From a virus, in the IMG/VR virus record IMGVR_UViG_3300008114_000027, positions 1-63,973 of that record: a stretch of 63,973 nt of DNA, one strand, 5' to 3'. Made by a program: the position numbers and the translations under genes. This document shows positions 1 to 63,973 of this stretch, piece by piece; the first letter of the stretch is position 1, and every line of letters begins with the position of its first letter. Below the pieces are notes generated by a model that did no database searches, was not told where the DNA came from, and was given only the letters and a program-made list of their open reading frames with translations.

Positions 1-320
1 GGTCAACTTGGTGCCTTGTGGACTCACCCCGCACCGCCCATTATCTTCCGCTCTCGCGTCCCGAAACGCGCGCGTCCATGGTGTGCGTGTGCGTGTGTGT
101 GGTGACCTTCGAGCGCCCCTGTTTCGCTCCTGATTGCCTCGTATATTTTTCACGGGTACCCGACCTGACTGTATGTTTTTTCGGCGTATCCTTCGCTCTG
201 AACGTATAGTGTTTGCAAGGGTTTGGTGTATTTTACCGCTCTGCAGCCCGCGTCAACACTCGGAAAATAAAAAAAGTACCCGCATAAATTAAGGGTTTCA
301 GAGTTTTTATGTAAAATTTA
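1..320. other. Non-coding left end
   Basis: No convincing gene is seen. A 63-codon open frame at 18-209 has no leader resembling real starts here and a low-complexity middle. A short GT-rich run lies near 82-102. With the gene-free right end this may form one divergent control region if the genome is circular or terminally joined; that is inference. Confidence 0.5.
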
Positions 321-353
321 TTTGGAAATTGAAAATAGTTGATAGCATATTTG
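321..353 (+). promoter_or_regulatory. Bacteroidota-type promoter for rightward arm
   Basis: TTTG at 321-324, a 21-nt spacer, then CATATTTG at 346-353, seven of eight positions of the TAnnTTTG -7 box. Transcription would start near 360, just ahead of the structured RNA and the first rightward gene. It is the only such box seen at the head of the rightward arm. Confidence 0.5.
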
Positions 354-381
354 CACCGTCAAACAACGACAACGTGCTTTT

Positions 382-588
382 ACCCTCTCACGGTTAATCA
401 AGAGGGTCAGCCCTGAGGCAACAAGGGGACGGGAGGCAGCCCGATAATACAGTCAACATGCTGTAGCAATTTAATTAGCTAAACTGCCCTGAGCCGCACA
501 AATAGTGCGGGAGCCGAGACAAGCGAATAGGCTAGCTGCACAGGGCAGCGCGCAACGGCGTAAGGTGGTTCGACTCCACCGCTAGCTA
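382..588 (+). ncRNA. Structured leader RNA with tRNA-like T arm
   Basis: A gene-free 200-nt stretch full of pairing: ACCCTCT/AGAGGGT (382-388 with 401-407), CGGG/CCCG (430-443), ACAG/CTGT (449-464), CTGCCCTG with CAGGGCAG (484-491 with 541-548) enclosing CCGCAC/GTGCGG (494-510), and a T-arm-like GGTGG-TTCGACT-CCACC (564-580). TAGCTA at 476-481 can pair with 583-588, giving an acceptor-like closing stem. No anticodon arm of normal size, no encoded CCA directly after the stem, and no tmRNA tag frame were found. It may be a tRNA-like processing signal, a degenerate tmRNA or an unknown class; it ends just before the first gene's leader. Confidence 0.45.
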
Positions 589-607
589 CTAACCAAATTT
601 CAATACC

Positions 608-967
608 ATGTACAAGATTGCATTTCACCTAGCGCGCGGCGCTAACTTTCAAAAGTTTCAAATTCGTGACGCTAACAACGAAGCGACCTATATTGAGCCT
701 AACGACTTCGACATTATCCTGCACAACTGCAAACTCAAAAATCAGAAGGGCGCGTCACTGCGTATATTCAAGGGCGGCGACAAGGCACGCTGCGCGTGGA
801 TAGAGTTCGAGCGCTACGAGGTCGTAGCTAAGGGTAACTACACGTCCGAGGTCGACGTGCGCTTCAATCCTAGGGTATCACCTACGTGGAACGTCGGCGG
901 CGTCGACAATCAGGACGACAGAACATTCGCTCAACTGCGTACCAACGGCCGCAAGGTCTACAAGTAA
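608..967 (+). CDS. Hypothetical protein, first gene of rightward arm
   Basis: 119 aa, not recognised. A mixed-charge soluble protein with alternating hydrophobic/charged stretches that suggest beta structure and a Gly/Asn-rich section near residues 90-105; no signal peptide or membrane segment. The ATG follows an A/U-rich leader that begins AACCAAATTT, resembling the leaders left downstream of the hammerheads. The first GC hairpin starts 7 nt after the stop. Position as first gene suggests an early host-takeover role, by inference only. Confidence 0.6.
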   Translation: MYKIAFHLARGANFQKFQIRDANNEATYIEPNDFDIILHNCKLKNQKGASLRIFKGGDKARCAWIEFERYEVVAKGNYTSEVDVRFNPRVSPTWNVGGVDNQDDRTFAQLRTNGRKVYK

Positions 968-973
968 AAACAC

Positions 974-1000
974 AGCCCCGCCACGAGAGTGAGCGGGGCT
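974..1000 (+). terminator. GC hairpin 1 (GAGA tetraloop) with conserved tail
   Basis: AGCCCCGC (974-981) pairs with GCGGGGCT (993-1000); inside, CAC-GAGA-GTG forms a GNRA-capped upper stem with a single bulged A. UUU follows, then GGCAGTATAAC and an A/U-rich leader to the ATG at 1034. The stem plus short U-run looks like an intrinsic terminator, but the U-run is weak and the downstream tail is shared with five sister hairpins. Confidence 0.7.
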
Positions 1001-1033
1001 TTGGCAGTATAACTAAATCAATTTTTTTTTATT

Positions 1034-1396
1034 ATGAAAGTAGAGTTAAACATTGGGCTTGGCAACAATCCCTTCGACGCGTCAGGCGCGGCAATGCTAG
1101 CAGCTAACGTGCTAACTAAAAACGGTGCAACAGAACTTGTGTTCCGCACCTCACAGGGCACCTACGAAGAGCAGGCGGAGCCCAACGTCATCATGAAGTT
1201 TGAATGGGACGTCGAGGGCGCCAAAGCGTTCCACGCCATGTCATTTCAGGACCTGCTCGAGGCGCTCGCAGTCATCATGACTCAAGAGTGTATCGCCTTC
1301 TACGTGCAGGAGTGGAGCGACGGCGGGCTAACGTACCGCACAGGTTGGGACGGCGACCGTCTAGACTTCTCGCTCGAGTACTTCGAGCGCTTCTAA
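1034..1396 (+). CDS. Hypothetical protein
   Basis: 120 aa, family not recognised. N-terminus mentions a glycine/alanine stretch (about residues 8-25) followed by acidic, aromatic-rich beta-like sequence; no membrane segment. Flanked on both sides by GC hairpins 1 and 2, so it could be expressed as a single-gene unit. The start is preceded by a run of nine T then ATT, an A/T-only leader. Confidence 0.6.
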   Translation: MKVELNIGLGNNPFDASGAAMLAANVLTKNGATELVFRTSQGTYEEQAEPNVIMKFEWDVEGAKAFHAMSFQDLLEALAVIMTQECIAFYVQEWSDGGLTYRTGWDGDRLDFSLEYFERF

Positions 1397-1401
1397 TCTA
1401 C

Positions 1402-1430
1402 AGCCCCGCCACTAGCAAGTGTGCGGGGCT
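1402..1430 (+). terminator. GC hairpin 2
   Basis: AGCCCCGC (1402-1409) with GCGGGGCT (1423-1430), upper stem CACT/AGTG around AGCA and one bulged T at 1422, the same geometry as hairpin 1. UUU follows, then a tail ending GTGTAACC. From 1441 the leader is identical for 27 nt to the leader after hammerhead 3. Confidence 0.7.
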
Positions 1431-1461
1431 TTCTAGGTGTAACCAATTAAATAATTTTATC

Positions 1462-1752
1462 ATGAGCAACATGCTATCAATTCACGACGAACTAAACAAC
1501 TTCGTTGACTACTACAACTCAGATGACGAACTGCGCTTTAAAATGCGCTCAGCCGTTATCGACTACCTCCAAGAGGTGCGCGAAGAGCCGCCCACGGTTA
1601 TATTCACGAAGATTTCGTACAAGGGCGACGACGTGTACGAGAAACACTTTGTGGGCAGCCTTGACCCGTGCAAAGAAAAGTTCCTGCTCACTGACCTGTC
1701 GGCCATGGTGCACAAGTACCAAGCGCTAGGCTGCGTGGTAGTCATCCGTTAA
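1462..1752 (+). CDS. Hypothetical protein
   Basis: 96 aa, not recognised. The start at 1462 is chosen because it follows the leader shared with the hammerhead-3 downstream gene (bases 1441-1461 match 3461-3481); a longer open frame upstream overlaps the previous gene and hairpin. The protein is helical and acidic in its first half with Glu/Asp/Asn clusters, then beta-like. Ends 6 nt before hairpin 3. Confidence 0.62.
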   Translation: MSNMLSIHDELNNFVDYYNSDDELRFKMRSAVIDYLQEVREEPPTVIFTKISYKGDDVYEKHFVGSLDPCKEKFLLTDLSAMVHKYQALGCVVVIR

Positions 1753-1758
1753 TTAACA

Positions 1759-1786
1759 AGCCCCGCCGCTCACCGCGTGCGGGGTT
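1759..1786 (+). terminator. GC hairpin 3
   Basis: AGCCCCGC (1759-1766) pairs with GCGGGGTT (1779-1786, one G-U), upper stem CGC/GCG with loop TCACC and a single unpaired T at 1778. TTTT lies at the 3' side, then GTCAGTAGAAAC and an A-rich leader. Fourth position of the unpaired base is the same as in hairpins 1 and 2. Confidence 0.7.
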
Positions 1787-1814
1787 TTGTCAGTAGAAAC
1801 AAATACAAATCACA

Positions 1815-1949
1815 ATGAAGTTTACACTCCTTATCGCTTCACTAGCATGCATGGTGACAAGCGCAATCATCGCTGACCTTTTCCTCTTCGGGATATCCGT
1901 AGTGTCAGTGTTCAGTTCAATCCTATTAACCTTTCAAAAATCAAAGTGA
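1815..1949 (+). CDS. Small membrane protein
   Basis: 44 aa, too short for most gene callers. Two hydrophobic stretches (about residues 3-20 and 22-40) separated by Asp and ending in a basic QKSK tail, consistent with a small two-helix inner-membrane protein. The ATG follows the hairpin-3 A-rich leader, and the stop overlaps the next start as TGATG, supporting translation. Could act in superinfection exclusion or membrane takeover; no direct evidence. Confidence 0.55.
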   Translation: MKFTLLIASLACMVTSAIIADLFLFGISVVSVFSSILLTFQKSK

Positions 1950-2245
1950 TGAAAAATCCATTGGAAAAGTACGCGCGACTTGACAGCGCAACAGGCAAGG
2001 GTATGAACGAGGGCTTCTGCGTCAACGACGGCGAGGCTTACTTTGCCGAGCGCGAAGACCTTATCGCTTACCTGAGAGCGCGCAATGTCGACGAGTACAA
2101 CATACTCTCGGACGACTTCATACTCGACGAGGCTTACGAACTCGAAGACTACTACTACACCGAATGGGAGGTCGAAGATGAGGACACCTACTACATTGAG
2201 GTCAACGGCGAGTGGCTAGAGGTCATCAACGCAAAGGTTAACTGA
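1949..2245 (+). CDS. Highly acidic small protein
   Basis: 98 aa. Start at 1949 overlaps the previous stop (TGATG). The C-terminal half is extremely rich in Asp, Glu and Tyr (about residues 55-90), the composition of DNA-mimic proteins that block DNA-binding enzymes; that role is a guess. Its stop codon TGA (2243-2245) lies inside the CUGAUGA catalytic core of hammerhead 1, so terminating ribosomes would sit on the ribozyme. Confidence 0.65.
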   Translation: MKNPLEKYARLDSATGKGMNEGFCVNDGEAYFAEREDLIAYLRARNVDEYNILSDDFILDEAYELEDYYYTEWEVEDEDTYYIEVNGEWLEVINAKVN

Positions 2246-2285
2246 TGAGGCTTGAGTAGCCGAAACGCCGCGAGGCGTCTTAACC
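2236..2285 (+). ncRNA. Hammerhead ribozyme 1 (type I)
   Basis: Stem I GGUUAA (2236-2241) with UUAACC (2280-2285); core CUGAUGA (2242-2248); stem II GGCU/AGCC around UGAGU (2249-2261); GAA (2262-2264); A2265 pairs U2278; stem III CGCC/GGCG with GCGA loop (2266-2277); cleavage expected after C2279. All invariant hammerhead core positions are present and the RNA is open at stem I, the type I arrangement. The next gene starts at 2303, so cleavage would leave a 5' leader of 23 nt beginning UUAACC. Confidence 0.93.
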
Positions 2286-2302
2286 AATCAATAAATTTTA
2301 TC

Positions 2303-2773
2303 ATGAAAGCAAACGCAACACGCATGACTGCTGAGGCAGTTAAACAACACAGCAAACGTGGGTACAATCCTCCACTATGGGAAGAGACAGTTGACCGCTA
2401 CCTGAAGTATGACAAGGTCGAGTTCTACCTGCTAGACCGCGACAAGCACAAGTCATACGATGAGTTCTTTGTCATCTACACCTTGCCTAGCGGCTTGAGG
2501 CTCATGGGCAGCCTTTCCTACAGTTCATCACTGACAAGCGCAGGCTTTTACGAGCTAAACTTGTTAGACCACGACATGGACGCGCTTATCGAGGATGTGC
2601 TAGCAGGCAAGCCCGTAGACATGAAGGACTACCTGTTCGACACTGACAGGGTGCTGCTGCAATCCCGCACAGACGTGACCTATAAAACGACGCCCGAGGC
2701 GCGTGACTACATGACTGAAGGCAGCACTAGGTTCGGCTTCATATTCACCAAGCAATACATTCACACAGCCTAG
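2303..2773 (+). CDS. Hypothetical protein downstream of hammerhead 1
   Basis: 156 aa, not recognised. The ATG at 2303 is preferred over an in-frame upstream start at 2252 that would lie inside the hammerhead, because the A/U leader before 2303 matches those of the other hammerhead-downstream genes. Basic helical N-terminus (residues 1-35), then beta-rich Tyr/Ser/Gly-containing middle and Asp-rich tail. No membrane segment. Followed by hairpin 4. Confidence 0.62.
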   Translation: MKANATRMTAEAVKQHSKRGYNPPLWEETVDRYLKYDKVEFYLLDRDKHKSYDEFFVIYTLPSGLRLMGSLSYSSSLTSAGFYELNLLDHDMDALIEDVLAGKPVDMKDYLFDTDRVLLQSRTDVTYKTTPEARDYMTEGSTRFGFIFTKQYIHTA

Positions 2774-2780
2774 TACAACA

Positions 2781-2806
2781 AGCCCCGCCGCGTAAAGCGT
2801 GCGGGG
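2781..2806 (+). terminator. GC hairpin 4
   Basis: AGCCCCGC (2781-2788), upper stem CGC/GCG around GTAAA, one unpaired T (2800), then GCGGGG (2801-2806) followed by ATTTGTGGGTACAAATC. The GUGGG in the tail could also pair with CCCGC of the 5' arm, so an alternative fold exists. Confidence 0.68.
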
Positions 2807-2831
2807 ATTTGTGGGTACAAATCAAAATACA

Positions 2832-3017
2832 ATGACAAAAATCATCATGCTCTTTTGCCTGTTCACCGGAAAGGTTCAGCAGGTCGACAACCTCTACACC
2901 GTGCACGCCGGCACCGGCACCTACGAGTATGCCTGCGAGGGCGAGGTACTCCATTGGATAGAGACAGGGACATTCAACTACGACGACAGCCTGTGCGGCT
3001 GCGGCGAACTTAACTAA
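2832..3017 (+). CDS. Small hypothetical protein, hydrophobic N-terminus
   Basis: 61 aa. Start at 2832 follows the hairpin-4 leader. The N-terminus (residues 2-13) is hydrophobic and may be a short signal or membrane anchor; the rest is rich in Tyr, Gly and Glu with Cys at the centre and a CGCG pair near the end, suggesting disulfides or a metal site. Not recognised. Confidence 0.5.
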   Translation: MTKIIMLFCLFTGKVQQVDNLYTVHAGTGTYEYACEGEVLHWIETGTFNYDDSLCGCGELN

Positions 3018-3037
3018 TCAAATCAAATCAAATCACC

Positions 3038-3166
3038 ATGAAAAAAGTAATCATTTTAGCAATCATCATCATCGCGCTCGCGTCATGCAGCACCAAGAAA
3101 CTTACACACTCACACTACACCAAGGGGGTAACGCACGGGCAGGACGGCTGCGCGTGGCACCGATAG
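3038..3166 (+). CDS. Small lipoprotein
   Basis: 42 aa. Basic MKK start, hydrophobic core of Ile/Leu/Ala and an LASC lipobox (Cys at residue 16) followed by Ser-Thr-Lys-Lys, a textbook lipoprotein signal. Mature part is about 27 residues with His and one more Cys. The stop TAG (3164-3166) shares its G with stem I of hammerhead 2. Phage lipoproteins of this size often serve in superinfection exclusion; that is inference from family behaviour. Confidence 0.65.
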   Translation: MKKVIILAIIIIALASCSTKKLTHSHYTKGVTHGQDGCAWHR

Positions 3167-3223
3167 GTTAACTGATGAGGTCTGAGTGACCGAAACCTAG
3201 GGCTCGCGCTCTAGGTCTTAACC
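3166..3223 (+). ncRNA. Hammerhead ribozyme 2 (type I)
   Basis: Stem I GGUUAA (3166-3171)/UUAACC (3218-3223); core CUGAUGA (3172-3178); stem II GGUC/GACC with UGAGU loop (3179-3191); GAA 3192-3194; A3195-U3216; stem III of 8 bp, CCUAGGGC/GCUCUAGG with one G-U and a UCGC loop (3196-3215); cleavage after C3217. Compared with copy 1 both stem II and stem III sequences differ with pairing kept. The next ATG is at 3241. Confidence 0.93.
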
Positions 3224-3240
3224 AAATAAATAATTTTATC

Positions 3241-3414
3241 ATGACAACTTACTTCATCTGCAACACAGACAGCTACGGGCAAAGAACAGGCACCTACCGC
3301 TCCATTCAAATAAGCGAAGCCGATATAGAAACTAATCACCATGGATGGAAATTCTACAACGGCATGTTTCTTTACGAGAGCGAGCACCAAGTCATACTAG
3401 CCTGCCAAGATTAA
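3241..3414 (+). CDS. Hypothetical protein between hammerheads 2 and 3
   Basis: 57 aa, not recognised. Starts after the A/U leader left by hammerhead-2 cleavage and ends with TAA at 3412-3414, one base before stem I of hammerhead 3, so the gene is exactly framed by two ribozymes. If both cut, it would become a separate mRNA of about 240 nt. Aromatic, soluble, two Cys. Confidence 0.6.
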   Translation: MTTYFICNTDSYGQRTGTYRSIQISEADIETNHHGWKFYNGMFLYESEHQVILACQD

Positions 3415-3464
3415 GGTTAACTGATGAGTCCTGAATGGACGAAACGTCGTGAGACGTCTTAACC
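3415..3464 (+). ncRNA. Hammerhead ribozyme 3 (type I)
   Basis: Stem I GGUUAA (3415-3420)/UUAACC (3459-3464); core CUGAUGA (3421-3427); stem II GUCC/GGAC with UGAAU loop (3428-3440); GAA 3441-3443; A3444-U3457; stem III CGUC/GACG with GUGA loop (3445-3456); cleavage after C3458. Compensatory changes in stems II and III relative to copies 1 and 2, identical stem I and core. The next ATG is at 3482. Confidence 0.93.
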
Positions 3465-3481
3465 AATTAAATAATTTTATC

Positions 3482-3856
3482 ATGAGCAAAACAACGCGCG
3501 CTATCGGACAGCGCAATTCATTCACCAAGGCTTCAGAGCCTGCACCATTCAAAGTTAACCGCTTCGAGGTAGCTAGACTAGTCAAAGCACAAACCGACGC
3601 GATAACAAGCGGCGTATGGGACTACCCAATGGATTATAAATTCGCCAACAGCGGCGAGTTATGGGACGCAGTCAACGCAGGCAAGAGCGTGCAAAAGTTC
3701 GTGCGAGAGTGCATGATTGAGTTCGGCACGATTACAGGCGCCCTGCTAGGGAGTCAATTCAACCACGTGTCGCACAGCAGCAAGCACGCCATTCGCAAGG
3801 GCGTCATGAGAGCACAGCAGTACAAACAAATCATCGAACAATTAAAAACAAAGTAA
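3482..3856 (+). CDS. Hypothetical protein downstream of hammerhead 3
   Basis: 124 aa, not recognised. ATG at 3482 follows the leader that is identical to that of the gene at 1462; the in-frame start at 3449 lies inside the ribozyme and is rejected. Basic, Ser/Thr-rich N-terminus, helical middle and a Lys/Gln-rich C-terminal helix. Two bases separate its stop from the next ATG, so the pair is probably co-translated. Confidence 0.62.
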   Translation: MSKTTRAIGQRNSFTKASEPAPFKVNRFEVARLVKAQTDAITSGVWDYPMDYKFANSGELWDAVNAGKSVQKFVRECMIEFGTITGALLGSQFNHVSHSSKHAIRKGVMRAQQYKQIIEQLKTK

Positions 3857-3858
3857 CC

Positions 3859-4227
3859 ATGGGATTCTTCAGTTGGAAAACATCGGACACGGACAAGTCC
3901 ATCAGCAACGCATACAGCAAGAGAGGTGCGTTCAAAGTTTATATGATAACACCTACAGACAGGTACCTAGAACAGGAGTACGAGGGCTACGGGGTATTCG
4001 GTGGCAAGGACTACTACGAGCTAGTGTACGAGCTAAACAAGTGCAGGTACCATGGTCCTGAGGACGTGGAAGACAGGTCCAAGGGGATAAGGATAGCCTT
4101 CGAAAAAAACAACAAGGGCAATCTAGTCCTGCCAAAGTTTGCCGAGAGCGAAGACGCTTCGTGGTTGGAGCTACCTGATAGCAGGATATGCGAACAGCAA
4201 GGATACTTTTACCAATCAATAATATAA
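3859..4227 (+). CDS. Conserved phage protein, GFFSWKTSDT N-terminus
   Basis: 122 aa. The opening MGFFSWKTSDT-x-K-SISN is a pattern I recall from small conserved phage proteins of unknown function that occur in many tailed phages. Tyr- and Gly-rich middle (residues 40-60) and an acidic-Trp segment near 100. Tight spacing after the preceding gene indicates one transcript; hairpin 5 follows 10 nt after the stop. Function unknown. Confidence 0.65.
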   Translation: MGFFSWKTSDTDKSISNAYSKRGAFKVYMITPTDRYLEQEYEGYGVFGGKDYYELVYELNKCRYHGPEDVEDRSKGIRIAFEKNNKGNLVLPKFAESEDASWLELPDSRICEQQGYFYQSII

Positions 4228-4237
4228 AACAGGACCA

Positions 4238-4264
4238 AGCCCCGCCACTGCAAAGTGCGCGGGG
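4238..4264 (+). terminator. GC hairpin 5
   Basis: AGCCCCGC (4238-4245), upper CAC/GTG stem, one unpaired C (4258), then GCGGGG (4259-4264) followed by ATTTGGCGGTAGAAAC. The tail GGCGG is fully complementary to CCGCC in the 5' arm, so a second fold can form. Confidence 0.68.
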
Positions 4265-4301
4265 ATTTGGCGGTAGAAACAATTTAAAAAACAAATACAA
4301 T

Positions 4302-4676
4302 ATGGGACGTTCAGTATCAACACTACACGGCGCTAGATTATCATCGTATATCAGCGTCGACGACGAGGCTAACCACGAATGGATGGTCGAGGACCTGCAG
4401 GAGGTAGGTCAGGAGTTAAAACTAACTAGCTGCCAACGATGGGACGGGCGCGAGGTTCAAATTATCATGTCTGGACATGGCGTAGAGGTCGGTATCTCGG
4501 AGTACTGCGGGATAGTATCGATCGGGATACGAACCGAGGAGGAGTCTGATCCGATCGGCGACAAGTGGATAGACAAGAACGGGCAAGAGATTATCAAAGC
4601 CTTTCACCATCACGGCACGCCGATACGCAGCGTCGGAACATTCAGCAACGGGGAAACTATTTACGAAAAAAAATAA
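4302..4676 (+). CDS. Hypothetical protein
   Basis: 124 aa. Start at 4302 follows the hairpin-5 leader; an upstream in-frame start at 4188 would overlap the previous gene and the hairpin. Mixed alpha/beta, acidic N-terminal third, Gly-Ile-rich strand pattern near residues 60-75 and three consecutive His near residue 103. No recognised domain. Confidence 0.6.
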   Translation: MGRSVSTLHGARLSSYISVDDEANHEWMVEDLQEVGQELKLTSCQRWDGREVQIIMSGHGVEVGISEYCGIVSIGIRTEEESDPIGDKWIDKNGQEIIKAFHHHGTPIRSVGTFSNGETIYEKK

Positions 4677-4683
4677 TAGCACA

Positions 4684-4851
4684 ATGAACATTAAAGTTTA
4701 TTTCGAGACGCAATCACCCGCATACGCGGAGCACGTCGCAACATTTCACGACAGCGGGACCTACACGGCTTGCTTTCCTGCACTAGACAAACTAAGAGAA
4801 GCGAACGGTTTTGATATCATCACCGAGAGCGTAGAGGAGGACGAGTCATGA
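4684..4851 (+). CDS. Small acidic hypothetical protein
   Basis: 55 aa, beta-type N-terminus followed by an acidic tail ending EEDES. Seven bases after the previous stop and overlapping the next start as ATGA (4848-4851), so it is translationally coupled to its neighbour. Not recognised. Confidence 0.55.
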   Translation: MNIKVYFETQSPAYAEHVATFHDSGTYTACFPALDKLREANGFDIITESVEEDES

Positions 4852-5201
4852 GCGGAAGAAAGTTTTACAACAGCGGCAGGATTGCCAACGTGTTCAGTCA
4901 TCAGGACAGGCAGCGCCTGCTACACCACCACTCGATGGTCTACAAGATTTTTGTGGAGCTAAGCGAGGCGGGCTACTGGATGAAGCCGTCACTCATCGCT
5001 GAGTTTGAGGCGTGGAGCGACGAGGTCGAGATACGCATGGGCAAGAAGCCCGACAGCGACTACAGCTACAAGGTGCTAGAAAACTGCGCGGACTACGGCC
5101 CACTCACGCTGGCCGAGTACTTCGAAACCTGTGCAAGGCACACGCTTGCTTTGTGCGAGAGCCTTGGGGCGGAGTACAACGACCACCTGCCACGGATTTG
5201 A
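4848..5201 (+). CDS. Hypothetical protein
   Basis: 117 aa, mainly helical, with a basic N-terminus (residues 1-25), His-rich turn and acidic middle. Coupled by an ATGA overlap to the 55-aa gene before it. The stop is followed by hairpin 6, closing this unit. No known family. Confidence 0.58.
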   Translation: MSGRKFYNSGRIANVFSHQDRQRLLHHHSMVYKIFVELSEAGYWMKPSLIAEFEAWSDEVEIRMGKKPDSDYSYKVLENCADYGPLTLAEYFETCARHTLALCESLGAEYNDHLPRI

Positions 5202-5223
5202 TATTAGTTTGGTTACACCATCG

Positions 5224-5248
5224 CCTCGCCATCCTTCGGGAGGCGGGG
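5224..5248 (+). terminator. GC hairpin 6 (UUCG tetraloop)
   Basis: CCTCGCC (5224-5230) pairs with GGCGGGG (5242-5248), a bulged A at 5231, then TCC-TTCG-GGA. CACCA just before and UGGUG just after can extend the helix. TTTT then GGTGGTAGAAAG follows, matching the conserved tail of the other five. Confidence 0.7.
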
Positions 5249-5287
5249 TTTTGGTGGTAGAAAGTCATAATAAAACATAAACACAAC

Positions 5288-5455
5288 ATGAAAGTAAGGA
5301 CACGCACTATTTTAGCGGCGACATTCACCGCTTACTGTATCGCCATGGCGGTTACAATGAATGAGGCACACGAGTACAGCAAGACCAAGCGGTGCTTGGA
5401 AGAGTACGGCGAGGGCGACGTAGGGATGTGCATGTGCTATGAAAACTGTAAATAA
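5288..5455 (+). CDS. Small secreted Cys-rich protein
   Basis: 55 aa with a signal-peptide-like N-terminus (basic MKVRTR, hydrophobic to about residue 23) and a mature part holding four Cys, including CMC and C near the end (residues about 36-54). Probably exported and disulfide-bonded. Lies after the hairpin-6 leader as the first gene of the next unit. Not recognised. Confidence 0.5.
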   Translation: MKVRTRTILAATFTAYCIAMAVTMNEAHEYSKTKRCLEEYGEGDVGMCMCYENCK

Positions 5456-5473
5456 TTTAAACCAAATAAAAAG

Positions 5474-5803
5474 ATGAAGAGATACTTCACATACCAAAAA
5501 CAGCGCATGATATTCGAGAGCGCCATGACCCACGTCATAATCGAGGAGACCACCAATCAGACTCAGTCACTGAAGCTAAGGAAGGGGGTGCACCTCTCGG
5601 ACTGGATGATGACCAAGGAAGAGGGCGAGGCGAGGCTCGAAGAGATTGCCAAGTACGAGTGCGACGGGGCCACCATAGAAGGCGGCGCCGTCTCCAACGA
5701 GGGCAGCAGGTACCAACTGCACAGCATAGAGAACCTGAGCGAGATTGAACTACTCAAGATGTCGCGCGTGCTACCACTAACATTCAAAGTATATCAACCA
5801 TAA
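5474..5803 (+). CDS. Hypothetical protein
   Basis: 109 aa, Thr/Ser/Glu-rich, alternating strand pattern in residues 1-40, then helical acidic residues and Glu-Leu-Leu-Lys near the C-terminus. Eighteen bases after the previous stop. No domain recognised. Confidence 0.55.
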   Translation: MKRYFTYQKQRMIFESAMTHVIIEETTNQTQSLKLRKGVHLSDWMMTKEEGEARLEEIAKYECDGATIEGGAVSNEGSRYQLHSIENLSEIELLKMSRVLPLTFKVYQP

Positions 5804-5807
5804 AGCA

Positions 5808-6044
5808 ATGAACATGAAACTAAAAGGGTATCAGCCTATGGCCATGAAGATTGGCAACGGCGAGGTCGGGCTAGACGACAACGACTTCATCGAGTGGAGA
5901 AATTTCTACAGGAACAAACTGAGCGGGATGTTTGTCGACTTCATGGTCGACGAGTTAGAGGCGGCCATGGAGATGGGCGAGGACGGCTTCACGCTCATGA
6001 TATATAACCAATACAAGGGGCTACTCACCCCTGCACTAAACTAA
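5808..6044 (+). CDS. Hypothetical protein
   Basis: 78 aa, acidic; Met-rich N-terminal third, amphipathic helix at residues 45-65. Four bases follow the previous stop. An alternative ATG two codons in (5814) is possible. Not recognised. Confidence 0.52.
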   Translation: MNMKLKGYQPMAMKIGNGEVGLDDNDFIEWRNFYRNKLSGMFVDFMVDELEAAMEMGEDGFTLMIYNQYKGLLTPALN

Positions 6045-6050
6045 CACAGC

Positions 6051-6230
6051 ATGCAACAGGTAATCTCAAAGCAGGGGACGTTCCGCAAGGATAACTCCAT
6101 CACCGTGTTCGAGGGAGACGTCACGGTGAAAAGCGACGACAGGTACACCACCATATCGGGCACGCACTACAGGCACAACTACGATTGGGGTAACCATTGG
6201 ACAGTAAACGGAGGCAGGGTATGGAAATAG
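6051..6230 (+). CDS. Small hypothetical protein
   Basis: 59 aa, beta-rich with Thr, Gly, Tyr, His and Trp toward the C-terminus. It overlaps the next gene by 10 bases (6221-6230), typical of coupled phage genes. Not recognised. Confidence 0.5.
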   Translation: MQQVISKQGTFRKDNSITVFEGDVTVKSDDRYTTISGTHYRHNYDWGNHWTVNGGRVWK

Positions 6231-6397
6231 ACAACCTAATACTCATCACGTTCCTGTCCTATTGGGGCAGCCTAATCCTGTTGGCTAGTCAATGGTCAAG
6301 AAGGAAACCAATCACGAGGGTATCACTCATACTCCTATCAATCGCGCTCGCGTGGTTGACAGGGTACCTAGCATGGAGTTCGATATGCGCTGGATGA
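6221..6397 (+). CDS. Small two-helix membrane protein
   Basis: 58 aa with two hydrophobic helices (about residues 5-23 and 34-54) joined by a basic turn SRRKPITR, predicted hairpin in the inner membrane. Start at 6221 overlaps the previous gene; its stop overlaps the next ATG. Together with the next gene it forms a pair of tiny membrane proteins closing the accessory block. Confidence 0.52.
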   Translation: MEIDNLILITFLSYWGSLILLASQWSRRKPITRVSLILLSIALAWLTGYLAWSSICAG

Positions 6398-6549
6398 CAT
6401 GGACAATATCTATAGCCGTCTCAGTCAGCGTGCTGTGCTGGTACTATAGCAGGGGTGGGAGGGGAGTCTTCTACCTGATAGCGGGACTCATAATGCTCAG
6501 CATCGTGAGGCCGCACGTGAACAGGGCAACCGCACGCAAGGTGTGGTAG
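6394..6549 (+). CDS. Small membrane protein
   Basis: 51 aa. The ATG at 6394 (ATGA overlap with the previous stop) is favoured over in-frame upstream starts that bury most of the preceding gene. Two hydrophobic segments (about 3-16 and 24-37) with a basic loop SRGGRG and basic C-terminus. Function unknown. Confidence 0.48.
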   Translation: MTWTISIAVSVSVLCWYYSRGGRGVFYLIAGLIMLSIVRPHVNRATARKVW

Positions 6550-6747
6550 CTTATCTAGGCGCATAAACTAGCGCGTGATTGATAACATCTATAAGAATTT
6601 AGGTATCGATTGAAATTATTTATAAGACTTTCGATCCCTAGTTCGTATAAAAAATGTAACTTTCAGCACGCGTTAGTTAGCGCACACTAAACCGTTTAAG
6701 TATATAAATTTCAAGCAGTTAATAAAATTAAAAACAAAACAAAACAG
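6550..6747 (+). other. Structured intergenic gap with long inverted repeat
   Basis: GCGC...CGCGTG at 6559-6577 pairs with CACGCG...GCGC at 6667-6683 through about 17 base pairs with one G-U and two bulged A, enclosing 89 nt that contains a second short inverted repeat (ATCGA 6605-6609, TCGAT 6631-6635). Downstream is an A-rich leader. It separates accessory and recombination blocks; no gene or clear promoter is seen. Could be a transcription punctuation site, RNA element or replication-related site. Confidence 0.5.
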
Positions 6748-7152
6748 ATGTACAAGATACCAACAACATGTCTCGGGTGGATAGACCTCCTGCCCGCAGA
6801 GGTAAGAGAGCAGGCCATAAAGAACGCCAGCCCGAGGTCATTACAGGACGACTGCAACAGCATGTACGACGCATTGGCAATCTCATTCGTGTGGAAGAAC
6901 ACGCCCGAGGGCGAGGAGTACTGGAAGGATATGGCTGACAGTCACACACCAAACTTCCTCTCGTTCATAGTGCAGTTCAGGGACTGTATCAACCTGTCGG
7001 AGGTGGCTAGGTTCGGCGGCATAAAGCGCCAGACATTGGAGGACGCGCTGAGGGATGAGGACAAGCACACACCTGCCATGAACCAGCGCATCATGACGAT
7101 GTTCACTCAAATGCAGAGGGCACTCAACGAGATAAACAGCGATGAGGAGTAG
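6748..7152 (+). CDS. Putative HTH-containing protein
   Basis: 134 aa. The C-terminal half (about residues 85-130) reads as a helix-turn-helix: LSEVARFGGI-KRQTLEDAL followed by a long helix, similar to small HTH proteins in Bacteroidota phages. N-terminal half contains Cys and Trp residues. First gene after the structured gap; overlaps the next gene by 11 bases. Could regulate this block. Confidence 0.5.
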   Translation: MYKIPTTCLGWIDLLPAEVREQAIKNASPRSLQDDCNSMYDALAISFVWKNTPEGEEYWKDMADSHTPNFLSFIVQFRDCINLSEVARFGGIKRQTLEDALRDEDKHTPAMNQRIMTMFTQMQRALNEINSDEE

Positions 7153-7369
7153 AGAGTCAAGGGCGCTGTCGATAATCAAGTTCTTCATAGACAACCCGAT
7201 CCCGTACAAGAGGGCAGCGAAGGTATTCTACCCCTCGCGTGAGAGGGCGCTGCTGATGAGGGTCTTCAAGAACAGTAACGACTACGACGACGAGGACTTG
7301 AGGGTGTGGGAACTAATCATAAAACAGATAAAAGAGTATGACAAGAAGGTCAAGAAAGAGGCGGGCTAA
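7142..7369 (+). CDS. Small basic helical protein
   Basis: 75 aa, Arg/Lys-rich and helical throughout, with a YKRAAKVFYPS segment reminiscent of a recognition helix. Overlaps both neighbours in different frames, indicating compact coupled translation. May bind nucleic acid; no family recognised. Confidence 0.5.
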   Translation: MRSRESRALSIIKFFIDNPIPYKRAAKVFYPSRERALLMRVFKNSNDYDDEDLRVWELIIKQIKEYDKKVKKEAG

Positions 7370-7766
7370 CGCGGGACGTTACCGCCTGCCAAAGGAGAAG
7401 AGGTCGAGAGGCCCATCCAAACTAGCCATGCTGAGGGAGGAGCAGAGGGTGACACTCACGGTCCGAATGGGCGACGCCAAGGTCGAGCAGAGACTGGTCA
7501 GGACTATAAAGCAGGTCCTCGACAGGCTGGACAACCCGACGTACAGGACACCGCTTAGGATGGCGGTATACTTCGACCACCTGTTCGTCACCATCGAGCC
7601 TAACCACATGAAGCGCAAGCGCAGGCTGATGAAGATGTTCAGGCTGAGGCCCACGGTGGAGGACATAAGGTGGGTCAACCTCATATGGAAAGAGCAGAGC
7701 GCCATGGCCGTGAGGTCGAGAAGGCTTGGCATAAGGACAGGTATAATAAACAAACAGATATCATAG
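7338..7766 (+). CDS. Basic hypothetical protein
   Basis: 142 aa, strongly basic: Arg/Lys-rich N-terminal 30 residues and again around 90-105. The start at 7338 overlaps the upstream gene by 32 bases; a later ATG is at residue 30. Likely nucleic-acid binding by charge. One base separates it from the ERF gene, suggesting a recombination operon. Confidence 0.52.
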   Translation: MTRRSRKRRANAGRYRLPKEKRSRGPSKLAMLREEQRVTLTVRMGDAKVEQRLVRTIKQVLDRLDNPTYRTPLRMAVYFDHLFVTIEPNHMKRKRRLMKMFRLRPTVEDIRWVNLIWKEQSAMAVRSRRLGIRTGIINKQIS

Positions 7767-7767
7767 C

Positions 7768-8400
7768 ATGAATTTACTACAGAAACTACAGGCCATCCAG
7801 TCAAAGGTTAGGGCGGTGGCAAAGGACAACGACACGCAGAGTCGTTTCAACCCGAACGGATTTAAGTACGTGAGCGGGGACAAAATCATCGGCGTCATCC
7901 GCCCGCTGATGGACGAGTACAAGGTGATCCTGAAGAGCGAGGTGCTGGCGATAAACAATTCAGTCCAGCAGTACACCACGAGCAAGGGCGCGACAAAGAA
8001 CGAGGTTCTAACCAACATCTCGATGAAGATGACTTGGATAGACACCGAGTCAGGAGAGCGCGAGGAGTGCATGTGGGGTGCCAACGGGATGAACGACTGG
8101 GACAAGGGGTTCGGAAGCGCCGTGACCTACGGTATCAGGTACTTCATACTCAAGTCATTCCTAGTTAGCACGGACAGCGACGACGTGGACGCTATCGTTA
8201 GGGACTACGAGGATCAGGAACGCGCCCCGTCTAACGCAGCGCCAGCGCCAGAATCCGACAAGCCTTGGATTGAGGACAACGCAGAGGCCATGGCCAAGGT
8301 CGAGGGCTTCATGTCCAGCGGCGGATCAATCGACGACGTGTACAAGAAGTACCGAATGAAGAAGGTTACAAAGGAACGTCTAATTAAACTAAGCAAATAA
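7768..8400 (+). CDS. erf: ERF-family single-strand annealing protein
   Basis: 210 aa. Typical ERF-family features: helical start with QAIQSKVRAVAKD, then RFNPNGFKYVSGDKIIG (residues 28-44), PLMDEYKVIL, and the family-defining GFGSAVTYGIRYFILK stretch (about 113-128) followed by acidic residues and a variable linker with a small C-terminal helical domain. ERF proteins anneal complementary single strands for phage recombination or genome circularisation. Overlaps the next start by one base (TAATG). Confident family call. Confidence 0.87.
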   Translation: MNLLQKLQAIQSKVRAVAKDNDTQSRFNPNGFKYVSGDKIIGVIRPLMDEYKVILKSEVLAINNSVQQYTTSKGATKNEVLTNISMKMTWIDTESGEREECMWGANGMNDWDKGFGSAVTYGIRYFILKSFLVSTDSDDVDAIVRDYEDQERAPSNAAPAPESDKPWIEDNAEAMAKVEGFMSSGGSIDDVYKKYRMKKVTKERLIKLSK

Positions 8401-8870
8401 TGAATCAAGTACAGCTATTCAACCAAGACCTCATGAGCAGGGATGGTATCAAGAAACTATCGGACGCCATCGTGCAGTCACTAGAGGACGGAGACTTCAA
8501 CCCGCTAGACTTTAAGCTAGCGGCCAAGGGCTTCGAGAAACTGATGGAGGCCGTGAAGAAACCGATCGACAGGGCGGCGATGACCGAGGCGGAGAAGTAC
8601 TCGGCAAAGAACTTCACCTACAAGGGCGCCGACATACAGGTGGCGGAGAACCTAGGCGTGTCTTACGACTACAGCGGATGCAACCACCCCGAGTACGTCA
8701 GGGTACTCGAAGAGTTCAACGCCATAGCAAAGCGAAAGAAGGAGATAGAGGCGCAGCTACAGGCTACTAAGCATAGCTTCACCATGGTCGACGAGGAGAC
8801 GGGCGAGGTGGTGACGGTGTACCCTCCAGTTAAGTCCTCCACATCAGGGATCAAGATTACCATAAAATAA
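8400..8870 (+). CDS. Hypothetical protein linked to ERF
   Basis: 156 aa, helical first half with a KKP-containing segment, then beta-like and an acidic DEETGEVV strand near the end. Proteins of this size often neighbour ERF in phages; some act on single-stranded ends or host nucleases, but nothing in the sequence proves it. Starts at the TAATG junction with erf. Confidence 0.6.
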   Translation: MNQVQLFNQDLMSRDGIKKLSDAIVQSLEDGDFNPLDFKLAAKGFEKLMEAVKKPIDRAAMTEAEKYSAKNFTYKGADIQVAENLGVSYDYSGCNHPEYVRVLEEFNAIAKRKKEIEAQLQATKHSFTMVDEETGEVVTVYPPVKSSTSGIKITIK

Positions 8871-8877
8871 TAAGCAC

Positions 8878-9111
8878 ATGAAACTAATGAAGGGAAAGGT
8901 CATGATCAAGCCAGTGCTTGAGAAGGCCAGCGAGCTGATCGATATCGAGCAAAGGCGCGTAACCAAGGCGGTGATTGTACAGACAGGCGAGTGCGAGTAC
9001 GTCAGGTCAGGTATGACGGTACTCATCAAGCCTACAGGGCTGAAGATGTTCACGCAGAGCGAAGACCAGACGCTGATCGTGGACGAGGACAGCATACTCG
9101 CAGAGGTATGA
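8878..9111 (+). CDS. GroES-like (cpn10 fold) protein A
   Basis: 77 aa. Reads like a shortened co-chaperonin: MKGKVMIKP at the N-terminus, a short mobile-loop-like region, VIVQTGECEYVRSGMTVL matching the cpn10 G-x-Vxx-GxxVL pattern, and the closing IVDEDSILAEV. Smaller than GroES (about 97 aa), the difference falling in the mobile loop. Could modify host GroEL for capsid folding or be a structural reuse of the fold. ATGA overlap with the next gene. Confidence 0.65.
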   Translation: MKLMKGKVMIKPVLEKASELIDIEQRRVTKAVIVQTGECEYVRSGMTVLIKPTGLKMFTQSEDQTLIVDEDSILAEV

Positions 9112-9422
9112 ACACCACACCGTGCAAGTTTTACAGGGCAGGATCTATAGCACGATCCGCCCTTGACTTTGTTGATGCCGAGATGGGGCAGCTGGTCCAT
9201 GTGTACCCTGCGGACAACAACGAAAATCTGGCGCTCATCATTGACGAAAGGGGCGACTTCATCACTACCTTTGTTAGCTTTGTTCGTGTCACAGACGTGG
9301 GCAGGGAGGACAGGATAGAGAGGATGATATCCGAGATACTCAAAGTGTCAAGGTCCTACGTCCCGTCGATGATCAGGGACCAGTACGAGAGGGATATTAT
9401 AAACATAAAAAGAAAGCCATGA
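9108..9422 (+). CDS. Hypothetical protein
   Basis: 104 aa. ATG at 9108 overlaps the GroES-like stop (ATGA); the longer upstream open frame is rejected. Beta-rich first two thirds (VHVYPADN, LALIIDERGDF) and a C-terminal basic helix. Coupled also to the next gene by an ATGA overlap at 9419-9422. Not recognised. Confidence 0.55.
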   Translation: MNTTPCKFYRAGSIARSALDFVDAEMGQLVHVYPADNNENLALIIDERGDFITTFVSFVRVTDVGREDRIERMISEILKVSRSYVPSMIRDQYERDIINIKRKP

Positions 9423-9787
9423 AAAAGAAACTAATTATAGGCGGGGTGATTGTGCTGATAGTCACAGCCGTGATACTAATCATGAGGGACGACAAGCCTC
9501 AGCTATCGGCAACCGACCAGCTCATACAGGATGAGATCGACCACATCAAGGAGCGGGTCGAGATGAGGGACGCCGTGATCAACGAGCTGGTGATCGAGCT
9601 AAGGATGAGGGACTCACTCATAGCAAGCATACAGCAGGGGAAAACTTCTATAACCAACAAATACTATTACGATGAAAAATTTATTCTTAGTTCTAGCGAC
9701 AGCGCTAACCGTTCTCTTCGCGTCAACAACCAACGAATGTTTGTCTCAGACTTCTTCAGCGGCAGATACGCTCCCAAATCTAAGTGA
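9419..9787 (+). CDS. i-spanin-like protein: N-terminal TM plus coiled coil
   Basis: 122 aa. Basic MKKK, one hydrophobic helix (residues 5-21), then a long heptad-patterned charged helix (residues 30-75) and a Ser/Asn-rich tail, the topology of inner-membrane spanins (Rz type). The last 116 bases overlap a second gene in another frame that begins with a signal peptide, the classic overlapping spanin layout. It is far from the lysis cassette by gene order but close by convergence. Candidate, not proven. Confidence 0.5.
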   Translation: MKKKLIIGGVIVLIVTAVILIMRDDKPQLSATDQLIQDEIDHIKERVEMRDAVINELVIELRMRDSLIASIQQGKTSITNKYYYDEKFILSSSDSANRSLRVNNQRMFVSDFFSGRYAPKSK

Positions 9788-10112
9788 TGACCAAGTATTC
9801 AACCTGTGCTACAGCTCACTGAATTATTGGTGGGGATACTCTAACATTCAGGACGCGCTGCTCCAGCAGTACATACAGAAAGTAAAACTGTACGAGAAGA
9901 TGACAGGGGTACAGGCACAGAGCGTCGAGGATCTGGAGAGACTCTACCGTATACGTGAGGCGCAGATAGCAGAGAAGGACAGCAGGATAGACGAGCTGGA
10001 GGGTCAGTTAAAAAAAGCTAACAGGCGCAAGTCTACCATAAAAGTTGGTATGTTTGTCATCACACCAGCAGCCCTATTAGCGGGCGTTTATATAGGAACT
10101 AAATTAAAATAA
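9672..10112 (+). CDS. Spanin-like exported protein, coiled coil and C-terminal TM
   Basis: 146 aa. Signal-type N-terminus (MKN, hydrophobic residues 4-18, Cys at 23 in TTNEC, not a canonical lipobox), helical middle with a heptad region (about 85-120) and a C-terminal hydrophobic segment (about 126-143). Two anchors around a coiled coil resemble unimolecular spanins; overlap with the preceding gene resembles Rz/Rz1. Either reading fits an outer-membrane disruption role. Confidence 0.48.
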   Translation: MKNLFLVLATALTVLFASTTNECLSQTSSAADTLPNLSDDQVFNLCYSSLNYWWGYSNIQDALLQQYIQKVKLYEKMTGVQAQSVEDLERLYRIREAQIAEKDSRIDELEGQLKKANRRKSTIKVGMFVITPAALLAGVYIGTKLK

Positions 10113-10117
10113 AAGTC

Positions 10118-10411
10118 ATGAACGTAGGACAAGAAGTTGTATGTATCAAGGACCACTCCCGAGGCATAGTCAGGGAGGGTGAGATGTACACCGTGCAGGA
10201 TGTCACGGAGACCCCATGCTGCCAGACAGTACTCATAGACATAGGCAAGAGACACGGCAGCAAGATCATCATGTGCACGTGCGGGAATAAGTTCCCCATC
10301 GACGTGCCGATTCATTACCTAGCCGCCTTCCTGTTTGCCCCTCTGGATGACCTGTTCAACACGGAGATCTCGGAGCTGATGTCCGAGGTTGAGACGACAA
10401 TAGAATTATAA
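10118..10411 (+). CDS. Small conserved phage protein with Cys cluster
   Basis: 97 aa. Opens with a beta domain of the form GQEVVCIKDHS...VREGEMYTVQDV, then a Cys pair (TPCCQ) and CTCGNKF, likely a metal-binding fold, followed by HYLAAF and an acidic tail. I recall similar small proteins across tailed phages, without function. Short spacing to both neighbours. Confidence 0.58.
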   Translation: MNVGQEVVCIKDHSRGIVREGEMYTVQDVTETPCCQTVLIDIGKRHGSKIIMCTCGNKFPIDVPIHYLAAFLFAPLDDLFNTEISELMSEVETTIEL

Positions 10412-10429
10412 ACCAACACACACATAACA

Positions 10430-10654
10430 ATGATAAACATTGAGAGCAAACCAAAGAAGACGATCCAACACTTTGATGGATCGATCACACTAGACAAGAC
10501 CTACACGTACACCGTATCGAAGTGTATCAACGGCGAGGTCAAGTACATTGTAGAGATGCACGATGAACTACCCGAGGCACTAACTAGTGCAATCATTGGA
10601 GGTATCCTCAACTACTGCACGACCATAGGTATAGGTCAGGTTGAAAACAAATAA
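10430..10654 (+). CDS. Small hypothetical protein
   Basis: 74 aa. First half Lys/Asp/Thr strands, second half helical with a hydrophobic stretch near 48-65 too weak to call a membrane segment. Not recognised. Confidence 0.5.
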   Translation: MINIESKPKKTIQHFDGSITLDKTYTYTVSKCINGEVKYIVEMHDELPEALTSAIIGGILNYCTTIGIGQVENK

Positions 10655-10712
10655 TTTCACAAACGATGAAACAGACAGAAGAAATTTCACAAACAATGCA
10701 ACAGACAGAAGA
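10653..10712 (+). repeat. Tandem duplication covering a start codon
   Basis: Two nearly identical 29-30 bp units (starting about 10653 and 10684) each contain TTTCACAAAC, ATG and CAGACAGAAGA. The unit includes leader and first codons of the next gene, so two in-frame ATGs (10666, 10696) carry the same context. Confidence 0.75.
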
Positions 10713-11112
10713 GAAGAAAGAGCTGACCCTAGAGGAAGCTAAGAAACAGATGGAACGTAACAAGATCGTGTCGTTCCTCATGTACACCATAGTGATGGGC
10801 TACCTAGCCGATGAGCTAGCTGGCAAGTACATAACCAAGGATGTGAAGATGACCTTCAACAGGTTCTTTGACACGTTCATGAAGCGCAACAAGCACAACC
10901 TAGACCAGCTGTTCAACATGTCGATAGACGAGATGCCCGACAGAGGGGCCGCGTTCTTGGAGACACAGCAGATGATCGAGATGCTGGCGGGAAGGGTTGC
11001 CATGCTGCCAGTCCACGCCTACCCAGACATCGTCATGATCATAGACGCCTATGTCGCGGGGCAGGTTATAAGAGAAGGTGATACAGACACAGAAGAGAAG
11101 CCATCCGAATAG
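10666..11112 (+). CDS. Hypothetical protein, last rightward gene
   Basis: 148 aa (138 from the second ATG at 10696). Repeated QTEE motif at the N-terminus comes from the tandem duplication. Helical, Met-rich body with possible amphipathic helices; acidic tail. The stop lies inside the loop of the convergent terminator. No family recognised. Confidence 0.55.
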   Translation: MKQTEEISQTMQQTEEKKELTLEEAKKQMERNKIVSFLMYTIVMGYLADELAGKYITKDVKMTFNRFFDTFMKRNKHNLDQLFNMSIDEMPDRGAAFLETQQMIEMLAGRVAMLPVHAYPDIVMIIDAYVAGQVIREGDTDTEEKPSE

Positions 11113-11123
11113 GGTGGCTTTTA
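11098..11123. terminator. Bidirectional terminator between converging arms
   Basis: AAGCCATCC (11098-11106) pairs with GGGTGGCTT (11112-11120) around GAATA, with TTTT on the rightward side and CTTCTCTTCT on the leftward side. The rightward stop TAG sits in the loop and only 8 bases separate the converging stops, so one hairpin serves both arms. Confidence 0.75.
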
Positions 11124-11714
11124 TCTTTCCGCTATAAACTCTCGCACCACATACGAGGTAGCAGTCTTGGGCTGCTCCACGTCTGGTGACTTCTTAACCT
11201 TAACAACCGATCGGCCACCTTCTGGACAGAAGTAGTCGGCCATCCTCTCCTTAGTAACCCTCCTGCCTTGGTTCCCCAAGTTTGTCTTGAAGGTCTCGTA
11301 GCCAGACATGTCCACGCCTAGCGCGTACATCCGCATCTCAACGTCGGCTACCGTGTTACCCATCTCGTTGATTATACTATACCTATTGACGCCGTCGTGG
11401 CTGGACACCGCAAGTTCTGGGGTGCTATCCTCCACGCTCACGTCCATGCTCACGCCGTACTGTTTAGCAGCAAACATGAGCGCCACAATCTCCGCGTGGA
11501 TCGTCGGCACCAGACCCTTCTGGTCCATGCCAGCGTACTGACCACGGAACACCGGGCTATACTGACCTGTTCGCTTGTCGTAAAGCCTTACGGCTACCTC
11601 AATAATTGAATTGTAGCTTGTCCTGTCTACGCGCTCTACTATATAGCCCGCTTCCGAGAACAGGCCGTGAACTTTTAGCAGGTAGGACTGCTCTGTCTTT
11701 AACGTTACATTCAT
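11121..11714 (-). CDS. Hypothetical protein at end of late arm
   Basis: 197 aa, not recognised. A beta-type N-terminal half with VPTIHAEIVALMFAAK around residue 70: the HAE is reminiscent of deaminase zinc motifs, but the matching PCxxC is absent (only a single FCPEGG near 165), so I do not assign that activity. Basic C-terminus. Its first 116 bases overlap the endolysin's 3' end in another frame, the last gene of the leftward arm. Confidence 0.55.
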   Translation of the reverse strand: MNVTLKTEQSYLLKVHGLFSEAGYIVERVDRTSYNSIIEVAVRLYDKRTGQYSPVFRGQYAGMDQKGLVPTIHAEIVALMFAAKQYGVSMDVSVEDSTPELAVSSHDGVNRYSIINEMGNTVADVEMRMYALGVDMSGYETFKTNLGNQGRRVTKERMADYFCPEGGRSVVKVKKSPDVEQPKTATSYVVREFIAER

Positions 11715-12288
11715 TTCCTATGTGTTTATTGTATCTGCTGACCTGATATATTGAGGACTGTAGCCTCTTGCGTTTCATCACGCTGTCGCCTGTGTTACTA
11801 TCCCTTGACCCACCGTCGTTGGTGTTCCCTTCTATGGTGTCGACCCACTTGTCTCCCCATGACTCTACAAAACCAGTGTGCCCGATCCTGTTTAGGTTCG
11901 GGTAGTACAGCGTGAACACGTCACCAGATTTTGGGGTGATAGTATTTGAGAGGGGCTTCCTCCTGTCGTAGATCCTGTTGATTGCTGTGGCAGACGGTGA
12001 CCATGCCGTTACCTTGTGCTCTATATTGCACGCGTCCAGTATGAACTTGACGAACGCCGCACACCATGGGGCTGGGGTTGTTATGCCCGCGTTCAGCAGG
12101 TACTCTGCCACTCGCTTGCCTCTGTTGTTGCCGCCCACCTCGCGCACGCCCACCTCCTTGTTAGCCTTCTCGACTACACAAGGGCAAGCATAGCCAGTAG
12201 AAATCCAAGCAAATACAACGACAAGAATAGCGCATACTTTCTTGGAAACCTTGGGGAACCTGATACCCAGTCCTTGTACTCTTTCCAT
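11599..12288 (-). CDS. Exported CHAP/NlpC-like endolysin
   Basis: 229 aa. A hydrophobic export or signal-arrest segment (residues 19-34) precedes a cysteine amidase/peptidase domain: catalytic Cys76 in PAPWCAAF, His137 in IGHTGF and polar Asn155 in EGNTN, with a GDVFTLY strand before the His, as in CHAP-type peptidoglycan hydrolases. Its N-terminal 115 bases overlap the holin candidate in another frame. Cleaves peptidoglycan cross-links; secretion signal suggests a Sec-exported or SAR-type enzyme. Confidence 0.8.
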   Translation of the reverse strand: MERVQGLGIRFPKVSKKVCAILVVVFAWISTGYACPCVVEKANKEVGVREVGGNNRGKRVAEYLLNAGITTPAPWCAAFVKFILDACNIEHKVTAWSPSATAINRIYDRRKPLSNTITPKSGDVFTLYYPNLNRIGHTGFVESWGDKWVDTIEGNTNDGGSRDSNTGDSVMKRKRLQSSIYQVSRYNKHIGNECNVKDRAVLPAKSSRPVLGSGLYSRARRQDKLQFNY

Positions 12289-12530
12289 ATAGAAGGCTGA
12301 TTATATTTTAACGCGCCATGAGCGATCGCGTTACCAAACATTACTGTGACCGACGCCATGAACAGGAACTGAATCCAGTCGTCCGGTATAATATGATTTG
12401 CCTCGGGGTCCATCACCAGATATCTCTGCGATAAGAACAGCGACAGGAACACCACGGGGATTGTGATAAACTCAGGGAAGAACTTGATAGTTCTTAGTAA
12501 CCACACGGCTAGAGACTTTGCTTTATTCAT
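12174..12530 (-). CDS. Holin candidate
   Basis: 118 aa with three hydrophobic stretches (about residues 12-30, 49-65, 98-117) and a charged loop, immediately before the endolysin. Size and topology fit class I-like holins. The C-terminal hydrophobic helix is encoded by the same DNA that encodes the endolysin export segment in another frame. Overlaps the previous small membrane gene by 8 bases. Confidence 0.62.
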   Translation of the reverse strand: MNKAKSLAVWLLRTIKFFPEFITIPVVFLSLFLSQRYLVMDPEANHIIPDDWIQFLFMASVTVMFGNAIAHGALKYNQPSIWKEYKDWVSGSPRFPRKYALFLSLYLLGFLLAMLALV

Positions 12531-12777
12531 TGCCTTTCTTTTTTGCGTACCGTTTCTTAATCAAGTCAACAAACTTGAATGTCATTATAATCAAACCAAG
12601 AAGAGCGGTGACACTACCCATAGATACGCTTATTAATCTTATCCATTGCTCGAGATCAGGCATGAACGACGGCACCGTTAATACTGTTGTAGCAAACAAC
12701 CACTTGACACACACGATCGCATCGTCTTGGTTGCTATGTAATTGGCTAATTACCTCAGTAAATATGGTATGTCGCAT
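12523..12777 (-). CDS. Small membrane protein, holin/antiholin candidate
   Basis: 84 aa from the ATG at 12777 (12789 is an alternative). Two hydrophobic segments (about 25-40 and 48-66) and a strongly basic tail IKKRYAKKKGNE. First gene of the lysis cassette, with a TAnnTTTG box 23 bases upstream. Could be holin, antiholin or pinholin partner. Confidence 0.55.
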   Translation of the reverse strand: MRHTIFTEVISQLHSNQDDAIVCVKWLFATTVLTVPSFMPDLEQWIRLISVSMGSVTALLGLIIMTFKFVDLIKKRYAKKKGNE

Positions 12778-12799
12778 CCTTTCAATCAAAATATTTCTA

Positions 12800-12807
12800 C
12801 AAAAATA
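12800..12807 (-). promoter_or_regulatory. TAnnTTTG box before lysis cassette
   Basis: TATTTTTG on the leftward strand, 23 bases from the ATG at 12777. No clear -33 TTG. Would allow lysis genes to be expressed separately from the long structural transcript. Confidence 0.4.
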
Positions 12808-12853
12808 AGTTAAAATTTGTATCGGTTAGTGTGTAATTTTATTTAGGTGAGCT

Positions 12854-15800
12854 CTATTGATCCGCCGCCTGAGCTACAAGATAGTTGATGTACTTCTCCT
12901 TGGCCGTGCTTGTCTCGTCAGACACAAACCCCATCTCGTTGTATGCGCCTTCGCCCATGTCGTAGATGTAGTACTCGCCGCCGAATATATTGCCCAGCTC
13001 GATAGCCTTCTTAACCTTGAAGCCTTGGTTCATGGTGATGTTCTGGCCTATGCTGTACTCGTACCTGCTGAGGATCTCGTCAACGTTCTTGAGCTGTTCC
13101 TCGTATGGTAATCCCTTAGTGGCAACCTTGATGAGTGAGTGCGCGTACTTGTTCATAGCTACCTGCTTGGTTACCATGTCTTGGTTCCTTGATATCGCGT
13201 GCTCCTTGATACCGTTCAGCACCTTGCCAACCTCGGCGTCTCTCTCCTCCTTGGTAATCTTACCAGCGCCCACCTCGTAGTCTAGCTTGTCAATCTTCTG
13301 CTTCGCGTCGTACTCCATGTCCTTGAACTCTTGGATAAAGTCCTTCATTCTCGGTGCAAAGTCGTCGGCCACGTTCTTACCGAACGCCCTGATCACGTCG
13401 ACAGATATCACGTTGGTCCCTAGGAGGTGGCGCACCAGCTCGTCGTTCACGTCCCGCTTGTAAGACTCCTTCTCGTAGTTCTTGTCCACGTCCGTCGCCG
13501 CAATAAAATCTTGAGTCGATTTAATGAAGCCGGGCTTGGACCTGTCTAACGCATAGCCAATTGTGTTGTACGTTAGATCCCAAAGGTCGTCGTTCATCGT
13601 GGTTATCTGCCCACCCCTGTAGTCCTTGTTAGTATATATCTCCTTGGCAACGCTGAGCACGGCCTCCTCGCCGAAGAACGGCTGGAGTAACTCGACCATC
13701 GCGGCGCCAGCTTTGGAGTCGTCTGGTCTGAACTCGCCGGTGTTAGAGTACGCGTTGTATGCCTTGGTCATAAAGTTGAAAGGGTTCATCCAGTCAAGGT
13801 CGACCATCGAGTATCCGCGCGCCGTCTTCTTTAAAACAATCTTTGTGTTATTCCTAGAGTACTTAGGTGCGCCCTCGTATATCACGCGCTCGTCGTCGTC
13901 GTCCTCATCTGTACCACCACATGCTGAGGCGATCAGCTGGGCGATGGTATTAACCGCAATAACAGCGGCGCCATACGACGTCAACCTCTTCACGCCTACA
14001 GCCATCTGTCTCTTGTTCTTGGTGGCCGCGCCCTCGTTTATATCCTTGACCGCACGCAATGGTATGGTCACCGATACACGCATAGCCTCGGCTACGAATG
14101 TAGGGAACGTGCCCAGAAGCGGTGATGCTGATAGCCTCTTGACAATCTCAGGCGCGTTGTCGTACACGATGTTGGTTTCCTTAAATCTAGACACCGCCAT
14201 GTCGCGCTGCTCTGCCTTTGACTTGGAAGGGAACATAAACTTGACGTCGGCAAGCTCAGCCTCGTACTGCACCACACGGTGGATGTTATCCATCATCTCG
14301 TACACGCCGACACTCGCATTCTTTACTGTAGATAAAGCCTTCTTGACCCTGTTGAACACGTTCTTGTAGTTCTCTTCTGGGTCTATGGTAAGGTTCACCG
14401 CGCCGTAAGCCTCCTCGATAACCTTCCTCATGACAGAAGAGTCAACGCCCGATCCTATAACCCCCGCCTCTATAAGGTCTAAGAGGTACTGGTCGTCTGC
14501 CTTGCCCAGCTCCTTGAACCCGTACTTAATACCTTTTGGCATCTTTGCAAACAGGCTGTACACGTGACCGTTAGCCAACGGCATCACGATGTTGGAGTAG
14601 AAGTTTCTTACCATAGACCTTGGGGAGAATACGGTCTGACCCATCTTCCATCCCGCAGCAATCTTACGCAGTGCAGGAATCTTATAGTTAGTGTCCACCT
14701 TGCCGAGCATGTCCGCGATCTCCGGGGTGGTGTACATTCCCATCAACGGGTCGTACTGGTTCTTGCTGCCCTTGATCTGCTCGCCGAACTCGCTCGACTT
14801 GGTGTCAAAAAATATCTTGTCCTTACCTATAGCCGCCACCCCGGTCAAGAACCTCTTGTTCTCGGCGAAGTGTATCATGTTGGCCATGGTGTTGTAGAAA
14901 TTCGTCATCGGGTCTGTGTATTCCCCAAGGAACGCCCTCAACACGTCTGGTATATCCTTACGCTTTCTAAGCATGTTGTCCATAGCCTTGCCCATCTCGC
15001 CACCAGTCCTTATAAACTCTGACAGGTCAAGCCCCTTGTCTACCCTAGCCATAGCAGCGAGCATGCTGTCGATGCTGCCTAGGTCTAGGTCAGGGTACTG
15101 AGACTGCAAGAATTTAAACGCCGCGTCATACAGCGCCTGCATCTTTGGTGACCTGTCCGCCTGACCAGCTGCCGTGCTCAACCCCTTTGGGAACATAGCC
15201 TTGTTCCAGCTTCCATTGCTGAAGGCCGCGTAGCTACGGTTCATGTACACCCCGAGGTTGTTGCTGATGGCACCGTACAAATTAGATGTCGGGTCGACAT
15301 AGGTCTGTACCTCGCCGGACATGTAGTCGATGTCCTGACGCATGCCGAGGACAATGTCCTGTAGCTCGTCTGATATTATATTGGAAGTACTAGGCTGTAC
15401 CTGACCCGTGAGTAGGCTGTTGATGTGGCTGATTGCCGCGTCGATCTCCGCCTGCGTCTTCCCCTTAAATTCTTTTTTAAACTGTGCGCTGAATCTCTTA
15501 GCCGTACCCTGCATCTCACGCATCCTCTTCTTGATAGAGTTCTCGGTAGCCTTGTTCATGTCGCGTATCTCGCTATGGAATCCTTTACCAAACCAGTAGC
15601 TGAGGAATGACTTGACAGAGCTGAATCGCTGAGGGACTAGCCAGTTCTTTGAGTTGCCCACGTACCTTGATCCTATGCCTGTCGCGTTGAAGTCCATCAC
15701 GCCGCCGGCTACGGATACCATAGCTGCCTCGGTGTCTAGCTTATCTAGCTGAGCGCTGGTGATCGTGGATATGGGGAAGTTACCCTCCAGATCCTTTGCT

Positions 15801-17101
15801 ATAATCTCGGCCAAGTCCTTCGCCTTCATCTTCATGAAGTCACGGTCTGATCCGAAGAGTGACCTAAGGAAGTCGCCGATCTTCTGCATCATGGTCCTGT
15901 TCTTACGGGCAAAGCCTGCGTCCTGAATCATGTTGGCCATCGCCTGATTGATGACGTCCTCCATCTCAGTGAACCTGTTGGTGGCCTGCACCTCGTCTAT
16001 GTAGGACTTGTTCTCTGGCTTCATGATCTCAGCCTTGAACGCCTTGTATATGGCAGGGTCAACCTTCTCCGCTATCTTCAACCATAGCGAAGACATCGCC
16101 GCTAGGGACGTGCTGCTATTCATCGACGCGGGGTTGATGTATATGTTACCCGACTCTATGACCGCGATGACATTGTCGAACGTGTCGTACACATTCACCG
16201 CGTCAGGGTTAGATGCCGCCGCAGTGTACTGCGCTTGGTTAACCGAGATCGATAGGTCTGGGAATTTCTTTGACATCATATCAAACACCACACCCGACGC
16301 TCCCGCGCTTGAGGATGATCCCCTGCTTGACTTGGTCTTTATCTTTCTGTTCTGCTTGAGCGCTGTGTACTTAGGGTTCTTGAAGGTCACCGTGTTGGCA
16401 ACCACCTTCTCGATAAGTATAGGCTTCTGTGGCTTGATAGACTCGGCACGTAACGCCTTGCCGCTTCTTAGCTTCCAGTCAGCCACCACCATGTCGAACC
16501 CTTTGTCCGCTGCTATCTTACCTACCCATCCCACCTGCTCGTTGAAGTCGAACGCCCTTGTGGGGTGTGCCTTTCTGAACTCCTTCTCTGCCTTTGGCAA
16601 GAGGTTAAGTGGGTCCTCATTGAACGGGTAAACCTTGTCCTTCGGGATGAGCACGGCGTGCTTGAACCCTCCGGTGAAGGACTCCGCAATGTCCGGGTCG
16701 GTGTAGTACATGCTAGCCTTGACGGTGCGTGACGCCTCGTCCCTGCCCGTAGCCCTGTTCTTGCCCAAGAATTTTGGGTCAATGCTTTTCTTTGTAAGGT
16801 CTTGGTCGCTGTAATGGAAGAACACGTAGTTACCCTCGCCATCCTCCACCATCATCGCGTCCTTCTTCGTGCCGTACACGTGGTTCTTCTTTGACTTCAC
16901 CTTGATAGGCGGCAGTGAAGACTTCTTTGGTTCGGCTGCCGTGACAGGCTGAGACTTGAACATCTCGGGCATCTCGCCCTTCATCTTGCTAGGGTCTAAC
17001 ACCCCAGAAGATATAAGGTTAGTGACCTCGCCGTTGTGCAGCATGGTCGCAAACTTTTCAAACGAGTGCTCCTCGCCTTTGTACTTTACCTTACAAGCCA
17101 T
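12854..17101 (-). CDS. Giant internal virion protein with ART-like domain
   Basis: 1415 aa. The first 40 residues (CKVKYKGEEHSFEKF...LHNGE) resemble the start of the 981-aa protein. Residues about 85-220 look like the ADP-ribosyltransferase-type domain of phage polyvalent proteins: FFHYS, IDPKFLGKN, MYYTDPD. The rest is long, helical, with KMGQTVFSPRSMVRNFYSNIVMP (about 830-860) and several amphipathic or hydrophobic stretches (for example 1080-1100) as expected for ejected proteins that cross membranes. Last of the virion genes, likely delivered with DNA. Domain call is from motif memory. Confidence 0.65.
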   Translation of the reverse strand: MACKVKYKGEEHSFEKFATMLHNGEVTNLISSGVLDPSKMKGEMPEMFKSQPVTAAEPKKSSLPPIKVKSKKNHVYGTKKDAMMVEDGEGNYVFFHYSDQDLTKKSIDPKFLGKNRATGRDEASRTVKASMYYTDPDIAESFTGGFKHAVLIPKDKVYPFNEDPLNLLPKAEKEFRKAHPTRAFDFNEQVGWVGKIAADKGFDMVVADWKLRSGKALRAESIKPQKPILIEKVVANTVTFKNPKYTALKQNRKIKTKSSRGSSSSAGASGVVFDMMSKKFPDLSISVNQAQYTAAASNPDAVNVYDTFDNVIAVIESGNIYINPASMNSSTSLAAMSSLWLKIAEKVDPAIYKAFKAEIMKPENKSYIDEVQATNRFTEMEDVINQAMANMIQDAGFARKNRTMMQKIGDFLRSLFGSDRDFMKMKAKDLAEIIAKDLEGNFPISTITSAQLDKLDTEAAMVSVAGGVMDFNATGIGSRYVGNSKNWLVPQRFSSVKSFLSYWFGKGFHSEIRDMNKATENSIKKRMREMQGTAKRFSAQFKKEFKGKTQAEIDAAISHINSLLTGQVQPSTSNIISDELQDIVLGMRQDIDYMSGEVQTYVDPTSNLYGAISNNLGVYMNRSYAAFSNGSWNKAMFPKGLSTAAGQADRSPKMQALYDAAFKFLQSQYPDLDLGSIDSMLAAMARVDKGLDLSEFIRTGGEMGKAMDNMLRKRKDIPDVLRAFLGEYTDPMTNFYNTMANMIHFAENKRFLTGVAAIGKDKIFFDTKSSEFGEQIKGSKNQYDPLMGMYTTPEIADMLGKVDTNYKIPALRKIAAGWKMGQTVFSPRSMVRNFYSNIVMPLANGHVYSLFAKMPKGIKYGFKELGKADDQYLLDLIEAGVIGSGVDSSVMRKVIEEAYGAVNLTIDPEENYKNVFNRVKKALSTVKNASVGVYEMMDNIHRVVQYEAELADVKFMFPSKSKAEQRDMAVSRFKETNIVYDNAPEIVKRLSASPLLGTFPTFVAEAMRVSVTIPLRAVKDINEGAATKNKRQMAVGVKRLTSYGAAVIAVNTIAQLIASACGGTDEDDDDERVIYEGAPKYSRNNTKIVLKKTARGYSMVDLDWMNPFNFMTKAYNAYSNTGEFRPDDSKAGAAMVELLQPFFGEEAVLSVAKEIYTNKDYRGGQITTMNDDLWDLTYNTIGYALDRSKPGFIKSTQDFIAATDVDKNYEKESYKRDVNDELVRHLLGTNVISVDVIRAFGKNVADDFAPRMKDFIQEFKDMEYDAKQKIDKLDYEVGAGKITKEERDAEVGKVLNGIKEHAISRNQDMVTKQVAMNKYAHSLIKVATKGLPYEEQLKNVDEILSRYEYSIGQNITMNQGFKVKKAIELGNIFGGEYYIYDMGEGAYNEMGFVSDETSTAKEKYINYLVAQAADQ

Positions 17102-17104
17102 GTA

Positions 17105-17608
17105 TTATCCGAATAGGTTTTCTTCCAACATAAGTAACTCAAACTTGCTGCCGGTGTTAACGCCGAGCAGCTTGTTTATCATGTCGCTGTACTCAGCAAC
17201 CGCCTCCTTCTGTTTAACTCTATAGTCTTGTAGGAAGTCGAAGACGCACAGGTCGCCGATCTTAAATATCTTTGCGCTTGTGTCCTCGTACTCCTCATAC
17301 AGGGCGTACTCTATATCATACGCCTTGCCTATGATGTCTGTCAACCCCATGAACATTAGGGTAGGCTTCTCAATAACCGGCAAGTCCGGGACCACGTTCC
17401 AGTCTATGAGGTAGTCCTCAATCTTCTTGGCGTGAGCCAGCTCGTCCGTGCTCTCCTTGGCAAAGAACTCGGCAGCCTTCATGAAGCCCACGTTCTTGCA
17501 CCAGTTAGATGCTGATCGGTAGAAGTAGTAGGCCTTGAACTCGTCGCTTAGCCTAGGTAGTAGGAGACTGATGACCTCCTCTGGTAGTTGTACTGGGGTT
17601 GGTAGCAT
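17105..17608 (-). CDS. Ferritin-like protein
   Basis: 167 aa from the ATG at 17608 (a GTG seven codons upstream overlaps the previous gene). Aligns by eye along the full length of bacterial FtnA: Glu23 in SDEFKAYYFYRSASNWC, ESTDELAHAKKIEDYL giving Glu56 and His59, Glu100-106 on helix C, and FLQDYRVKQKEAV with Gln133 and Glu135 on helix D. Most ferroxidase ligands are kept, but the residue matching FtnA Glu130 appears to be Ala. Size equals ferritin (165 aa). It lies between two giant virion genes, so may be a virion or morphogenesis protein. Confidence 0.83.
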   Translation of the reverse strand: MLPTPVQLPEEVISLLLPRLSDEFKAYYFYRSASNWCKNVGFMKAAEFFAKESTDELAHAKKIEDYLIDWNVVPDLPVIEKPTLMFMGLTDIIGKAYDIEYALYEEYEDTSAKIFKIGDLCVFDFLQDYRVKQKEAVAEYSDMINKLLGVNTGSKFELLMLEENLFG

Positions 17609-17616
17609 ATCTTTTT

Positions 17617-20562
17617 TTATATTGGACACTGGTCATTTTTAGATGCCAGCCCTTTGTCTTCTAATTGTTTGTAAATGTACGACATATTATCAATTATATA
17701 TTTAGCGGACGGGCTGTCTGCTAATATATTTTTCAGCTCTTCGTTAGCCTTACGCTTCTTCGCTCCACCCTCTGCCGCCTGCACCTTGTTGTATCCCTTC
17801 TCGTACTGCTTGAACTTATCCTCCACGTCTACCTTATCGGGTACGATCTGGCCGGTGTCCTGCATATCTGTACCCGCTTGGGATGTTTCTTTGAGGGATT
17901 GTTCTACTGCTTTTACAAGTTCGGGATTGCTACCATCTGCTTTGGCTTTATGATAGGCTTCGGCAAGGGATTGTGGCGTAACCTCTCTTAATGTTTCTCT
18001 TTTACCAACATAAGAGTCCGTGATGCCAAGGTGTTTCGCTTCAGGGTTGTTTTCTTTTATTATTATACCGTCAATATTCGTAGACTCTTTAACAATGTCG
18101 GCAGCGACCTCCCACACATAAAACACCACGTTACCAAATCCGCTATTTATGTTGTCATTCACAAAGGACGGAACTTCTATCCCTTCGCTTTCAAGGAGCT
18201 TTTTTATTTTATTGAAACTTGTTCTATTATTTAAACCACGAAGGTCTATATATTTTGAAGTGTCTATATTAAGTTCTTTTACACTACCCTTATTTGCACG
18301 AGAAAACCAAGAGGCGTATTTTTTGTTTTTTGTGTGATAGACTATAGGTTCAGAGTCAACGTCACCAACACCTCTATAAAACACGTCTGTTCCGATTAGC
18401 TTTTTCATTGCTTCGGGACTCCTTTTCACCAATTCTTTCAACGCCTTAGCCGTAGCTTCCACATCTCCCCCTACTACTGCTTCTGCCATAGCTTCTGCCT
18501 TTCCTTCAGACCATACCCACTCCGGTAAAAGCCCCGTCTTCTGTTCAGCAAATACCGTATCTTTAACTGTAGCCTTCCTGTTCTTTTCACCAAACGGACC
18601 GTAGTTCAGCCAGCTGTTTTGACCTCTGGTTTCAGTGGTTATGGCAGCAACTGCCGGACCTGTGAACAATCTAACGTGTGCCTGCCATGCGTTCTCTTCA
18701 CCCCTTGCTCTAAAGGCAGCACCTTCTAGTCCGTGACCGAACGCGTCGTGAACCGCACGGAACAAATCGTTTGCTGTTACGGATTGTTCTTTCCCGTTCT
18801 GATCCTTCCATTTAAGCCCGGTGTCTTGGAGCATAGGGTTGTCTTCAACATTAGCGCCAGTTATACCTTCCGTCCCGTAACCAGCATAGGTTCCGTACAC
18901 CGCCATCTTCTTGTTCTTTCGTAGATCACGCATGGCCTCTGATGGGTTTTCATTATACGGATCCGTTTCATCATCAAAGAAAGAGAACTCATATCCCGCC
19001 TCAGTCAGTGCATCATACTGATCTTTTGTCTGACGAATCAAATCATTATACGCCTCCAATACCTTAGGGTTCTTTGGATCGTGCTTCATTTTTTCGTACT
19101 CGTCAGCTATTCTTTTAGCCCTGTCTACGTCCACTGCAACATACTCCGCCTGTCTTGTAAACGGAATGCCAAACTTCTTGGCATAGTTATCAGCAACACT
19201 TACTAAGTTTGGATCAGGACCTGTCACCCCTTCAATCTTTGGAGCGCCCGGCAGCGGTTCAAACTTCCCTATACCCTTAGATGACTTTGTTTTTATACCT
19301 GCTTTAATAAACGGCACTTGCCCGTGACCAGCCTTACCTAATGCAGATCTCTCTTCCATCTCTGATAGAGGTGTGCCTTTAGAGTCTGTCATAAAATCTA
19401 AAAAGTTCAGCCTGTCCTTAAGCATGTGTATTTTAACCCGCTGACCATCCACTGTTTTCATAACGCCAGCGTAAGCAATGTGACGCCTTTCGCTAGGATC
19501 TTTAGATGACTCATCTTCTAGTTTTAACTTAGAAGGAATTTCAATAACCGCGTAAGCAGATTGAGACGGCACTTCAGAAATGAAACCCTCTTCTTGAATC
19601 TTACCAAAGCTGTCTATTATATCCTCTTTATTTTTAAGAGGGAATCCCAATTTCTTACTTAACGATTCAAAGTTTATAAGATCTCCGTTTGATTTTTTAT
19701 CAAATATATTCTTTATCAAATTTGTAACAACTTGCTTTCTCTTTTCAAAAGATGAAAACTCAGCTTTCATAAACAAATCTTTAATCGATTTGTGCATATC
19801 TTTTCCGCTGATGTTCATTGGAAACAAATCCTTACCAGTGTATCCGCTTGTTTTAACAGCGCTTGACATCGCGTTCCTAAAAACAGATAACGGAATATCC
19901 CCGTCTTCCACCATGTAAGCTATTGTGTCTACAGTTGCAATCATTCCATCAACACTGCTGAGAACCTTCCTGTTAGACCCCTTGCTAACAACCACATACA
20001 CAGGAGGTCCGTTCTTATCGATGGCATCATTTACTTGTTTGATTATACTTCTGGCAATTTGAGGGGTGGACGCCCAAAAAGTACCGTCGTCATTAAATTT
20101 AACCGCGAAGTATATTCCGCCATTACCCTGAAGCACAACCCTGTCCTTGCTTCCTTTTGGCTGTTTAGTTTTCTCGTCGTAAACTATTTCTTTACCAAAG
20201 GATAAATCGCCTACCATTTTATTGTCGGGAACCATCGTAAAAACATTATCAGACCAAGCAAATGAAAACACATCAGCGTTATCTACGATGTAACCCTCCT
20301 CCCTTAACTTATCTAACTTAGTTTTACCTTGCTCATCGGTTAGATCAGCAAATAAGTTTACATTAAACTTACCGCCTACAGAGGACTTTGCTTTAAAAGT
20401 TTTTACAGTATCAACCACCTCCCTTCCTTCCTGCGCCTCAACCTTTGGAGTTTGGTCATACTCGGCAAGTATGTTCCTGTACTCACCGCCCGCAAGCAAC
20501 GACATGAACTCTTCCCTAGTGTAGGTCTTGTTGTTGTATATGTACTTACATCCCTTCGGCAT
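17617..20562 (-). CDS. Giant polyvalent virion protein with ART-like C-terminus
   Basis: 981 aa. Start motif CKYIYNNKTYTREEF...LLAGGEY parallels the 1415-aa protein. A conserved-looking block around 545-660 holds FRAVHDAFGHG (603-611), ENAWQAHVRLF and RGQNSWLNYGP, which I associate with a phage polyvalent-protein domain. Residues 720-860 resemble an ADP-ribosyltransferase: FYRG (Arg730), YASWFSRA (about 749-756) and later IIIKENN. The gene is visibly more A/T-rich than flanking virion genes. Probably ejected with DNA and active on host targets. Confidence 0.62.
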   Translation of the reverse strand: MPKGCKYIYNNKTYTREEFMSLLAGGEYRNILAEYDQTPKVEAQEGREVVDTVKTFKAKSSVGGKFNVNLFADLTDEQGKTKLDKLREEGYIVDNADVFSFAWSDNVFTMVPDNKMVGDLSFGKEIVYDEKTKQPKGSKDRVVLQGNGGIYFAVKFNDDGTFWASTPQIARSIIKQVNDAIDKNGPPVYVVVSKGSNRKVLSSVDGMIATVDTIAYMVEDGDIPLSVFRNAMSSAVKTSGYTGKDLFPMNISGKDMHKSIKDLFMKAEFSSFEKRKQVVTNLIKNIFDKKSNGDLINFESLSKKLGFPLKNKEDIIDSFGKIQEEGFISEVPSQSAYAVIEIPSKLKLEDESSKDPSERRHIAYAGVMKTVDGQRVKIHMLKDRLNFLDFMTDSKGTPLSEMEERSALGKAGHGQVPFIKAGIKTKSSKGIGKFEPLPGAPKIEGVTGPDPNLVSVADNYAKKFGIPFTRQAEYVAVDVDRAKRIADEYEKMKHDPKNPKVLEAYNDLIRQTKDQYDALTEAGYEFSFFDDETDPYNENPSEAMRDLRKNKKMAVYGTYAGYGTEGITGANVEDNPMLQDTGLKWKDQNGKEQSVTANDLFRAVHDAFGHGLEGAAFRARGEENAWQAHVRLFTGPAVAAITTETRGQNSWLNYGPFGEKNRKATVKDTVFAEQKTGLLPEWVWSEGKAEAMAEAVVGGDVEATAKALKELVKRSPEAMKKLIGTDVFYRGVGDVDSEPIVYHTKNKKYASWFSRANKGSVKELNIDTSKYIDLRGLNNRTSFNKIKKLLESEGIEVPSFVNDNINSGFGNVVFYVWEVAADIVKESTNIDGIIIKENNPEAKHLGITDSYVGKRETLREVTPQSLAEAYHKAKADGSNPELVKAVEQSLKETSQAGTDMQDTGQIVPDKVDVEDKFKQYEKGYNKVQAAEGGAKKRKANEELKNILADSPSAKYIIDNMSYIYKQLEDKGLASKNDQCPI

Positions 20563-20574
20563 ACTTGTATCTTT

Positions 20575-23500
20575 TTAGAGTTCGCAATTTACTTTTAATT
20601 TTCCTTCCTTCACCATAGCCTTCTCAATTTTATCGAAGTTATCTATGATAAAGTCTAGGTCAGGGTTGGTCGCCGCGATCTGGTCGCGTAACCTGCCAGC
20701 CATGATCCTGTCGTCAACGCTCATGGCCGATGCCTGTGCCGCGTCAACGCCTGCTATCTGGGACGCAGACCTTCTAGACTGCTCCCTAACCTTAGCCTTG
20801 CTAACTGGCCTTGACTTTGCCAACTCCTTGGCGCGTTCCTTTGCCAGCCTCTTGCCAGCCTGTAGGTCGATAGCCCTGCCGGCAGCTAGTCCAGATGCCA
20901 TCGCGTTGATGAACTCGACCACATCCTTCTTCGTGGCGCGGTCGCTGAACACGTTCATGCCAGACACTGACCTGAACACGCTGTTCACTATGTCCTTGAA
21001 CTTGTCGACAAGGGTGGTTGGAAGTTCAAGCTCTTTATCCGTCACCGCAAGCTGGGCGGTAAGCTCTGTTATGAACTCCTCGGGAGACGATTCTTTGTTG
21101 TAGTTTTCTTCCGCCCACTTCTTCAACCGGTCGATAGTAGACCCCTCAAACATCTCAAGGACCTTGTCCCTAAACTTAGCATAAACCTCCGGGTCTTGAC
21201 CGAACACCTCGAGCAGGACGTTGTGCACGAACTCGTGCGGTGCTACGGCAGCGTCGGCGTTCTCCATGTTAATGTATATGCCGTACACGTTCCCGTCCTC
21301 GTCGTAAGCAAACGCCCCGCCCTCCTTTGGGTTAAAGTCTTCGTTTCTGCCCTGAGCAACTAACGCGTCGTGCATCTCCCTTGCTGTCTCGAATACAAAC
21401 ACCGGGGTGTCCTTGCCAAATGTTTTTCTGAACGCGCGTGCCGCCTTGTCTAGGTACTCAAGCACCGCCGCCTTCGGCTGTCCCTTGTACTTATCTTTAA
21501 GCTCAGTCTTGCGAGATGGTGTATACTCCCCCGGTTTAGTCGTCGCCGTCTCTGCTACGGGCTGCTGCTTTTCAGCTGCCTTTGGTATTGTAAACGCTTC
21601 AGTTGTAGCTATAGGTTTGATTACATCGCTATCACTAAAGTCCGGGTAAATGTTTTTAAAATTCTCCTTCGCCTGTTTTTCTAATATCTCTACGATATTA
21701 CTTGGAGTGTTTTCATTCAACTCATATGAAGCAAAGGAATAGTTGTCTCGGCCTGCCGTCTTATTCTTTCTTGATGTTGCTAATTTAAGGCCGACTACTA
21801 CATACTTTTTACCACCCTGTTTTACAACCGTGGCAAAGGATGCTTTCTTTTGAACGAGGGCCGCTACTTTTTTAGAAGATTTTGGATTGAACTCTGCGCC
21901 TTTAGACGCCTGCTCTATAGCCTCCTTCTCTTCACGGATCATGCCGACCGCCTCCTCTGGGGTGGCGCCCATCTGTACAAAGGCCGTCGCCGTGTCGAGG
22001 TCATCTCCCTCAAGCGTGTCGTCGAACTCTATCACAGACATCATGGCGTCGTCGTATGCCGCCGCGTTGTCCGTCTCCTCCTCTATTGTTATAGCAGGCG
22101 CGCCGTCGAAGTCTACTTCTTGCGTGCCTTGAACCACTCCACTTGGTGTAGTCGTCTCTGTGCCTGTTCCTTGGTCAGGTTGGTTTTGGACAGTGGTTTG
22201 TTGTCCTCCGACACCACCTGATACCCCTTGCTTGTTTTTCTGATCATCTGATTTTAGGTATGGTTGTTCTACATTAAACTCTTTACTTACCTCCTCGAAC
22301 ACGGTGTCGAACATAGCCTGAGGCGCAAGGCCTATGGTCTGCTCTGCTGCCTTGAGACCCACGTCGACGCTGAGGTCGTCGTCCATGATGGACAGGGTGT
22401 CGCCGTTCGGCAGCTTCATGTTAGCCACGTTGTTCTGGTCAGGCGCCCATGACGGGTTGCTCTCCGTGTTAACGAACTCGGCGTTAGAGTCGATGTCCTC
22501 CTGAGATCCTACAACGACAGCACCCTTGCGGCCTGCCCTGTTGTTGGTACCCTCAGGGACAAACACGTAGTTGCCCTCTGGTATGGTGTCGCCGACGTTG
22601 TCGACCATCTTACCATCGGACATCTTCATCGTGCCCTTCATGCCGTTGTACGCTACGGGTATTCCTTCGGCAGCTGCTGTTCTGACGGGGTTGGCTGCTC
22701 GTTCATTTGCTGCTCTAGCCTTCTCAATAGTTCCAGCTGCGCGGGCTTGGGTAGCTGTGCTACTTTTAGTCTTCGATCTATACTCATAGTTTTCTATTTT
22801 TTGAATCCTTTCTTCTATCACCCGAGACATGCTCAGCTTCTGTTGGTCTGTAAGATCCTCCCTCTTGTCGATGTCGTCCAGCAAGGTGTACAGGTTGTCC
22901 TCTGCGGTGGCGATGTCCTTGTCGTTGACAAACTCTTCGCCCTCCATCATCGTCTCCACCTTGCCTACTGTAGGGTACACGGTTGTTACCAAGCCTGACA
23001 TTACATCTGTCCCAACATCTGTAGGCTCTGGGGCTGGCTGAGCTGCCGTCTCTTTAATTATCTTGTCCTGCTCGTATATAGACATGATCTCTTTGTCGAT
23101 GCTTTCGATATCCTCCTTGTCTAATGGAAGCAGGCCAGTCTCTTTACGTGCGTCTACAATGCTATTCTTTAACTGAATAAGGTTGAACACCCTGTCCTTG
23201 TTATCTCCTGTAAGCTCTGCGTATGACGGTATATTGTTCAGCTCGTTGGCTAATTTTGTTAGCTCACCAAGGTCCTTCATCTCCTCTACCGTGGCACCAG
23301 AGTTTGCCCAAGCCACCTGAATATCGGCGCCGTTCTCCCCCATGTTTCTCAAGGTAGCCTGCTCCTGTGGTGTTCTGTACTTGGTACCAAACTTCATCAC
23401 GCCCAAGAACGCAGGAGGAAGTGATCCGGAAATTCCACTCTCAACAACAGCGCTCATGTTCCACCCCGCGTGAAGTACCTCCCTTCCAACAACACCGTTG

Positions 23501-26328
23501 ACAGCGTTGTTTACTGCTTGGTTCAACACCTCGGATGCGGACTCTTCCAGAAATTCTGGGGCAGCCTCGTTGAATATACTCTTAACATACTGTGGTGCCC
23601 AAGCGGTCACCCCATCCTCAAACCCTTTCTCTCTGATCAGGCTGCCTAAGCTATACCTCTGCGCAGGGTTGAAGACGTCGATCTCGTTGAATAAGCTCTC
23701 GCCTATTCCACTCATGACGCCCACCATGTTAGCTACCACACCAGCTTCTTGCTCGCTCATGCCGCTCTTTAGCGCCTGTCTGTAGGCGTCGCCTTGGCTC
23801 ATAAGGTAACCCTGCATAAATCCGGAGGTGACCTGAGCCGCCTTCATCATCTTCGCCCCGCCGCTCAATCCCTTCACAGCAAGTCCGCCCACGCCACCAA
23901 ACAATATGCTTGTCGCGTAAGAACCAAAAGCCTCAGCCGTCTTGTTCATAAACTTAAAGGCTGAGCTACCCTCTGTAATGCTAGTACCTGACTCTGAGAA
24001 TATAGTATTCAAGTCAGTGCTAAAGTCATATAATCTTTCAGCAAAAACTTCTACAGCCGCGTTTGATCCAGCGCCACCTAACGCCTCAAGGGTTACCTTT
24101 GGCGCCTGAGCAATACTGAAAACTGAAGTGGCTAGCGCTGATCCCATGGTGTCAAACAAGACACCTGCCTTTTCGCTGTACGTCCCCTCCTTTGCTATCC
24201 TATTCCTTTCTGCCTTTGATTTCTCGTAAAAATCCTTTTGTATATTAGATCTCCAATAGTCTTTATCTATAAACTCGTATGCCAGCTTAGACTGACCAAG
24301 AGAAGTGTAGGTATTATTTAAGCTGTTCAGCTTGTCTTCGGTAACGCCAGTGGTCTGCTGTACCTTATCATAATCCTTAGTCAGCGTGTTGTACTGCTCG
24401 TAAAGCCCTTGAAGTTTCTTACTGTTCACTCCCGGTACAAGGTTGCCGTTCTCGTCAAAGATAGAAGAGTACCTTGACTGGACCTCTTTAGCTTTCTCTG
24501 ACGCTATGTTGTACTGATCGATAAGTTCTTGAGCCTTTACTGCCTCGGTCGGGTTCAGGTCCTGCCTCATCGATCCGTCCTGCGCCATGAATGGCTTAAG
24601 CTGCGCTTCAATATTTTGAAGCCCTTGACCTATAGGGGTCATCTCGTCCTTGTACTTGTTGTACTTGACTATGTTCTCGTCGCCAGAAATGTTCAACAGC
24701 TTTGACTGGTCCTTGATCTGCTTCTCTACATTCTTCATGTCGTATAGCATACGCTGACCGTCAAGCTGGAATGTTCTCATGTCCATGGTAGACTCGATAT
24801 CACGAGCCGCCTTGAGATCGCTAAGCTGTCTAAACTGTAGCGCCTCCTTTGTAAACGAGCTTGCAAAATCCTCCTCCTCATAAGACAATTGCTGACCGTT
24901 GTTTCTCTTGTAGTCTATCTCGTCCATTCGACTCTTGTACTGAGAATATCTTGACGGGTTAGTCCCGTTAAGGTACATCATAAAGTCGCTCTCTAATGTT
25001 CTAAACGCCCTGTCAACGTTGCCCTCTGCTCTTAGTTCAGATATAAGACCGCCGCCCTTCTTCTTCGACTCAAGCAATAGCTCGTCTAGGTTTATATTTT
25101 TAAATGCATTGGGCGCATACTTTTGGTATTCAGCAACCTCCTGCATTTTTTTAGAGTGCATGTCGCGCATAGCCTGAACAGACATACCCCTAACCACTGG
25201 AGAGTCTGGGTCTAGATTTATTTCAGACGCCAGCTTAGACCTCTCCTGTATTTTGTAAACATCAAATTGTGAGTACAGGTCTGGCACGTCCTGCAATATT
25301 GTACGAGGTTTTTTATAGTCGTACTCTGTATCACCTATAGTAGGTACATAACCCGGAGAGTATATACCCTTGTCTAACTCATCCTGTCTCTCAGCTAAAG
25401 CGTCAAGATCTTTCTTAGCGCCGGCCAATTTTTTTTCTGCACCAACCTCTCCCGCTTTTACTTGAGACTCATACAGCCTGACCTCTTTTTCTTTGTCGGC
25501 GGTAAGCTCTGTAATCTTTGTGCGACTCAGAGCTTCTGTTGACTCGTCCAAGGGCATGGTAGATGCCAAGGAAGGGTTGATATAATACAGCTGCTTGTTA
25601 AGTAACTCTATCTTCTTTTGATATAGACTAGATATAGGGCCGCCCTCACGCTTAGACATTGCGTCTCCGTTAGATTCCAGCTGCCTAATCTTGCTGTCTA
25701 TTTTTAATATCTCTCGGTCCATAGAGGCAACCTTAGCCACGGCCTCACCAGAAATTCCCTTTAGATTATCAGCTACTGTGCGCTGCATATTAGCTGACTC
25801 TTTCTGCAAGTCAGGAACCTTAAGAGACATGGTGCCGGTCGGCGTGTACGTGCCAGATGGAATATCTTTCTTTTTTACATCGCCTTGATTTTTACCAACC
25901 GCCTGCTGAGACTTCTTTAGTTTTATAAGCTGCTGATTCTCCTGATCGGTGAGCCAGTTACTGTTTGTCTTTAGCGCGCTCTCGTACTTGGACTGGAGGC
26001 GGTCGATCTCCTGCTGTACAGGGTCAGACGTTGCGCCACTCGGTTCTGAAGGCTCGGGCTGCTGCGCTGATTGAGCGCTTGAGCTTGCCGCACCACTGCC
26101 CGAAGGTGAGGCGGGTTGCTTTCCCAAGCCGTACTTAGTTGTGATAGCGTTGTACCTCTCGTCCGTCAGCTCTTGGTCTGGGGCATACTTAGCATAGAAG
26201 TCAAGGAGTAACTGCCTGTCGTTACCCATATACTTGGCGTCAATAGCGGCCAATCTTTCGTCCGTTAATTCCTCGTCCGGCGCATACTTCGTGTAGAAGT
26301 CCTGCAGTAACTGTTTTCTATCTGGCAT
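20575..26328 (-). CDS. Giant virion protein with tandem N-terminal repeat and HExxH peptidase
   Basis: 1917 aa. Residues 7-33 and 40-68 are two copies of LLxDFYxKYAPDxELTDERxxAI, followed by a Ser/Pro/Gln-rich linker, long coiled-coil regions (about 150-720), a hydrophobic Gly/Ala-rich stretch (about 740-830), further Pro/Thr/Gln linkers and a C-terminal zinc-peptidase signature HEFVH (1698-1702) with EEFITEL about 48 residues later supplying a glutamate. Fits an ejected internal protein with a metallopeptidase effector of the polyvalent type. Confidence 0.68.
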   Translation of the reverse strand: MPDRKQLLQDFYTKYAPDEELTDERLAAIDAKYMGNDRQLLLDFYAKYAPDQELTDERYNAITTKYGLGKQPASPSGSGAASSSAQSAQQPEPSEPSGATSDPVQQEIDRLQSKYESALKTNSNWLTDQENQQLIKLKKSQQAVGKNQGDVKKKDIPSGTYTPTGTMSLKVPDLQKESANMQRTVADNLKGISGEAVAKVASMDREILKIDSKIRQLESNGDAMSKREGGPISSLYQKKIELLNKQLYYINPSLASTMPLDESTEALSRTKITELTADKEKEVRLYESQVKAGEVGAEKKLAGAKKDLDALAERQDELDKGIYSPGYVPTIGDTEYDYKKPRTILQDVPDLYSQFDVYKIQERSKLASEINLDPDSPVVRGMSVQAMRDMHSKKMQEVAEYQKYAPNAFKNINLDELLLESKKKGGGLISELRAEGNVDRAFRTLESDFMMYLNGTNPSRYSQYKSRMDEIDYKRNNGQQLSYEEEDFASSFTKEALQFRQLSDLKAARDIESTMDMRTFQLDGQRMLYDMKNVEKQIKDQSKLLNISGDENIVKYNKYKDEMTPIGQGLQNIEAQLKPFMAQDGSMRQDLNPTEAVKAQELIDQYNIASEKAKEVQSRYSSIFDENGNLVPGVNSKKLQGLYEQYNTLTKDYDKVQQTTGVTEDKLNSLNNTYTSLGQSKLAYEFIDKDYWRSNIQKDFYEKSKAERNRIAKEGTYSEKAGVLFDTMGSALATSVFSIAQAPKVTLEALGGAGSNAAVEVFAERLYDFSTDLNTIFSESGTSITEGSSAFKFMNKTAEAFGSYATSILFGGVGGLAVKGLSGGAKMMKAAQVTSGFMQGYLMSQGDAYRQALKSGMSEQEAGVVANMVGVMSGIGESLFNEIDVFNPAQRYSLGSLIREKGFEDGVTAWAPQYVKSIFNEAAPEFLEESASEVLNQAVNNAVNGVVGREVLHAGWNMSAVVESGISGSLPPAFLGVMKFGTKYRTPQEQATLRNMGENGADIQVAWANSGATVEEMKDLGELTKLANELNNIPSYAELTGDNKDRVFNLIQLKNSIVDARKETGLLPLDKEDIESIDKEIMSIYEQDKIIKETAAQPAPEPTDVGTDVMSGLVTTVYPTVGKVETMMEGEEFVNDKDIATAEDNLYTLLDDIDKREDLTDQQKLSMSRVIEERIQKIENYEYRSKTKSSTATQARAAGTIEKARAANERAANPVRTAAAEGIPVAYNGMKGTMKMSDGKMVDNVGDTIPEGNYVFVPEGTNNRAGRKGAVVVGSQEDIDSNAEFVNTESNPSWAPDQNNVANMKLPNGDTLSIMDDDLSVDVGLKAAEQTIGLAPQAMFDTVFEEVSKEFNVEQPYLKSDDQKNKQGVSGGVGGQQTTVQNQPDQGTGTETTTPSGVVQGTQEVDFDGAPAITIEEETDNAAAYDDAMMSVIEFDDTLEGDDLDTATAFVQMGATPEEAVGMIREEKEAIEQASKGAEFNPKSSKKVAALVQKKASFATVVKQGGKKYVVVGLKLATSRKNKTAGRDNYSFASYELNENTPSNIVEILEKQAKENFKNIYPDFSDSDVIKPIATTEAFTIPKAAEKQQPVAETATTKPGEYTPSRKTELKDKYKGQPKAAVLEYLDKAARAFRKTFGKDTPVFVFETAREMHDALVAQGRNEDFNPKEGGAFAYDEDGNVYGIYINMENADAAVAPHEFVHNVLLEVFGQDPEVYAKFRDKVLEMFEGSTIDRLKKWAEENYNKESSPEEFITELTAQLAVTDKELELPTTLVDKFKDIVNSVFRSVSGMNVFSDRATKKDVVEFINAMASGLAAGRAIDLQAGKRLAKERAKELAKSRPVSKAKVREQSRRSASQIAGVDAAQASAMSVDDRIMAGRLRDQIAATNPDLDFIIDNFDKIEKAMVKEGKLKVNCEL

Positions 26329-26330
26329 AA

Positions 26331-27728
26331 TTATATTGGGTTCTTAGGGTCAAATGTTTTTGTTTTCGCAGCGGGAGCGGAAGTGGACGCGCCTAACGAT
26401 GCGATCCATTTGTCGAACTCTTGTTGAACAGCAGAAGGGAATACAACCTTATTCTCCGGGGACATCGGCATGTATATGTCCTCAGCCTCGTGAAACTCCA
26501 CAACGTACTGGCCTGCGTCCTCTTTTAAAGATGCGCCAACGTCGCCTGCCTGCTTCTGACTTTCTAGGAATGCCGCAGCTCCTGACTGTTCCTCCTTCTT
26601 GAACACTCTCTGGGTGGTCTTAGAGCTGAACTTCTTGGCCTTTATCCTTCCAAACACTAAACCGTTTGCGTCCTCCATAGCGTAGAATCCTAAGGGGACA
26701 ACCTGCTCAGATTTTCCATCCTTTGATGTAAGTGTGATAGGAGTGTAGTCGACCTTCTTCTTGCCTACTATATTCTTGATGCCCATGAAGTTCTTTGGAG
26801 CAACCTTCAAGCCCGGGTATATATTCTTATCGGTAACGTCGGCGAAGTCCCATGTGGTCCCCTCCTCTGTCCCCTGACCGTAGTTCACGTATGTGCTGCT
26901 GCCCTCCTTGCCTGACGCCTCCTTCCTCTTCTCTCCGAATCCCATAGCGACGTCGGTGTAGTAATCGACAAACTTATCCGGGCTGTCCCAAGATCCTGCC
27001 TTGACCCCTTCCGCGTACACGTCGTCCCACTGGTTGTCCTGTGGGTTGAGCAGCGTCTTCTCTATCAGACCCTTTACGTCATTACGGTTCAATCCTGTAG
27101 TTGACTGAAACGTCCCGTTGCCGGTCTGTATCTTATTAACCTCTTCCTGTAGACCAAGGTCCTTGATGTACTTGACAGGGTCGAACACCTGCTGGTAGGG
27201 GTTGTTGTTGTAAAAATAATTCTTTCTATCCTTGAGTGTAGTCTGCTGTGCGTACCCCTTGTTGAACTCCACGAGGGCGTCCGGGTCGTACTTGGTAGGG
27301 TCGGCGGTCACCTTCGCCGTCATGTTCGAGTAGTCAGTCTCTAGCTGCTTGCCCTCATTTGATAGCATCTTTAGCTTCATTATGATCGGGGCTGCCTGCA
27401 CCTTGAACTCTGCGCTGTCCGGGTCTAGCCCACGCGCTGCGGCGTCTGCCATGATCTCGCTGAACGCCTCGACCTGCTCTGTGATCTCCGCCTGATTGGA
27501 GTAGTACACCTCGGCAGGGACGATGTCCTCGAACTTATACTTTGCCCACTTAGCCTTGTTCTCGAGCGCAGCCTTCTTAGCAAGCGCTCGCTGCTGCTGC
27601 TCTAGCGTTATAATGTTCGTAAAGAACTGGTTCGGGTCGAACGTGCTCTGGTCTAGAACAACTGCATACCCGCTGTTTCTTTCTGGCGCTATCCCTGCGG
27701 CGGGTGCGTTTGGTATTCCTAGTTCCAT
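26331..27728 (-). CDS. Putative virion protein
   Basis: 465 aa, mixed alpha/beta, Lys- and Tyr-rich in the middle with a long N-terminal helical region (about 30-140). Lies between the 837- and 1917-aa proteins with a TAATG junction upstream and 2 bases downstream, so surely part of the same structural operon. Probably an internal or tail-associated component; no family recognised. Confidence 0.6.
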   Translation of the reverse strand: MELGIPNAPAAGIAPERNSGYAVVLDQSTFDPNQFFTNIITLEQQQRALAKKAALENKAKWAKYKFEDIVPAEVYYSNQAEITEQVEAFSEIMADAAARGLDPDSAEFKVQAAPIIMKLKMLSNEGKQLETDYSNMTAKVTADPTKYDPDALVEFNKGYAQQTTLKDRKNYFYNNNPYQQVFDPVKYIKDLGLQEEVNKIQTGNGTFQSTTGLNRNDVKGLIEKTLLNPQDNQWDDVYAEGVKAGSWDSPDKFVDYYTDVAMGFGEKRKEASGKEGSSTYVNYGQGTEEGTTWDFADVTDKNIYPGLKVAPKNFMGIKNIVGKKKVDYTPITLTSKDGKSEQVVPLGFYAMEDANGLVFGRIKAKKFSSKTTQRVFKKEEQSGAAAFLESQKQAGDVGASLKEDAGQYVVEFHEAEDIYMPMSPENKVVFPSAVQQEFDKWIASLGASTSAPAAKTKTFDPKNPI

Positions 27729-30241
27729 TATTTTTTATATCGATTTTCTATCATAGCCATGGTTGCGGGCATAGGTAGCATCGCTGTTTTCCATAGCTTG
27801 TTTTCTTTTGTTCCTTCAGTATTTACCCTTTCTATAAAAGTTTCTGCGGACATATTTTCATCAGATTCTTTGCTTATCCTAGGGAAATCATCCATGTACA
27901 CCATGCTTCCTATTGTTCTTCTTGCCCCATCTCTATCGTCATCACTTGGGCACTTGCCTTTCATGTTACACTCTTCCCCTTCGTAAGTCCAGTTACCTTG
28001 CATAAAATCTTTCCATGGGATGTTAGGGTCTGTAGCTACCTTACTGCTTGTTTCACTATCTCCAAATTTAAACGCAGCGCCCTCACTCGGTGTTGCTTTT
28101 GAAGAACCTATATAATTACCTTCGTCGTCTACTATGTCTGCGTATAAGTCAGGGTACTCTTCCTTCAACGCTTTAAGTTTAGGCTTCATTTTATTCTTAA
28201 CACTTTGCAAACTACCCTTAGGATGAGTCGCCCTCTCTAACCATTTCTTTTCGTCTTCACTTAGGTCTTCTTTGAATAAAAATTCAATTGCATTCTTTTG
28301 GTCTTTAGGTGACAAGCTCGTTCCTCTCTTCTCGTTTAGATCATCAATATCTTTGAAATATCCTTCTTGGTCTATTAAGTCACCCAACATAGGTATAGCA
28401 AACCACGCAGGGCTATGTGCAGACGTTGATGAATAACACTTGCCTGCTTTACAATCTTCGGAGTTTTGATAATTATTTACAGCAGCACGCCAATCCACAA
28501 CGCCATTTACCATAGGTAGGGGAACTTCTTTAGTGTATGGTTCCCAGCGTCTAGTTTGTCCCGGCATTGTGCCTAGCAACTCTTCGCTTTTATACGTCAT
28601 TGTCACCTCTCCATTTTCAGGCTCAGTCGACGCCTGCTCCGCAAACTTCTGAAGCGAAGGGGACGACTTGATAATGTCCATAGGAAGGCGAGATACCATC
28701 TGTATCGTAGATTGCAACGGGGTTATCTTTGAAATGGCAGGAGCCTCTGGAGCTACCACCGCTGGTGTTGCAGGTGCTGCCTCATTAGGATCTGGTGTTG
28801 CGTCGCTTATTAGCACCTCTTTTCTTAACTCAGAAAGTTGTTTGTATAACTTATCATCAAGTTCCTTATCTTTTCTGACAGAAGGATCATTCCGTTGTCT
28901 TTCCAACTCACGATATTTTTCATAGTCTTCTTTTGACTTCCATACATTTCCATTTGCCGATGTAAACGTATTGTCGCCAGATGACTTAACATCTCCACTT
29001 GGTGCTGCCGCAGCCGCAGCCGCCACATCCTGTGCCTGCATCTGATCCTTAATGTATTCTCCCTCTGGTATAGCGCCAGCCTGTACCGCGTTCATAGTCT
29101 GCTGAGCCTGAGCAAAGCCGGGGCTTACAATAGCTGGAGCAGGAACTGCTGGAGCAGGAACTACTGGAGCAGGAACTACTGGTGCGGGCTGAGAAGGGAT
29201 CACGGCTGTAGGCTGAACTGGTGCTGTATTTGAAACGACAGGGGGCGTGACATTTAGTGCACCTACACCTCCGTTGTTAGCCGTTCCAGTTGTAAAAGAA
29301 TTTCCACCAGTCGCCTGATTGACAACGTCGTTAAAAGGCTGCTGGTTAACTAACGGCGACTCAGCCAACCCGTCGGTAACTCCGGGGATTGTGTTGAACT
29401 GTATGCCTGTAGTCTGGCCCGGTATCACGCTTGTTGCGTTGGCATCGCCCATCATCGGGGAAGATGACCTTACCCTTTCCATTATACTCTTAAACTGTGG
29501 CTGGCCTATACTATTAAATCCTTGTAGGTTGGGGTTAAACTGAGGTGTGCTGGCAGGATTAAAAGACTTTAAAGTCCCGCCTATTCCTTGTACATTGGAC
29601 ATGCTCTGACCTACCGCGTTGTTGTAAGGTGTTAAATTTACACCCTGCTTGTTTATAGGATTATCAAACATCCCCATGCTCTTCATCATGAGAGCGTTCG
29701 CGCCCACACCGGCAAGACCCTTGACCGCCTGATAGGCGTTGATCTTCCCAGCCTCCGCAAGAGCAGATGCTGCCTGTGCCTCCTCGGCATAGGGCTGGTA
29801 CACGTTAGTCATCCACGCCTTGTCCTCGTACTCTCCACGGGTCATCAAGGCCTGCTGTGCTAGCTGGTCGCGGCGCTGGTAGTCCTGAGCCGCAGCCAAC
29901 GCCATCTGGTTCTGTGCGCCCATCTGTGCGCCGTAGACCCCTGTCATCGCTGCCAAGGCCTCTGGCCCAGACGTCGCGTTCTGTGTGATATTGTAAAGGG
30001 CGCCCGATGACGCCTGATCTATAGACTGTTGATAAGCATCCTGACCCGGCATCTGAAAAGAACTCGCCGCGTTAATAGCGCGCTGAGTTCCCTGCATGAC
30101 ACTCTGTGGAATCTCATACTGCGGGCGCTCTAAATTATCAAGCATCTTGCGGGCCTTACCACTCTGGATAAAACCCTGAACGCCTTGAACCACTGCGGGT
30201 ACGGCGGACATTGCAACCATTGCTCCTAATCCTACTGGCAT
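27728..30241 (-). CDS. Putative internal/cargo virion protein with Pro-Ala repeats
   Basis: 837 aa. N-terminal hydrophobic Gly/Ala/Val-rich helix (residues 3-30), long Gln/Ala-rich helical section (40-190), Asn/Gln/Gly-rich middle, then a tandem PAPVVPAPVVPAPAVPAPA linker (about 355-375) and polar C-terminal half. Composition is that of phage internal head proteins or ejection proteins. DNA becomes A/T-richer over the C-terminal half. A TAnnTTTG box lies 18 bases before the start. Confidence 0.58.
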   Translation of the reverse strand: MPVGLGAMVAMSAVPAVVQGVQGFIQSGKARKMLDNLERPQYEIPQSVMQGTQRAINAASSFQMPGQDAYQQSIDQASSGALYNITQNATSGPEALAAMTGVYGAQMGAQNQMALAAAQDYQRRDQLAQQALMTRGEYEDKAWMTNVYQPYAEEAQAASALAEAGKINAYQAVKGLAGVGANALMMKSMGMFDNPINKQGVNLTPYNNAVGQSMSNVQGIGGTLKSFNPASTPQFNPNLQGFNSIGQPQFKSIMERVRSSSPMMGDANATSVIPGQTTGIQFNTIPGVTDGLAESPLVNQQPFNDVVNQATGGNSFTTGTANNGGVGALNVTPPVVSNTAPVQPTAVIPSQPAPVVPAPVVPAPAVPAPAIVSPGFAQAQQTMNAVQAGAIPEGEYIKDQMQAQDVAAAAAAAPSGDVKSSGDNTFTSANGNVWKSKEDYEKYRELERQRNDPSVRKDKELDDKLYKQLSELRKEVLISDATPDPNEAAPATPAVVAPEAPAISKITPLQSTIQMVSRLPMDIIKSSPSLQKFAEQASTEPENGEVTMTYKSEELLGTMPGQTRRWEPYTKEVPLPMVNGVVDWRAAVNNYQNSEDCKAGKCYSSTSAHSPAWFAIPMLGDLIDQEGYFKDIDDLNEKRGTSLSPKDQKNAIEFLFKEDLSEDEKKWLERATHPKGSLQSVKNKMKPKLKALKEEYPDLYADIVDDEGNYIGSSKATPSEGAAFKFGDSETSSKVATDPNIPWKDFMQGNWTYEGEECNMKGKCPSDDDRDGARRTIGSMVYMDDFPRISKESDENMSAETFIERVNTEGTKENKLWKTAMLPMPATMAMIENRYKK

Positions 30242-30258
30242 AGTAAATATATTTATTA

Positions 30259-30266
30259 CAAATGTA
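30259..30266 (-). promoter_or_regulatory. TAnnTTTG box before 837-aa gene
   Basis: TACATTTG on the leftward strand, 18 bases from the ATG at 30241, at the spacing seen for other late genes. No clear -33 element. Confidence 0.4.
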
Positions 30267-30307
30267 GTAAAAACATATCAACGAAGAGCGGCAACTAACA
30301 AAGACTT

Positions 30308-33300
30308 TTACTCTATAGCCTCGCTCGGGACGTAGTTAACCTTCGCGCTGATCACCACAATCTTATCTGCCGGTGAATCAAAGCTCACGGTGTGCGCCGC
30401 TGTGTAGCCACGCATCTCCTTGCCGTTCAGTCTAGCCAAGTCCACCGTGGCTAGGTAAGGTATGTCAACGTTCTCGTCAAGCTCGTCCCTCTGGTACTCA
30501 GCCCACACACCGTTCTCGTACTTCTCAAACAGTGAGGTGTCTATTGTGGTGGCCATCGCCGCATAGTTCAATCCCTCGGTGACGTTCACGTATACCGTAG
30601 GAACGGTGTTGGTTCTCAAGCCCAAGGCTAGTGGCCTCTTGACTAGCAACGGCGAGTGGTTGAACACGAACTCAAAGTCGAACGGGTACTGTACACCAAA
30701 GAAGTTACACTCCGTGCCCTCGTTGCACACATACAGCTGGGCGTCGTTGCCGAACTCTACAGCATACCCGCCAAGGTTCTCCGTCCAGTCTGGCACGTAC
30801 TGTAGAAATGATTTCCATCTGCCCTCGCCAAAATTAAACGCGGCACCGTATGAAGACTCGCCGTCTGTTATCCAAAACTTATACTCGGCGTTGAACTCGT
30901 CCACCCCGCTAACGGAATCCCATGCGGATGGTCCGCCATTCAGCGCAATAAAGTTAGTCAAGGATGTGGTGTACTTGTTGAACTTGAGCTTCTCGCTTGA
31001 GATGTCCTGCTGCCCATTGTTCAAAGACATAACAAACATACCAGAGTTGTAGTCGTAGTAGAACAGCTGACCCTCCACCACGCGCACGCTGCCCGGGTGT
31101 ACCGTTCCGTATAAGCTATCGTAAGGGTTGACACCACCGAATGTTCGGTCGGTGTAGCTAACGTTCTGTCCGCCGTCACCGCCAACAGCCATGGTGCGCT
31201 GTATGTAAACGCTCGTCTCCTTCCTTGCCTGTATGACCTTGAGGGTGTAGCCGTTTATGATAATACGATTGATCGATCCAAACTCCTCGCTCATGTCCTG
31301 CTTGTTCAGCAGGTTGAAGTCAAAGCTGCACAGGTTGTTGTTGTTGCTGTTGTCTATGTAAGCGCCGCCGTGTATGATAGATGCTGTAAGCTCGCGTCTT
31401 CTGAACAAGGTATCCTGTATACCTATCCTGCCGTAGTCACTCCAGTTACTGATGTAGTAGTCGGATACGCTAGGGTCCTCGACGTAGTACCTCCATAGCC
31501 AGAAGTTATCTGGTAGCTTGTTGGATATCCTTGGTCGGACATACACGTCACCGAAGTTTAATTCTAAAGTAGCAGGCGTGTCGTCCGTCTGGTTCGTGTT
31601 AAACGTGTAGGTGAGGTAAGTCAATCCGGGTGACGGGTCAGCTACGGTTATAGTACTCTCGTCGGCTACAGGGTCGTAAGAAACAAATGAAACCTGAACA
31701 ATAAATGAAAACCCTACCGCCGGCGTGAACGTGATCGTGTAGTCGCTACCCGAATCGGTAAGCACCGACAGGTCACCGCCCACGACAAAATCAAAACCTC
31801 CGGGCGCTGGGCTAGAGATAACATCCTTAGCCGCGTAGCTGTCCCCCTCGTGCTTCCTATTCGCCGTGTACGGGTTGAGGATGTTCTTGATCATCCCGAT
31901 CTCAAACCAAGGCTCGTTGATCGCATCCTTTCTAGGGGTGTATATCTCTATCAAGAATCCGCCAGACTCGTCTACCAGAGGCACGTAGTCAAACTTTGTT
32001 ACCCATATAGCCTCGGCACCATCCTGACCGCCAGCGGCGTCATAAGACTGCACCTCTACCTCTATATAGTTGCTAACATATGCAGGCAAGGTATCCACAA
32101 ATGAGGCGGACACGGTAAGGAATCTTACAATATCCCCCTTCTGCGGGGTGTGGTTGACGTTCGCTTGAAACGCGCTCTCGTAATAATTATCAAGGGTCAG
32201 CTTCCACAGCTGAGGGTTCTCAACATCAAGCTCTAGTATAGTAACGGTACGGTACTGAAAATTCAAAACCTCCGTGGTCTTCCTAGCTAGTATCTGGTAG
32301 TACCTAGCCCAGCTTGGAGGTTCATGCTTCACGTACATACGAGGGGATACCCAGTACGGTGAGTGAGTGTCGGCAAATTTATCTGTAATTTCTATCCCAT
32401 CCTGTGATGGGTATGGGACGTACACGCTTGCCGTGTCAGAAGTTAAAACACCCCCGCTTCTCATTCCCCTGTCGTAGTACTGTATACCGAACTCGTGAGT
32501 CGCGCCCTTCTTCAAAGACTGGTACGGCTTTGTAAGAATTAAAGTTTGACTCTGTCTTTGCCCCATAGCCTGAAGCCAGACCGTTGCGTTTGGTGCGCCA
32601 GTCGGCTCAATATTGCCAGTCAATAAACTGATTGCACATGGATATCCTGCGCTTGTTAGTGCAGTAACTAAGTCATCCCCTAAATTCGCTAATGTTCCGG
32701 CAGCTACATCTGCGGCTGTTATAACAAGATTAATATTAAAAAAAGTACCCGCGCTAATTGTAGGATCGTTCTGAAATTGAAAGGAAATAATATCACCCTC
32801 TTGATAAGGAAACGTTGTAAACACAGAATCAAAATCAACTTCTTGTATAACTCCAAATTGATTTTTAACATCATAAAAAATTATTCCACTCTGTGCAGTC
32901 GCGTTCCTAATCTCATGCAGCACCCTAGCCCCGTCTAAGTCAATCTCGATTGGATCATAACCCTCAACGAAATTACCGTAGCACAGCTGCTTGGTCGGGA
33001 GTAGCTCCATAAAGCCGGACACCTGAGGCACGCGGTCATAGTTTCTTAAGCCCTCGGCGAGGGTGATGGGTATGATAGCGTTGAGTCCGTTGAAGACAAC
33101 CTCATAAGTCGTGTCATCTGATATACCCTCGAGCGCCTTGTCAAGCTCGGTGAACATTCCAAACTGTCCGATGTTACCAGAGCGGACAGCGACCCTCAAC
33201 TTTTTTACAAGGAAGCTACCTGTCGGTACCTCAAGCGTTATGATGTTCTCTGCAAGGGAGTCCAAGTAGTTACGACCGCTGATGAACTCCTGCTCCACCG

Positions 33301-33988
33301 GGATCGGAAGCTCTGATATGGGGGACCACACACTCTCCTCGTCGTTCTCGTACACCCACTGTGTCATGAACTGGTATAGCTGCCCGTATAATTTATTTGA
33401 AAAGATGTTAGGGTCTGTGCCGTACTCTATTGTAGCCGCCGCGTATGGTGGCGGGTACTTGATGACGTCGAGTACCTGCTCGGTTATGCTAGGGTACCCC
33501 GCTATAGCGGAGTCGATGTTCAGCATGCGTGGGGGATTAAAATCCCAGTAGCCCTCGGCGTCTATGATATAGGAATTGAAGTAGCCGTCGGTCCAGAACA
33601 GTAGCCTGTTAGCAACCTTGGCGTCGTACACCTTGCTCGTCACCTTGAAGTTCAAGATGCCGTCCTGTAATATTAAGGTAAAGTCCTGAGTGGATATGTT
33701 GTACTTCCAGATGCTGTGGTCAAGGTCACTGTTGTGAACAAAGAACACGATCGAGTTATCCTCTACCCATGGGCAGCTGCCTATGACGGTGTTGATACCA
33801 GCCGCCAACTCATCGTTCTCGTACAGCAGGTTGCCAGCCATGGACGTGATCGCCCCGTTGTTGCTGTCCCCTGCGTTACCGCCACGCGCGTTGTTAGCTG
33901 ATCGGTAGTCCCCCTCGGGGATTAGCCTCTCCTCGTCGTCGGTGTTGATGCCCCCGTAAAAGAATAGATCCTGTGACTGCTTTGCCAT
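30308..33988 (-). CDS. Large tail/stabilisation-type structural protein
   Basis: 1226 aa, beta-rich throughout. The opening DLFFYGGINTDDEERLIPEGDYRSANNARG...NGAITSMAGN is the pattern I recall for the large tail-hub/stabilisation proteins of crAss-like and related podoviruses, and it lies directly downstream of the short connector genes as in them. Likely forms the tail barrel or muzzle below the portal. No membrane segment. Family call from N-terminal pattern and position. Confidence 0.68.
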   Translation of the reverse strand: MAKQSQDLFFYGGINTDDEERLIPEGDYRSANNARGGNAGDSNNGAITSMAGNLLYENDELAAGINTVIGSCPWVEDNSIVFFVHNSDLDHSIWKYNISTQDFTLILQDGILNFKVTSKVYDAKVANRLLFWTDGYFNSYIIDAEGYWDFNPPRMLNIDSAIAGYPSITEQVLDVIKYPPPYAAATIEYGTDPNIFSNKLYGQLYQFMTQWVYENDEESVWSPISELPIPVEQEFISGRNYLDSLAENIITLEVPTGSFLVKKLRVAVRSGNIGQFGMFTELDKALEGISDDTTYEVVFNGLNAIIPITLAEGLRNYDRVPQVSGFMELLPTKQLCYGNFVEGYDPIEIDLDGARVLHEIRNATAQSGIIFYDVKNQFGVIQEVDFDSVFTTFPYQEGDIISFQFQNDPTISAGTFFNINLVITAADVAAGTLANLGDDLVTALTSAGYPCAISLLTGNIEPTGAPNATVWLQAMGQRQSQTLILTKPYQSLKKGATHEFGIQYYDRGMRSGGVLTSDTASVYVPYPSQDGIEITDKFADTHSPYWVSPRMYVKHEPPSWARYYQILARKTTEVLNFQYRTVTILELDVENPQLWKLTLDNYYESAFQANVNHTPQKGDIVRFLTVSASFVDTLPAYVSNYIEVEVQSYDAAGGQDGAEAIWVTKFDYVPLVDESGGFLIEIYTPRKDAINEPWFEIGMIKNILNPYTANRKHEGDSYAAKDVISSPAPGGFDFVVGGDLSVLTDSGSDYTITFTPAVGFSFIVQVSFVSYDPVADESTITVADPSPGLTYLTYTFNTNQTDDTPATLELNFGDVYVRPRISNKLPDNFWLWRYYVEDPSVSDYYISNWSDYGRIGIQDTLFRRRELTASIIHGGAYIDNSNNNNLCSFDFNLLNKQDMSEEFGSINRIIINGYTLKVIQARKETSVYIQRTMAVGGDGGQNVSYTDRTFGGVNPYDSLYGTVHPGSVRVVEGQLFYYDYNSGMFVMSLNNGQQDISSEKLKFNKYTTSLTNFIALNGGPSAWDSVSGVDEFNAEYKFWITDGESSYGAAFNFGEGRWKSFLQYVPDWTENLGGYAVEFGNDAQLYVCNEGTECNFFGVQYPFDFEFVFNHSPLLVKRPLALGLRTNTVPTVYVNVTEGLNYAAMATTIDTSLFEKYENGVWAEYQRDELDENVDIPYLATVDLARLNGKEMRGYTAAHTVSFDSPADKIVVISAKVNYVPSEAIE

Positions 33989-34004
33989 CTAAAAGAAATT
34001 TGAA

Positions 34005-34012
34005 CAAAGATA
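34005..34012 (-). promoter_or_regulatory. TAnnTTTG box before 1226-aa gene
   Basis: TATCTTTG on the leftward strand, 17 bases before the ATG at 33988, after a T-rich run following the previous gene. No clear -33 element. Confidence 0.4.
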
Positions 34013-34045
34013 ACAAAAAAAGACCCACCTTATTTTGAATAAAGA

Positions 34046-34783
34046 TTATCTCAAGTTCAGGCCGCTTCCCTTGTACAACTCGTCGAGTAGCTCTCTGAGT
34101 GTAGGAGATTTTGCGAGGATGTTGCTGTCCCACATAGAGTCCCTGTACTGTCTCTCCTTGTCCTTGCTCCTAGCGTAAGCCTTGTCGATATCGCTGTGCT
34201 CGTGTATCTGCCATATAAGATAGTTACGGAAAGCATCCACGTATGGGAGCGGGATGAAGGTGAACTCGCTTACATTCTTTCCGGCACTAAGGTACTCTAC
34301 AACCCCCCTGCCCACCGGGATACTCTCCGAAAATAATATGCGTCTATTCTCATGGTCAACCCTGTAGTAGTTGACGTTCTTTCCGCCGCCCTCTCCGTAC
34401 CTCACGTATGAGGCGTACCAGTAACCGGGCATGAAGTATCCGTCCCCCGTGTCTGATGTCTTTGCAGGCTCGCACACGCCGGGCACGTCGTTAAGGTTAA
34501 TCGTGTTGTCGACCGTCAGGTCCCATAGCCTGCCACCGTGAGCGTAAGCCACACGGCTGATCGCTATAAAGTCTGCTGGCATTGGCCACACCCTGTTCGC
34601 CAAGTTTATCTCGATAGGCTCGGACACCAGAGATGGCATCTCAAACCCGCGTAGTTTTTCTTGATAGAAGCTGACAGCTATCTCGAGTAGCCACATATAG
34701 TCAGAGCTTGATATCCCTAGATTCTTTGTTCTGGAGATGGTGCTGAGCACTAAGCTCTGTATGTTCTTTACTGGCTGGTCCAT
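34046..34783 (-). CDS. Tail connector/ring protein
   Basis: 245 aa. N-terminal helices followed by a beta section with the repeated aromatic pattern YWYASYVRYGEGGG and a C-terminal helical arm (IWQIHEHSDIDKAYARSKDKERQYRDSM). Length, order and helix-beta-helix layout match T7 gp11-like or crAss ring proteins that sit under the portal. Start overlaps the previous stop as TAATG. Confidence 0.6.
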   Translation of the reverse strand: MDQPVKNIQSLVLSTISRTKNLGISSSDYMWLLEIAVSFYQEKLRGFEMPSLVSEPIEINLANRVWPMPADFIAISRVAYAHGGRLWDLTVDNTINLNDVPGVCEPAKTSDTGDGYFMPGYWYASYVRYGEGGGKNVNYYRVDHENRRILFSESIPVGRGVVEYLSAGKNVSEFTFIPLPYVDAFRNYLIWQIHEHSDIDKAYARSKDKERQYRDSMWDSNILAKSPTLRELLDELYKGSGLNLR

Positions 34784-35376
34784 TATTTAGCAGGCTGTGT
34801 TGGTTTATCCGTGTCCGCGACGCGGTTGTTGTATATCTCTTCAATCGGACTCGCCTGATCCCTCATCATCTGAAGAACCATAGAAAACATCTGGGACTGC
34901 ATACCCTCCACGCAAACGTTGTCGTTGTCTGATAGGGCATTAAAGTCTGGAAGTATCTGCAAGTCTATCTTGGTCTCGTTAGGGTTGGCGGAGAAGTACA
35001 TCTTGTTTCCAACTATCCTGTCCACGGAGCACTTGATCATTGGTAAGAGGTAGGACATAATGTTCGCCTCCTCAATCCCCTGACTCACCGGGAAGTACTT
35101 CTGCCCCTTGCTAACCCACACTATTCCTGCAAGGCCGTTGATTGGGCTTACCGGAAGTACTATGTAGTACTGACCGTTGGCGGTCATGACGGTGCACTCG
35201 TATGGCAGCGCCATGTTGCGTACCATCTTCTTATTCTGAGACGCCAAGTCTGCGTACACCATACTCACCAGCCTTGATATGACCGGCTTCGGGTACTTGC
35301 CCTGAAGGTCGCTAGGCGCGTCACCTCCAGCAAGGCGGTTCTGAATAAGTTCTAATAATACTCTCTTTGTTATCAT
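34783..35376 (-). CDS. Tail/connector structural protein
   Basis: 197 aa, beta-rich with a helical start (residues 1-50). Coupled at both ends (ATGA upstream at 35373-35376, TAATG downstream). One of three consecutive connector-sized proteins between fibre and tail-hub genes; likely forms head-completion or ring layers. No specific family recognised. Confidence 0.55.
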   Translation of the reverse strand: MITKRVLLELIQNRLAGGDAPSDLQGKYPKPVISRLVSMVYADLASQNKKMVRNMALPYECTVMTANGQYYIVLPVSPINGLAGIVWVSKGQKYFPVSQGIEEANIMSYLLPMIKCSVDRIVGNKMYFSANPNETKIDLQILPDFNALSDNDNVCVEGMQSQMFSMVLQMMRDQASPIEEIYNNRVADTDKPTQPAK

Positions 35377-36095
35377 TGACCTTGCTTAGTTTGTGAAGTC
35401 TGGTAGTTGAACTCGTCTCTAATCTTGATAGCGTACTCTCTCACGATGAGGTTAACCAAGTCCTCGTACACCGCCTCTGGAAACTCGAACTCTACACTCT
35501 CGCTCGGCGTCCCTACTGGGAGCACGGATGAGTTTGTGTGCACCGTCCCCGGTGGTAAGTATATCGGCCTCCCGCCAATGATGTCGTAGTCGAACACCGG
35601 CGTGGCTGGCCTGCGTACATAAGTAAATCCTATATAAGTTATGCCCGTTGGTCTTACAAGGAATCGATCGTTCTCGTCAACAGCTATTGGCTGCTCTAGT
35701 GTCGGGAACATTAACTCGGTAGACATCCTGTAGCCAAAGTCTTGCTGGTTAAGGAACTCGACCATTCTCAAATTCTCCGTGTATGTACCGCAAGAGTTCA
35801 AAAACTGACTGTATGAGGATCTTGCCGTGTAGTAATAATCGTCCGGATACTCTCCGTACCCGTAGCTATCAAGCTCTATAGCGGGAATGTTTGGGCTGCC
35901 CACGGTCACGATGAAGGGGTAGAGATCTCGTGAGATCTCCTGCTTCTCCTCGAACACCTTGAGCAGCTCGTTTATCTTATACACGCATATCCAAGGGAGC
36001 AGGGCGTTGAAGTTGTTCGGGGTAACATAACCACCGAACTGATCCTTGCCTAGCTTCTCTAGTGTGCGAGCGTATATGTCCCCTAAGTTGAGCAT
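35373..36095 (-). CDS. Tail/connector structural protein
   Basis: 240 aa. Starts MLNLGDIYARTLEKLGKDQFGGYVTP, a form I associate with adaptor or ring proteins of Bacteroidota podoviruses, followed by beta structure with Tyr-rich segment and a helical C-terminus. ATGA coupling to the next gene. Role from position. Confidence 0.58.
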   Translation of the reverse strand: MLNLGDIYARTLEKLGKDQFGGYVTPNNFNALLPWICVYKINELLKVFEEKQEISRDLYPFIVTVGSPNIPAIELDSYGYGEYPDDYYYTARSSYSQFLNSCGTYTENLRMVEFLNQQDFGYRMSTELMFPTLEQPIAVDENDRFLVRPTGITYIGFTYVRRPATPVFDYDIIGGRPIYLPPGTVHTNSSVLPVGTPSESVEFEFPEAVYEDLVNLIVREYAIKIRDEFNYQTSQTKQGQ

Positions 36096-36113
36096 TATAT
36101 TTAATCTTTATTT

Positions 36114-38375
36114 TTAATACTGTCTGTAAGCAAAGCCATCTATAGCGTAGAAGGTATTACCAATCTCCGAGCTTGAAACTACAATGACAGTGTTTGTGTT
36201 GAACGGAAGCGAGGTGACTGGGTCAATATTAAAATCTCCTATCACCGCCAATGCGCCGCCAATATTAACCGTACCGCCTATCTTCCAGACACCGTCGGCT
36301 GGAACATAGCACAAGTTAAATTGTATATCATAAGCGTTATCACCAACCACTAGTCCAAATACAGTTGTGTTAGTATTTGAATTTACAAATTTTATTTCAG
36401 TCGCTACGTCTGAAGCTGTTCCCTTTATATTAAACTTGTAAAATATTTTTTCATTTAACCAATCGGCTGGAATGAATAAATTGGCAGAGCCTTCCTCATC
36501 AACATAAAAGCCTAGCATTCTAAATTTATGCAAGCCGTTAACGGTAGTCGTTAAAGTGTTTACTTCGTTTGTTAGGTCTAATAAATCATTATACAAGTTT
36601 GAAATGACCGTCTGAATGTCGGTAAGCCAAGCGTTGATTAAATTTATTTGATTTCCTAAACTAGTCACCTCGTTGAGTATGATGGCAATAACATCCCAGA
36701 TGTCTTGAATATCATCAAGGTATGTGCTAGGAGTTAATGACGCTAAGAATAATTGAAGTTGGTCTATTGCATCTTGAATATCACCAGCCGCGTTTTGAGA
36801 TTGAGTTAAATACGTGGCAATGTTTACTGTGTATTGAGAATATTCTGGGAAATCCGCAATGAAAGCATCAAGCAACGCCACTATCCCGTTTAAGTCCGTT
36901 ACGACAAATCCAAACGAAACCTCCAAAGCATTTGTCCAAACCTCTAGCTGGTCAACATCATCCGCAAATGTTGAAGACGTTGGGTCTAGCGCTAGAGCTG
37001 CTGATTGTATCTGAGTTACTTGCGCTAAAATACCAAGAAGGTCTGCATCGTATGAAGCAATAGCCGCAACAATGGCGTTGTAAGCCTCTAGAGCGTCTGC
37101 ATTTTCTTGAACCGCATTACCAAGCCCGATGACTTGAAGGTTTAAATTATCAATCTCTGACTGTATCTGAGCGATTATAGACGTTGCGTCTAGGTTGCTG
37201 TTGTCAACCCAGTAAGGTACGTCCTGATTCTCATCGCAACATCCGCAGCTGCACTCTCCGCTCTCGTCAAGCACAGACTCTAGCTGAGCCACAGTCGCAG
37301 CGTACATGGCGTTGTTCCCACAAGTCTTGTACTCCTTAGCCAAGGCATACAGCTGAAGTACCATAAGTATGGTAGCCTCAAGACCGCTCGCCTGACCTCT
37401 CTGGAATGACGCGTAGTACTTGTCCTTTAAGCTCTCGATGCATGGCGTGAGACCACAGAGTGTTCCAACGCATGTTACAGCCGTCTCGCCCGTATCCCTT
37501 ACAGTGTAAGTGTAGACAAGCCCGTCGTCTTGGGTCACGCTCATGTTCAAAACAAGCACGTGAGTCCATGTGCCGACAGCAAGCTCGTTAAAGGTTAGGC
37601 TAGGAGATGTCGTGGTAACCGGGTTTGTATCAGGCTCTGGGTACAGACCGTTAGGGTAGTATCCGCTAAGTGATCTGCTCACAATAACCTGACCCGTAGG
37701 GATCACAGAGCTGTCCGCAAATATGATCTGGCCGAACTGTGTGCTCTCGCAGTCGTATGTTGTTGTCACCGCAGGGGTAACAAAGTTGCACCCGTTCCAT
37801 GTGTAAGTGCTGCCAGCAAAGGCTGCGCGGGTAACGTCAAAGGAAAAAGTTCCAGTCGGTATACCCTCGTTCACTAGGGTAGTCTGTGTGACTACGATTG
37901 TGGATATATCATCGCCCGTATCATAAGTAGCCGTAGCTACAGTGAACGTGCCGTTGTTCTCGGTCTCCGTGTTGCCTGTAGTCACGATGCTGTCTCCAGC
38001 TATCAGCACCCTACCAGCCTCGGTTAAGTCAAAGTTAAACGTTGAAGGGGCGTTCACCTCGTCAACAGACCCGCCCGTGATAGCGTATCTCAACGAGTAT
38101 GTGAACGAGTAAGTCCCGTTCAGGATCTCCCCGTTAGAATCTAATGGCAGGTTGAACCATGCGCTGTTCGTGGTGGACATCAAGTTCACCAGAGGGCTAC
38201 CAACCGTTGTCCCGGTGTAGATCGCCACGCCGGTAGGCCCGGTGACAACACCAAGACCTTTAGCGTTCAGAGCCGATAGGCTTATCCCCTCAGCCACATA
38301 GTTTGATGCGTCAACAATTCTTCCTTTCTTTGTTACCGCGTTTATTTCAAGGTATACGTTAGCTGTTAGAGCCAT
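36114..38375 (-). CDS. Tail fibre/appendage protein with coiled coil
   Basis: 753 aa. N-terminal half is Thr/Gly/Ser-rich beta sequence like repeated Ig- or fibre-type strands, then a Cys cluster (CGCCDEN near 375), a long heptad-patterned helix (about 395-620), and a C-terminal beta knob. Typical elongated trimeric appendage. Preceded by a good TTG-N19-TATTTTTG promoter and a terminator from the upstream unit. Confidence 0.62.
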   Translation of the reverse strand: MALTANVYLEINAVTKKGRIVDASNYVAEGISLSALNAKGLGVVTGPTGVAIYTGTTVGSPLVNLMSTTNSAWFNLPLDSNGEILNGTYSFTYSLRYAITGGSVDEVNAPSTFNFDLTEAGRVLIAGDSIVTTGNTETENNGTFTVATATYDTGDDISTIVVTQTTLVNEGIPTGTFSFDVTRAAFAGSTYTWNGCNFVTPAVTTTYDCESTQFGQIIFADSSVIPTGQVIVSRSLSGYYPNGLYPEPDTNPVTTTSPSLTFNELAVGTWTHVLVLNMSVTQDDGLVYTYTVRDTGETAVTCVGTLCGLTPCIESLKDKYYASFQRGQASGLEATILMVLQLYALAKEYKTCGNNAMYAATVAQLESVLDESGECSCGCCDENQDVPYWVDNSNLDATSIIAQIQSEIDNLNLQVIGLGNAVQENADALEAYNAIVAAIASYDADLLGILAQVTQIQSAALALDPTSSTFADDVDQLEVWTNALEVSFGFVVTDLNGIVALLDAFIADFPEYSQYTVNIATYLTQSQNAAGDIQDAIDQLQLFLASLTPSTYLDDIQDIWDVIAIILNEVTSLGNQINLINAWLTDIQTVISNLYNDLLDLTNEVNTLTTTVNGLHKFRMLGFYVDEEGSANLFIPADWLNEKIFYKFNIKGTASDVATEIKFVNSNTNTTVFGLVVGDNAYDIQFNLCYVPADGVWKIGGTVNIGGALAVIGDFNIDPVTSLPFNTNTVIVVSSSEIGNTFYAIDGFAYRQY

Positions 38376-38395
38376 GGTCTTTAATATATTTTAAG

Positions 38396-38426
38396 CAAAA
38401 ATACAAAAACACTTTGTTAGTACAAC
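38396..38426 (-). promoter_or_regulatory. Late promoter before 753-aa fibre gene
   Basis: Leftward GTTG (38426-38423), 19-nt spacer, TATTTTTG (38403-38396); the box ends 21 bases before the ATG. One of the two best-matched Bacteroidota promoters in the window. Confidence 0.6.
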
Positions 38427-38431
38427 GAATT

Positions 38432-38464
38432 AAAAAAGAAATTCCCCTCACATTGGAGGGGAAT
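38432..38464 (-). terminator. Intrinsic terminator after 352-aa gene
   Basis: ATTCCCCTC/GAGGGGAAT stem with six-base loop (38441-38464), followed on the leftward strand by TTCTTTTTTA. Separates the fibre unit at 38.5-42.2 kb from the next. Confidence 0.85.
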
Positions 38465-38478
38465 CTCTGAACCAAATA

Positions 38479-38515
38479 ACAAATCAATTAACAAATCAAT
38501 TAACAAACCACTTTA
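38479..38515. repeat. Short tandem repeat in intergenic region
   Basis: AACAAATCAATT occurs twice in a row and a third partial copy follows (AACAAACCA), between the 352-aa gene and its terminator. Could be a protein-binding array or slippage product. Confidence 0.6.
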
Positions 38516-38533
38516 ATAGAACCACAAATATAG

Positions 38534-39592
38534 TTATCCTCTGAGTGTCTGACAAATTTCTCCTGTTAAAATATTATAATAACCGCTGTAGCTATCATTC
38601 TTTCCCTGTGCTGGCATGAACTCTATGTACAGCTCAAGGATAGCCTGACCGGCAGCAGGATCGTAGGTTAGCGTGTGCTCCACCGCGTTGTACACTGCAT
38701 TTCCTTCCGCCTCGACTAGAGATATTGATCTAGAACTAGGGTCAGACTTTAGGTATCTGCGCTTGAAGCTCTCACCCTCATTGCCGCTTGAAAGGCTTGT
38801 GGTGTCACCAACCTGCCCGTTATTATAAAGTCTCCACTCGACCACATAGTCACGGCCAGTCATGTTGTAGCTTGTCTTCAACGATCCAATCTTGTAAAAG
38901 TCTGAGATGACCCCGTTGATAAATATGTTGCCGTCATACACACCACCTGTTGCCGGCGTGATCTGAGGAAAGATGTTTGTGAAGCAAGTCGCAGGGTCCC
39001 TGTTCTCTACAATCACAACAGTCTTTGAACGCTCGATCACTTCCTCTATCGGGATAGAAAGCATGGTAGCTATCTCGTCGTGGGTCATGTAGACATCGCG
39101 TCCTCTGTACTCACAGACAATGGGCATGTTATTCTCTCTCTCAATAGTCCAGCCGCCCTCGACCTCGTTTATCTTTAGCACCTCCTCGAATACGTCATAG
39201 GTAACCTTGTTCGCGTGAAGCCAGTTCTCTCTCTGCATATGGAACACGTGAGATGATTCCTGTTTACCCTCGTAAGTGTACCCGTGCTCGTGTATAAGAT
39301 TGTGCACAAAGTTCAAAGCATAGGCGCCGTAAGGGTCCTCAATCTTTTGAGGCGTCGTGTACACCGTCTTCCACTCGTAGAACGATGGGGCTTGCGGGCG
39401 AGGCGTCTTGTTTATGCGTGACGCTGCAAGGTCCGCCTTGTACTGTGCCTGTATCTCAGCTATTACCGTCGGAGACTTTCTCGTGTAAACCTTGTTGATC
39501 ACAAACTTACTGGAGATTCTCTTGACAATTACCGAGTTTTCCAATTCCTTTAACTCAAGAGGTAGCCCGAGCGTGTTAAAATCTAGCGTCAT
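38534..39592 (-). CDS. Putative virion-associated protein
   Basis: 352 aa, mixed alpha/beta with a helical acidic start and a beta-rich C-terminus ending SYSGYYNILTGEICQTLRG. Encoded between fibre genes; probably an appendage, adsorption or head-decoration component. No family recognised. Last gene before a strong terminator. Confidence 0.5.
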   Translation of the reverse strand: MTLDFNTLGLPLELKELENSVIVKRISSKFVINKVYTRKSPTVIAEIQAQYKADLAASRINKTPRPQAPSFYEWKTVYTTPQKIEDPYGAYALNFVHNLIHEHGYTYEGKQESSHVFHMQRENWLHANKVTYDVFEEVLKINEVEGGWTIERENNMPIVCEYRGRDVYMTHDEIATMLSIPIEEVIERSKTVVIVENRDPATCFTNIFPQITPATGGVYDGNIFINGVISDFYKIGSLKTSYNMTGRDYVVEWRLYNNGQVGDTTSLSSGNEGESFKRRYLKSDPSSRSISLVEAEGNAVYNAVEHTLTYDPAAGQAILELYIEFMPAQGKNDSYSGYYNILTGEICQTLRG

Positions 39593-39643
39593 ATATATTG
39601 TTTATTTGTTATACCTAAAACTTATAGCCCTTGGTATAGTTAA

Positions 39644-39919
39644 TTAAATTTCATTTGGTGGTATCTCTAAATCTGGAATTGGCTCTAACACATCAACGCC
39701 CTTTACAATCGCGTTGTATTGAGCAAGAGTCAATGTCTCGGTGTTCTCCGTACCAACAAAAGTTTTTGAATAGATTAAGTACATCTGCTGCTGTACTATT
39801 AGCTTAGTATCCTCTAAACTTGTGGGATAGTCAACATCCTCACACTTCTGGGTAATAGACATCACTACTTTTTGGGAGTCGTTATCATTGAACGTGTATG
39901 TGTACTTGTAGTATATCAT
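39644..39919 (-). CDS. Small hypothetical structural-region protein
   Basis: 91 aa, beta-type N-terminus then helix, Pro-rich acidic tail. ATGA overlap with the preceding 748-aa fibre gene, so it may be its chaperone or an accessory subunit. Confidence 0.5.
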   Translation of the reverse strand: MIYYKYTYTFNDNDSQKVVMSITQKCEDVDYPTSLEDTKLIVQQQMYLIYSKTFVGTENTETLTLAQYNAIVKGVDVLEPIPDLEIPPNEI

Positions 39920-42162
39920 CGTTTTAAATTAAAGGATTCACCACACCAATCAACTGATGCAGACCTAGTGTTTAAAGTTCCTGCCGAGCCTCCTAGTCTA
40001 TAAAAAGGAAGTCCACCATAGTTACCAGACACCCTTGTAAATCTATAAGCAAAGGAGTAGGTTATGCCGTCTGTTGAATAGAAGAAGATAGCGTCACCGC
40101 TATTTGACGAGGTAATAAATATTCCTAGATAGATGTAAGTAGCGGCGGTAATTGGTACTGTAGTCGCTGTTAGTATAGTTAATGAATTGGCCACATTTGT
40201 AATTCGAATATTCCAAAAGGCGGGGGTCACACCACCTGATGCAAATGTCGGCATCTCCCACATTAATCCCGTCTGCCCGTTTGTTGCTACCGTAGATGTT
40301 GAGGCGTTCAGTCCAGCATTAAAATTCCAATCCTGCGCAGCCGTTGGCACCGTGTCAATCTTTACTTTTGATACCCATAGCTGGGGACACAAGCCATTAA
40401 CCCCGAATACAGTACTTCCTCCAAACCTTCTATAGTCCACACTTGCATATAAAAATCCGGTGATAGTTGTTCCTGCACTCAACCTCATTACCCCCCAATC
40501 TGTATTAGTCTCAGCGCCCGACGCTAGACCAGATCCGGTACCAGAAGTTACCCCGTAAAACATTTTAGTTGCCTGAGAACCCGTGGTAGGGTTTATATTT
40601 TCAAAGTCATCATAGAAGTCAAAGCCGCCCTGATTTGGGTGGGTGTTAAATTGTGACCATCTTGTTCCCGTGTAAAGAAAGGTTATCTCCCTTTCAGGCA
40701 TCAAGAAGTATGGAGACTTTTGTGCTAACTTAAATCTATTTGTGGCGGTTGATGTAGTAGCCTCGTTCTCAATAATAACTACATTATTTGTTGAACTGTT
40801 TACTATTGTAACTATTTTACCAGCCGACGGGTTTGCTAGTCCACCTAAACTTATAATGTTGTTTGTATTGTTTGGGGTAAAGTCAATAACCTTTACTACA
40901 TCTACAGCGCCGGGCCATCCCGTAGGTGCCCAGTTATCCTCTCTAGCATTGGTAGATGTAGCGGATATAACAGCAAGGTCCACGTTGGGTACATACTCGT
41001 TTGACCATACCCCGGCCACCGAGTCGTACAATAAAGTCTGACCCGTTAACGGGGATGATATGAGAACGTTGTGAAGCTCGTCCAGCTCATAGCCGTTGTC
41101 TACCTTCACAAATATTTTTCCATGAATTGCGTGGGCGTACTCCACGTACCCCACAATGACAGAGTGCTGCGGCGCCGTCGGCTTAACGTTGGTGATGGCG
41201 CCAGCTGTCGTCGGGGAAAGGTACAGGACCTGACCGTCCACCCACGTCTCTCCCTGTAAAGAGCCTGTGGTGTTGATTTCCTTTACCTGACCAGACACGG
41301 TAATAAAACCTTCCTGATTTCCAAGAATAGTCTCGGTCACTATACCAAGGGTACCCGCCGAGTTGGCGTCGTTATCACCCTGTGCAAGCCTAACCGAAAG
41401 TCTCTGTCCCGTGGCACCGGTAACCAGCACCACCTGATAATTAGCCTCCAACAAATCTATTAAAGGTGTCGTCTTGTTGACCACCCTAGCCACTAACTCT
41501 TGACCAATTTGAAGAGTCACGTTGTTACCCTTCAGCCTCAAATCCATCGTGCCGTCGGTATCGTTCCATCGCATTCTCCCTACCTGTAAAGCATTAGTAG
41601 GAGTAAGGTCAGCTTGAAAAAAGTCTGACGTGATTCCGTGAGTACCCAAGTCAACGTCGCCTGTCGCCCCGGTGTACGGAACAAATCCTCCGCCAGAAGA
41701 TCCACCTACCTGAACATACGCGGAGCCGTCCCAACGATAGAGGTAGTTAGTGTCCTCTGCTATGTAGATCACATCCACAACCCCGGTTGCTGGGAATGAC
41801 GCCAAGTCCGGATAGGACCTCACGCTGAGTGTTCCCAGATCCGTACAGCAGCTAACAAACAAGGTAGAGTTAAGGTACTCGTAAACTTCCCTAACCTTCA
41901 GTATATAATCGTTGACATCAAAGTTAGGCTGAGGCAATGCGGTATAAGGCTTGCCGTCTATATCGATAAGACCTATCACGGTAAACACGTACATCGACTC
42001 GCCGTTCACAATAGCAAACAGCTTGTTAGTCGCCATGTTGATCTCTATCTGGTCGGTAACCTTCAAGGACAGGACAACCACGTCGTTCGTGTTTATAAAC
42101 AAGATACGACCCGTGGCGGTCTTCTCTATAGACTTTAAGTCAGCCTCGATGTTGTATACCAT
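39916..42162 (-). CDS. Tail fibre-like protein
   Basis: 748 aa from the ATG at 42162; an upstream start at 42189 would lie in the terminator hairpin. A short head domain, a Gly-rich hinge SSGGGFVPYTGATGDVDLG (about 160-180), then repetitive beta segments and a C-terminal Gly/Ser/Thr-rich domain. The PYTGATGDVDLG hinge is common in fibres of flavobacterial phages. Likely host-range determinant. Confidence 0.68.
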   Translation of the reverse strand: MVYNIEADLKSIEKTATGRILFINTNDVVVLSLKVTDQIEINMATNKLFAIVNGESMYVFTVIGLIDIDGKPYTALPQPNFDVNDYILKVREVYEYLNSTLFVSCCTDLGTLSVRSYPDLASFPATGVVDVIYIAEDTNYLYRWDGSAYVQVGGSSGGGFVPYTGATGDVDLGTHGITSDFFQADLTPTNALQVGRMRWNDTDGTMDLRLKGNNVTLQIGQELVARVVNKTTPLIDLLEANYQVVLVTGATGQRLSVRLAQGDNDANSAGTLGIVTETILGNQEGFITVSGQVKEINTTGSLQGETWVDGQVLYLSPTTAGAITNVKPTAPQHSVIVGYVEYAHAIHGKIFVKVDNGYELDELHNVLISSPLTGQTLLYDSVAGVWSNEYVPNVDLAVISATSTNAREDNWAPTGWPGAVDVVKVIDFTPNNTNNIISLGGLANPSAGKIVTIVNSSTNNVVIIENEATTSTATNRFKLAQKSPYFLMPEREITFLYTGTRWSQFNTHPNQGGFDFYDDFENINPTTGSQATKMFYGVTSGTGSGLASGAETNTDWGVMRLSAGTTITGFLYASVDYRRFGGSTVFGVNGLCPQLWVSKVKIDTVPTAAQDWNFNAGLNASTSTVATNGQTGLMWEMPTFASGGVTPAFWNIRITNVANSLTILTATTVPITAATYIYLGIFITSSNSGDAIFFYSTDGITYSFAYRFTRVSGNYGGLPFYRLGGSAGTLNTRSASVDWCGESFNLKR

Positions 42163-42166
42163 AGTA

Positions 42167-42174
42167 CAAAAATA
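42167..42174 (-). promoter_or_regulatory. TAnnTTTG box directly before fibre gene
   Basis: TATTTTTG only 5 bases before the ATG, straight after a terminator. If used as a -7 box the transcript would be leaderless; it may instead be a chance product of the T-rich region. Confidence 0.25.
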
Positions 42175-42177
42175 AAT

Positions 42178-42201
42178 AAAGGCGGTCAATTAACCGCCTT
42201 T
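42178..42201 (-). terminator. Intrinsic terminator after 310-aa gene
   Basis: GGCGGT/ACCGCC stem with loop TAATTG and A/T extensions, followed on the leftward strand by TTTATTTATTTTTG. Symmetric enough to act in both directions. Confidence 0.8.
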
Positions 42202-42222
42202 ATTATAGTTATTTTTAATCAA

Positions 42223-43155
42223 TTACTGTAGAAGACTCTGCAAGAACTCCACATCCTTTGGGCTGACGTTCAAGAACTCTAGGAGACCAAGCTCCTTCTC
42301 TGTCTTGTTCTTACCCTTGGACTCGACGATGGTCTTAACCTCGGCGCCGTTCTTGTTCTTCACTGTCCAGAAGCCATCCTTCTCTATCAGCAAGCCTTCC
42401 TTGGTAAGGGACTTGATAAGAGAGTTCACGTTAGACTCACCCTTGCTAGAGTTTGCCATGGCGTCCACGTTAGCAACGGCACGGTCAAGTCTCTCTCTGA
42501 AGCCGTCCCTGTTAGCAATGGCACGGTCGTACAACAACGTGCGGTCGTCGTCCTCTACACCTGTAGGCGTGAACGCGAGCAAGATCATCACGTTGTTCAG
42601 CTTCGAAGAACTCATGCGAGTCTCGTCCACCAGCAACATAGACATGTACTTGTGCTGAACGCTTACATTAGCGATACGAGCCTTGGCCTCGGCAGCTGGT
42701 ACCAAGAAGTAGAACCTTCCGGCAGGGTTAGCCACCACGTTGTTTGTAAAGTTAGAGCTGTAGAAGTACAGTGCCACCAGCTTCTCAAGGTTAGCCACCG
42801 GGTCGATAGGCATGCCGTTGTGTACCGGGATGTGCTTTGCATTAAAGATAGGCTCGCCAGTCTTGCTGAAGGTTGGCTGCGTCTCCGCATACATCCACTG
42901 GTGCATCATACCGTCCTCGCCCAAGAACCTGCCCGTAGGCTTGACCATGGTCGGCAATCCCTGAACCTGCTTGGTGCCCAGAGGAACATCTGTAATTCCT
43001 GCCCTGAACGTGGTGATTGATTTAAGACCAGCATTGTTCAAGTTGATGATGACTGGAGCTTTCTTCTTCCCTGTGAATGAGTTCGGGAAGATGCCCTTTA
43101 AAATTTCCAACTCTTTAGAAAAGTCGGTCTGTCTTTTTCCGTCAATATATAACAT
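42223..43155 (-). CDS. Putative head/structural protein
   Basis: 310 aa, Asn/Lys-rich, with a beta N-terminal half and a helical C-terminus (about 195-310). It lies just after the capsid gene as an independent unit with its own -7 box and terminator, which suits high-level expression of a decoration or head-completion protein. Not recognised. Confidence 0.52.
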   Translation of the reverse strand: MLYIDGKRQTDFSKELEILKGIFPNSFTGKKKAPVIINLNNAGLKSITTFRAGITDVPLGTKQVQGLPTMVKPTGRFLGEDGMMHQWMYAETQPTFSKTGEPIFNAKHIPVHNGMPIDPVANLEKLVALYFYSSNFTNNVVANPAGRFYFLVPAAEAKARIANVSVQHKYMSMLLVDETRMSSSKLNNVMILLAFTPTGVEDDDRTLLYDRAIANRDGFRERLDRAVANVDAMANSSKGESNVNSLIKSLTKEGLLIEKDGFWTVKNKNGAEVKTIVESKGKNKTEKELGLLEFLNVSPKDVEFLQSLLQ

Positions 43156-43175
43156 GTTGCATTTAATTTATGAGA

Positions 43176-43183
43176 CAAATATA
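43176..43183 (-). promoter_or_regulatory. TAnnTTTG box before 310-aa gene
   Basis: TATATTTG, 21 bases before the ATG at 43155, immediately after the capsid terminator. Confidence 0.4.
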
Positions 43184-43190
43184 AAACAAA

Positions 43191-43216
43191 AAAAGGTAGC
43201 CTTGGCTACCCTTTTT
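43191..43216 (-). terminator. Intrinsic terminator after capsid gene
   Basis: GGTAGCC-AA-GGCTACC (43195-43210 on the map) followed leftward by seven T and then GTTTTATA. The stem is perfect; weak T-runs on both sides. Confidence 0.85.
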
Positions 43217-43238
43217 ATATATGATTCCTGTACTAGGA

Positions 43239-44648
43239 TTACAATGAACTGTCGTACATGTAACCGCACTGCTTCAATGAGAAGAAGTCAAGACCGAAGT
43301 GAGTCAAGTAGTGAGTCAATCGGTTGTCGATGTCGTTCGTTGGAACAGGCGCGTTAGCTCCAGTCTCCCAAATCTTCAACATACGATCCTGACCGTTGTC
43401 ACCGTTCACACCGTAAGCAAGCTCCATGTGACGGCGGGTCATACCCTGAGCGTCTACACCTGAACCTGAAGGCATGAAGTATGCTGTGTTAGCAAACAAG
43501 TTGCCAGACACACCACCAACACCGAACACTTGTGGGTCATAAGACAAGTCAAATGAGCGAAGGTTGAAAACCATACCCTCCTTAACAACGCACTCGAAGT
43601 CGAATGTTGCGTACATGCTCTCAACGTTCTCAGCTGCTCCGAAGATCATCTCAGCAGACTGACGACGAACAGCAGAGATGTTAGCGTTCTGGAACTCAGT
43701 AGCCAACGCAGCTTGAAGTGGACGGTTGATACCGCGACATAGCCATCCCATGAAGTTGTTGTCAGGGTTGTTAGGCTTCAATGCGTCGATCAACGCGTTC
43801 AAGTCCTCAATACCAACACCTGCACCTGTAGTGTCAACGTTCACACCGTTTGCCAATGTAGCGAAGCGGTCCATCATACCGTGAGTTGTCTGTGACAACG
43901 ATGACTGATCAGACTCGATACCTAGGATAAGCTGACCGATAGTCGACTTAAGGTGACGGAACTCAGCCTGCGTGCGCTGAACACCACCCCAGTTACCTAC
44001 GAAGTTTCCGTTCTCGTCAGTCTCAGGGAATAGCTGGTCAATAGCAGCGTTACCTGTGATAAGTGCAGAAGTCTTCAAAGTCTGTAGCTTGAATGAGAAC
44101 TTGTCCCATGAGCTAGACTTTGCGTTTGGCTGTCCACTGTTCTCGTTGTAAGCGTTTGAGTAGATAGCGTACTGCTTGCCTGCTGTAGGCACGGTCCAGC
44201 TTGTTCCTGTCAAAGACTTTGCTGTAACAGTAACATCACCAGATGATGGGATGTCTACAGTTATTACTTGACCACGTGTGTTTGTAGCCATGTCCATGAT
44301 AAGGTCACCCTCTGTCACGTACACTGTGCGTGTAGATCCAACGGTCTCGATCTGAGCGTCAGCAATTGTGAACTCAAGAGTTCCTCCAGTTGAACCAGAG
44401 TCAGCCTTAACTTGGATGTAAGTGTCGTAGAAGCTCTCCTCGAAGTGGAAACCGCCCGATGCGTTACGGATAGGGCGTGTAGCTTGCATACGCTTCAAGA
44501 GCAACAAGTCGTCCATGAACTGACCGTACTGCTTGAATAGTTTTGTCTGAAAGTCTGGACGTACAAAGTCAGACACCGCAAGGATGCTCGACTGCTGATA
44601 GCCAGAGGTGTTAGGGGCCACCGAGTTCGGTGAATATTCTAATGCCAT
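43239..44648 (-). CDS. Major capsid protein candidate
   Basis: 469 aa, placed after portal and scaffold candidate and before a strong terminator, as expected of a capsid gene. Soluble alpha/beta with a polar N-arm, beta-rich middle (TVYVTEGDLIMDM) and long helix followed by loops; no membrane segment or Cys cluster. Codon choice looks more uniform and optimised than in neighbouring genes (e.g. repeated AAC, GCT, GGT), consistent with very high expression. HK97-fold assignment rests on synteny. Confidence 0.72.
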   Translation of the reverse strand: MALEYSPNSVAPNTSGYQQSSILAVSDFVRPDFQTKLFKQYGQFMDDLLLLKRMQATRPIRNASGGFHFEESFYDTYIQVKADSGSTGGTLEFTIADAQIETVGSTRTVYVTEGDLIMDMATNTRGQVITVDIPSSGDVTVTAKSLTGTSWTVPTAGKQYAIYSNAYNENSGQPNAKSSSWDKFSFKLQTLKTSALITGNAAIDQLFPETDENGNFVGNWGGVQRTQAEFRHLKSTIGQLILGIESDQSSLSQTTHGMMDRFATLANGVNVDTTGAGVGIEDLNALIDALKPNNPDNNFMGWLCRGINRPLQAALATEFQNANISAVRRQSAEMIFGAAENVESMYATFDFECVVKEGMVFNLRSFDLSYDPQVFGVGGVSGNLFANTAYFMPSGSGVDAQGMTRRHMELAYGVNGDNGQDRMLKIWETGANAPVPTNDIDNRLTHYLTHFGLDFFSLKQCGYMYDSSL

Positions 44649-44677
44649 TTTTTTTTAAATTTTAATTATTGGTTGGG

Positions 44678-45826
44678 TTATCTATTCTGCTTCCAGCTCT
44701 CCATAGCCTGTTCTGCTGGGCTGATCACCTTACCCTGTTGACTTGGTGGTGTCACTCTTCCATTTGTTATCGGGCCGAGATTGTGCTGTTCTCGCACAAT
44801 TTGTTCTCTTATCTTGCCCTCAGCCGCCTTGATAGATTCGCGGATTATGTCGTCCATCTTTGCCAACCGCAAATTGGTCTCCACCGCTTGTCGTACAGCC
44901 GCCACCCCTTCATCGTCCGGGTTGGCATAGTTGAATATTCCTACCGCCATCAGGTTTTTAAGTTCAGCCCCGACCTCCGCATCGCTAACCGCGATATTAA
45001 CTTGGACAGCGCCTACTCCTTCAATACCTGTGTCAACAGCCTTGCTGATCGCCTTGATAGGTGTGCCTATTGACGGAACTAGAGAGTCCCACTTCGCCTG
45101 ACGCACCGCATAATCTTGCTCTTGAGCCTTAGCTTGTTGTTGCAAATTTACAAAATAATTATCATTAGATACATACTGCTCTCTTTTTTTTGTGATAGCG
45201 TCCAACGCGTTGGTTGCCTCTATCTTTAAAAGGGCAGGGTACTTAGTGTCTTCGTTCACATACGACAGGTCGATGTTGTACTTTTGGGCAACACCCTCCA
45301 TCAACTCATCAAGTCCAACAGATGCCAGCTTCGGGTTGCTTAGTAGCATCTCAATAGCGATAGCCTTTACAGGATCATTAGTAAGGTCGTCGTCTGTCGT
45401 GTTGATTACCGTGGTCGCAAGGTTCAAGTCGTTGATCCCTGTTGCCTTACTGAAGTTGTTGATCTGTCTGATAGACTCGTTAGCGAACGGGTCCTTCACC
45501 ATGTTCAACACCTTCATCTCCTCCTGAACTTGACTGTACTGACTCGCAATACTCTCAAGCTCATTGAACCTGTTCAGCTTATTCTGTAGGTCATCCTCGC
45601 CAGACAAACCAAATCTCGAGAAGTCAAATCCCTGTGGCGTTAAGTCAGCTGCTGGCGCAATGTCTCCCGCCGGTGCTGGCTCAGCCGCTGGTATATGTTC
45701 TGGTGTAGGCTCTGCCGCCGGTGCAGGATTCTGTGCCGCGTATGCCGCCGCCATGTCGTCCGCGCTCGCGTTAGGGTTGCTAGAGCTGTAGCTCATCGCA
45801 AACTCTGCTGGTACTTGTGTGTTCAT
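44678..45826 (-). CDS. Scaffold-like protein
   Basis: 382 aa. Ala/Pro/Glu-rich disordered N-terminus (about 20-65, repeated PAAEPxP), then helical and acidic with strong coiled-coil propensity and Gln/Arg-rich end. Situated between portal and capsid genes, the usual place and composition for a capsid scaffold. Confidence 0.62.
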   Translation of the reverse strand: MNTQVPAEFAMSYSSSNPNASADDMAAAYAAQNPAPAAEPTPEHIPAAEPAPAGDIAPAADLTPQGFDFSRFGLSGEDDLQNKLNRFNELESIASQYSQVQEEMKVLNMVKDPFANESIRQINNFSKATGINDLNLATTVINTTDDDLTNDPVKAIAIEMLLSNPKLASVGLDELMEGVAQKYNIDLSYVNEDTKYPALLKIEATNALDAITKKREQYVSNDNYFVNLQQQAKAQEQDYAVRQAKWDSLVPSIGTPIKAISKAVDTGIEGVGAVQVNIAVSDAEVGAELKNLMAVGIFNYANPDDEGVAAVRQAVETNLRLAKMDDIIRESIKAAEGKIREQIVREQHNLGPITNGRVTPPSQQGKVISPAEQAMESWKQNR

Positions 45827-45841
45827 GTCTTATTGTTTGTT

Positions 45842-48181
45842 TTATATTTTACCTGTAATCTCCCTTCCCTGTGCCGCCTGTAGCCTTCCCTCTAAGGTCA
45901 TGGTCTCCAAGTCGGCGTTCTTCTGCGCCTCAATCTCTGCGAGCTTAGCTTGGAGCTTGTCTGAGATCTCCTTGCTCTTCTCGTTCATCCTCATCTCGGT
46001 AAGCATCTGCTCACCCTGAACTCTAGCCTGCTCAGCTGCCTGCGCGGCCTTCATATTATTCTCCGCATTTATTGCGGACATTCTCTCCTGATTCTCCTGA
46101 TTCTTTTCGTCGGCTCTTTGCTCTGCAAGCGCCAGATACCAAGCGGCAAGCTCGTCGTTCCCGTCCTCTAAAGTCTTCTCAACATACAGCGCATCTGCGG
46201 TGTTGATACCCTTCATGCCGTTCCTTCCAGCAGCCAAGCTCTGCTCAATAAGCCCCATAATATAAGCCTTGCGCTGAGCTGTCGTGGTAGCCTTGAGCTT
46301 GATCCCGCACTCGTTAAGTGTCAGATCCTTCAAGCCGTTAACAGCCGAGAAGTATACCGTGCCCAAGTAGCCCTCGTAGTAGTCGGCGCATTTCTTGTCC
46401 GCCGCGATGTTTACTCGTGCCTTCTGAATAATCTTGCGTGCAGCCTTCTCCTTGATACGGATGATAGCCTGTCTTATGTTGTACAGCGCGTTGTTCGTGC
46501 TGTCGAGTTCCATCTGACCAACACCCACCAGCTTCTCTGGTGACGCGTTAGGTGACGCGGACGCCGTGTCTGTTATGCCTGCGATCCTCTTCATCTGACT
46601 CTCGATAAACATCTGGTAGTTAATCCACTCGTCGAGCTGTCTGCCGACACCGTTCTCCAACTCCACCATGGCGTTAGCCCCGCTAAACTTCTGACCAAGC
46701 TCTAGCCTTGTTGCGTAGAACTGATTACCCGTCTCACGGCGGATACGCGCAATCTCAAGGGCGCTGACCTTGCCAAGACCTAAGTCCATGTTAGCAAGTA
46801 GTCCCACGTCTATAGCCATACCCTTCGGAGCTGCCGCAAGTATTGCCGCCCTTAACTTTAAGGTAGCTATCTGCTGGTCGTCAAGAAGACTCTGCCATCT
46901 CTCGACCACAGACTTGCCCGCGATACGCTCGCTGAAGTATGAAAGGGCGCAGCTGCCGTCGCCGTTCTTGATCATGTTCTTCTGTAGACCGTAGTCGTAC
47001 ACATAACTAGAACCAACAACCCAGCACCCCTCGTATATATTCTGCTGGTATACCTTGTCCGTCTTTCTCTCTCTACCGTCCGCGTACTTTGTCTTCACGC
47101 GGTCCTCTTTTTTGTACACGTAGTTGCCGTTGCCGGTCTTTCTACCAACATACAAGTTGAAGTCGTCGGTCTTGTACTCGAAGTCTAGCACGTCTACAAG
47201 GAAGTCGTACCATGTGTACCTCTGTGTCACAGGATCCTTTGATGTCCACGCGTAGTTTGTAGGGTCGCTAATATTATTTGATGTGCTGTACATCCTAGCC
47301 AAGCCTTCAAGCTCCTTGTCCGATAGACCCGGCAGCTTGTCTTTTAGCTCGTGAATAGGTACACGCTTTATGTAGCCGGCAAACGGAGGCTCAGCCTCAG
47401 GGTTGTCGTCGTCCCACACCGTGATGTACATTGACGGGTTTATATACTTGACGCCAACGGCGCCTGTATTGTTAACGTATATCCTTCCACATATAAAGGA
47501 TGTCTGCAAGGCAGAGTCGATCATCTTGTCGCGTACCTTGTTCCAGTCGCTGATATCAAATCCGTGCTCCGCGATCATCGACAGTCCAACCTCTATAGGC
47601 AGGCGTATGCCGTGATACTTCTCATACAGCTCCATCTCTGACTTGCTCTGTGGCTCCCAGTCCGGTGTCTTGTATGGTATACCAAGCTCCTGCTTCAGCG
47701 GGTTGGTGACCTTGGCGTCTATGTACATTTTCCACTTGATCTTTTCTTTAAGATACTTATCTGACTTGGATGTGGAAGACACGACGACCTTGTAATCACT
47801 CTGCGTTAGCAAGCCCTTTATTACGCTAATCAATAGCGGGGCGCTGCTCACGATGCTGTTCTGGTCAAAGCCTATGTTGTTGTAACCCTTTCTTGTATTC
47901 TCGTTGTAACCGTCTGTCCCTGCGGAGTTCGGTTTGGAGATCTCTCCACGGTATATCTTCTTGTACTTTAATGTACTCTGTCTACCCTCTGAGTAACTCT
48001 TGAGCATATTGAAATAGCCAAGGTTACCGTACACCGTGCCGCCAGAACCGTATGGTATAGGCGCCGAATACCAGCGGCCGTATATAGCCTGAGCTGCTGA
48101 CACACCCCATGCCATGTCCTTCTTTTTATCGGGCGAAATTGAGTCTGATGGGAACGGTGAAATCTTTCCAGTAGGTATCAT
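45842..48181 (-). CDS. Portal protein
   Basis: 779 aa, following the terminase and preceding scaffold and capsid. Aromatic/Gly N-terminal arm (AAQAIYGRWYSAPIPYGSGG), repeated beta-helix wing domain, long central helices, and a helical Gln/Glu/Met-rich C-terminal barrel (about 680-770). This matches large portals of crAss-like and related podoviruses. It would form the dodecameric DNA gate. Preceded by the best promoter in the window. Confidence 0.78.
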   Translation of the reverse strand: MIPTGKISPFPSDSISPDKKKDMAWGVSAAQAIYGRWYSAPIPYGSGGTVYGNLGYFNMLKSYSEGRQSTLKYKKIYRGEISKPNSAGTDGYNENTRKGYNNIGFDQNSIVSSAPLLISVIKGLLTQSDYKVVVSSTSKSDKYLKEKIKWKMYIDAKVTNPLKQELGIPYKTPDWEPQSKSEMELYEKYHGIRLPIEVGLSMIAEHGFDISDWNKVRDKMIDSALQTSFICGRIYVNNTGAVGVKYINPSMYITVWDDDNPEAEPPFAGYIKRVPIHELKDKLPGLSDKELEGLARMYSTSNNISDPTNYAWTSKDPVTQRYTWYDFLVDVLDFEYKTDDFNLYVGRKTGNGNYVYKKEDRVKTKYADGRERKTDKVYQQNIYEGCWVVGSSYVYDYGLQKNMIKNGDGSCALSYFSERIAGKSVVERWQSLLDDQQIATLKLRAAILAAAPKGMAIDVGLLANMDLGLGKVSALEIARIRRETGNQFYATRLELGQKFSGANAMVELENGVGRQLDEWINYQMFIESQMKRIAGITDTASASPNASPEKLVGVGQMELDSTNNALYNIRQAIIRIKEKAARKIIQKARVNIAADKKCADYYEGYLGTVYFSAVNGLKDLTLNECGIKLKATTTAQRKAYIMGLIEQSLAAGRNGMKGINTADALYVEKTLEDGNDELAAWYLALAEQRADEKNQENQERMSAINAENNMKAAQAAEQARVQGEQMLTEMRMNEKSKEISDKLQAKLAEIEAQKNADLETMTLEGRLQAAQGREITGKI

Positions 48182-48197
48182 GTATGTACTATTACGG

Positions 48198-48231
48198 CAA
48201 AATTACTATAAATTGGTATAAAGATACAAAA
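48198..48231 (-). promoter_or_regulatory. Strong Bacteroidota-type promoter before portal
   Basis: Leftward TTTTG (48231-48227), 21-nt spacer, TAATTTTG (48205-48198), a full match to the consensus, with the box 17 bases before the ATG at 48181. Immediately downstream of a terminator, so it likely starts the main late transcript. Confidence 0.72.
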
Positions 48232-48261
48232 TTAGTTAATTTTCTTAACGACAGCTAAAAC

Positions 48262-48284
48262 AAAAACCCCTCACGGTGGAGGGG
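48262..48284 (-). terminator. Intrinsic terminator before portal unit
   Basis: CCCCTC/GAGGGG stem with six-base loop (48267-48284) followed leftward by TTTTTGTTTT. Ends the terminase unit. Confidence 0.82.
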
Positions 48285-48296
48285 CTCTTGTCATCT

Positions 48297-48581
48297 TTAA
48301 CCTGTATAGCTCTTATTTAAGGCCGTTGCCTTACTAATCAACTTGTGAATGGACTCGTCCTTTCCCTTGTACACAATAGGAAAGTCAAACATTACATAGG
48401 CAAGTTTCTGTGTGCTGTTCTTTGCAGTCACCTTGCTGTTGAACACCGCGTTCATGTTCTTGACTACGGCGCTAACTGTCTCTAGAACCTCGGACTGCAT
48501 AAGCATCTCCCCGTTCTTTGCAATGACAGACACTCGAAATCCATTCTTTGCGTCCTTAATTTTTACGTGAGTTTGTTTCAT
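48297..48581 (-). CDS. YegP/DUF1508-like small protein
   Basis: 94 aa from the ATG at 48581, 21 bases after a TATATTTG box. KDAKNGFRVSVIAKNGEMLMQSEVLET matches the repeat pattern of DUF1508 (FrxxlxAxNGExIxxSExY), a small beta-beta-alpha unit of unknown role. Sits between terminase and portal. The second half is basic and helical. Function unclear. Confidence 0.6.
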   Translation of the reverse strand: MKQTHVKIKDAKNGFRVSVIAKNGEMLMQSEVLETVSAVVKNMNAVFNSKVTAKNSTQKLAYVMFDFPIVYKGKDESIHKLISKATALNKSYTG

Positions 48582-48601
48582 TTTAAAAAATTTTGTGTCT
48601 A

Positions 48602-48609
48602 CAAATATA
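48602..48609 (-). promoter_or_regulatory. TAnnTTTG box before DUF1508-like gene
   Basis: TATATTTG on the leftward strand, 21 bases before the ATG at 48581; located just at the end of the terminase gene. Confidence 0.4.
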
Positions 48610-48616
48610 TACAATG

Positions 48617-51007
48617 TTAGTCATACATCTCTATAAATCCGGAGAAGTCAGATGACGTGTTATCTTTTTTTATCATATCCGGGTAAGCACTCTCAGCCCC
48701 AAGCAGCGCCATGCCGCACGCCGCGAAGACGTCGAGGTCTGTCATGTCGCTAAAGCTCTGTGCACTCTCGATCTCCTCGAGCAGCTCTATGTGCCTTGCC
48801 CTGTGACCCGTGTTCTTCACGTAATCACCGAACTTGGCAAATATCTTTTCTTGTACAGCTGGCCCGGTCCTCACCCCCGGGATCGGGTCGATCTTTCCAG
48901 TGGTCGGGTCGATCATGTGCATGAGGTATCCCTCCGCGTGGTGATCCCTGAAATACTTTATGACGTGCGAGACGTTACGCTCGGTGTTCACCATCGCGCC
49001 GCAGTACACTGCAGCAAGGAGCATGTCCTCGCAGTACTCATCCGTAGTATCCACACGGTTGTTGTAGGTCATGACGAAGTCGCCGGTCACGTGCTCCAGC
49101 GGGTCCTTGTCGCTCCCGTCCACCAGCGGGTCGTTACGCATGTACATGCCTCCACCACCGTTAGACTTCTTCTTCCCGCTGACGTCCTTGGTGTCGTAGC
49201 TGAACGGGTCACACCCGAGTACATACCTTCCCACCACATCCGGGCTTGGCCTGTATGTCTGGTTACGGTCGTCGTACATGTACTTGTTTGTCATCTCCGG
49301 TATAGGGCGCAGGCTTATTATCCACTTGCCGGGTTTAGCTGGCGTGCCGTCCACTATCCTAACAGAAGACCAAGGGCCGTTTACCCACTCCAAGTTCACG
49401 CTAACCGTCCTCTTGTCCCCAAACTTCAATGCGCTGATCCTTCCCTTCAGCACCCCCATGTCCCAGTAGTTCGAGCGGTTAGCCTTTCGGCCAGCTTCTC
49501 TTAGGTTCCACGGGTTGTTCCTTATCTCGTTGTTCAGAGAGTTCCAGTCCTTTATCTCCTCGTAGTATGCGCGGGTTTTCTTGAGCGTGGACTTTGCGCC
49601 CTCGTCAATAAGCTGACCCTCCAAGTTCATGTAAGGCTTCTCAGGATCCTCTATCACAGACATGCCGTACATGTCTACCCTTCCGTCGTACCCGTCGTAT
49701 GCAGGGACAAACAAGGTCACCAAGCCAGAGGCTGTGATCCCGTTGTCGTTCCTCTTGTGGGAATAAGACTTCACACACAGCTCAAAGTACTCCTTACCAC
49801 CGCCGCTCTCGAACTCACCGAACGTTGACGTGTACAGGGCAAAGCCGTGTATGTTCTGTCCCTGAGCGAGTGAGTTTCTTATGGTGTCGGTGAACTCGTG
49901 GAAGACATTCCCAGACTGCTTCTTGCCCGACTCGTCATTCAGGTAGGCGTGCAGCTTGTTACCGTCGAACGCCTTGTTGGCTGACGACCTTGGCCTGATC
50001 CACCCGCCATGCTCCACCGTGTCCCCGGAAAACGTCACGCTTCCCTTCTTGGTAAACACGAGGGCGTTGGTGTCTGCGGTAGAGGCGCACGGTTTCAAGA
50101 ACCATGGGTAGTGCCTCCAAGGCGCGAGTATCTTCTTCTGGTAAACGTCCTCGATAGCCGTGTCCTCGGTCAGCGCCTGTATCGCAAACGTGCCAAGCGA
50201 ATTGTCCACGGCTATCCTCATGCCCACGTGCGATCCCATGAAGGTTGCACCGACACGTCGACGTTTAGGGAAGACCACGCCGAACACTGTCCTGTAGCCC
50301 ATGTCAACGTAGTAACCCTCGTCATCTAGGATGTAGGAGTCTATCGCCTCGGTACGGACAAACTGTGCAGCGGTTGCCTTGTTGTTAAAATATTTCTGCC
50401 TTACACTAGTGCCCTTCCTGTAGGTGAGGACATACTTGAACTTGGACCACGTGGTGGTGTAAGCCCACCTAAAGAATATAAATATCCTGCGGTCCACGTC
50501 CCGGTAATCCGGAAGCCTGTCCCTCCTGTTGTCGTTGTCGATCGGGGTGTAGCACAAATAGGTGTAGTGCCATCCGTCGATGTATGTAGGCGTGCCGTTG
50601 ATGAAGCACCAGTAGCCACGTCTTGCCCGGTTATTGGTCGTGCGTATGAACTCTATCTCGTCCTTATAAAAAAGAGGATCGGACTCCACCTCGTCGAAGT
50701 AGTCCTCCGGGAACAGCTTATCCTTAGCCTTGAGGTTTCTCTTCCTCCTGATAATCTCCTCTATACCCTTGAGCTTGGCGGGCAGGGCAAAGAACTTATT
50801 GTTCCGGTAATGGTCAAAGGTCTGATCCTCTGGCGCCATCCCGTACCCGTCAATCTCTTTTATCGCCTCGTCCCATGGCTTACCAAAGAACGACTCGACT
50901 GAGGGCAGCTCCACGCGGATAGCGTTCTCGCCGCCAAGGTCCGGGTCATCCTCGTTGTACATGACATGGGCCTGTTCCTTTTTATATTTCTCGTGGTGCT
51001 GTGACAT
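48617..51007 (-). CDS. terL: Terminase large subunit
   Basis: 796 aa. ATPase half: Walker-A-like PKRRRVGAT (247-255), where the usual GKT/S is degenerate as in several podoviral terminases; Walker B in HAYLNDESG with Asp358-Glu359. Nuclease half: VLGCDPFSYD supplies the first acidic ligand (about 588), and DMTDLDVFAACGMALLGA near 770 the last Asp, as in RNase H-like terminases. Packages DNA through the portal. Its ATG overlaps the upstream stop. Larger than average because of an N-terminal extension. Confidence 0.85.
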   Translation of the reverse strand: MSQHHEKYKKEQAHVMYNEDDPDLGGENAIRVELPSVESFFGKPWDEAIKEIDGYGMAPEDQTFDHYRNNKFFALPAKLKGIEEIIRRKRNLKAKDKLFPEDYFDEVESDPLFYKDEIEFIRTTNNRARRGYWCFINGTPTYIDGWHYTYLCYTPIDNDNRRDRLPDYRDVDRRIFIFFRWAYTTTWSKFKYVLTYRKGTSVRQKYFNNKATAAQFVRTEAIDSYILDDEGYYVDMGYRTVFGVVFPKRRRVGATFMGSHVGMRIAVDNSLGTFAIQALTEDTAIEDVYQKKILAPWRHYPWFLKPCASTADTNALVFTKKGSVTFSGDTVEHGGWIRPRSSANKAFDGNKLHAYLNDESGKKQSGNVFHEFTDTIRNSLAQGQNIHGFALYTSTFGEFESGGGKEYFELCVKSYSHKRNDNGITASGLVTLFVPAYDGYDGRVDMYGMSVIEDPEKPYMNLEGQLIDEGAKSTLKKTRAYYEEIKDWNSLNNEIRNNPWNLREAGRKANRSNYWDMGVLKGRISALKFGDKRTVSVNLEWVNGPWSSVRIVDGTPAKPGKWIISLRPIPEMTNKYMYDDRNQTYRPSPDVVGRYVLGCDPFSYDTKDVSGKKKSNGGGGMYMRNDPLVDGSDKDPLEHVTGDFVMTYNNRVDTTDEYCEDMLLAAVYCGAMVNTERNVSHVIKYFRDHHAEGYLMHMIDPTTGKIDPIPGVRTGPAVQEKIFAKFGDYVKNTGHRARHIELLEEIESAQSFSDMTDLDVFAACGMALLGAESAYPDMIKKDNTSSDFSGFIEMYD

Positions 51008-51732
51008 TAGCTCTTAGATTCTGGGAACACTACCCCAGCCTTGGCGTGGGATGGCGGCACTGATTTTATATTCATCATCACGATCTCCTCCGGCCTGATG
51101 CCAAGAGAGGTATACGCCATGAACTCGTCGATGTCCGACTCTATAAGCCGGGACGTCTCGCCGTCAAGTATGCGCGTTCGTGATTCGCTTATCGCCTGTC
51201 TGAGAAGCTCGACCGTCTTTACGCGGTGGCTCTGCTTCAGCGGGTCGTCCGGCATCGGGGTGCCGAGAACCTCCTGCAAGTCCTCCTGACTCTTGAGCAT
51301 GATGGCCCAGTCTGCGGGCTGCTGAAGGGTGAGGAATGTTGATAACTTTCTAAGTATCAGCCTGTTCTGATTCAGAAGCAGGTCGAGGTATTTGTTGTCG
51401 TACTTGTTGAACTGGTCGGTCTGCACGCCAAGCTCGTCGAGAACCCACGTCTTGCGCTTGCCTATCTGCGGGTACTTCTCTATCGCCGGGCTACCTGCCG
51501 AGTACATCAGTATAATGTACCTCATCACGAACTCGTTGTCAAGCCCGCCAAGGTCAACGTTGATCGTTCGCCTAACTGGCTTGCCCCTGTCGTCCTCCTC
51601 GGTCACTATAAACGGGTGCGATGTCGCGTGGAATATCGGCACGGCGTTGAGATCCGGGAATGAGTTGACCACACTCTCGGATTCGTCCAGCCTGTGGAAC
51701 GGGTACCTTATGTTTCCGTAATTCTTAGTCAT
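51007..51732 (-). CDS. Conserved protein preceding terminase
   Basis: 241 aa from the ATG at 51732, which overlaps the previous stop by 8 bases. Alpha-rich, with a basic N-terminus and long helix pairs (110-220). The location immediately upstream of terL would suit a small terminase or packaging cofactor, but the length and lack of HTH do not prove it. Confidence 0.5.
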   Translation of the reverse strand: MTKNYGNIRYPFHRLDESESVVNSFPDLNAVPIFHATSHPFIVTEEDDRGKPVRRTINVDLGGLDNEFVMRYIILMYSAGSPAIEKYPQIGKRKTWVLDELGVQTDQFNKYDNKYLDLLLNQNRLILRKLSTFLTLQQPADWAIMLKSQEDLQEVLGTPMPDDPLKQSHRVKTVELLRQAISESRTRILDGETSRLIESDIDEFMAYTSLGIRPEEIVMMNIKSVPPSHAKAGVVFPESKS

Positions 51733-52414
51733 GTATTGCTGTGATATCTGCTGACCTGAAGTAGACGTACTCCTGATCAAGGTGCATGTTGTACTTGTCC
51801 TCTAACTCGCCGACAGTCCTGCCGCTGCCCATGACCATCACATTGTCGCCCGGGGCGCACTCGTTGATATGGCGACCGTTGTCGTACTTGCCATTGAATG
51901 ATGGAACGTACACCACCTCGTACTTGTCCTTGATAGGCTCGCCCATGCTGGTGAAGCTGAGGTCTAAGAACGCGTGAGCCTTTGGCATCACCTTCTTTCC
52001 GATCACCCTGTCGTTGAGTCCAACATACGTGTCCCCAGACTTCTTGAGCAGGAGCTCTGCGTATGGGATTACCATGAGGGTATCACCCTCGCACTCGAAC
52101 ATAACAAGCTCGCTGTTTCTGTTCTTTAATATCTTGCCTATCGCGGACTGGCTCCACCACACCTTGTCGCCGGGTGACACCTCAAGCTCGGACTTGAACG
52201 AGTAGTTAAGGTAAGGTATGTCTGTCTTGCTGGACAGCTTTACCACCTCACCACAACGTGCGGACATCTCCGCGATAGACGTGGTGGCTATAGTCTTCAC
52301 TAGGATTTCATTTCCTGATAGGTTCACGCTCTCCTTGGTCAGCTCCTCGATACGTACAAGTACGCGACCCTCCCGCATTAGCATGCGATCTAACTGTTGT
52401 CTTGTAATTTGCAT
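51725..52414 (-). CDS. Double GroES-like (cpn10 fold) protein
   Basis: 229 aa from the ATG at 52414. Two halves each read like a cpn10 barrel: GRVLVRIEELT...CGEVVKL...VSPGDKVWW...MVIPYAELLL (residues 13-130) and LNDRVIGKKV...APGDNVMVM...VYFRSADITAI (about 137-228). Chaperonin-like pairs of this kind occur in Bacteroidota phages and may help capsid or tail folding. Preceded by a terminator and a TATCTTTG box; first gene of the packaging unit. Confidence 0.55.
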   Translation of the reverse strand: MQITRQQLDRMLMREGRVLVRIEELTKESVNLSGNEILVKTIATTSIAEMSARCGEVVKLSSKTDIPYLNYSFKSELEVSPGDKVWWSQSAIGKILKNRNSELVMFECEGDTLMVIPYAELLLKKSGDTYVGLNDRVIGKKVMPKAHAFLDLSFTSMGEPIKDKYEVVYVPSFNGKYDNGRHINECAPGDNVMVMGSGRTVGELEDKYNMHLDQEYVYFRSADITAIHD

Positions 52415-52418
52415 GAGA

Positions 52419-52426
52419 CAAAGATA
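52419..52426 (-). promoter_or_regulatory. TAnnTTTG box directly before GroES-like gene
   Basis: TATCTTTG five bases from the ATG, immediately after a terminator U-run; would give a leaderless transcript, so may be fortuitous. Confidence 0.25.
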
Positions 52427-52427
52427 T

Positions 52428-52456
52428 AAAAAAAACCCTCCCACGTTAGGGAGGGT
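52428..52456 (-). terminator. Strong intrinsic terminator between early and late genes
   Basis: ACCCTCCC/GGGAGGGT perfect 8-bp stem with a six-base loop (52435-52456), followed leftward by eight T. Lies between NinG and the packaging genes, dividing early replication transcripts from the late unit. Confidence 0.88.
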
Positions 52457-52538
52457 CTCTTTAAACAAAACACAAAACACATATAAGAACGTAAGACAGC
52501 GAAGCTGCCAATGCAAAAGTACACCATAGGTGCTTCCG

Positions 52539-53069
52539 TTACATCTTTTTTATTTCCTTTATACGTGCCCTGTAATGCTGTATCATCTCCTTTATCTCGG
52601 GGATCGTTATGTTCAGGGGAAGGCTCGACTTTGCGTCAAGCTCATTGAGGCGGTCCAGACCTATCCTAGATATCAGACCCTCGCGGTACGCTATAAGGTT
52701 TCCGTGCTTGTCCCTGTTACAGTAAACGCACTGGCCGTGTACGTTGTGCTCGTGGTATCTCAGGTTTGGATAGCTGCCCACGCTGTAGTAATGGCCGGCG
52801 TCGTACTTGTTACCAAGCGGACGGGCGCAGCTGATACACGCGGTGCCCTTGTCCCTCATGCGGATGAACGTGTTGAACACAGCCTGAAGCTCTCTCCTCC
52901 ACTCTGACGCTGGCTTTATCTTCTCCTTCCACTCCTTCTTCTCCGCAGCCCACTCCTTCTTCTTGACCTTCTGGGAATACTCTATAAGGCACGATGGTTT
53001 CTCGCACGTCGCCTGAAGCGTGCTGAAGCGTGGGGTAAACTTTTCCTTGCACACCTTGCACCTTTTCAA
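52539..53069 (-). CDS. ninG: NinG-like recombination protein
   Basis: 176 aa, TTG start overlapping the previous stop by 4 bases. N-terminal zinc ribbon (CKVCKEKF...CEKPSC), basic coiled helix, then CISCARP...DAGHYYSVGSYPNLRYHEHNVHGQC-x2-CN, the conserved NinG/Rap core. Rap-type proteins cleave recombination intermediates. Fits with ERF and NinB elsewhere in the genome. Confidence 0.85.
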   Translation of the reverse strand: MKRCKVCKEKFTPRFSTLQATCEKPSCLIEYSQKVKKKEWAAEKKEWKEKIKPASEWRRELQAVFNTFIRMRDKGTACISCARPLGNKYDAGHYYSVGSYPNLRYHEHNVHGQCVYCNRDKHGNLIAYREGLISRIGLDRLNELDAKSSLPLNITIPEIKEMIQHYRARIKEIKKM

Positions 53070-53242
53070 TTCAACCCCCTTATAGAGACCAGCTCATACA
53101 TGTTGTATCCGTAACATATTTCACAAAATAGAAAGCGTCTACCACTATATTCTGGAGACTTGAGATCCTCGACGTGCACGTAACGTGACGTGCCATCGTG
53201 TTTATCAATCCACATTATAGAATGGTAGACGCGTTTTTTCAC
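53066..53242 (-). CDS. Small hypothetical protein upstream of NinG
   Basis: 58 aa with a GTG start (an ATG at 53215 would give 49 aa). Contains FCEICYGYN, half of a possible zinc knuckle. Stop overlaps the NinG TTG start (TTGA), supporting coupling. Not recognised. Confidence 0.5.
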   Translation of the reverse strand: MKKRVYHSIMWIDKHDGTSRYVHVEDLKSPEYSGRRFLFCEICYGYNMYELVSIRGLN

Positions 53243-53250
53243 ATCATATG

Positions 53251-53574
53251 CTAAAAGGGCAAGTCATCTCCTAGATCTGCTTTAGCCTTTACTGGGGCTG
53301 GTGTGCCCGCAGGGGACATCGCATCAATCTTCCAAGCTGACGCCTGAGTGAACCACTTGCCGTTCCATTCTCGGCTGCTGATGTTTGCTCCAACGGTCAC
53401 GGTATCTCCGACGTTCACGCCATCAACCAAGTCAACCTTGTTGTTGATAAGCTCGAACGCTAGGTCGTCCTTGTACTGCCCGTTTTGAATTTCAATTACA
53501 AAGATTCTCTTTGTAAGTTTTTCAGAGATGACGTCCGCGCCACCAATGAAAGTAACCTTTCCTTTAAATTCCAT
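53251..53574 (-). CDS. Single-stranded DNA-binding protein (DUF3127-like)
   Basis: 107 aa. N-terminal OB-like sequence MEFKGKVTFIGG...RIFVIEI...DDLAFELINNKVDLVDGVNVGDTVTV, a match to the DUF3127 SSB-like family of Bacteroidota, and an SSB-type acidic tip DLGDDLPF that would recruit replication partners. Protects single strands at the phage fork. Confidence 0.8.
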   Translation of the reverse strand: MEFKGKVTFIGGADVISEKLTKRIFVIEIQNGQYKDDLAFELINNKVDLVDGVNVGDTVTVGANISSREWNGKWFTQASAWKIDAMSPAGTPAPVKAKADLGDDLPF

Positions 53575-53575
53575 C

Positions 53576-53845
53576 TTAAGATGTTTTTATGTTGTTGTTT
53601 GTAAATATTACACTCGCGTTCTCTTCCTGAATCATCAGTAGTTCTTCGCTGTTGTATTCGATTTTAATGTAGGCCCACTTGTCAAAGGCTACCGTGTCGC
53701 CGGGCCTTGACTCCGCCTTGTCGCCGGCAAACACAACCTCACCCGCGTAGGGCTTGGACATGATATGCTCTGGCGCGATTATAACTGTTGACGTCACCTC
53801 CGGTGGAAGCTGGCGTACAATGATTATGTTTCCTATTGGTCTCAT
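53576..53845 (-). CDS. GroES-like co-chaperonin B
   Basis: 89 aa, close to GroES length. MRPIGNIIIVRQLPP, a mobile loop region, YAGEVVFAGDKAESRPGDTVAFDKWAYIKIEYNSEELLMIQEENASVIF: the order and spacing of G-x-VV-x-GD-x-V-x-F, Y and the final xExxxAVI strand match cpn10. May pair with host GroEL, as phage-encoded GroES substitutes do. ATGA overlap with its upstream neighbour. Confidence 0.8.
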   Translation of the reverse strand: MRPIGNIIIVRQLPPEVTSTVIIAPEHIMSKPYAGEVVFAGDKAESRPGDTVAFDKWAYIKIEYNSEELLMIQEENASVIFTNNNIKTS

Positions 53846-54231
53846 TTGGTTAAGAAATAAAATGATATAGCAGACAACACCACGACAGCTATCTCGGTTA
53901 TCAGCACCGTCACGGCAAATGACTTCAGGCTCTTGTGCATCATCTGCATATCCTCGTCACACTTAAGGATGACTGTGTCCCTTAGCTTTACCCTATCCTT
54001 TTCTTTACTGAGAGAATCCTGCAAGCCAGATATCTCGTAGCCCATGGCCTCGATCTGCATACTATACTGTTCATTCTTTAGCGGCATGTTTACAATCCTG
54101 TCCGCCACATCCTCGTACAGCTTGACATTCTTCTTCTTTGACAGCTCGTTGTCGTTTACCGAAAGCAAAGTATACTTTACTTTTACGAACGATCCGTTGC
54201 TAGTCGTTGTTACTGTTCCTAAATCTTCCAT
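53842..54231 (-). CDS. Coiled-coil protein with C-terminal membrane anchor
   Basis: 129 aa from the ATG at 54231 (17 bases after a TAAGTTTG box); a GTG just upstream is less likely. Central coiled coil (about 45-95) and a C-terminal hydrophobic helix (108-128), a tail-anchored topology. Early-gene position argues for membrane tethering during takeover rather than lysis. Confidence 0.52.
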   Translation of the reverse strand: MEDLGTVTTTSNGSFVKVKYTLLSVNDNELSKKKNVKLYEDVADRIVNMPLKNEQYSMQIEAMGYEISGLQDSLSKEKDRVKLRDTVILKCDEDMQMMHKSLKSFAVTVLITEIAVVVLSAISFYFLTK

Positions 54232-54247
54232 CACATTTATTTTTTTA

Positions 54248-54255
54248 CAAACTTA
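54248..54255 (-). promoter_or_regulatory. TAnnTTTG box before coiled-coil gene
   Basis: TAAGTTTG on the leftward strand, 17 bases before the ATG at 54231. Confidence 0.4.
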
Positions 54256-54272
54256 AAACAATGTTTGACATA

Positions 54273-54815
54273 TCATGACTCGTTAACAAAAATTGTACTT
54301 ATTCCGGGACATGACATCTTTGTCACGTCAACTATTGACTGGCAAAGTTTAGAGTGCTTCAGCTTCCTTTCCATGACAAGCTCCGGTATATAGTCAACCA
54401 TTCTCGTGTACTCGTAGTTGGTTAGCCTGCTCATATCAAAGGAGTTAGTGCTGAATGATCCGGTTACCACAGACCACACGTCGTCGTGTTCTATGTAGTA
54501 AGAGCCGTTGCCAGAGATGATGTACGAGCACGTCTTATAACTGTTACCAACAAAGTAGCTGACCGTGACCAGCAGCTTGTTAGACACACCAAAGTCCGCG
54601 TAACCGTATAGCTGGTCGTTATCAATCTTCATCTTCTTCATAACGTATGACGCCTGCCTCTCGCTGTTACACTTCTTGCACAGGCAGTCGAACTCTCCCT
54701 TATACACCTTAGTGATCCTCTCGTGGTAGAACGTGTCATTGCCGCACACGATACATCTCTTTACCGTGTACTCAGAATGGAGCCTTGTCTGATGTTGGGG
54801 TCTCGTCTTGTTCAT
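54273..54815 (-). CDS. Putative zinc-binding hypothetical protein
   Basis: 180 aa. N-terminal CIVCGND...CLCKKCNSERQ gives two Cys pairs spaced as a zinc finger (about residues 20-53). The rest is mixed beta/alpha with Ser, Tyr. The first 44 bases overlap the end of the primase-helicase gene. Not recognised; may bind DNA or recruit host factors. Confidence 0.5.
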   Translation of the reverse strand: MNKTRPQHQTRLHSEYTVKRCIVCGNDTFYHERITKVYKGEFDCLCKKCNSERQASYVMKKMKIDNDQLYGYADFGVSNKLLVTVSYFVGNSYKTCSYIISGNGSYYIEHDDVWSVVTGSFSTNSFDMSRLTNYEYTRMVDYIPELVMERKLKHSKLCQSIVDVTKMSCPGISTIFVNES

Positions 54816-56721
54816 AATCTTCTTTGTAAATTGTTTCTGTCTTTAAGAATTGATTGTTTGGTCTCATGCTGTACTTCTCCACGTCCAGCTCCACCTTCTG
54901 CGACTCGGGCTTTGGGATGGGTATGGAGGACTGGCTCGGTGTAAGGTACATCTCCACAGCCTTGCCCATCTCGTCGACCCCTCCAAACAGGAACCTCCTC
55001 TGCCTGAAGTCGTACTCGATGGTTATCGTCCCCTTGATTCCGGTGATCTTCTGCTTCTTGATCTTGAGGAACGCCACCTGAGCGGTCGGGTCTGTCGGGT
55101 CCTCTTGGTGGTTGGGCCTGTGGTACATCATTATGTTGTCCACCTTGTTGTTCCACATCGCCCCGCCGGCAAGGTCAAACACCCCGGGCATCGGGTAGTT
55201 CTGGCTGCCCTCCTTCCTCATCGCCTTGGGGTGGGCAACGATGTCCATGTAGACGTTGTTGATCTGGGCGAACCTCTGCACGTCGCTGAGGAATGTCTCG
55301 AGGTACTTGTCGTCCCTGCCGCCGGACTTGGAATAATCGTTCGCCATCTGATTGAACGGGTCTATCACGCACCCGTCCACGCTCTCCTTGATGATGAGCT
55401 CCAAGAACTTCTCCTTTATGTAGTCGGGCGTCGGGGTGATCGACACGGGGTCCAAGAAGAAGAAGTGCTTCGATACCCAGTCGTATGCCCACTCGTACCT
55501 TGCCCTGTTCGGCCTGTTCGGGTTAGCAACGTCGGTGCTGGCACCTAGCAGCATCTCCACTAGGTCGATGTAGAACTCCTCTGCGGGGTTATCCTCCGGC
55601 GCAAATATCGCCCACTTCTCCTTGAACATGATAGACCTCAAGAGCATCAGGTACTTTGACCACAGACCCTTCCCGTAGTTACCTATACCGGACAGCAGGG
55701 TGATCTCCTTCTTCCTGCGCTTGAAGTGCTTGTCAAGCATCGGTATGTTCCATGGCTTGACAGCCTCACGGCCAGAGTCGTATATCTGCATGGCGTTCTC
55801 CTTCACGTCCTCGCCGTACAGCACATCCTTCGCCTTGACGCTCGGGTCGTAGAAGTCGTCGCTCCTTGAGATCACGACCTCGTCACGTGACTTAGAATCG
55901 ACTAACACACCGTTAGTCATAGTAGCGGACCCGAAAATGTTTTGAGGCGATTTATAGGCGCTCTTAATAGCCGACACGCACTCCTGCTCGCTGAACGATG
56001 AGTTGTTTATCGCGTAGCTTCCAACGATCAGGTACACCGCGTTGGTCTCCGGGATGCCGTAGCGGCAGCACGCGGACGCCAGCTTGTAGATGTACGAGTT
56101 CCTCTCACCTGTACGGAAGGCGTCGTTGCGGTTGGCTAGCCACTTGATGATCGTCTGGTATATCGCCGTGTAGTCCGTCACCACCTCGACAGACTTCACC
56201 TTGGTCTGGCTTAACAGCTTAGTGAACACCTTGGCGTCTTCCCTTACAAGAATCTCCGGGTCGTGTGACTCGTAGCACACACGGCTGACGTTCACGCCAG
56301 ACCTGTCCACTGTCGGGAACAGCTCACGCAGGGCATCAAAGTGTTCGCGGTGTTTGGACCCGTCGGCTATGCGTACAAGAGCCTTGACGCCGTTACCTCC
56401 CGGGCTTACCCAGCACGCGTAGATGTACTCCGTGGTGAACAGGTTACGCTTGAAGTCGTCTACATCCTCCACGTCGTCAAAGTCTAGGACGATGAACCCG
56501 CTGTGCTCGATCAGCCCGCTGTCCACCCGCTCGTTAAACTTTCCGCTGAAGCATACACTGGGCAGGTTCTTCTTTAAATTGTTTGCCCTGTCCTTGTCGA
56601 TCTGTGTCCTGATCTCGGCTATGCGCTCGGCGCTCTTGCCCTTGCGTATGCGGTCTATCGCAACCTCAACGCTTACATAGTGTGGCGTCCTGTCGAATAT
56701 GTTTGAGAATATTGTTATCAT
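54772..56721 (-). CDS. Primase-helicase (BT4734-like N-terminus, DnaB-like C-terminus)
   Basis: 649 aa. Residues 1-170 resemble the BT4734/VirE-N domain of Bacteroidota elements: GFIVLDFDDVEDVDDFK and CWVSPGGNGVKALVRI, a primase-polymerase-like core with DxD. Residues about 330-610 are a RecA-like helicase: LLSGIGNYGKGLWSK as Walker A, VDGCVIDPFNQ as Walker B, and DLAGGAMWNNKVDNIMMYHR as the sensor motif. Walker A has GKG instead of GKS/T. Starts at an ATGA overlap with the initiator gene; would unwind and prime at the nearby origin. Confidence 0.75.
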   Translation of the reverse strand: MITIFSNIFDRTPHYVSVEVAIDRIRKGKSAERIAEIRTQIDKDRANNLKKNLPSVCFSGKFNERVDSGLIEHSGFIVLDFDDVEDVDDFKRNLFTTEYIYACWVSPGGNGVKALVRIADGSKHREHFDALRELFPTVDRSGVNVSRVCYESHDPEILVREDAKVFTKLLSQTKVKSVEVVTDYTAIYQTIIKWLANRNDAFRTGERNSYIYKLASACCRYGIPETNAVYLIVGSYAINNSSFSEQECVSAIKSAYKSPQNIFGSATMTNGVLVDSKSRDEVVISRSDDFYDPSVKAKDVLYGEDVKENAMQIYDSGREAVKPWNIPMLDKHFKRRKKEITLLSGIGNYGKGLWSKYLMLLRSIMFKEKWAIFAPEDNPAEEFYIDLVEMLLGASTDVANPNRPNRARYEWAYDWVSKHFFFLDPVSITPTPDYIKEKFLELIIKESVDGCVIDPFNQMANDYSKSGGRDDKYLETFLSDVQRFAQINNVYMDIVAHPKAMRKEGSQNYPMPGVFDLAGGAMWNNKVDNIMMYHRPNHQEDPTDPTAQVAFLKIKKQKITGIKGTITIEYDFRQRRFLFGGVDEMGKAVEMYLTPSQSSIPIPKPESQKVELDVEKYSMRPNNQFLKTETIYKEDYEQDETPTSDKAPF

Positions 56722-57530
56722 CCGTTGTATGGTATCTTGTTTATGTTATCGTCTGTCTTGAACTCCCCGTGCTCGTAGCACTCGTACCGCTGCCCGTCCT
56801 TTGACCACTGCTTCCAGAACACCTTGCGTTCCGTGTCGTAGAACACCCCGGTCGCCCCTCGCTTTACAGACCCGCTCTTCGCGTCTAGCCTGTAACGGTC
56901 GTTCTGCTCCCTGCTGATCCAAGACTGCATCTTGTTCTTCCAGCTCTTGACCTTCTTACCCTCTGCGTCTATCCACCCACACCTGTCGTAGTAGTCGAAG
57001 AACAGCTTTGCGAATACGGAGTCGAACCCGTTCTCTTTTGCATACAGCTCGACCGCAGAGAACTCTGGTATGACAAACATTTTTGTTTTTCCCTTACTAT
57101 CATTTATCTTACTATTAGTATTAATATTACTATATGTCGGATTGCCATCCGACCCGGATTCGGATTGCCATCCGAGTTTGCTCGGATTCAGATCCGAGTT
57201 ATCCGGATTCAGATCCGAGTTTATTCTAGAGTTCCACTCGTTACAAACGGGTAACATCCTGTACAAATCCTTGTTGTCTTTTTTAATATATTCAATAAGC
57301 CCAAGATCTTTTAACCTTGTGAACCATCTATACACCGTGTCTGGCTTGCTCGTGATGTATGGTATGTCAGAGACTACCTTGCCCCTGCTTACCCACTTGT
57401 ATACCTTGTCGTCTACTAGTACGTCATTAGCCCAAGTCAACGACTCGCGCAAGTAACTTAGGAAGGCAGACTGTTCGATAGTGAGTTTGTGTTTGACCAT
57501 AAACTCCGCATCTATGTTAATGTATTTCAT
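56718..57530 (-). CDS. Replication initiator (O-like) with winged helix
   Basis: 270 aa. A winged-helix start (residues 15-95, with RGKVVSDIPYITSKPDTVYRWFTRLKDLGLI as helix-turn-wing), a repetitive linker (102-131) encoded by the iterons, an Asn/Lys-rich linker, and a C-terminal helical domain (about 155-215) like DnaD/replication-O proteins. Upstream of the helicase gene with ATGA coupling. Like lambda O it probably binds iterons in its own gene and loads the helicase. Controlled by an attenuator-like leader. Confidence 0.72.
   Translation of the reverse strand: MKYINIDAEFMVKHKLTIEQSAFLSYLRESLTWANDVLVDDKVYKWVSRGKVVSDIPYITSKPDTVYRWFTRLKDLGLIEYIKKDNKDLYRMLPVCNEWNSRINSDLNPDNSDLNPSKLGWQSESGSDGNPTYSNINTNSKINDSKGKTKMFVIPEFSAVELYAKENGFDSVFAKLFFDYYDRCGWIDAEGKKVKSWKNKMQSWISREQNDRYRLDAKSGSVKRGATGVFYDTERKVFWKQWSKDGQRYECYEHGEFKTDDNINKIPYNG
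57070..57219. other. Putative replication origin: four iterons plus AT-rich tract
   Basis: Four palindromic units at 57137, 57160, 57182 and 57203, each NCGGAT-N4-ATCCGA, spaced 21-23 bp, about two helical turns. The first two have TGCC and the last two TCAG centres. Next to them (57070-57136) is an A/T-rich stretch that could melt. The arrays lie within the initiator coding frame, as in lambdoid phages. Confidence 0.75.
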
Positions 57531-57541
57531 ATTATTAAAAT

Positions 57542-57634
57542 AAAAAAACCCCTAGGTACGAGCTAGGGGTTGAGTTAGGCAAGGTTTTTAATCTTACCTG
57601 CCCAAACCCTAGAAGGCTCGTACTTCTTCTAGGG
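57542..57634 (-). promoter_or_regulatory. Attenuator-like leader of initiator gene
   Basis: Hairpin 1: CCCTAGAAG/CTTCTAGGG (57607-57634), loop containing GTACGAG. Terminator hairpin: AACCCCTAG/CTAGGGGTT (57547-57571), loop CTCGTAC, then seven T. The 3' half of hairpin 1 (GTACGAG...CTAGGGTT) can pair with the 5' half plus loop of the terminator (AACCCCTAGCTCGTAC), a mutually exclusive antiterminator. The ATG is only 17 bases after the hairpin. Confidence 0.72.
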
Positions 57635-57667
57635 ACTGGGAATATGCTATATGTAAATATGCTGTCG

Positions 57668-57675
57668 CAAATATA
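57668..57675 (-). promoter_or_regulatory. TAnnTTTG box upstream of attenuator
   Basis: TATATTTG leftward, about 35-40 bases before hairpin 1; -33 match is poor (a TTTTG lies at a 14-base spacer). Would give a leader of roughly 130 nt for the initiator mRNA. Confidence 0.4.
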
Positions 57676-57710
57676 TGATAAACTCGCTACAAAATAAAAT
57701 ACAACAAGTG

Positions 57711-58151
57711 TTAAATACTTCTTTGGTCTTCATGTGTTGCCCCACAATTTTCACAATCCTCAAATCTCATTTCTGCAAAATCACTTGGGTTAATGCACAT
57801 GTTTATTACCCTTATTGTGTAGTCACTTGGCATGAATGATATTAAGTTTACCTCGTGTTCACATCGCTTGCAAGGTATTTTTTTATAAACTACGCGATTC
57901 TTTTTTTCGTAAAACAGTTCGTCGGAATCTGAAACGCCTTTAATACATATACTAACCATTCCTTTGCAATCTACTTTCACCAACTCCCCGTCTACCTCTT
58001 TCTTCATTTGACGATCTTGTACCTCAGCCACAATAAAGTCATCTACAATACTTCTAACCACCTTGTAGTTTGGGCTTTTACCAACAACGCTTATCTCCAT
58101 AATAACTACGTTAGTGCCTACTGTTATTTCGTTTCCTTGTGAATCTTTCAT
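57711..58151 (-). CDS. Zinc-ribbon hypothetical protein
   Basis: 146 aa from the ATG at 58151, 19 bases after a TATATTTG box. Beta-rich N-terminal half and a C-terminal zinc ribbon CKRCEHEV...CENCGATH (about 92-140). May bind nucleic acid or metal. Stops just before the initiator leader. Confidence 0.55.
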   Translation of the reverse strand: MKDSQGNEITVGTNVVIMEISVVGKSPNYKVVRSIVDDFIVAEVQDRQMKKEVDGELVKVDCKGMVSICIKGVSDSDELFYEKKNRVVYKKIPCKRCEHEVNLISFMPSDYTIRVINMCINPSDFAEMRFEDCENCGATHEDQRSI

Positions 58152-58169
58152 TTTGTTTTTATTGTTTAA

Positions 58170-58177
58170 CAAATATA
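58170..58177 (-). promoter_or_regulatory. TAnnTTTG box before zinc-ribbon gene
   Basis: TATATTTG, 19 bases from the ATG at 58151. Confidence 0.4.
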
Positions 58178-58178
58178 A

Positions 58179-58466
58179 TCAAACTTCTTGTCTAATTGTT
58201 TTGTGGTACTTGCCATCCTTGTTGATGGTTGTCCGGATAGTGGGCACGGGGTGCAGGTCGTAGCACACGTTAAGCTCCACGACCTCGCCGTACACGTCGA
58301 CTTTTTTATTTCTTACCACGCGCGTTTCTAATAGGTACGTGTCGCCAACCTTGTACTTGGTGTTCTCCTCAATGAACTTCTTCTCCAGCGCGACCATGGC
58401 GGCGCGGATTTCCATGTGCTTCTTGTGTGACCTAGACCTGTAGTCTAGCAATTCCTGTGGTGTCAT
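58179..58466 (-). CDS. Small hypothetical protein
   Basis: 95 aa. Helical basic N-terminus (residues 5-35), then beta strands of a small barrel type (KYKVGDTYLLETRVV, YGEVVEL), perhaps an SH3-like fold. ATG overlaps the upstream stop (ATGA). Confidence 0.55.
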   Translation of the reverse strand: MTPQELLDYRSRSHKKHMEIRAAMVALEKKFIEENTKYKVGDTYLLETRVVRNKKVDVYGEVVELNVCYDLHPVPTIRTTINKDGKYHKTIRQEV

Positions 58467-58630
58467 ATGAACTGATTTATGTTGTAAGGTTTTAACTCCC
58501 CCGTGTCGTCGATGACAAGGTAGTGAGGGCTGTTCATCACAGCCTTGACGGTGTAAGACACCCCGTGCGTCAGGCGACGGGATGTCGGGTTGTGGGCTAC
58601 CACAACAAATTCTTTAAAGAACAGGTCCAT
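58463..58630 (-). CDS. Small hypothetical protein
   Basis: 55 aa, beta-type (FVVVAHNP, GVSYTVKAVM, HYLVIDD), typical of tiny early phage proteins. ATGA overlap with the next gene supports it. Not recognised. Confidence 0.52.
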   Translation of the reverse strand: MDLFFKEFVVVAHNPTSRRLTHGVSYTVKAVMNSPHYLVIDDTGELKPYNINQFI

Positions 58631-58673
58631 CTATTTAAAGGAAGGGGCTATTTGTTTAATTAGGCAAGCGAGA

Positions 58674-59693
58674 TTATTTCTTCAGCCATTCAGATACCGA
58701 CCAGTAGGGCGTGATCTCGTGCTTGTCAGGGTCTAGGGTGAAGCACGGGAAGTGGTCCTGATGCTTTAGGGAGAACAGCCTCTTGCCGTAGCCGCTGTTC
58801 TGCAAGCTGCCGCTGTTCAACGCCACGCGAGTGGTGCCGCCCTCCATGTACTTGATTAGCCCGGCAACGTGGCTGTCCCCTGCCGCGCAGATCTCACGGT
58901 CGTTAGCCTCCATTCGCATGTAGCGCATCTGCCCGTGTACAGGGTTCATCATCGTGCGGCCCCTGAAGAAGTGAGCCACAGCCAGCTTGTACACCTGCTT
59001 GCCAACCTTCATGTCCACGTGGCCGATCCCTGAATGGTAGATGGTGTGGCGCTTGAATATCTCCGCATACGCAGAGTACCCCACAGCGTTCTCCTCACGC
59101 ATTACAGAGTGGTTGTCCCACGTTGAGCAGATAACCTTGTGCTTGACAGACATTAGCCAGCTCTCCAAGAAACGGATCTGCCAGTAAGGAGGCAGCGCGT
59201 TGTCGGAAACTTCCAGCACACCGCGTAGTTTTATGGACATTTGAAGCAAATCTCCGACAAGGATCACATACAAATTAGGCGTGTTTATGATCTCATCCGT
59301 GATGGCGATCAGCTTGTCGTAGTCGGTAGCCCAAGAACCCATGTGCGTGTCCCCTAATACAAGGACGCATATAGGCTTTTTTGATTTAATCTCCCAGCTC
59401 GCGTAGTCTTGAGATCCCTTGTGGGTCTTGAATATATTCTGAAAGTCTTGCAAGGGCTTGATAGCGTTCCTCCAGTCGAACTCCCCCATCTCTACCTTGT
59501 CGGTGCTGATGTCCTCGGTGCCGTACTGCTTGAGGTCGCGCCCCTTGCGGACTATGTTCTCGTTGTACTTGGTTGCAATGTTACTCGGCGTGGTGTTATA
59601 CTTTGGAGCTAGGCGCCTGCCGTATGCCCTGATAGATTCGCCGGCCATGAAAGGCTCCTGCTCAAAAATTTTCTCCCAACGTTTTTCTGCCAT
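58674..59693 (-). CDS. Metallophosphoesterase
   Basis: 339 aa. N-terminal HTH-like region (residues 15-50, YGRRLAPKYNTTPSNIATKY) then a calcineurin-type core: VLGDTHMGSWATD, VGDLLQ, STWDNHS, and CAAGDSHVAGL, with the His/Asp ligands in order. Such enzymes hydrolyse phosphodiesters or protein phosphates; lambda NinI is a related phosphatase in an equivalent nin context. The HTH extension may target it to DNA. Confidence 0.78.
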   Translation of the reverse strand: MAEKRWEKIFEQEPFMAGESIRAYGRRLAPKYNTTPSNIATKYNENIVRKGRDLKQYGTEDISTDKVEMGEFDWRNAIKPLQDFQNIFKTHKGSQDYASWEIKSKKPICVLVLGDTHMGSWATDYDKLIAITDEIINTPNLYVILVGDLLQMSIKLRGVLEVSDNALPPYWQIRFLESWLMSVKHKVICSTWDNHSVMREENAVGYSAYAEIFKRHTIYHSGIGHVDMKVGKQVYKLAVAHFFRGRTMMNPVHGQMRYMRMEANDREICAAGDSHVAGLIKYMEGGTTRVALNSGSLQNSGYGKRLFSLKHQDHFPCFTLDPDKHEITPYWSVSEWLKK

Positions 59694-59701
59694 GTGTGTT
59701 A

Positions 59702-60028
59702 TTATTTTTCGCCATCGGCGAGTATGAATGAATCAACGCCATACTTCTGTACTGACCATGCCTTTATAAAGGACTCGTACTCCACGTCTATAAGGTACTC
59801 AGCCCCAGTCATCGTTGTGATGTGGGCTATCATCTTCTCCTTCTTACCTATCACGCACTCGATACACTTTGCGGACTCGATGCACTCCATGTCAATCGCT
59901 ATGGCGTACCACCCCTCCTCCACGTCGTCATCGTTCACGGGTATGCCAAGCCTTGAAGCCTCGTCCTCAACGTCGCTGATGTTTGACCATAAGTAATGAG
60001 TAATCAAGATTCTCGCTTTGTCGGACAT
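59702..60028 (-). CDS. Hypothetical protein
   Basis: 108 aa from the ATG at 60028; the longer frame begins with an improbable hydrophobic segment. Acidic (VEDEASRLGIPVNDDDVEEG), then strand-helix pattern around two Cys. Not recognised. Confidence 0.52.
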   Translation of the reverse strand: MSDKARILITHYLWSNISDVEDEASRLGIPVNDDDVEEGWYAIAIDMECIESAKCIECVIGKKEKMIAHITTMTGAEYLIDVEYESFIKAWSVQKYGVDSFILADGEK

Positions 60029-60087
60029 GGGCGTAAGTGTGAGTAGCAAAAGTATAGAACAAATCGACGCGATAAACACAGCGCGTG

Positions 60088-60516
60088 TTAAAAAAGTTCT
60101 ACCTGCTCGTTAGGGTACGGGACCTGAACGTCAAGTGTCTCGGCAGCAAAACGGATCACGCGGTCGACGTAGTCGTTGAACTCCACCGTGCTCAAAGACT
60201 TGGTTTCTTTTATCACGCTAAGCACCTCACCAGTCTCCGGGACTATGTACTCGCGGCGGCAGAACCTGTCCTTCAAGAAGTCGTGGGTCTCCTCGACCGT
60301 GACGTCCCAGCCATACTCCACCAGACGCGCATACACAATAGGTACGACGACAGCCCAGTAGTAGCTGTTCTGCTTGCCGGACCGTCGCCTTGCCCTCTTC
60401 TGTATGGTGACCTTGAGGTCGGTGTCGCCAATGTTCCTGATGTAGCTGAGCATGTCAGCCCTGTTGTAGATTATCAGCCTGCCGTCCTTTGACTCGCCAT
60501 GGAATGATACCTTCAT
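60088..60516 (-). CDS. ninB: NinB-like recombination mediator
   Basis: 142 aa from the ATG at 60516 (ATGA overlap). Beta strands then VTIQKRARRRSGKQNSYYWAVVVPIVYARLVEYGWDVTVEETHDFLKDRFC and a C-terminal LSTVEFNDYVDRVIRFAAETLDVQVP: the arrangement of NinB/Orf proteins. These bind single strands and help load recombinases or SSB-coated substrates, matching ERF and NinG. Confidence 0.8.
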   Translation of the reverse strand: MKVSFHGESKDGRLIIYNRADMLSYIRNIGDTDLKVTIQKRARRRSGKQNSYYWAVVVPIVYARLVEYGWDVTVEETHDFLKDRFCRREYIVPETGEVLSVIKETKSLSTVEFNDYVDRVIRFAAETLDVQVPYPNEQVELF

Positions 60517-60785
60517 GACCTGATCCTCCACACGTGCTCGCTCTTCCCGTACATCCCCTTCTTCTTGACGTCAGACTTTATGAGGTAGCCACGCGCCGTC
60601 AGGTCCGTGAGGGTGCGGCGTATGCTCGTGATCGGGTACACCTTTAAAGCCTCGTAGATGTGTGAGGGCTGCCACTCGCCAACAGACTGGAACAGTCTTA
60701 GCACCACGGCCTCTTGCTTCTCGTTCTTCTGAATAGACACGGAAAGATCCGCGCCTGTCTCGTTTGTTGTGTTGTAGTATGTCAT
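60513..60785 (-). CDS. Winged-helix protein
   Basis: 90 aa. VVLRLFQSVGEWQPSHIYEALKVYPITSIRRTLTDLTARGYLIKSDVKKKG is a winged helix-turn-helix with a basic wing, of the type that regulates early phage genes. Coupled by ATGA overlaps to both neighbours, so expressed with the NinB and PAPS-reductase-family genes. Confidence 0.68.
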   Translation of the reverse strand: MTYYNTTNETGADLSVSIQKNEKQEAVVLRLFQSVGEWQPSHIYEALKVYPITSIRRTLTDLTARGYLIKSDVKKKGMYGKSEHVWRIRS

Positions 60786-61663
60786 CCTTCAAAATTTAAT
60801 TCTAACTCTGTCTGACTTCTCTGTGATAGATCGTTGACCCCGCACATCCCGTTGCACTCGAATAGAGGCTCGACGTTGCGCCTTGGCATGTCGTCTATGC
60901 ACTTGTTGTTGGGGTAATCTTTGTGAGGCTTCAAGAACACTAGGTGACTCTTAGGGTCGTGCTTCTTATTCTCCATGGCATCATACGACTGGTCCTTTAG
61001 CATCGTAACGGGTTCACCCTTCAGCTCGGTAAGCTCGTGCTCCAGATCAGCCATCACGTTGAACTTGTCGGGGAAGTCGACCTGCATCTTCTGCCAGTAA
61101 CCTATCCCGCCCTGAACACATCCCGTGTTGAAGCAGTTGTTGTTCTTAAAGCCCAGCCTGTACATCAGGGGAACTTCTATGCCAGCCTTCTCGACAAGGT
61201 CGATACAGTCCTGCTTGTTGTACCCAAGCATGAGCAGCGGGTATATAGCCTTCGTCCTCTTGCCGTGATTCATTGTCATCGACAGCGCCCTGTTAAACTC
61301 TTTCCTCTCGAACTCGAAGCCGAACACTTGGTGCTCGTACTCGTTCTGCTTCTCCCACTTCTCCCTTACAAGCCTCTTAAGGTTCGTTGAGCATATAGCC
61401 CCGGTAGCCGTGTTCAGAGACTTGAACCTGCGCCACACATCAAATATGTTCCCGTACTTCTCACCTATACCGGTGATCACCTCTATGCTCAAGCCATACC
61501 ATTTCTCGCAGTCATCCTTGAAACGGTACGTGTCGGGGTGCTCGTTCTGTGTGTCGATCATGACAACCCTGCACCTGTCCTTTCCGTACAGATCAATTGC
61601 AACCTTGCAGGCCACTGCGGACGTTACGCCCCCGCTCCACCAGCATACTATGCTATTACTCAT
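60782..61663 (-). CDS. PAPS-reductase/ATP-pyrophosphatase family protein
   Basis: 293 aa from the ATG at 61663, following AATACA; upstream in-frame start would overlap the previous gene. PP-loop IVCWWSGGVTSAVACKVA (about 3-20), DTQNEHPDTYRF, and conserved CFNTGCVQGGIGYWQKM with C-terminal Cys pairs (ECNGMCG). Phage members of this family are linked to DNA or tRNA sulfur or base modification, but the substrate cannot be read from sequence. Confidence 0.78.
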   Translation of the reverse strand: MSNSIVCWWSGGVTSAVACKVAIDLYGKDRCRVVMIDTQNEHPDTYRFKDDCEKWYGLSIEVITGIGEKYGNIFDVWRRFKSLNTATGAICSTNLKRLVREKWEKQNEYEHQVFGFEFERKEFNRALSMTMNHGKRTKAIYPLLMLGYNKQDCIDLVEKAGIEVPLMYRLGFKNNNCFNTGCVQGGIGYWQKMQVDFPDKFNVMADLEHELTELKGEPVTMLKDQSYDAMENKKHDPKSHLVFLKPHKDYPNNKCIDDMPRRNVEPLFECNGMCGVNDLSQRSQTELELNFEG

Positions 61664-61674
61664 TGTATTGTTTT

Positions 61675-61875
61675 TTAATTTATGCACACAGCGTTAGGGT
61701 TCTCGCTGTTCATCTCGTAGTCCCTTCCACTGAAGGACCCCTTACTCACGGCGTGGTGAACCAATTCAAAATCATTCCCCTCGTCATCGCACGCGAAGAT
61801 AACATCAAAATCTAATGCGTCGGGGTTTTGTTTTACAAACTGATTGATTAAATCAGCGTACTGTTTTAGTGTCAT
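61675..61875 (-). CDS. Small hypothetical protein
   Basis: 66 aa, helical start TLKQYADLINQFVKQNP and acidic beta part DVIFACDDEGNDF. Starts at a TAATG overlap with the upstream gene. Small proteins of this shape are common in early regions of Bacteroidota phages. Confidence 0.55.
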   Translation of the reverse strand: MTLKQYADLINQFVKQNPDALDFDVIFACDDEGNDFELVHHAVSKGSFSGRDYEMNSENPNAVCIN

Positions 61876-62120
61876 TATATATCGAATTTTAAATTATAGC
61901 ATGATATTATTTCCCTGATCCTGTCCCTCATCTTCAGGGCAAGTTCCACCTCCTCCTCTGACGCTTCGCCTCCCGGGCTGACTATGCTGGCGCCGTACTT
62001 GACAACGCCGCGAAGTTCTTGGTCGAGGTCCTGCATGGCGTTAACCCAGCACGTGGACTCGAGGGCGTGGCGGGCGTTGATCTCGTCCCCGTCTTCAAAC
62101 TCCAAGGTAACCTTAGGCAT
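61875..62120 (-). CDS. Small hypothetical protein with SD-like start
   Basis: 81 aa from the ATG at 62120. AGGAGG lies 5 bases before the start, a perfect Shine-Dalgarno core in a genome otherwise lacking them; it also falls inside the preceding gene's codons. Acidic N-terminus, helical acidic C-terminus. Not recognised. Confidence 0.55.
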   Translation of the reverse strand: MPKVTLEFEDGDEINARHALESTCWVNAMQDLDQELRGVVKYGASIVSPGGEASEEEVELALKMRDRIREIISCYNLKFDI

Positions 62121-62511
62121 TGTCACCTCCTATGCACTTAGGGAACGTGCAGCTGTTGTTGCGCGTACAGCTCTCACCCTCTTTCTTTACCCCATTCCAA
62201 AAACACTCGTCATCAAGATTACCTTCATAAACATAGTTGCCTACCCAGTCATTACTGACAGAAATTACTTCTCCAGTAGCTGGCATATACATGCTATAGC
62301 CTGCAGAATAAACATAGATTCCGATAGGCAGTGTCCATACACCCTCTTCCAGTGGAGGAAGCAACGGTATCCCGTGAAGAACCTCAGAGTCTTTTAGTGG
62401 GAGGTGGGCAAGTGTTCTGGATAAAATATCTTGTGGATTGTTTTCATCTACCGTAGCCTTAGGGTCTACAACAAGTAGATACTTTTCGGTGTTAATTATT
62501 TTATGTATCAT
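62113..62511 (-). CDS. Hypothetical protein
   Basis: 132 aa, beta-rich with a GIPLLPPLEEGVW turn and a Cys-rich tail (C near 106, CTRNNSC, FPKC). Possibly metal- or disulfide-stabilised. Overlaps both neighbours. Confidence 0.55.
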   Translation of the reverse strand: MIHKIINTEKYLLVVDPKATVDENNPQDILSRTLAHLPLKDSEVLHGIPLLPPLEEGVWTLPIGIYVYSAGYSMYMPATGEVISVSNDWVGNYVYEGNLDDECFWNGVKKEGESCTRNNSCTFPKCIGGDNA

Positions 62512-62729
62512 TGCTCGTCTTCTTTTGTTGGAGGAATAATTGGTAGATAATCTTCGTGGTGTATTGTCTGCACACCCTCTAGGTATGCCTCCACAATCTG
62601 CTCGCGTTGCATTACCTTAGCCTGTTCAATCAGTTCATCAAATGTTGACCAGTCTAAACTTAGATGTGAGGATGAGCCATATTCTTCAAGCTGTTCCTTT
62701 AACCAGTCTACTGCTGTTAGTTTACTCAT
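62508..62729 (-). CDS. Small acidic hypothetical protein
   Basis: 73 aa, helical (VDWLKEQLEEY...FDELIEQAKVMQREQIVEAYLEG) with a Pro/acidic tail. I recall near-identical patterns in small proteins of many Bacteroidota phages, without known function. ATGA coupling to its neighbour. Confidence 0.6.
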   Translation of the reverse strand: MSKLTAVDWLKEQLEEYGSSSHLSLDWSTFDELIEQAKVMQREQIVEAYLEGVQTIHHEDYLPIIPPTKEDEQ

Positions 62730-62747
62730 TGTGTTATGTGTTACTTG

Positions 62748-62915
62748 TTAATCCCATCTATTCTCCTCGGACTCTACCTGCCTGCGTACATTGTTCTCGT
62801 CAAGCTCCAGCATGCGAACAAACGCATCCTTGGGCGCAAGCCTACCGTTCCTCAGATCCCGGCAGCGGGTGTTCTTCTTGGGTAAGTGTCTCGGTACTCC
62901 CATGGCCCTACACAT
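62748..62915 (-). CDS. Small basic hypothetical protein
   Basis: 55 aa, Arg/Lys-rich first half with CR...CRDLRNGRLAPKDAFVRMLELDE, then acidic. Could be a small nucleic-acid-binding protein. Overlaps the previous gene by 8 bases. Confidence 0.5.
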   Translation of the reverse strand: MCRAMGVPRHLPKKNTRCRDLRNGRLAPKDAFVRMLELDENNVRRQVESEENRWD

Positions 62916-63117
62916 TATATACCGACACGTTTTCTATGTCACCCCACCACTCTACCATGCCAGCCTTGACGTTGCCAGTCAGGCGGGAGTATAGCGGGTC
63001 GGATGGCGAGATCCTGCTGCTGCTGTTCAACTCCTTGATCTCGGACTCCTCGAGGTCTAGCTCCTGATAGACCATCACCTCTACCTTGTACTGTAATCTT
63101 ACTTTCATAGTGTTCAT
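62908..63117 (-). CDS. Small hypothetical protein
   Basis: 69 aa (66 from an ATG at 63108). Beta strand, then acidic helix EELDLEESEIKEL-type and a Trp-containing tail VEWWGDIENV. First gene downstream of a leftward promoter and a palindrome. Not recognised. Confidence 0.5.
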   Translation of the reverse strand: MNTMKVRLQYKVEVMVYQELDLEESEIKELNSSSRISPSDPLYSRLTGNVKAGMVEWWGDIENVSVYNV

Positions 63118-63136
63118 TATTTATATATGTTCCACC

Positions 63137-63151
63137 GTGCATTATATGCAC
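63137..63151. promoter_or_regulatory. Palindrome in leader, operator or hairpin
   Basis: GTGCAT-TAT-ATGCAC, a perfect 6-bp inverted repeat between the promoter at 63174-63204 and the first small gene. Could be an operator for an early repressor or an RNA hairpin. Confidence 0.5.
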
Positions 63152-63173
63152 ACTGCACCGTGCTGCTGTGACG

Positions 63174-63204
63174 CAAACATACAAACAAGATCGCAACCAC
63201 AAAA
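63174..63204 (-). promoter_or_regulatory. Leftward early promoter
   Basis: TTTTG (63204-63200), 18-nt spacer, TATGTTTG (63181-63174), a near-complete Bacteroidota promoter. Would drive the small-gene operon beginning at 63117/63108. Confidence 0.55.
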
Positions 63205-63214
63205 CCAAAAATTG

Positions 63215-63718
63215 TTAACGGCGAACAACACTACCCGGGTAGCCTCGAACCCTAGATCCCCTGTAACAGTAAGACGGGTTCACCCAGTAAACGTCCCTGT
63301 AACCGACAACCCCCAGTATGAAGCCGTACCGCTCCAGCTCCTCCACGCCAGCCTTGTAAGTATTTAAACTTACACCGGACTCCGATAGATACCTTGGCAC
63401 GTTAACCCACACGTACCCCTTGTTCAGATCCAGCTCGAACGTCACCCACACGAACAGCCTCAGAGCAGGGTTCCCCAAGTTCATCCACAGCAGCCTCCTC
63501 CCTCCACCCACATACAAAGACACCTTGTCGTCGCGCTCCAAGTCCGCAGACGCAGGTAACCACAGACCGTCACGGTCCTGCTCGTAACGACCCTCCACGA
63601 CGATAGAACTCACCGGGATCTCCACACCCCTAGATAACGGATTAACACCGATGCGCGAGTCGTCAACGTCGGGGCGGTAACTGCGCCTGTCAAAATTTGA
63701 TTTTTTGGAAGTAGCCAT
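63215..63718 (-). CDS. RepL-like winged-helix protein
   Basis: 167 aa. C-terminal LNKGYVWVNVPRYLSESGVSLNTYKAGVEELERYGFILGV...VYWVNPSYCYRGSRV resembles RepL-type plasmid replication proteins (helix-turn-helix followed by the INP-x3-F-x-G-x-R segment). N-terminus basic and polar. As the first leftward gene it may be an early replication or control protein. Confidence 0.6.
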   Translation of the reverse strand: MATSKKSNFDRRSYRPDVDDSRIGVNPLSRGVEIPVSSIVVEGRYEQDRDGLWLPASADLERDDKVSLYVGGGRRLLWMNLGNPALRLFVWVTFELDLNKGYVWVNVPRYLSESGVSLNTYKAGVEELERYGFILGVVGYRDVYWVNPSYCYRGSRVRGYPGSVVRR

Positions 63719-63973
63719 AACGTGCTGATAGTGTTTGTGTTACAAGGGTTTTTGGGGTCAACTCGATTCGGCCTATAAGGATATTCTATAAGGACGAAAC
63801 GAGTGGGTGCGAAAATACGCACGGAGCCCTACATACACAAGCCCTTTAGCGTTTTTTAACTTTGTCAAATTTTGACAGCACTTTTCCGGGGACGAGGGGG
63901 TGCGATCATAACCGCGCGTTATCTGGGGACACGACACGCTTGTACCGGGGTGGTAACACGCGTATGTCGGGGT
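63719..63973. other. Gene-free right end with control signals
   Basis: No gene seen. Contains a leftward promoter (63810-63840), a palindrome over its -7 box (GTGCG/CGCAC, 63807-63822), a repeated TATAAGGA (about 63774 and 63787), and a leftward TTGACA-like stretch near 63865. Likely half of the divergent control region with the left end. Confidence 0.5.
63810..63840 (-). promoter_or_regulatory. Leftward promoter for RepL-like gene
   Basis: TTG (63840-63838), 20-nt spacer, TATTTTCG (63817-63810), seven of eight -7 positions. The inverted repeat 63807-63822 lies across the -7 element, so a repressor bound there would block it. Leader of about 85 nt to the ATG at 63718. Confidence 0.42.

Follow-up and report, generated by a model that had tools for sequence, protein, structure and literature searches.

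Type I hammerhead ribozymes that probably cut early phage transcripts between consecutive genes

The virus record IMGVR_UViG_3300008114_000027 carries three type I hammerhead ribozymes on its + strand, and it is probable, judging from the sequence, that all three are active in cis and cut an early polycistronic phage transcript between its genes. The window analyzed here is that record at its full length (63,973 bases, positions 1 to 63,973), and the ribozymes, which we call HH1, HH2 and HH3, lie at 2236 to 2285, 3166 to 3223 and 3415 to 3464, with predicted cleavage between 2279 and 2280, 3217 and 3218, and 3458 and 3459, respectively. A preliminary description of this DNA had proposed these positions, the stems and the cleavage-site residues C2279, C3217 and C3458, all of which were confirmed. 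Each copy has the hammerhead core (C3UGANGA9 ... G12AA14, the A15.1-U16.1 pair and H17 at the cleavage site) in the form CTGATGA...GAA, together with a 6-bp stem I (GGTTAA/TTAACC) and a 4-bp stem II. The lengths first given for stem III, 4, 8 and 4 bp, omit the A15.1-U16.1 pair and become 5, 9 and 5 bp when it is counted, HH2 having the longer stem. Both the minimum-free-energy and the centroid folds of HH1, HH2 and HH3 are the hammerhead, in the type I topology, with the RNA ends in stem I and loops closing stems II and III. As had been noticed at the outset, stems II and III change from copy to copy with pairing retained, and the same was found for stem II at orthologous junctions of relatives, which retain the ribozyme despite altered stem sequences.

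A covariance model (R1) built from 32 hammerheads, including HH1 and HH3 and without HH2, finds exactly these three copies in the window and no other (E=4.6e-20 for HH1 and E=2.1e-20 for HH3, both in the training set; E=1.1e-14 for HH2, outside it). Type II and type III hammerheads were searched for in the window as well, and none was found there. The helices of the fold are supported by covariation in the 32-sequence alignment, in searches with free stems and at orthologous sites. Because the members of the 32-sequence set were chosen for pairing, so that its covariation table is biased, two scans that left stems I and III free, described below, are the fairer evidence. By itself, a loose core pattern is weak evidence for HH1 to HH3; it matches three times in the window against 0.46 expected, and three matches were reached in 4 of 100 shuffles. 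The same three hammerheads, with the same spacing of 930 and 249 nt, occur in a second IMG/VR record, IMGVR_UViG_3300008266_000090, which makes an assembly artefact unlikely; the two records may represent the same or nearly the same phage. We regard it as almost certain that HH1 to HH3 cut themselves.

Many small + strand genes lie within the first 10 kb of the window, and the ribozymes stand between some of them. Gene E (98 aa, 1949 to 2245) has its TGA stop within the CTGATGA core of HH1, and gene F (156 aa, 2303 to 2773), for which Pfam, PHROGs and PADLOC gave no family match, follows on the 3' side. Gene H (42 aa, 3038 to 3166) lies 5' of HH2 and has its last base in common with it; gene I (57 aa, 3241 to 3414) is bordered by HH2 on its 5' side and by HH3, which its stop adjoins, on its 3' side; gene J (124 aa, 3482 to 3856) lies 3' of HH3, and gene K is an open reading frame (MGFFSWK...) at 3859 to 4227. 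Predicted cleavage leaves exactly 23 nt before the downstream ATG in all three cases, namely an AT-rich leader at 2280 to 2302 for the mRNA of gene F (-0.8 kcal/mol when folded with the gene start), one at 3218 to 3240 for gene I (MFE 0 kcal/mol) and one at 3459 to 3481 for gene J (MFE -1 kcal/mol). Searches of the genes around the ribozymes against Pfam, PHROGs and PADLOC yielded no named function, barring a weak lipoprotein signal in gene H (PF08139, E=7.6e-4) and a sub-threshold match for gene A. Gene K has 133 relatives in viral contigs, some of them from contigs of more than 300 kb, and no family name was found for it in Pfam or PHROGs.

The - strand of the window encodes a terminase, a portal protein and a replicative primase-helicase. 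Since the terminase shows distant similarity (~26% identity) to terminases of Flavobacterium and Cellulophaga phages, the host probably belongs to Bacteroidota, an assignment based on this distant protein similarity and on a promoter-like sequence. The latter, at 321 to 353 on the + strand upstream of the early genes, was scored against the Bacteroidota promoter consensus (TTTG, TAnnTTTG); it has the TTTG and then TAnnTTTG with one mismatch, and is the sole + strand match in the first 9 kb. At the nucleotide level, the early region had no match among cultured phages. Where the early genes begin there is also a conserved structured RNA, at 470 to 590 in the window, 1373 to 1490 in L318 and 3704 to 3820 in L074 (relatives carry L numbers throughout). 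It has a T-arm-like hairpin (GGTGG TTCGANY CCACC) and a closing stem TAGCTA/TAGCTA. One hairpin of this RNA shows compensatory changes, and the RNA ends right before a TAACCAA leader resembling those left by the hammerheads; ARAGORN made no tRNA or tmRNA call for it, and Rfam made no call.

Scans of IMG/VR with three patterns containing real cores returned at least 119, at least 119 and at least 120 stretches, against 0 and 1 for scrambled cores; the counts are lower bounds in which related sequences are counted separately. The pattern GTTAACTGATGA...GAAAC...GTCTTAAC accounted for at least 119 stretches, and its scrambled-core version for none. A second pattern specified the core and some of stem-loop II but nothing of stems I and III; among the non-redundant matches listed, 123 of 126 were complete hammerheads, and stem I was exactly 6 bp in 121. 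A third scan used the core variant CTGACGA, for which the scrambled-core control gave one match, and 107 of the 115 usable matches listed were complete, all 107 with a 6-bp stem I and A/A flanks. In addition, a structural finder applied to the first sets reported at least 300 hammerheads, and none in reversed sequences. The traits of this phage subclass are an open stem I that is almost always 6 bp long, flanking A's and a UNANU loop II. The preliminary description had considered three hammerheads in 1.2 kb to be unusual, which does not hold within this phage group, as 30 whole records (chosen partly for multiple copies) carry from one to nine each, up to nine of them in a few kb. On the reverse strand of L320 there are six or seven, each followed by a AAAAGTNAGGNGCANACTATAACAGGC-like sequence and then by the next gene.

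The covariation extends to a tertiary contact. Among the matches listed, 278 unique sequences have a stem-loop II of 13 nt. In these, the base that ends loop II and the seventh nucleotide after the cleavage site (position 7) vary together: U occurs with A in 247, and the loop base is A in all 14 cases in which position 7 is U, the remaining pairs being 15 with A as the last loop II base (13 with G and 2 with A) and two G-G. The 14 A-U sequences come from eight loci, several of them related, and represent fewer independent events. The same rule holds for 107 of 107 sequences of the CTGACGA set, for which the search pattern had specified the loop base. In crystal structures, the last base of loop II forms a Hoogsteen pair with the U next to residue 1.6 (PMC2553840), and the position of this contact has been described likewise in another study (PMC9217987). 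Position 7 is this known site of the hammerhead tertiary contact, which presumably forms in the phage subclass as well. The phage subclass resembles the Schistosoma and sTRSV hammerheads (PMC2553840) in that the last loop II base would contact the nucleotide next to residue 1.6. However, the partners in the latter are usually A in the loop and U on the stem I side, whereas those in the phage subclass are mostly U and A, with A-U in the 14 sequences only; moreover, the phage stem I is without loop or bulge, unlike that of Schistosoma and sTRSV. The covariation of loop and flank offers a test, set up by nature, of the hammerhead tertiary contact with the usual A and U swapped.

The position of the ribozymes relative to genes is equally regular. 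Among the matches listed, 298 hammerheads had enough downstream sequence, and in 264 of them the predicted cleavage site lies 10 to 40 nt 5' of an ATG opening a frame of at least 25 codons; the chance level is 21% both at random same-strand positions and at gene ends. Copies with stem I GRTTAA or AGTTAA have a median distance of 22 nt to the ATG and almost never a Shine-Dalgarno-like motif in the leader, while the other stem I types have a median of 27 nt and such a motif in 37% (strict) to 57% (loose). Among the matches listed, 275 copies have an upstream frame that terminates close to the ribozyme, and its stop codon ends between 3 nt before and 13 nt after the ribozyme start in 226 of them. 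Since upstream stop codons overlap the ribozyme, ribosomes could unfold it before the cut. Furthermore, none of 73 loci with several copies among the matches listed has them on mixed strands, nor does any of 99 in the later CTGACGA set. According to the preliminary description, the position of these type I ribozymes is such that a single transcript would be cut between one gene and the next. We consider this the best reading, as it agrees with their topology, core, stems, covariation, placement and strand bias.

Under this reading, the early polycistronic phage RNA would be cut between genes by HH1, HH2 and HH3 during its synthesis, and the contact of position 7 with the last base of loop II would stabilize the active fold. 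Hammerhead cleavage generates a 5'-OH and a 2',3'-cyclic phosphate. The downstream gene would gain a defined 5' leader (23 nt in the window) that starts with the 5'-OH and holds the ribosome-binding region, and the upstream mRNA would retain stems II and III at its 3' end together with the cyclic phosphate. The gain might be separate mRNA units, whose stability and translation would be independent of their neighbors. Cleavage in vivo is what we infer from a fold, a covariation, a placement and a strand bias that are seen in the sequence. In Prevotella bryantii, a hairpin 21 nt 5' of the start caused no drop in translation, and structure over the binding region caused a strong one (PMC3155529). 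The spacing between hammerhead and ATG fits this observation, but could equally reflect room for the ribosome or a need of cleavage itself.

Other hammerhead types bear on the role of the leader. There are 22 type III candidates among the loci listed and none in reversed controls; at least two of them (L066 and L147) seem to overlap type I copies by chance. Type III hammerheads are also present in the phages elemoA and HTVC019P, as found with a separate script, and three type II candidates were seen (L166, L187 and L220). Several type III copies lie just before starts and on the same strand as type I, as in L233 (2208 to 2256), L033 (12932 to 12984), L187, L195 and, on the minus strand, L322. 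After a type III cut, the bulk of the ribozyme stays attached to the downstream RNA, so that the production of a short clean leader does not suffice as an explanation. Since such copies are also found just before starts, the distance to the ATG could reflect space for the ribosome rather than the making of a leader. Intergenic cutting is the common denominator of type I and type III.

The junctions themselves vary among relatives. Repeated GC-rich hairpins lie as separators on the + strand of the window before gene B (973 to 999), gene C (1402 to 1430), gene D (1759 to 1786) and gene G (2783 to 2806) and after gene K (4240 to 4264), and a further one lies between genes at 5223 to 5249. The hairpins of the window are followed by a TTTGNNGGTANAAAC-like sequence, and several such junctions hold hammerheads in relatives. 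The orthologue of gene B is preceded by a hammerhead in L318 and by a GC hairpin in L074, that of gene D by a hammerhead in L074 and that of gene G by a hammerhead in L318. Gene I has a hammerhead on its 5' side in the window, where L318 has a hairpin. A hammerhead precedes gene J in the window as well as in L318, but no element does so in L231. For gene K there is a hammerhead in L074 (L231 and L238 being the same contig) and nothing in the window, and the other inspected relatives of gene K have no hammerhead directly upstream. As most orthologues of gene K are without a ribozyme, the element is not required by this gene. In L233, just 5' of gene J (start 3001), the hammerhead at the HH3 site has one mismatch in stem II and is possibly an inactivated natural variant. 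A fixed attachment to a particular gene was rejected, given that the orthologues of genes B, D, G, I, J and K differ in having a hammerhead, a hairpin or neither. Because the same gene can be preceded by different elements, neither hammerhead nor hairpin belongs to a particular gene, and at a given junction one seems able to replace the other.

This exchange of elements leaves some room, although we are doubtful, for the alternative that the ribozymes mainly make the 3' end of the upstream mRNA, in place of a terminator or protective hairpin, with the leader as a by-product, which would be compatible with self-cleavage. In keeping with it, relatives have a GC hairpin in place of the hammerhead at several of these junctions, a hammerhead lies 3' of genes E, H and I in L318 as well as in the window, and upstream stops adjoin or overlap the ribozyme. 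However, the tight spacing to the downstream ATG would then be unnecessary, and the upstream RNA would keep little of the ribozyme after a type III cut. Also, the GC hairpins have weak U-tracts and were mostly unflagged as + strand terminators in a terminator scan, which does not support them as ordinary terminators. It is tempting to extend intergenic cutting to a general scheme, which we offer tentatively, in which many phages would free each early gene or short block as a separate mRNA by means of intergenic elements that can replace one another. Such an element might be a hammerhead of type I, II or III, the conserved GC hairpin (as a processing site, a terminator or an undescribed ribozyme) or the tRNA-like structure at the operon start, and every one of them would be followed by a similar short unstructured leader.

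It is unlikely that self-cleavage acts as a brake, by which the cut RNA would be degraded and the expression of the separated genes lowered or timed. Although 5'-OH and 2',3'-cyclic phosphate ends alter RNase access, and nearby genes manage without the element, the cut falls mostly 5' of the ribosome-binding region and leaves the frame intact, and degradation alone could be achieved by a cut at any site. We find it quite unlikely, too, that the repeats are boundaries at the DNA level for the shuffling of small genes by recombination, with RNA cleavage being secondary. The gene order around the hammerheads does differ among the window, L318, L231 and L233, and stem I, core and leader are near-identical among copies. 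Nevertheless, stems II and III differ among copies with pairing kept and loop II covaries with the flank, which argues for selection on the folded RNA and not on DNA homology. Finally, that the elements are non-functional relics or chance resemblances is extremely improbable. In its favor, Rfam reports none at curated thresholds and L233 has its stem II mismatch, but the scrambled-core and reversed-sequence controls were almost empty, and covariation and fixed geometry are found across hundreds of copies.

The Rfam hammerhead I model, a check suggested in the preliminary description, reported nothing in the window at its gathering threshold, and in E-value mode it matched HH3 with 29.5 bits (E=3.6e-4; gathering 34). 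The window copies are like RF00163 (Hammerhead_1) in type I topology, core and 4-bp stem II; however, all of them score below its curated threshold of at least 34 bits, 29.5 bits being the best. We take this shortfall to lie with the model and not with the ribozyme. In 14 loci, the R1 model finds 72 hammerheads at E <= 0.001, and Rfam release 15 at gathering thresholds reports 0 of the 72, so that, in the loci sampled, standard annotation has a gap where this subclass is concerned. Because Rfam at standard thresholds misses the subclass in these records, routine annotation would overlook it. In a collection of 84,980 species genomes, only two contigs matched a GTTAAC-type pattern, both from metagenome-assembled genomes, and among 299 genomes from the phylum of one of these contigs the model matches two, including the starting genome. 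Whereas viral contigs have many members of the subclass, the bacterial genomes sampled seem to have few, the search across all genomes having covered the GTTAAC-type stem I. One model match each was obtained in Agrobacterium phage OLIVR1, Flavobacterium phage elemoA_7-9A and the Pelagibacter phages HTVC019P, HTVC131P and Jormungand.

Clusters of hammerheads and the idea of transcript processing have been known since 2011, when Perreault et al. showed that clustered hammerheads of prophages flank single genes or short blocks and proposed that they cut long phage transcripts; a triple arrangement from Agrobacterium was active in vitro and in E. coli (PMC3088659). The window likewise has several close hammerheads flanking consecutive phage genes, whereas its subclass differs in being a sequence-defined type I group at a narrow distance from the start codon. 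The HHphage hammerhead of haloviruses HF1 and HF2 lies 13 nt 5' of a start, and a transcript 5' end is related to its cleavage site (PMC3088659). It is similar in standing shortly 5' of a start codon, but it differs in being a single variant copy, in archaeal viruses, that has been discussed as a salt-responsive element. In the open-access literature, we found no description of this subclass, most subscription papers, preprints and supplementary datasets lying outside the scope of the search. The subclass and its geometry extend the proposal of Perreault and colleagues (PMC3088659).

The role of hammerheads in prokaryotes and phages has been described as an open question (PMC6155905). The hundreds of copies of one architecture just before starts make a clear prediction about mRNA ends, and the presence of members in sequenced phages with recorded hosts (elemoA, HTVC019P and OLIVR1) renders their function testable. 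Since the relatives number in the hundreds and nearly all lie just before a gene start, our results suggest that these phages slice a long message into single-gene messages by means of these ribozymes.
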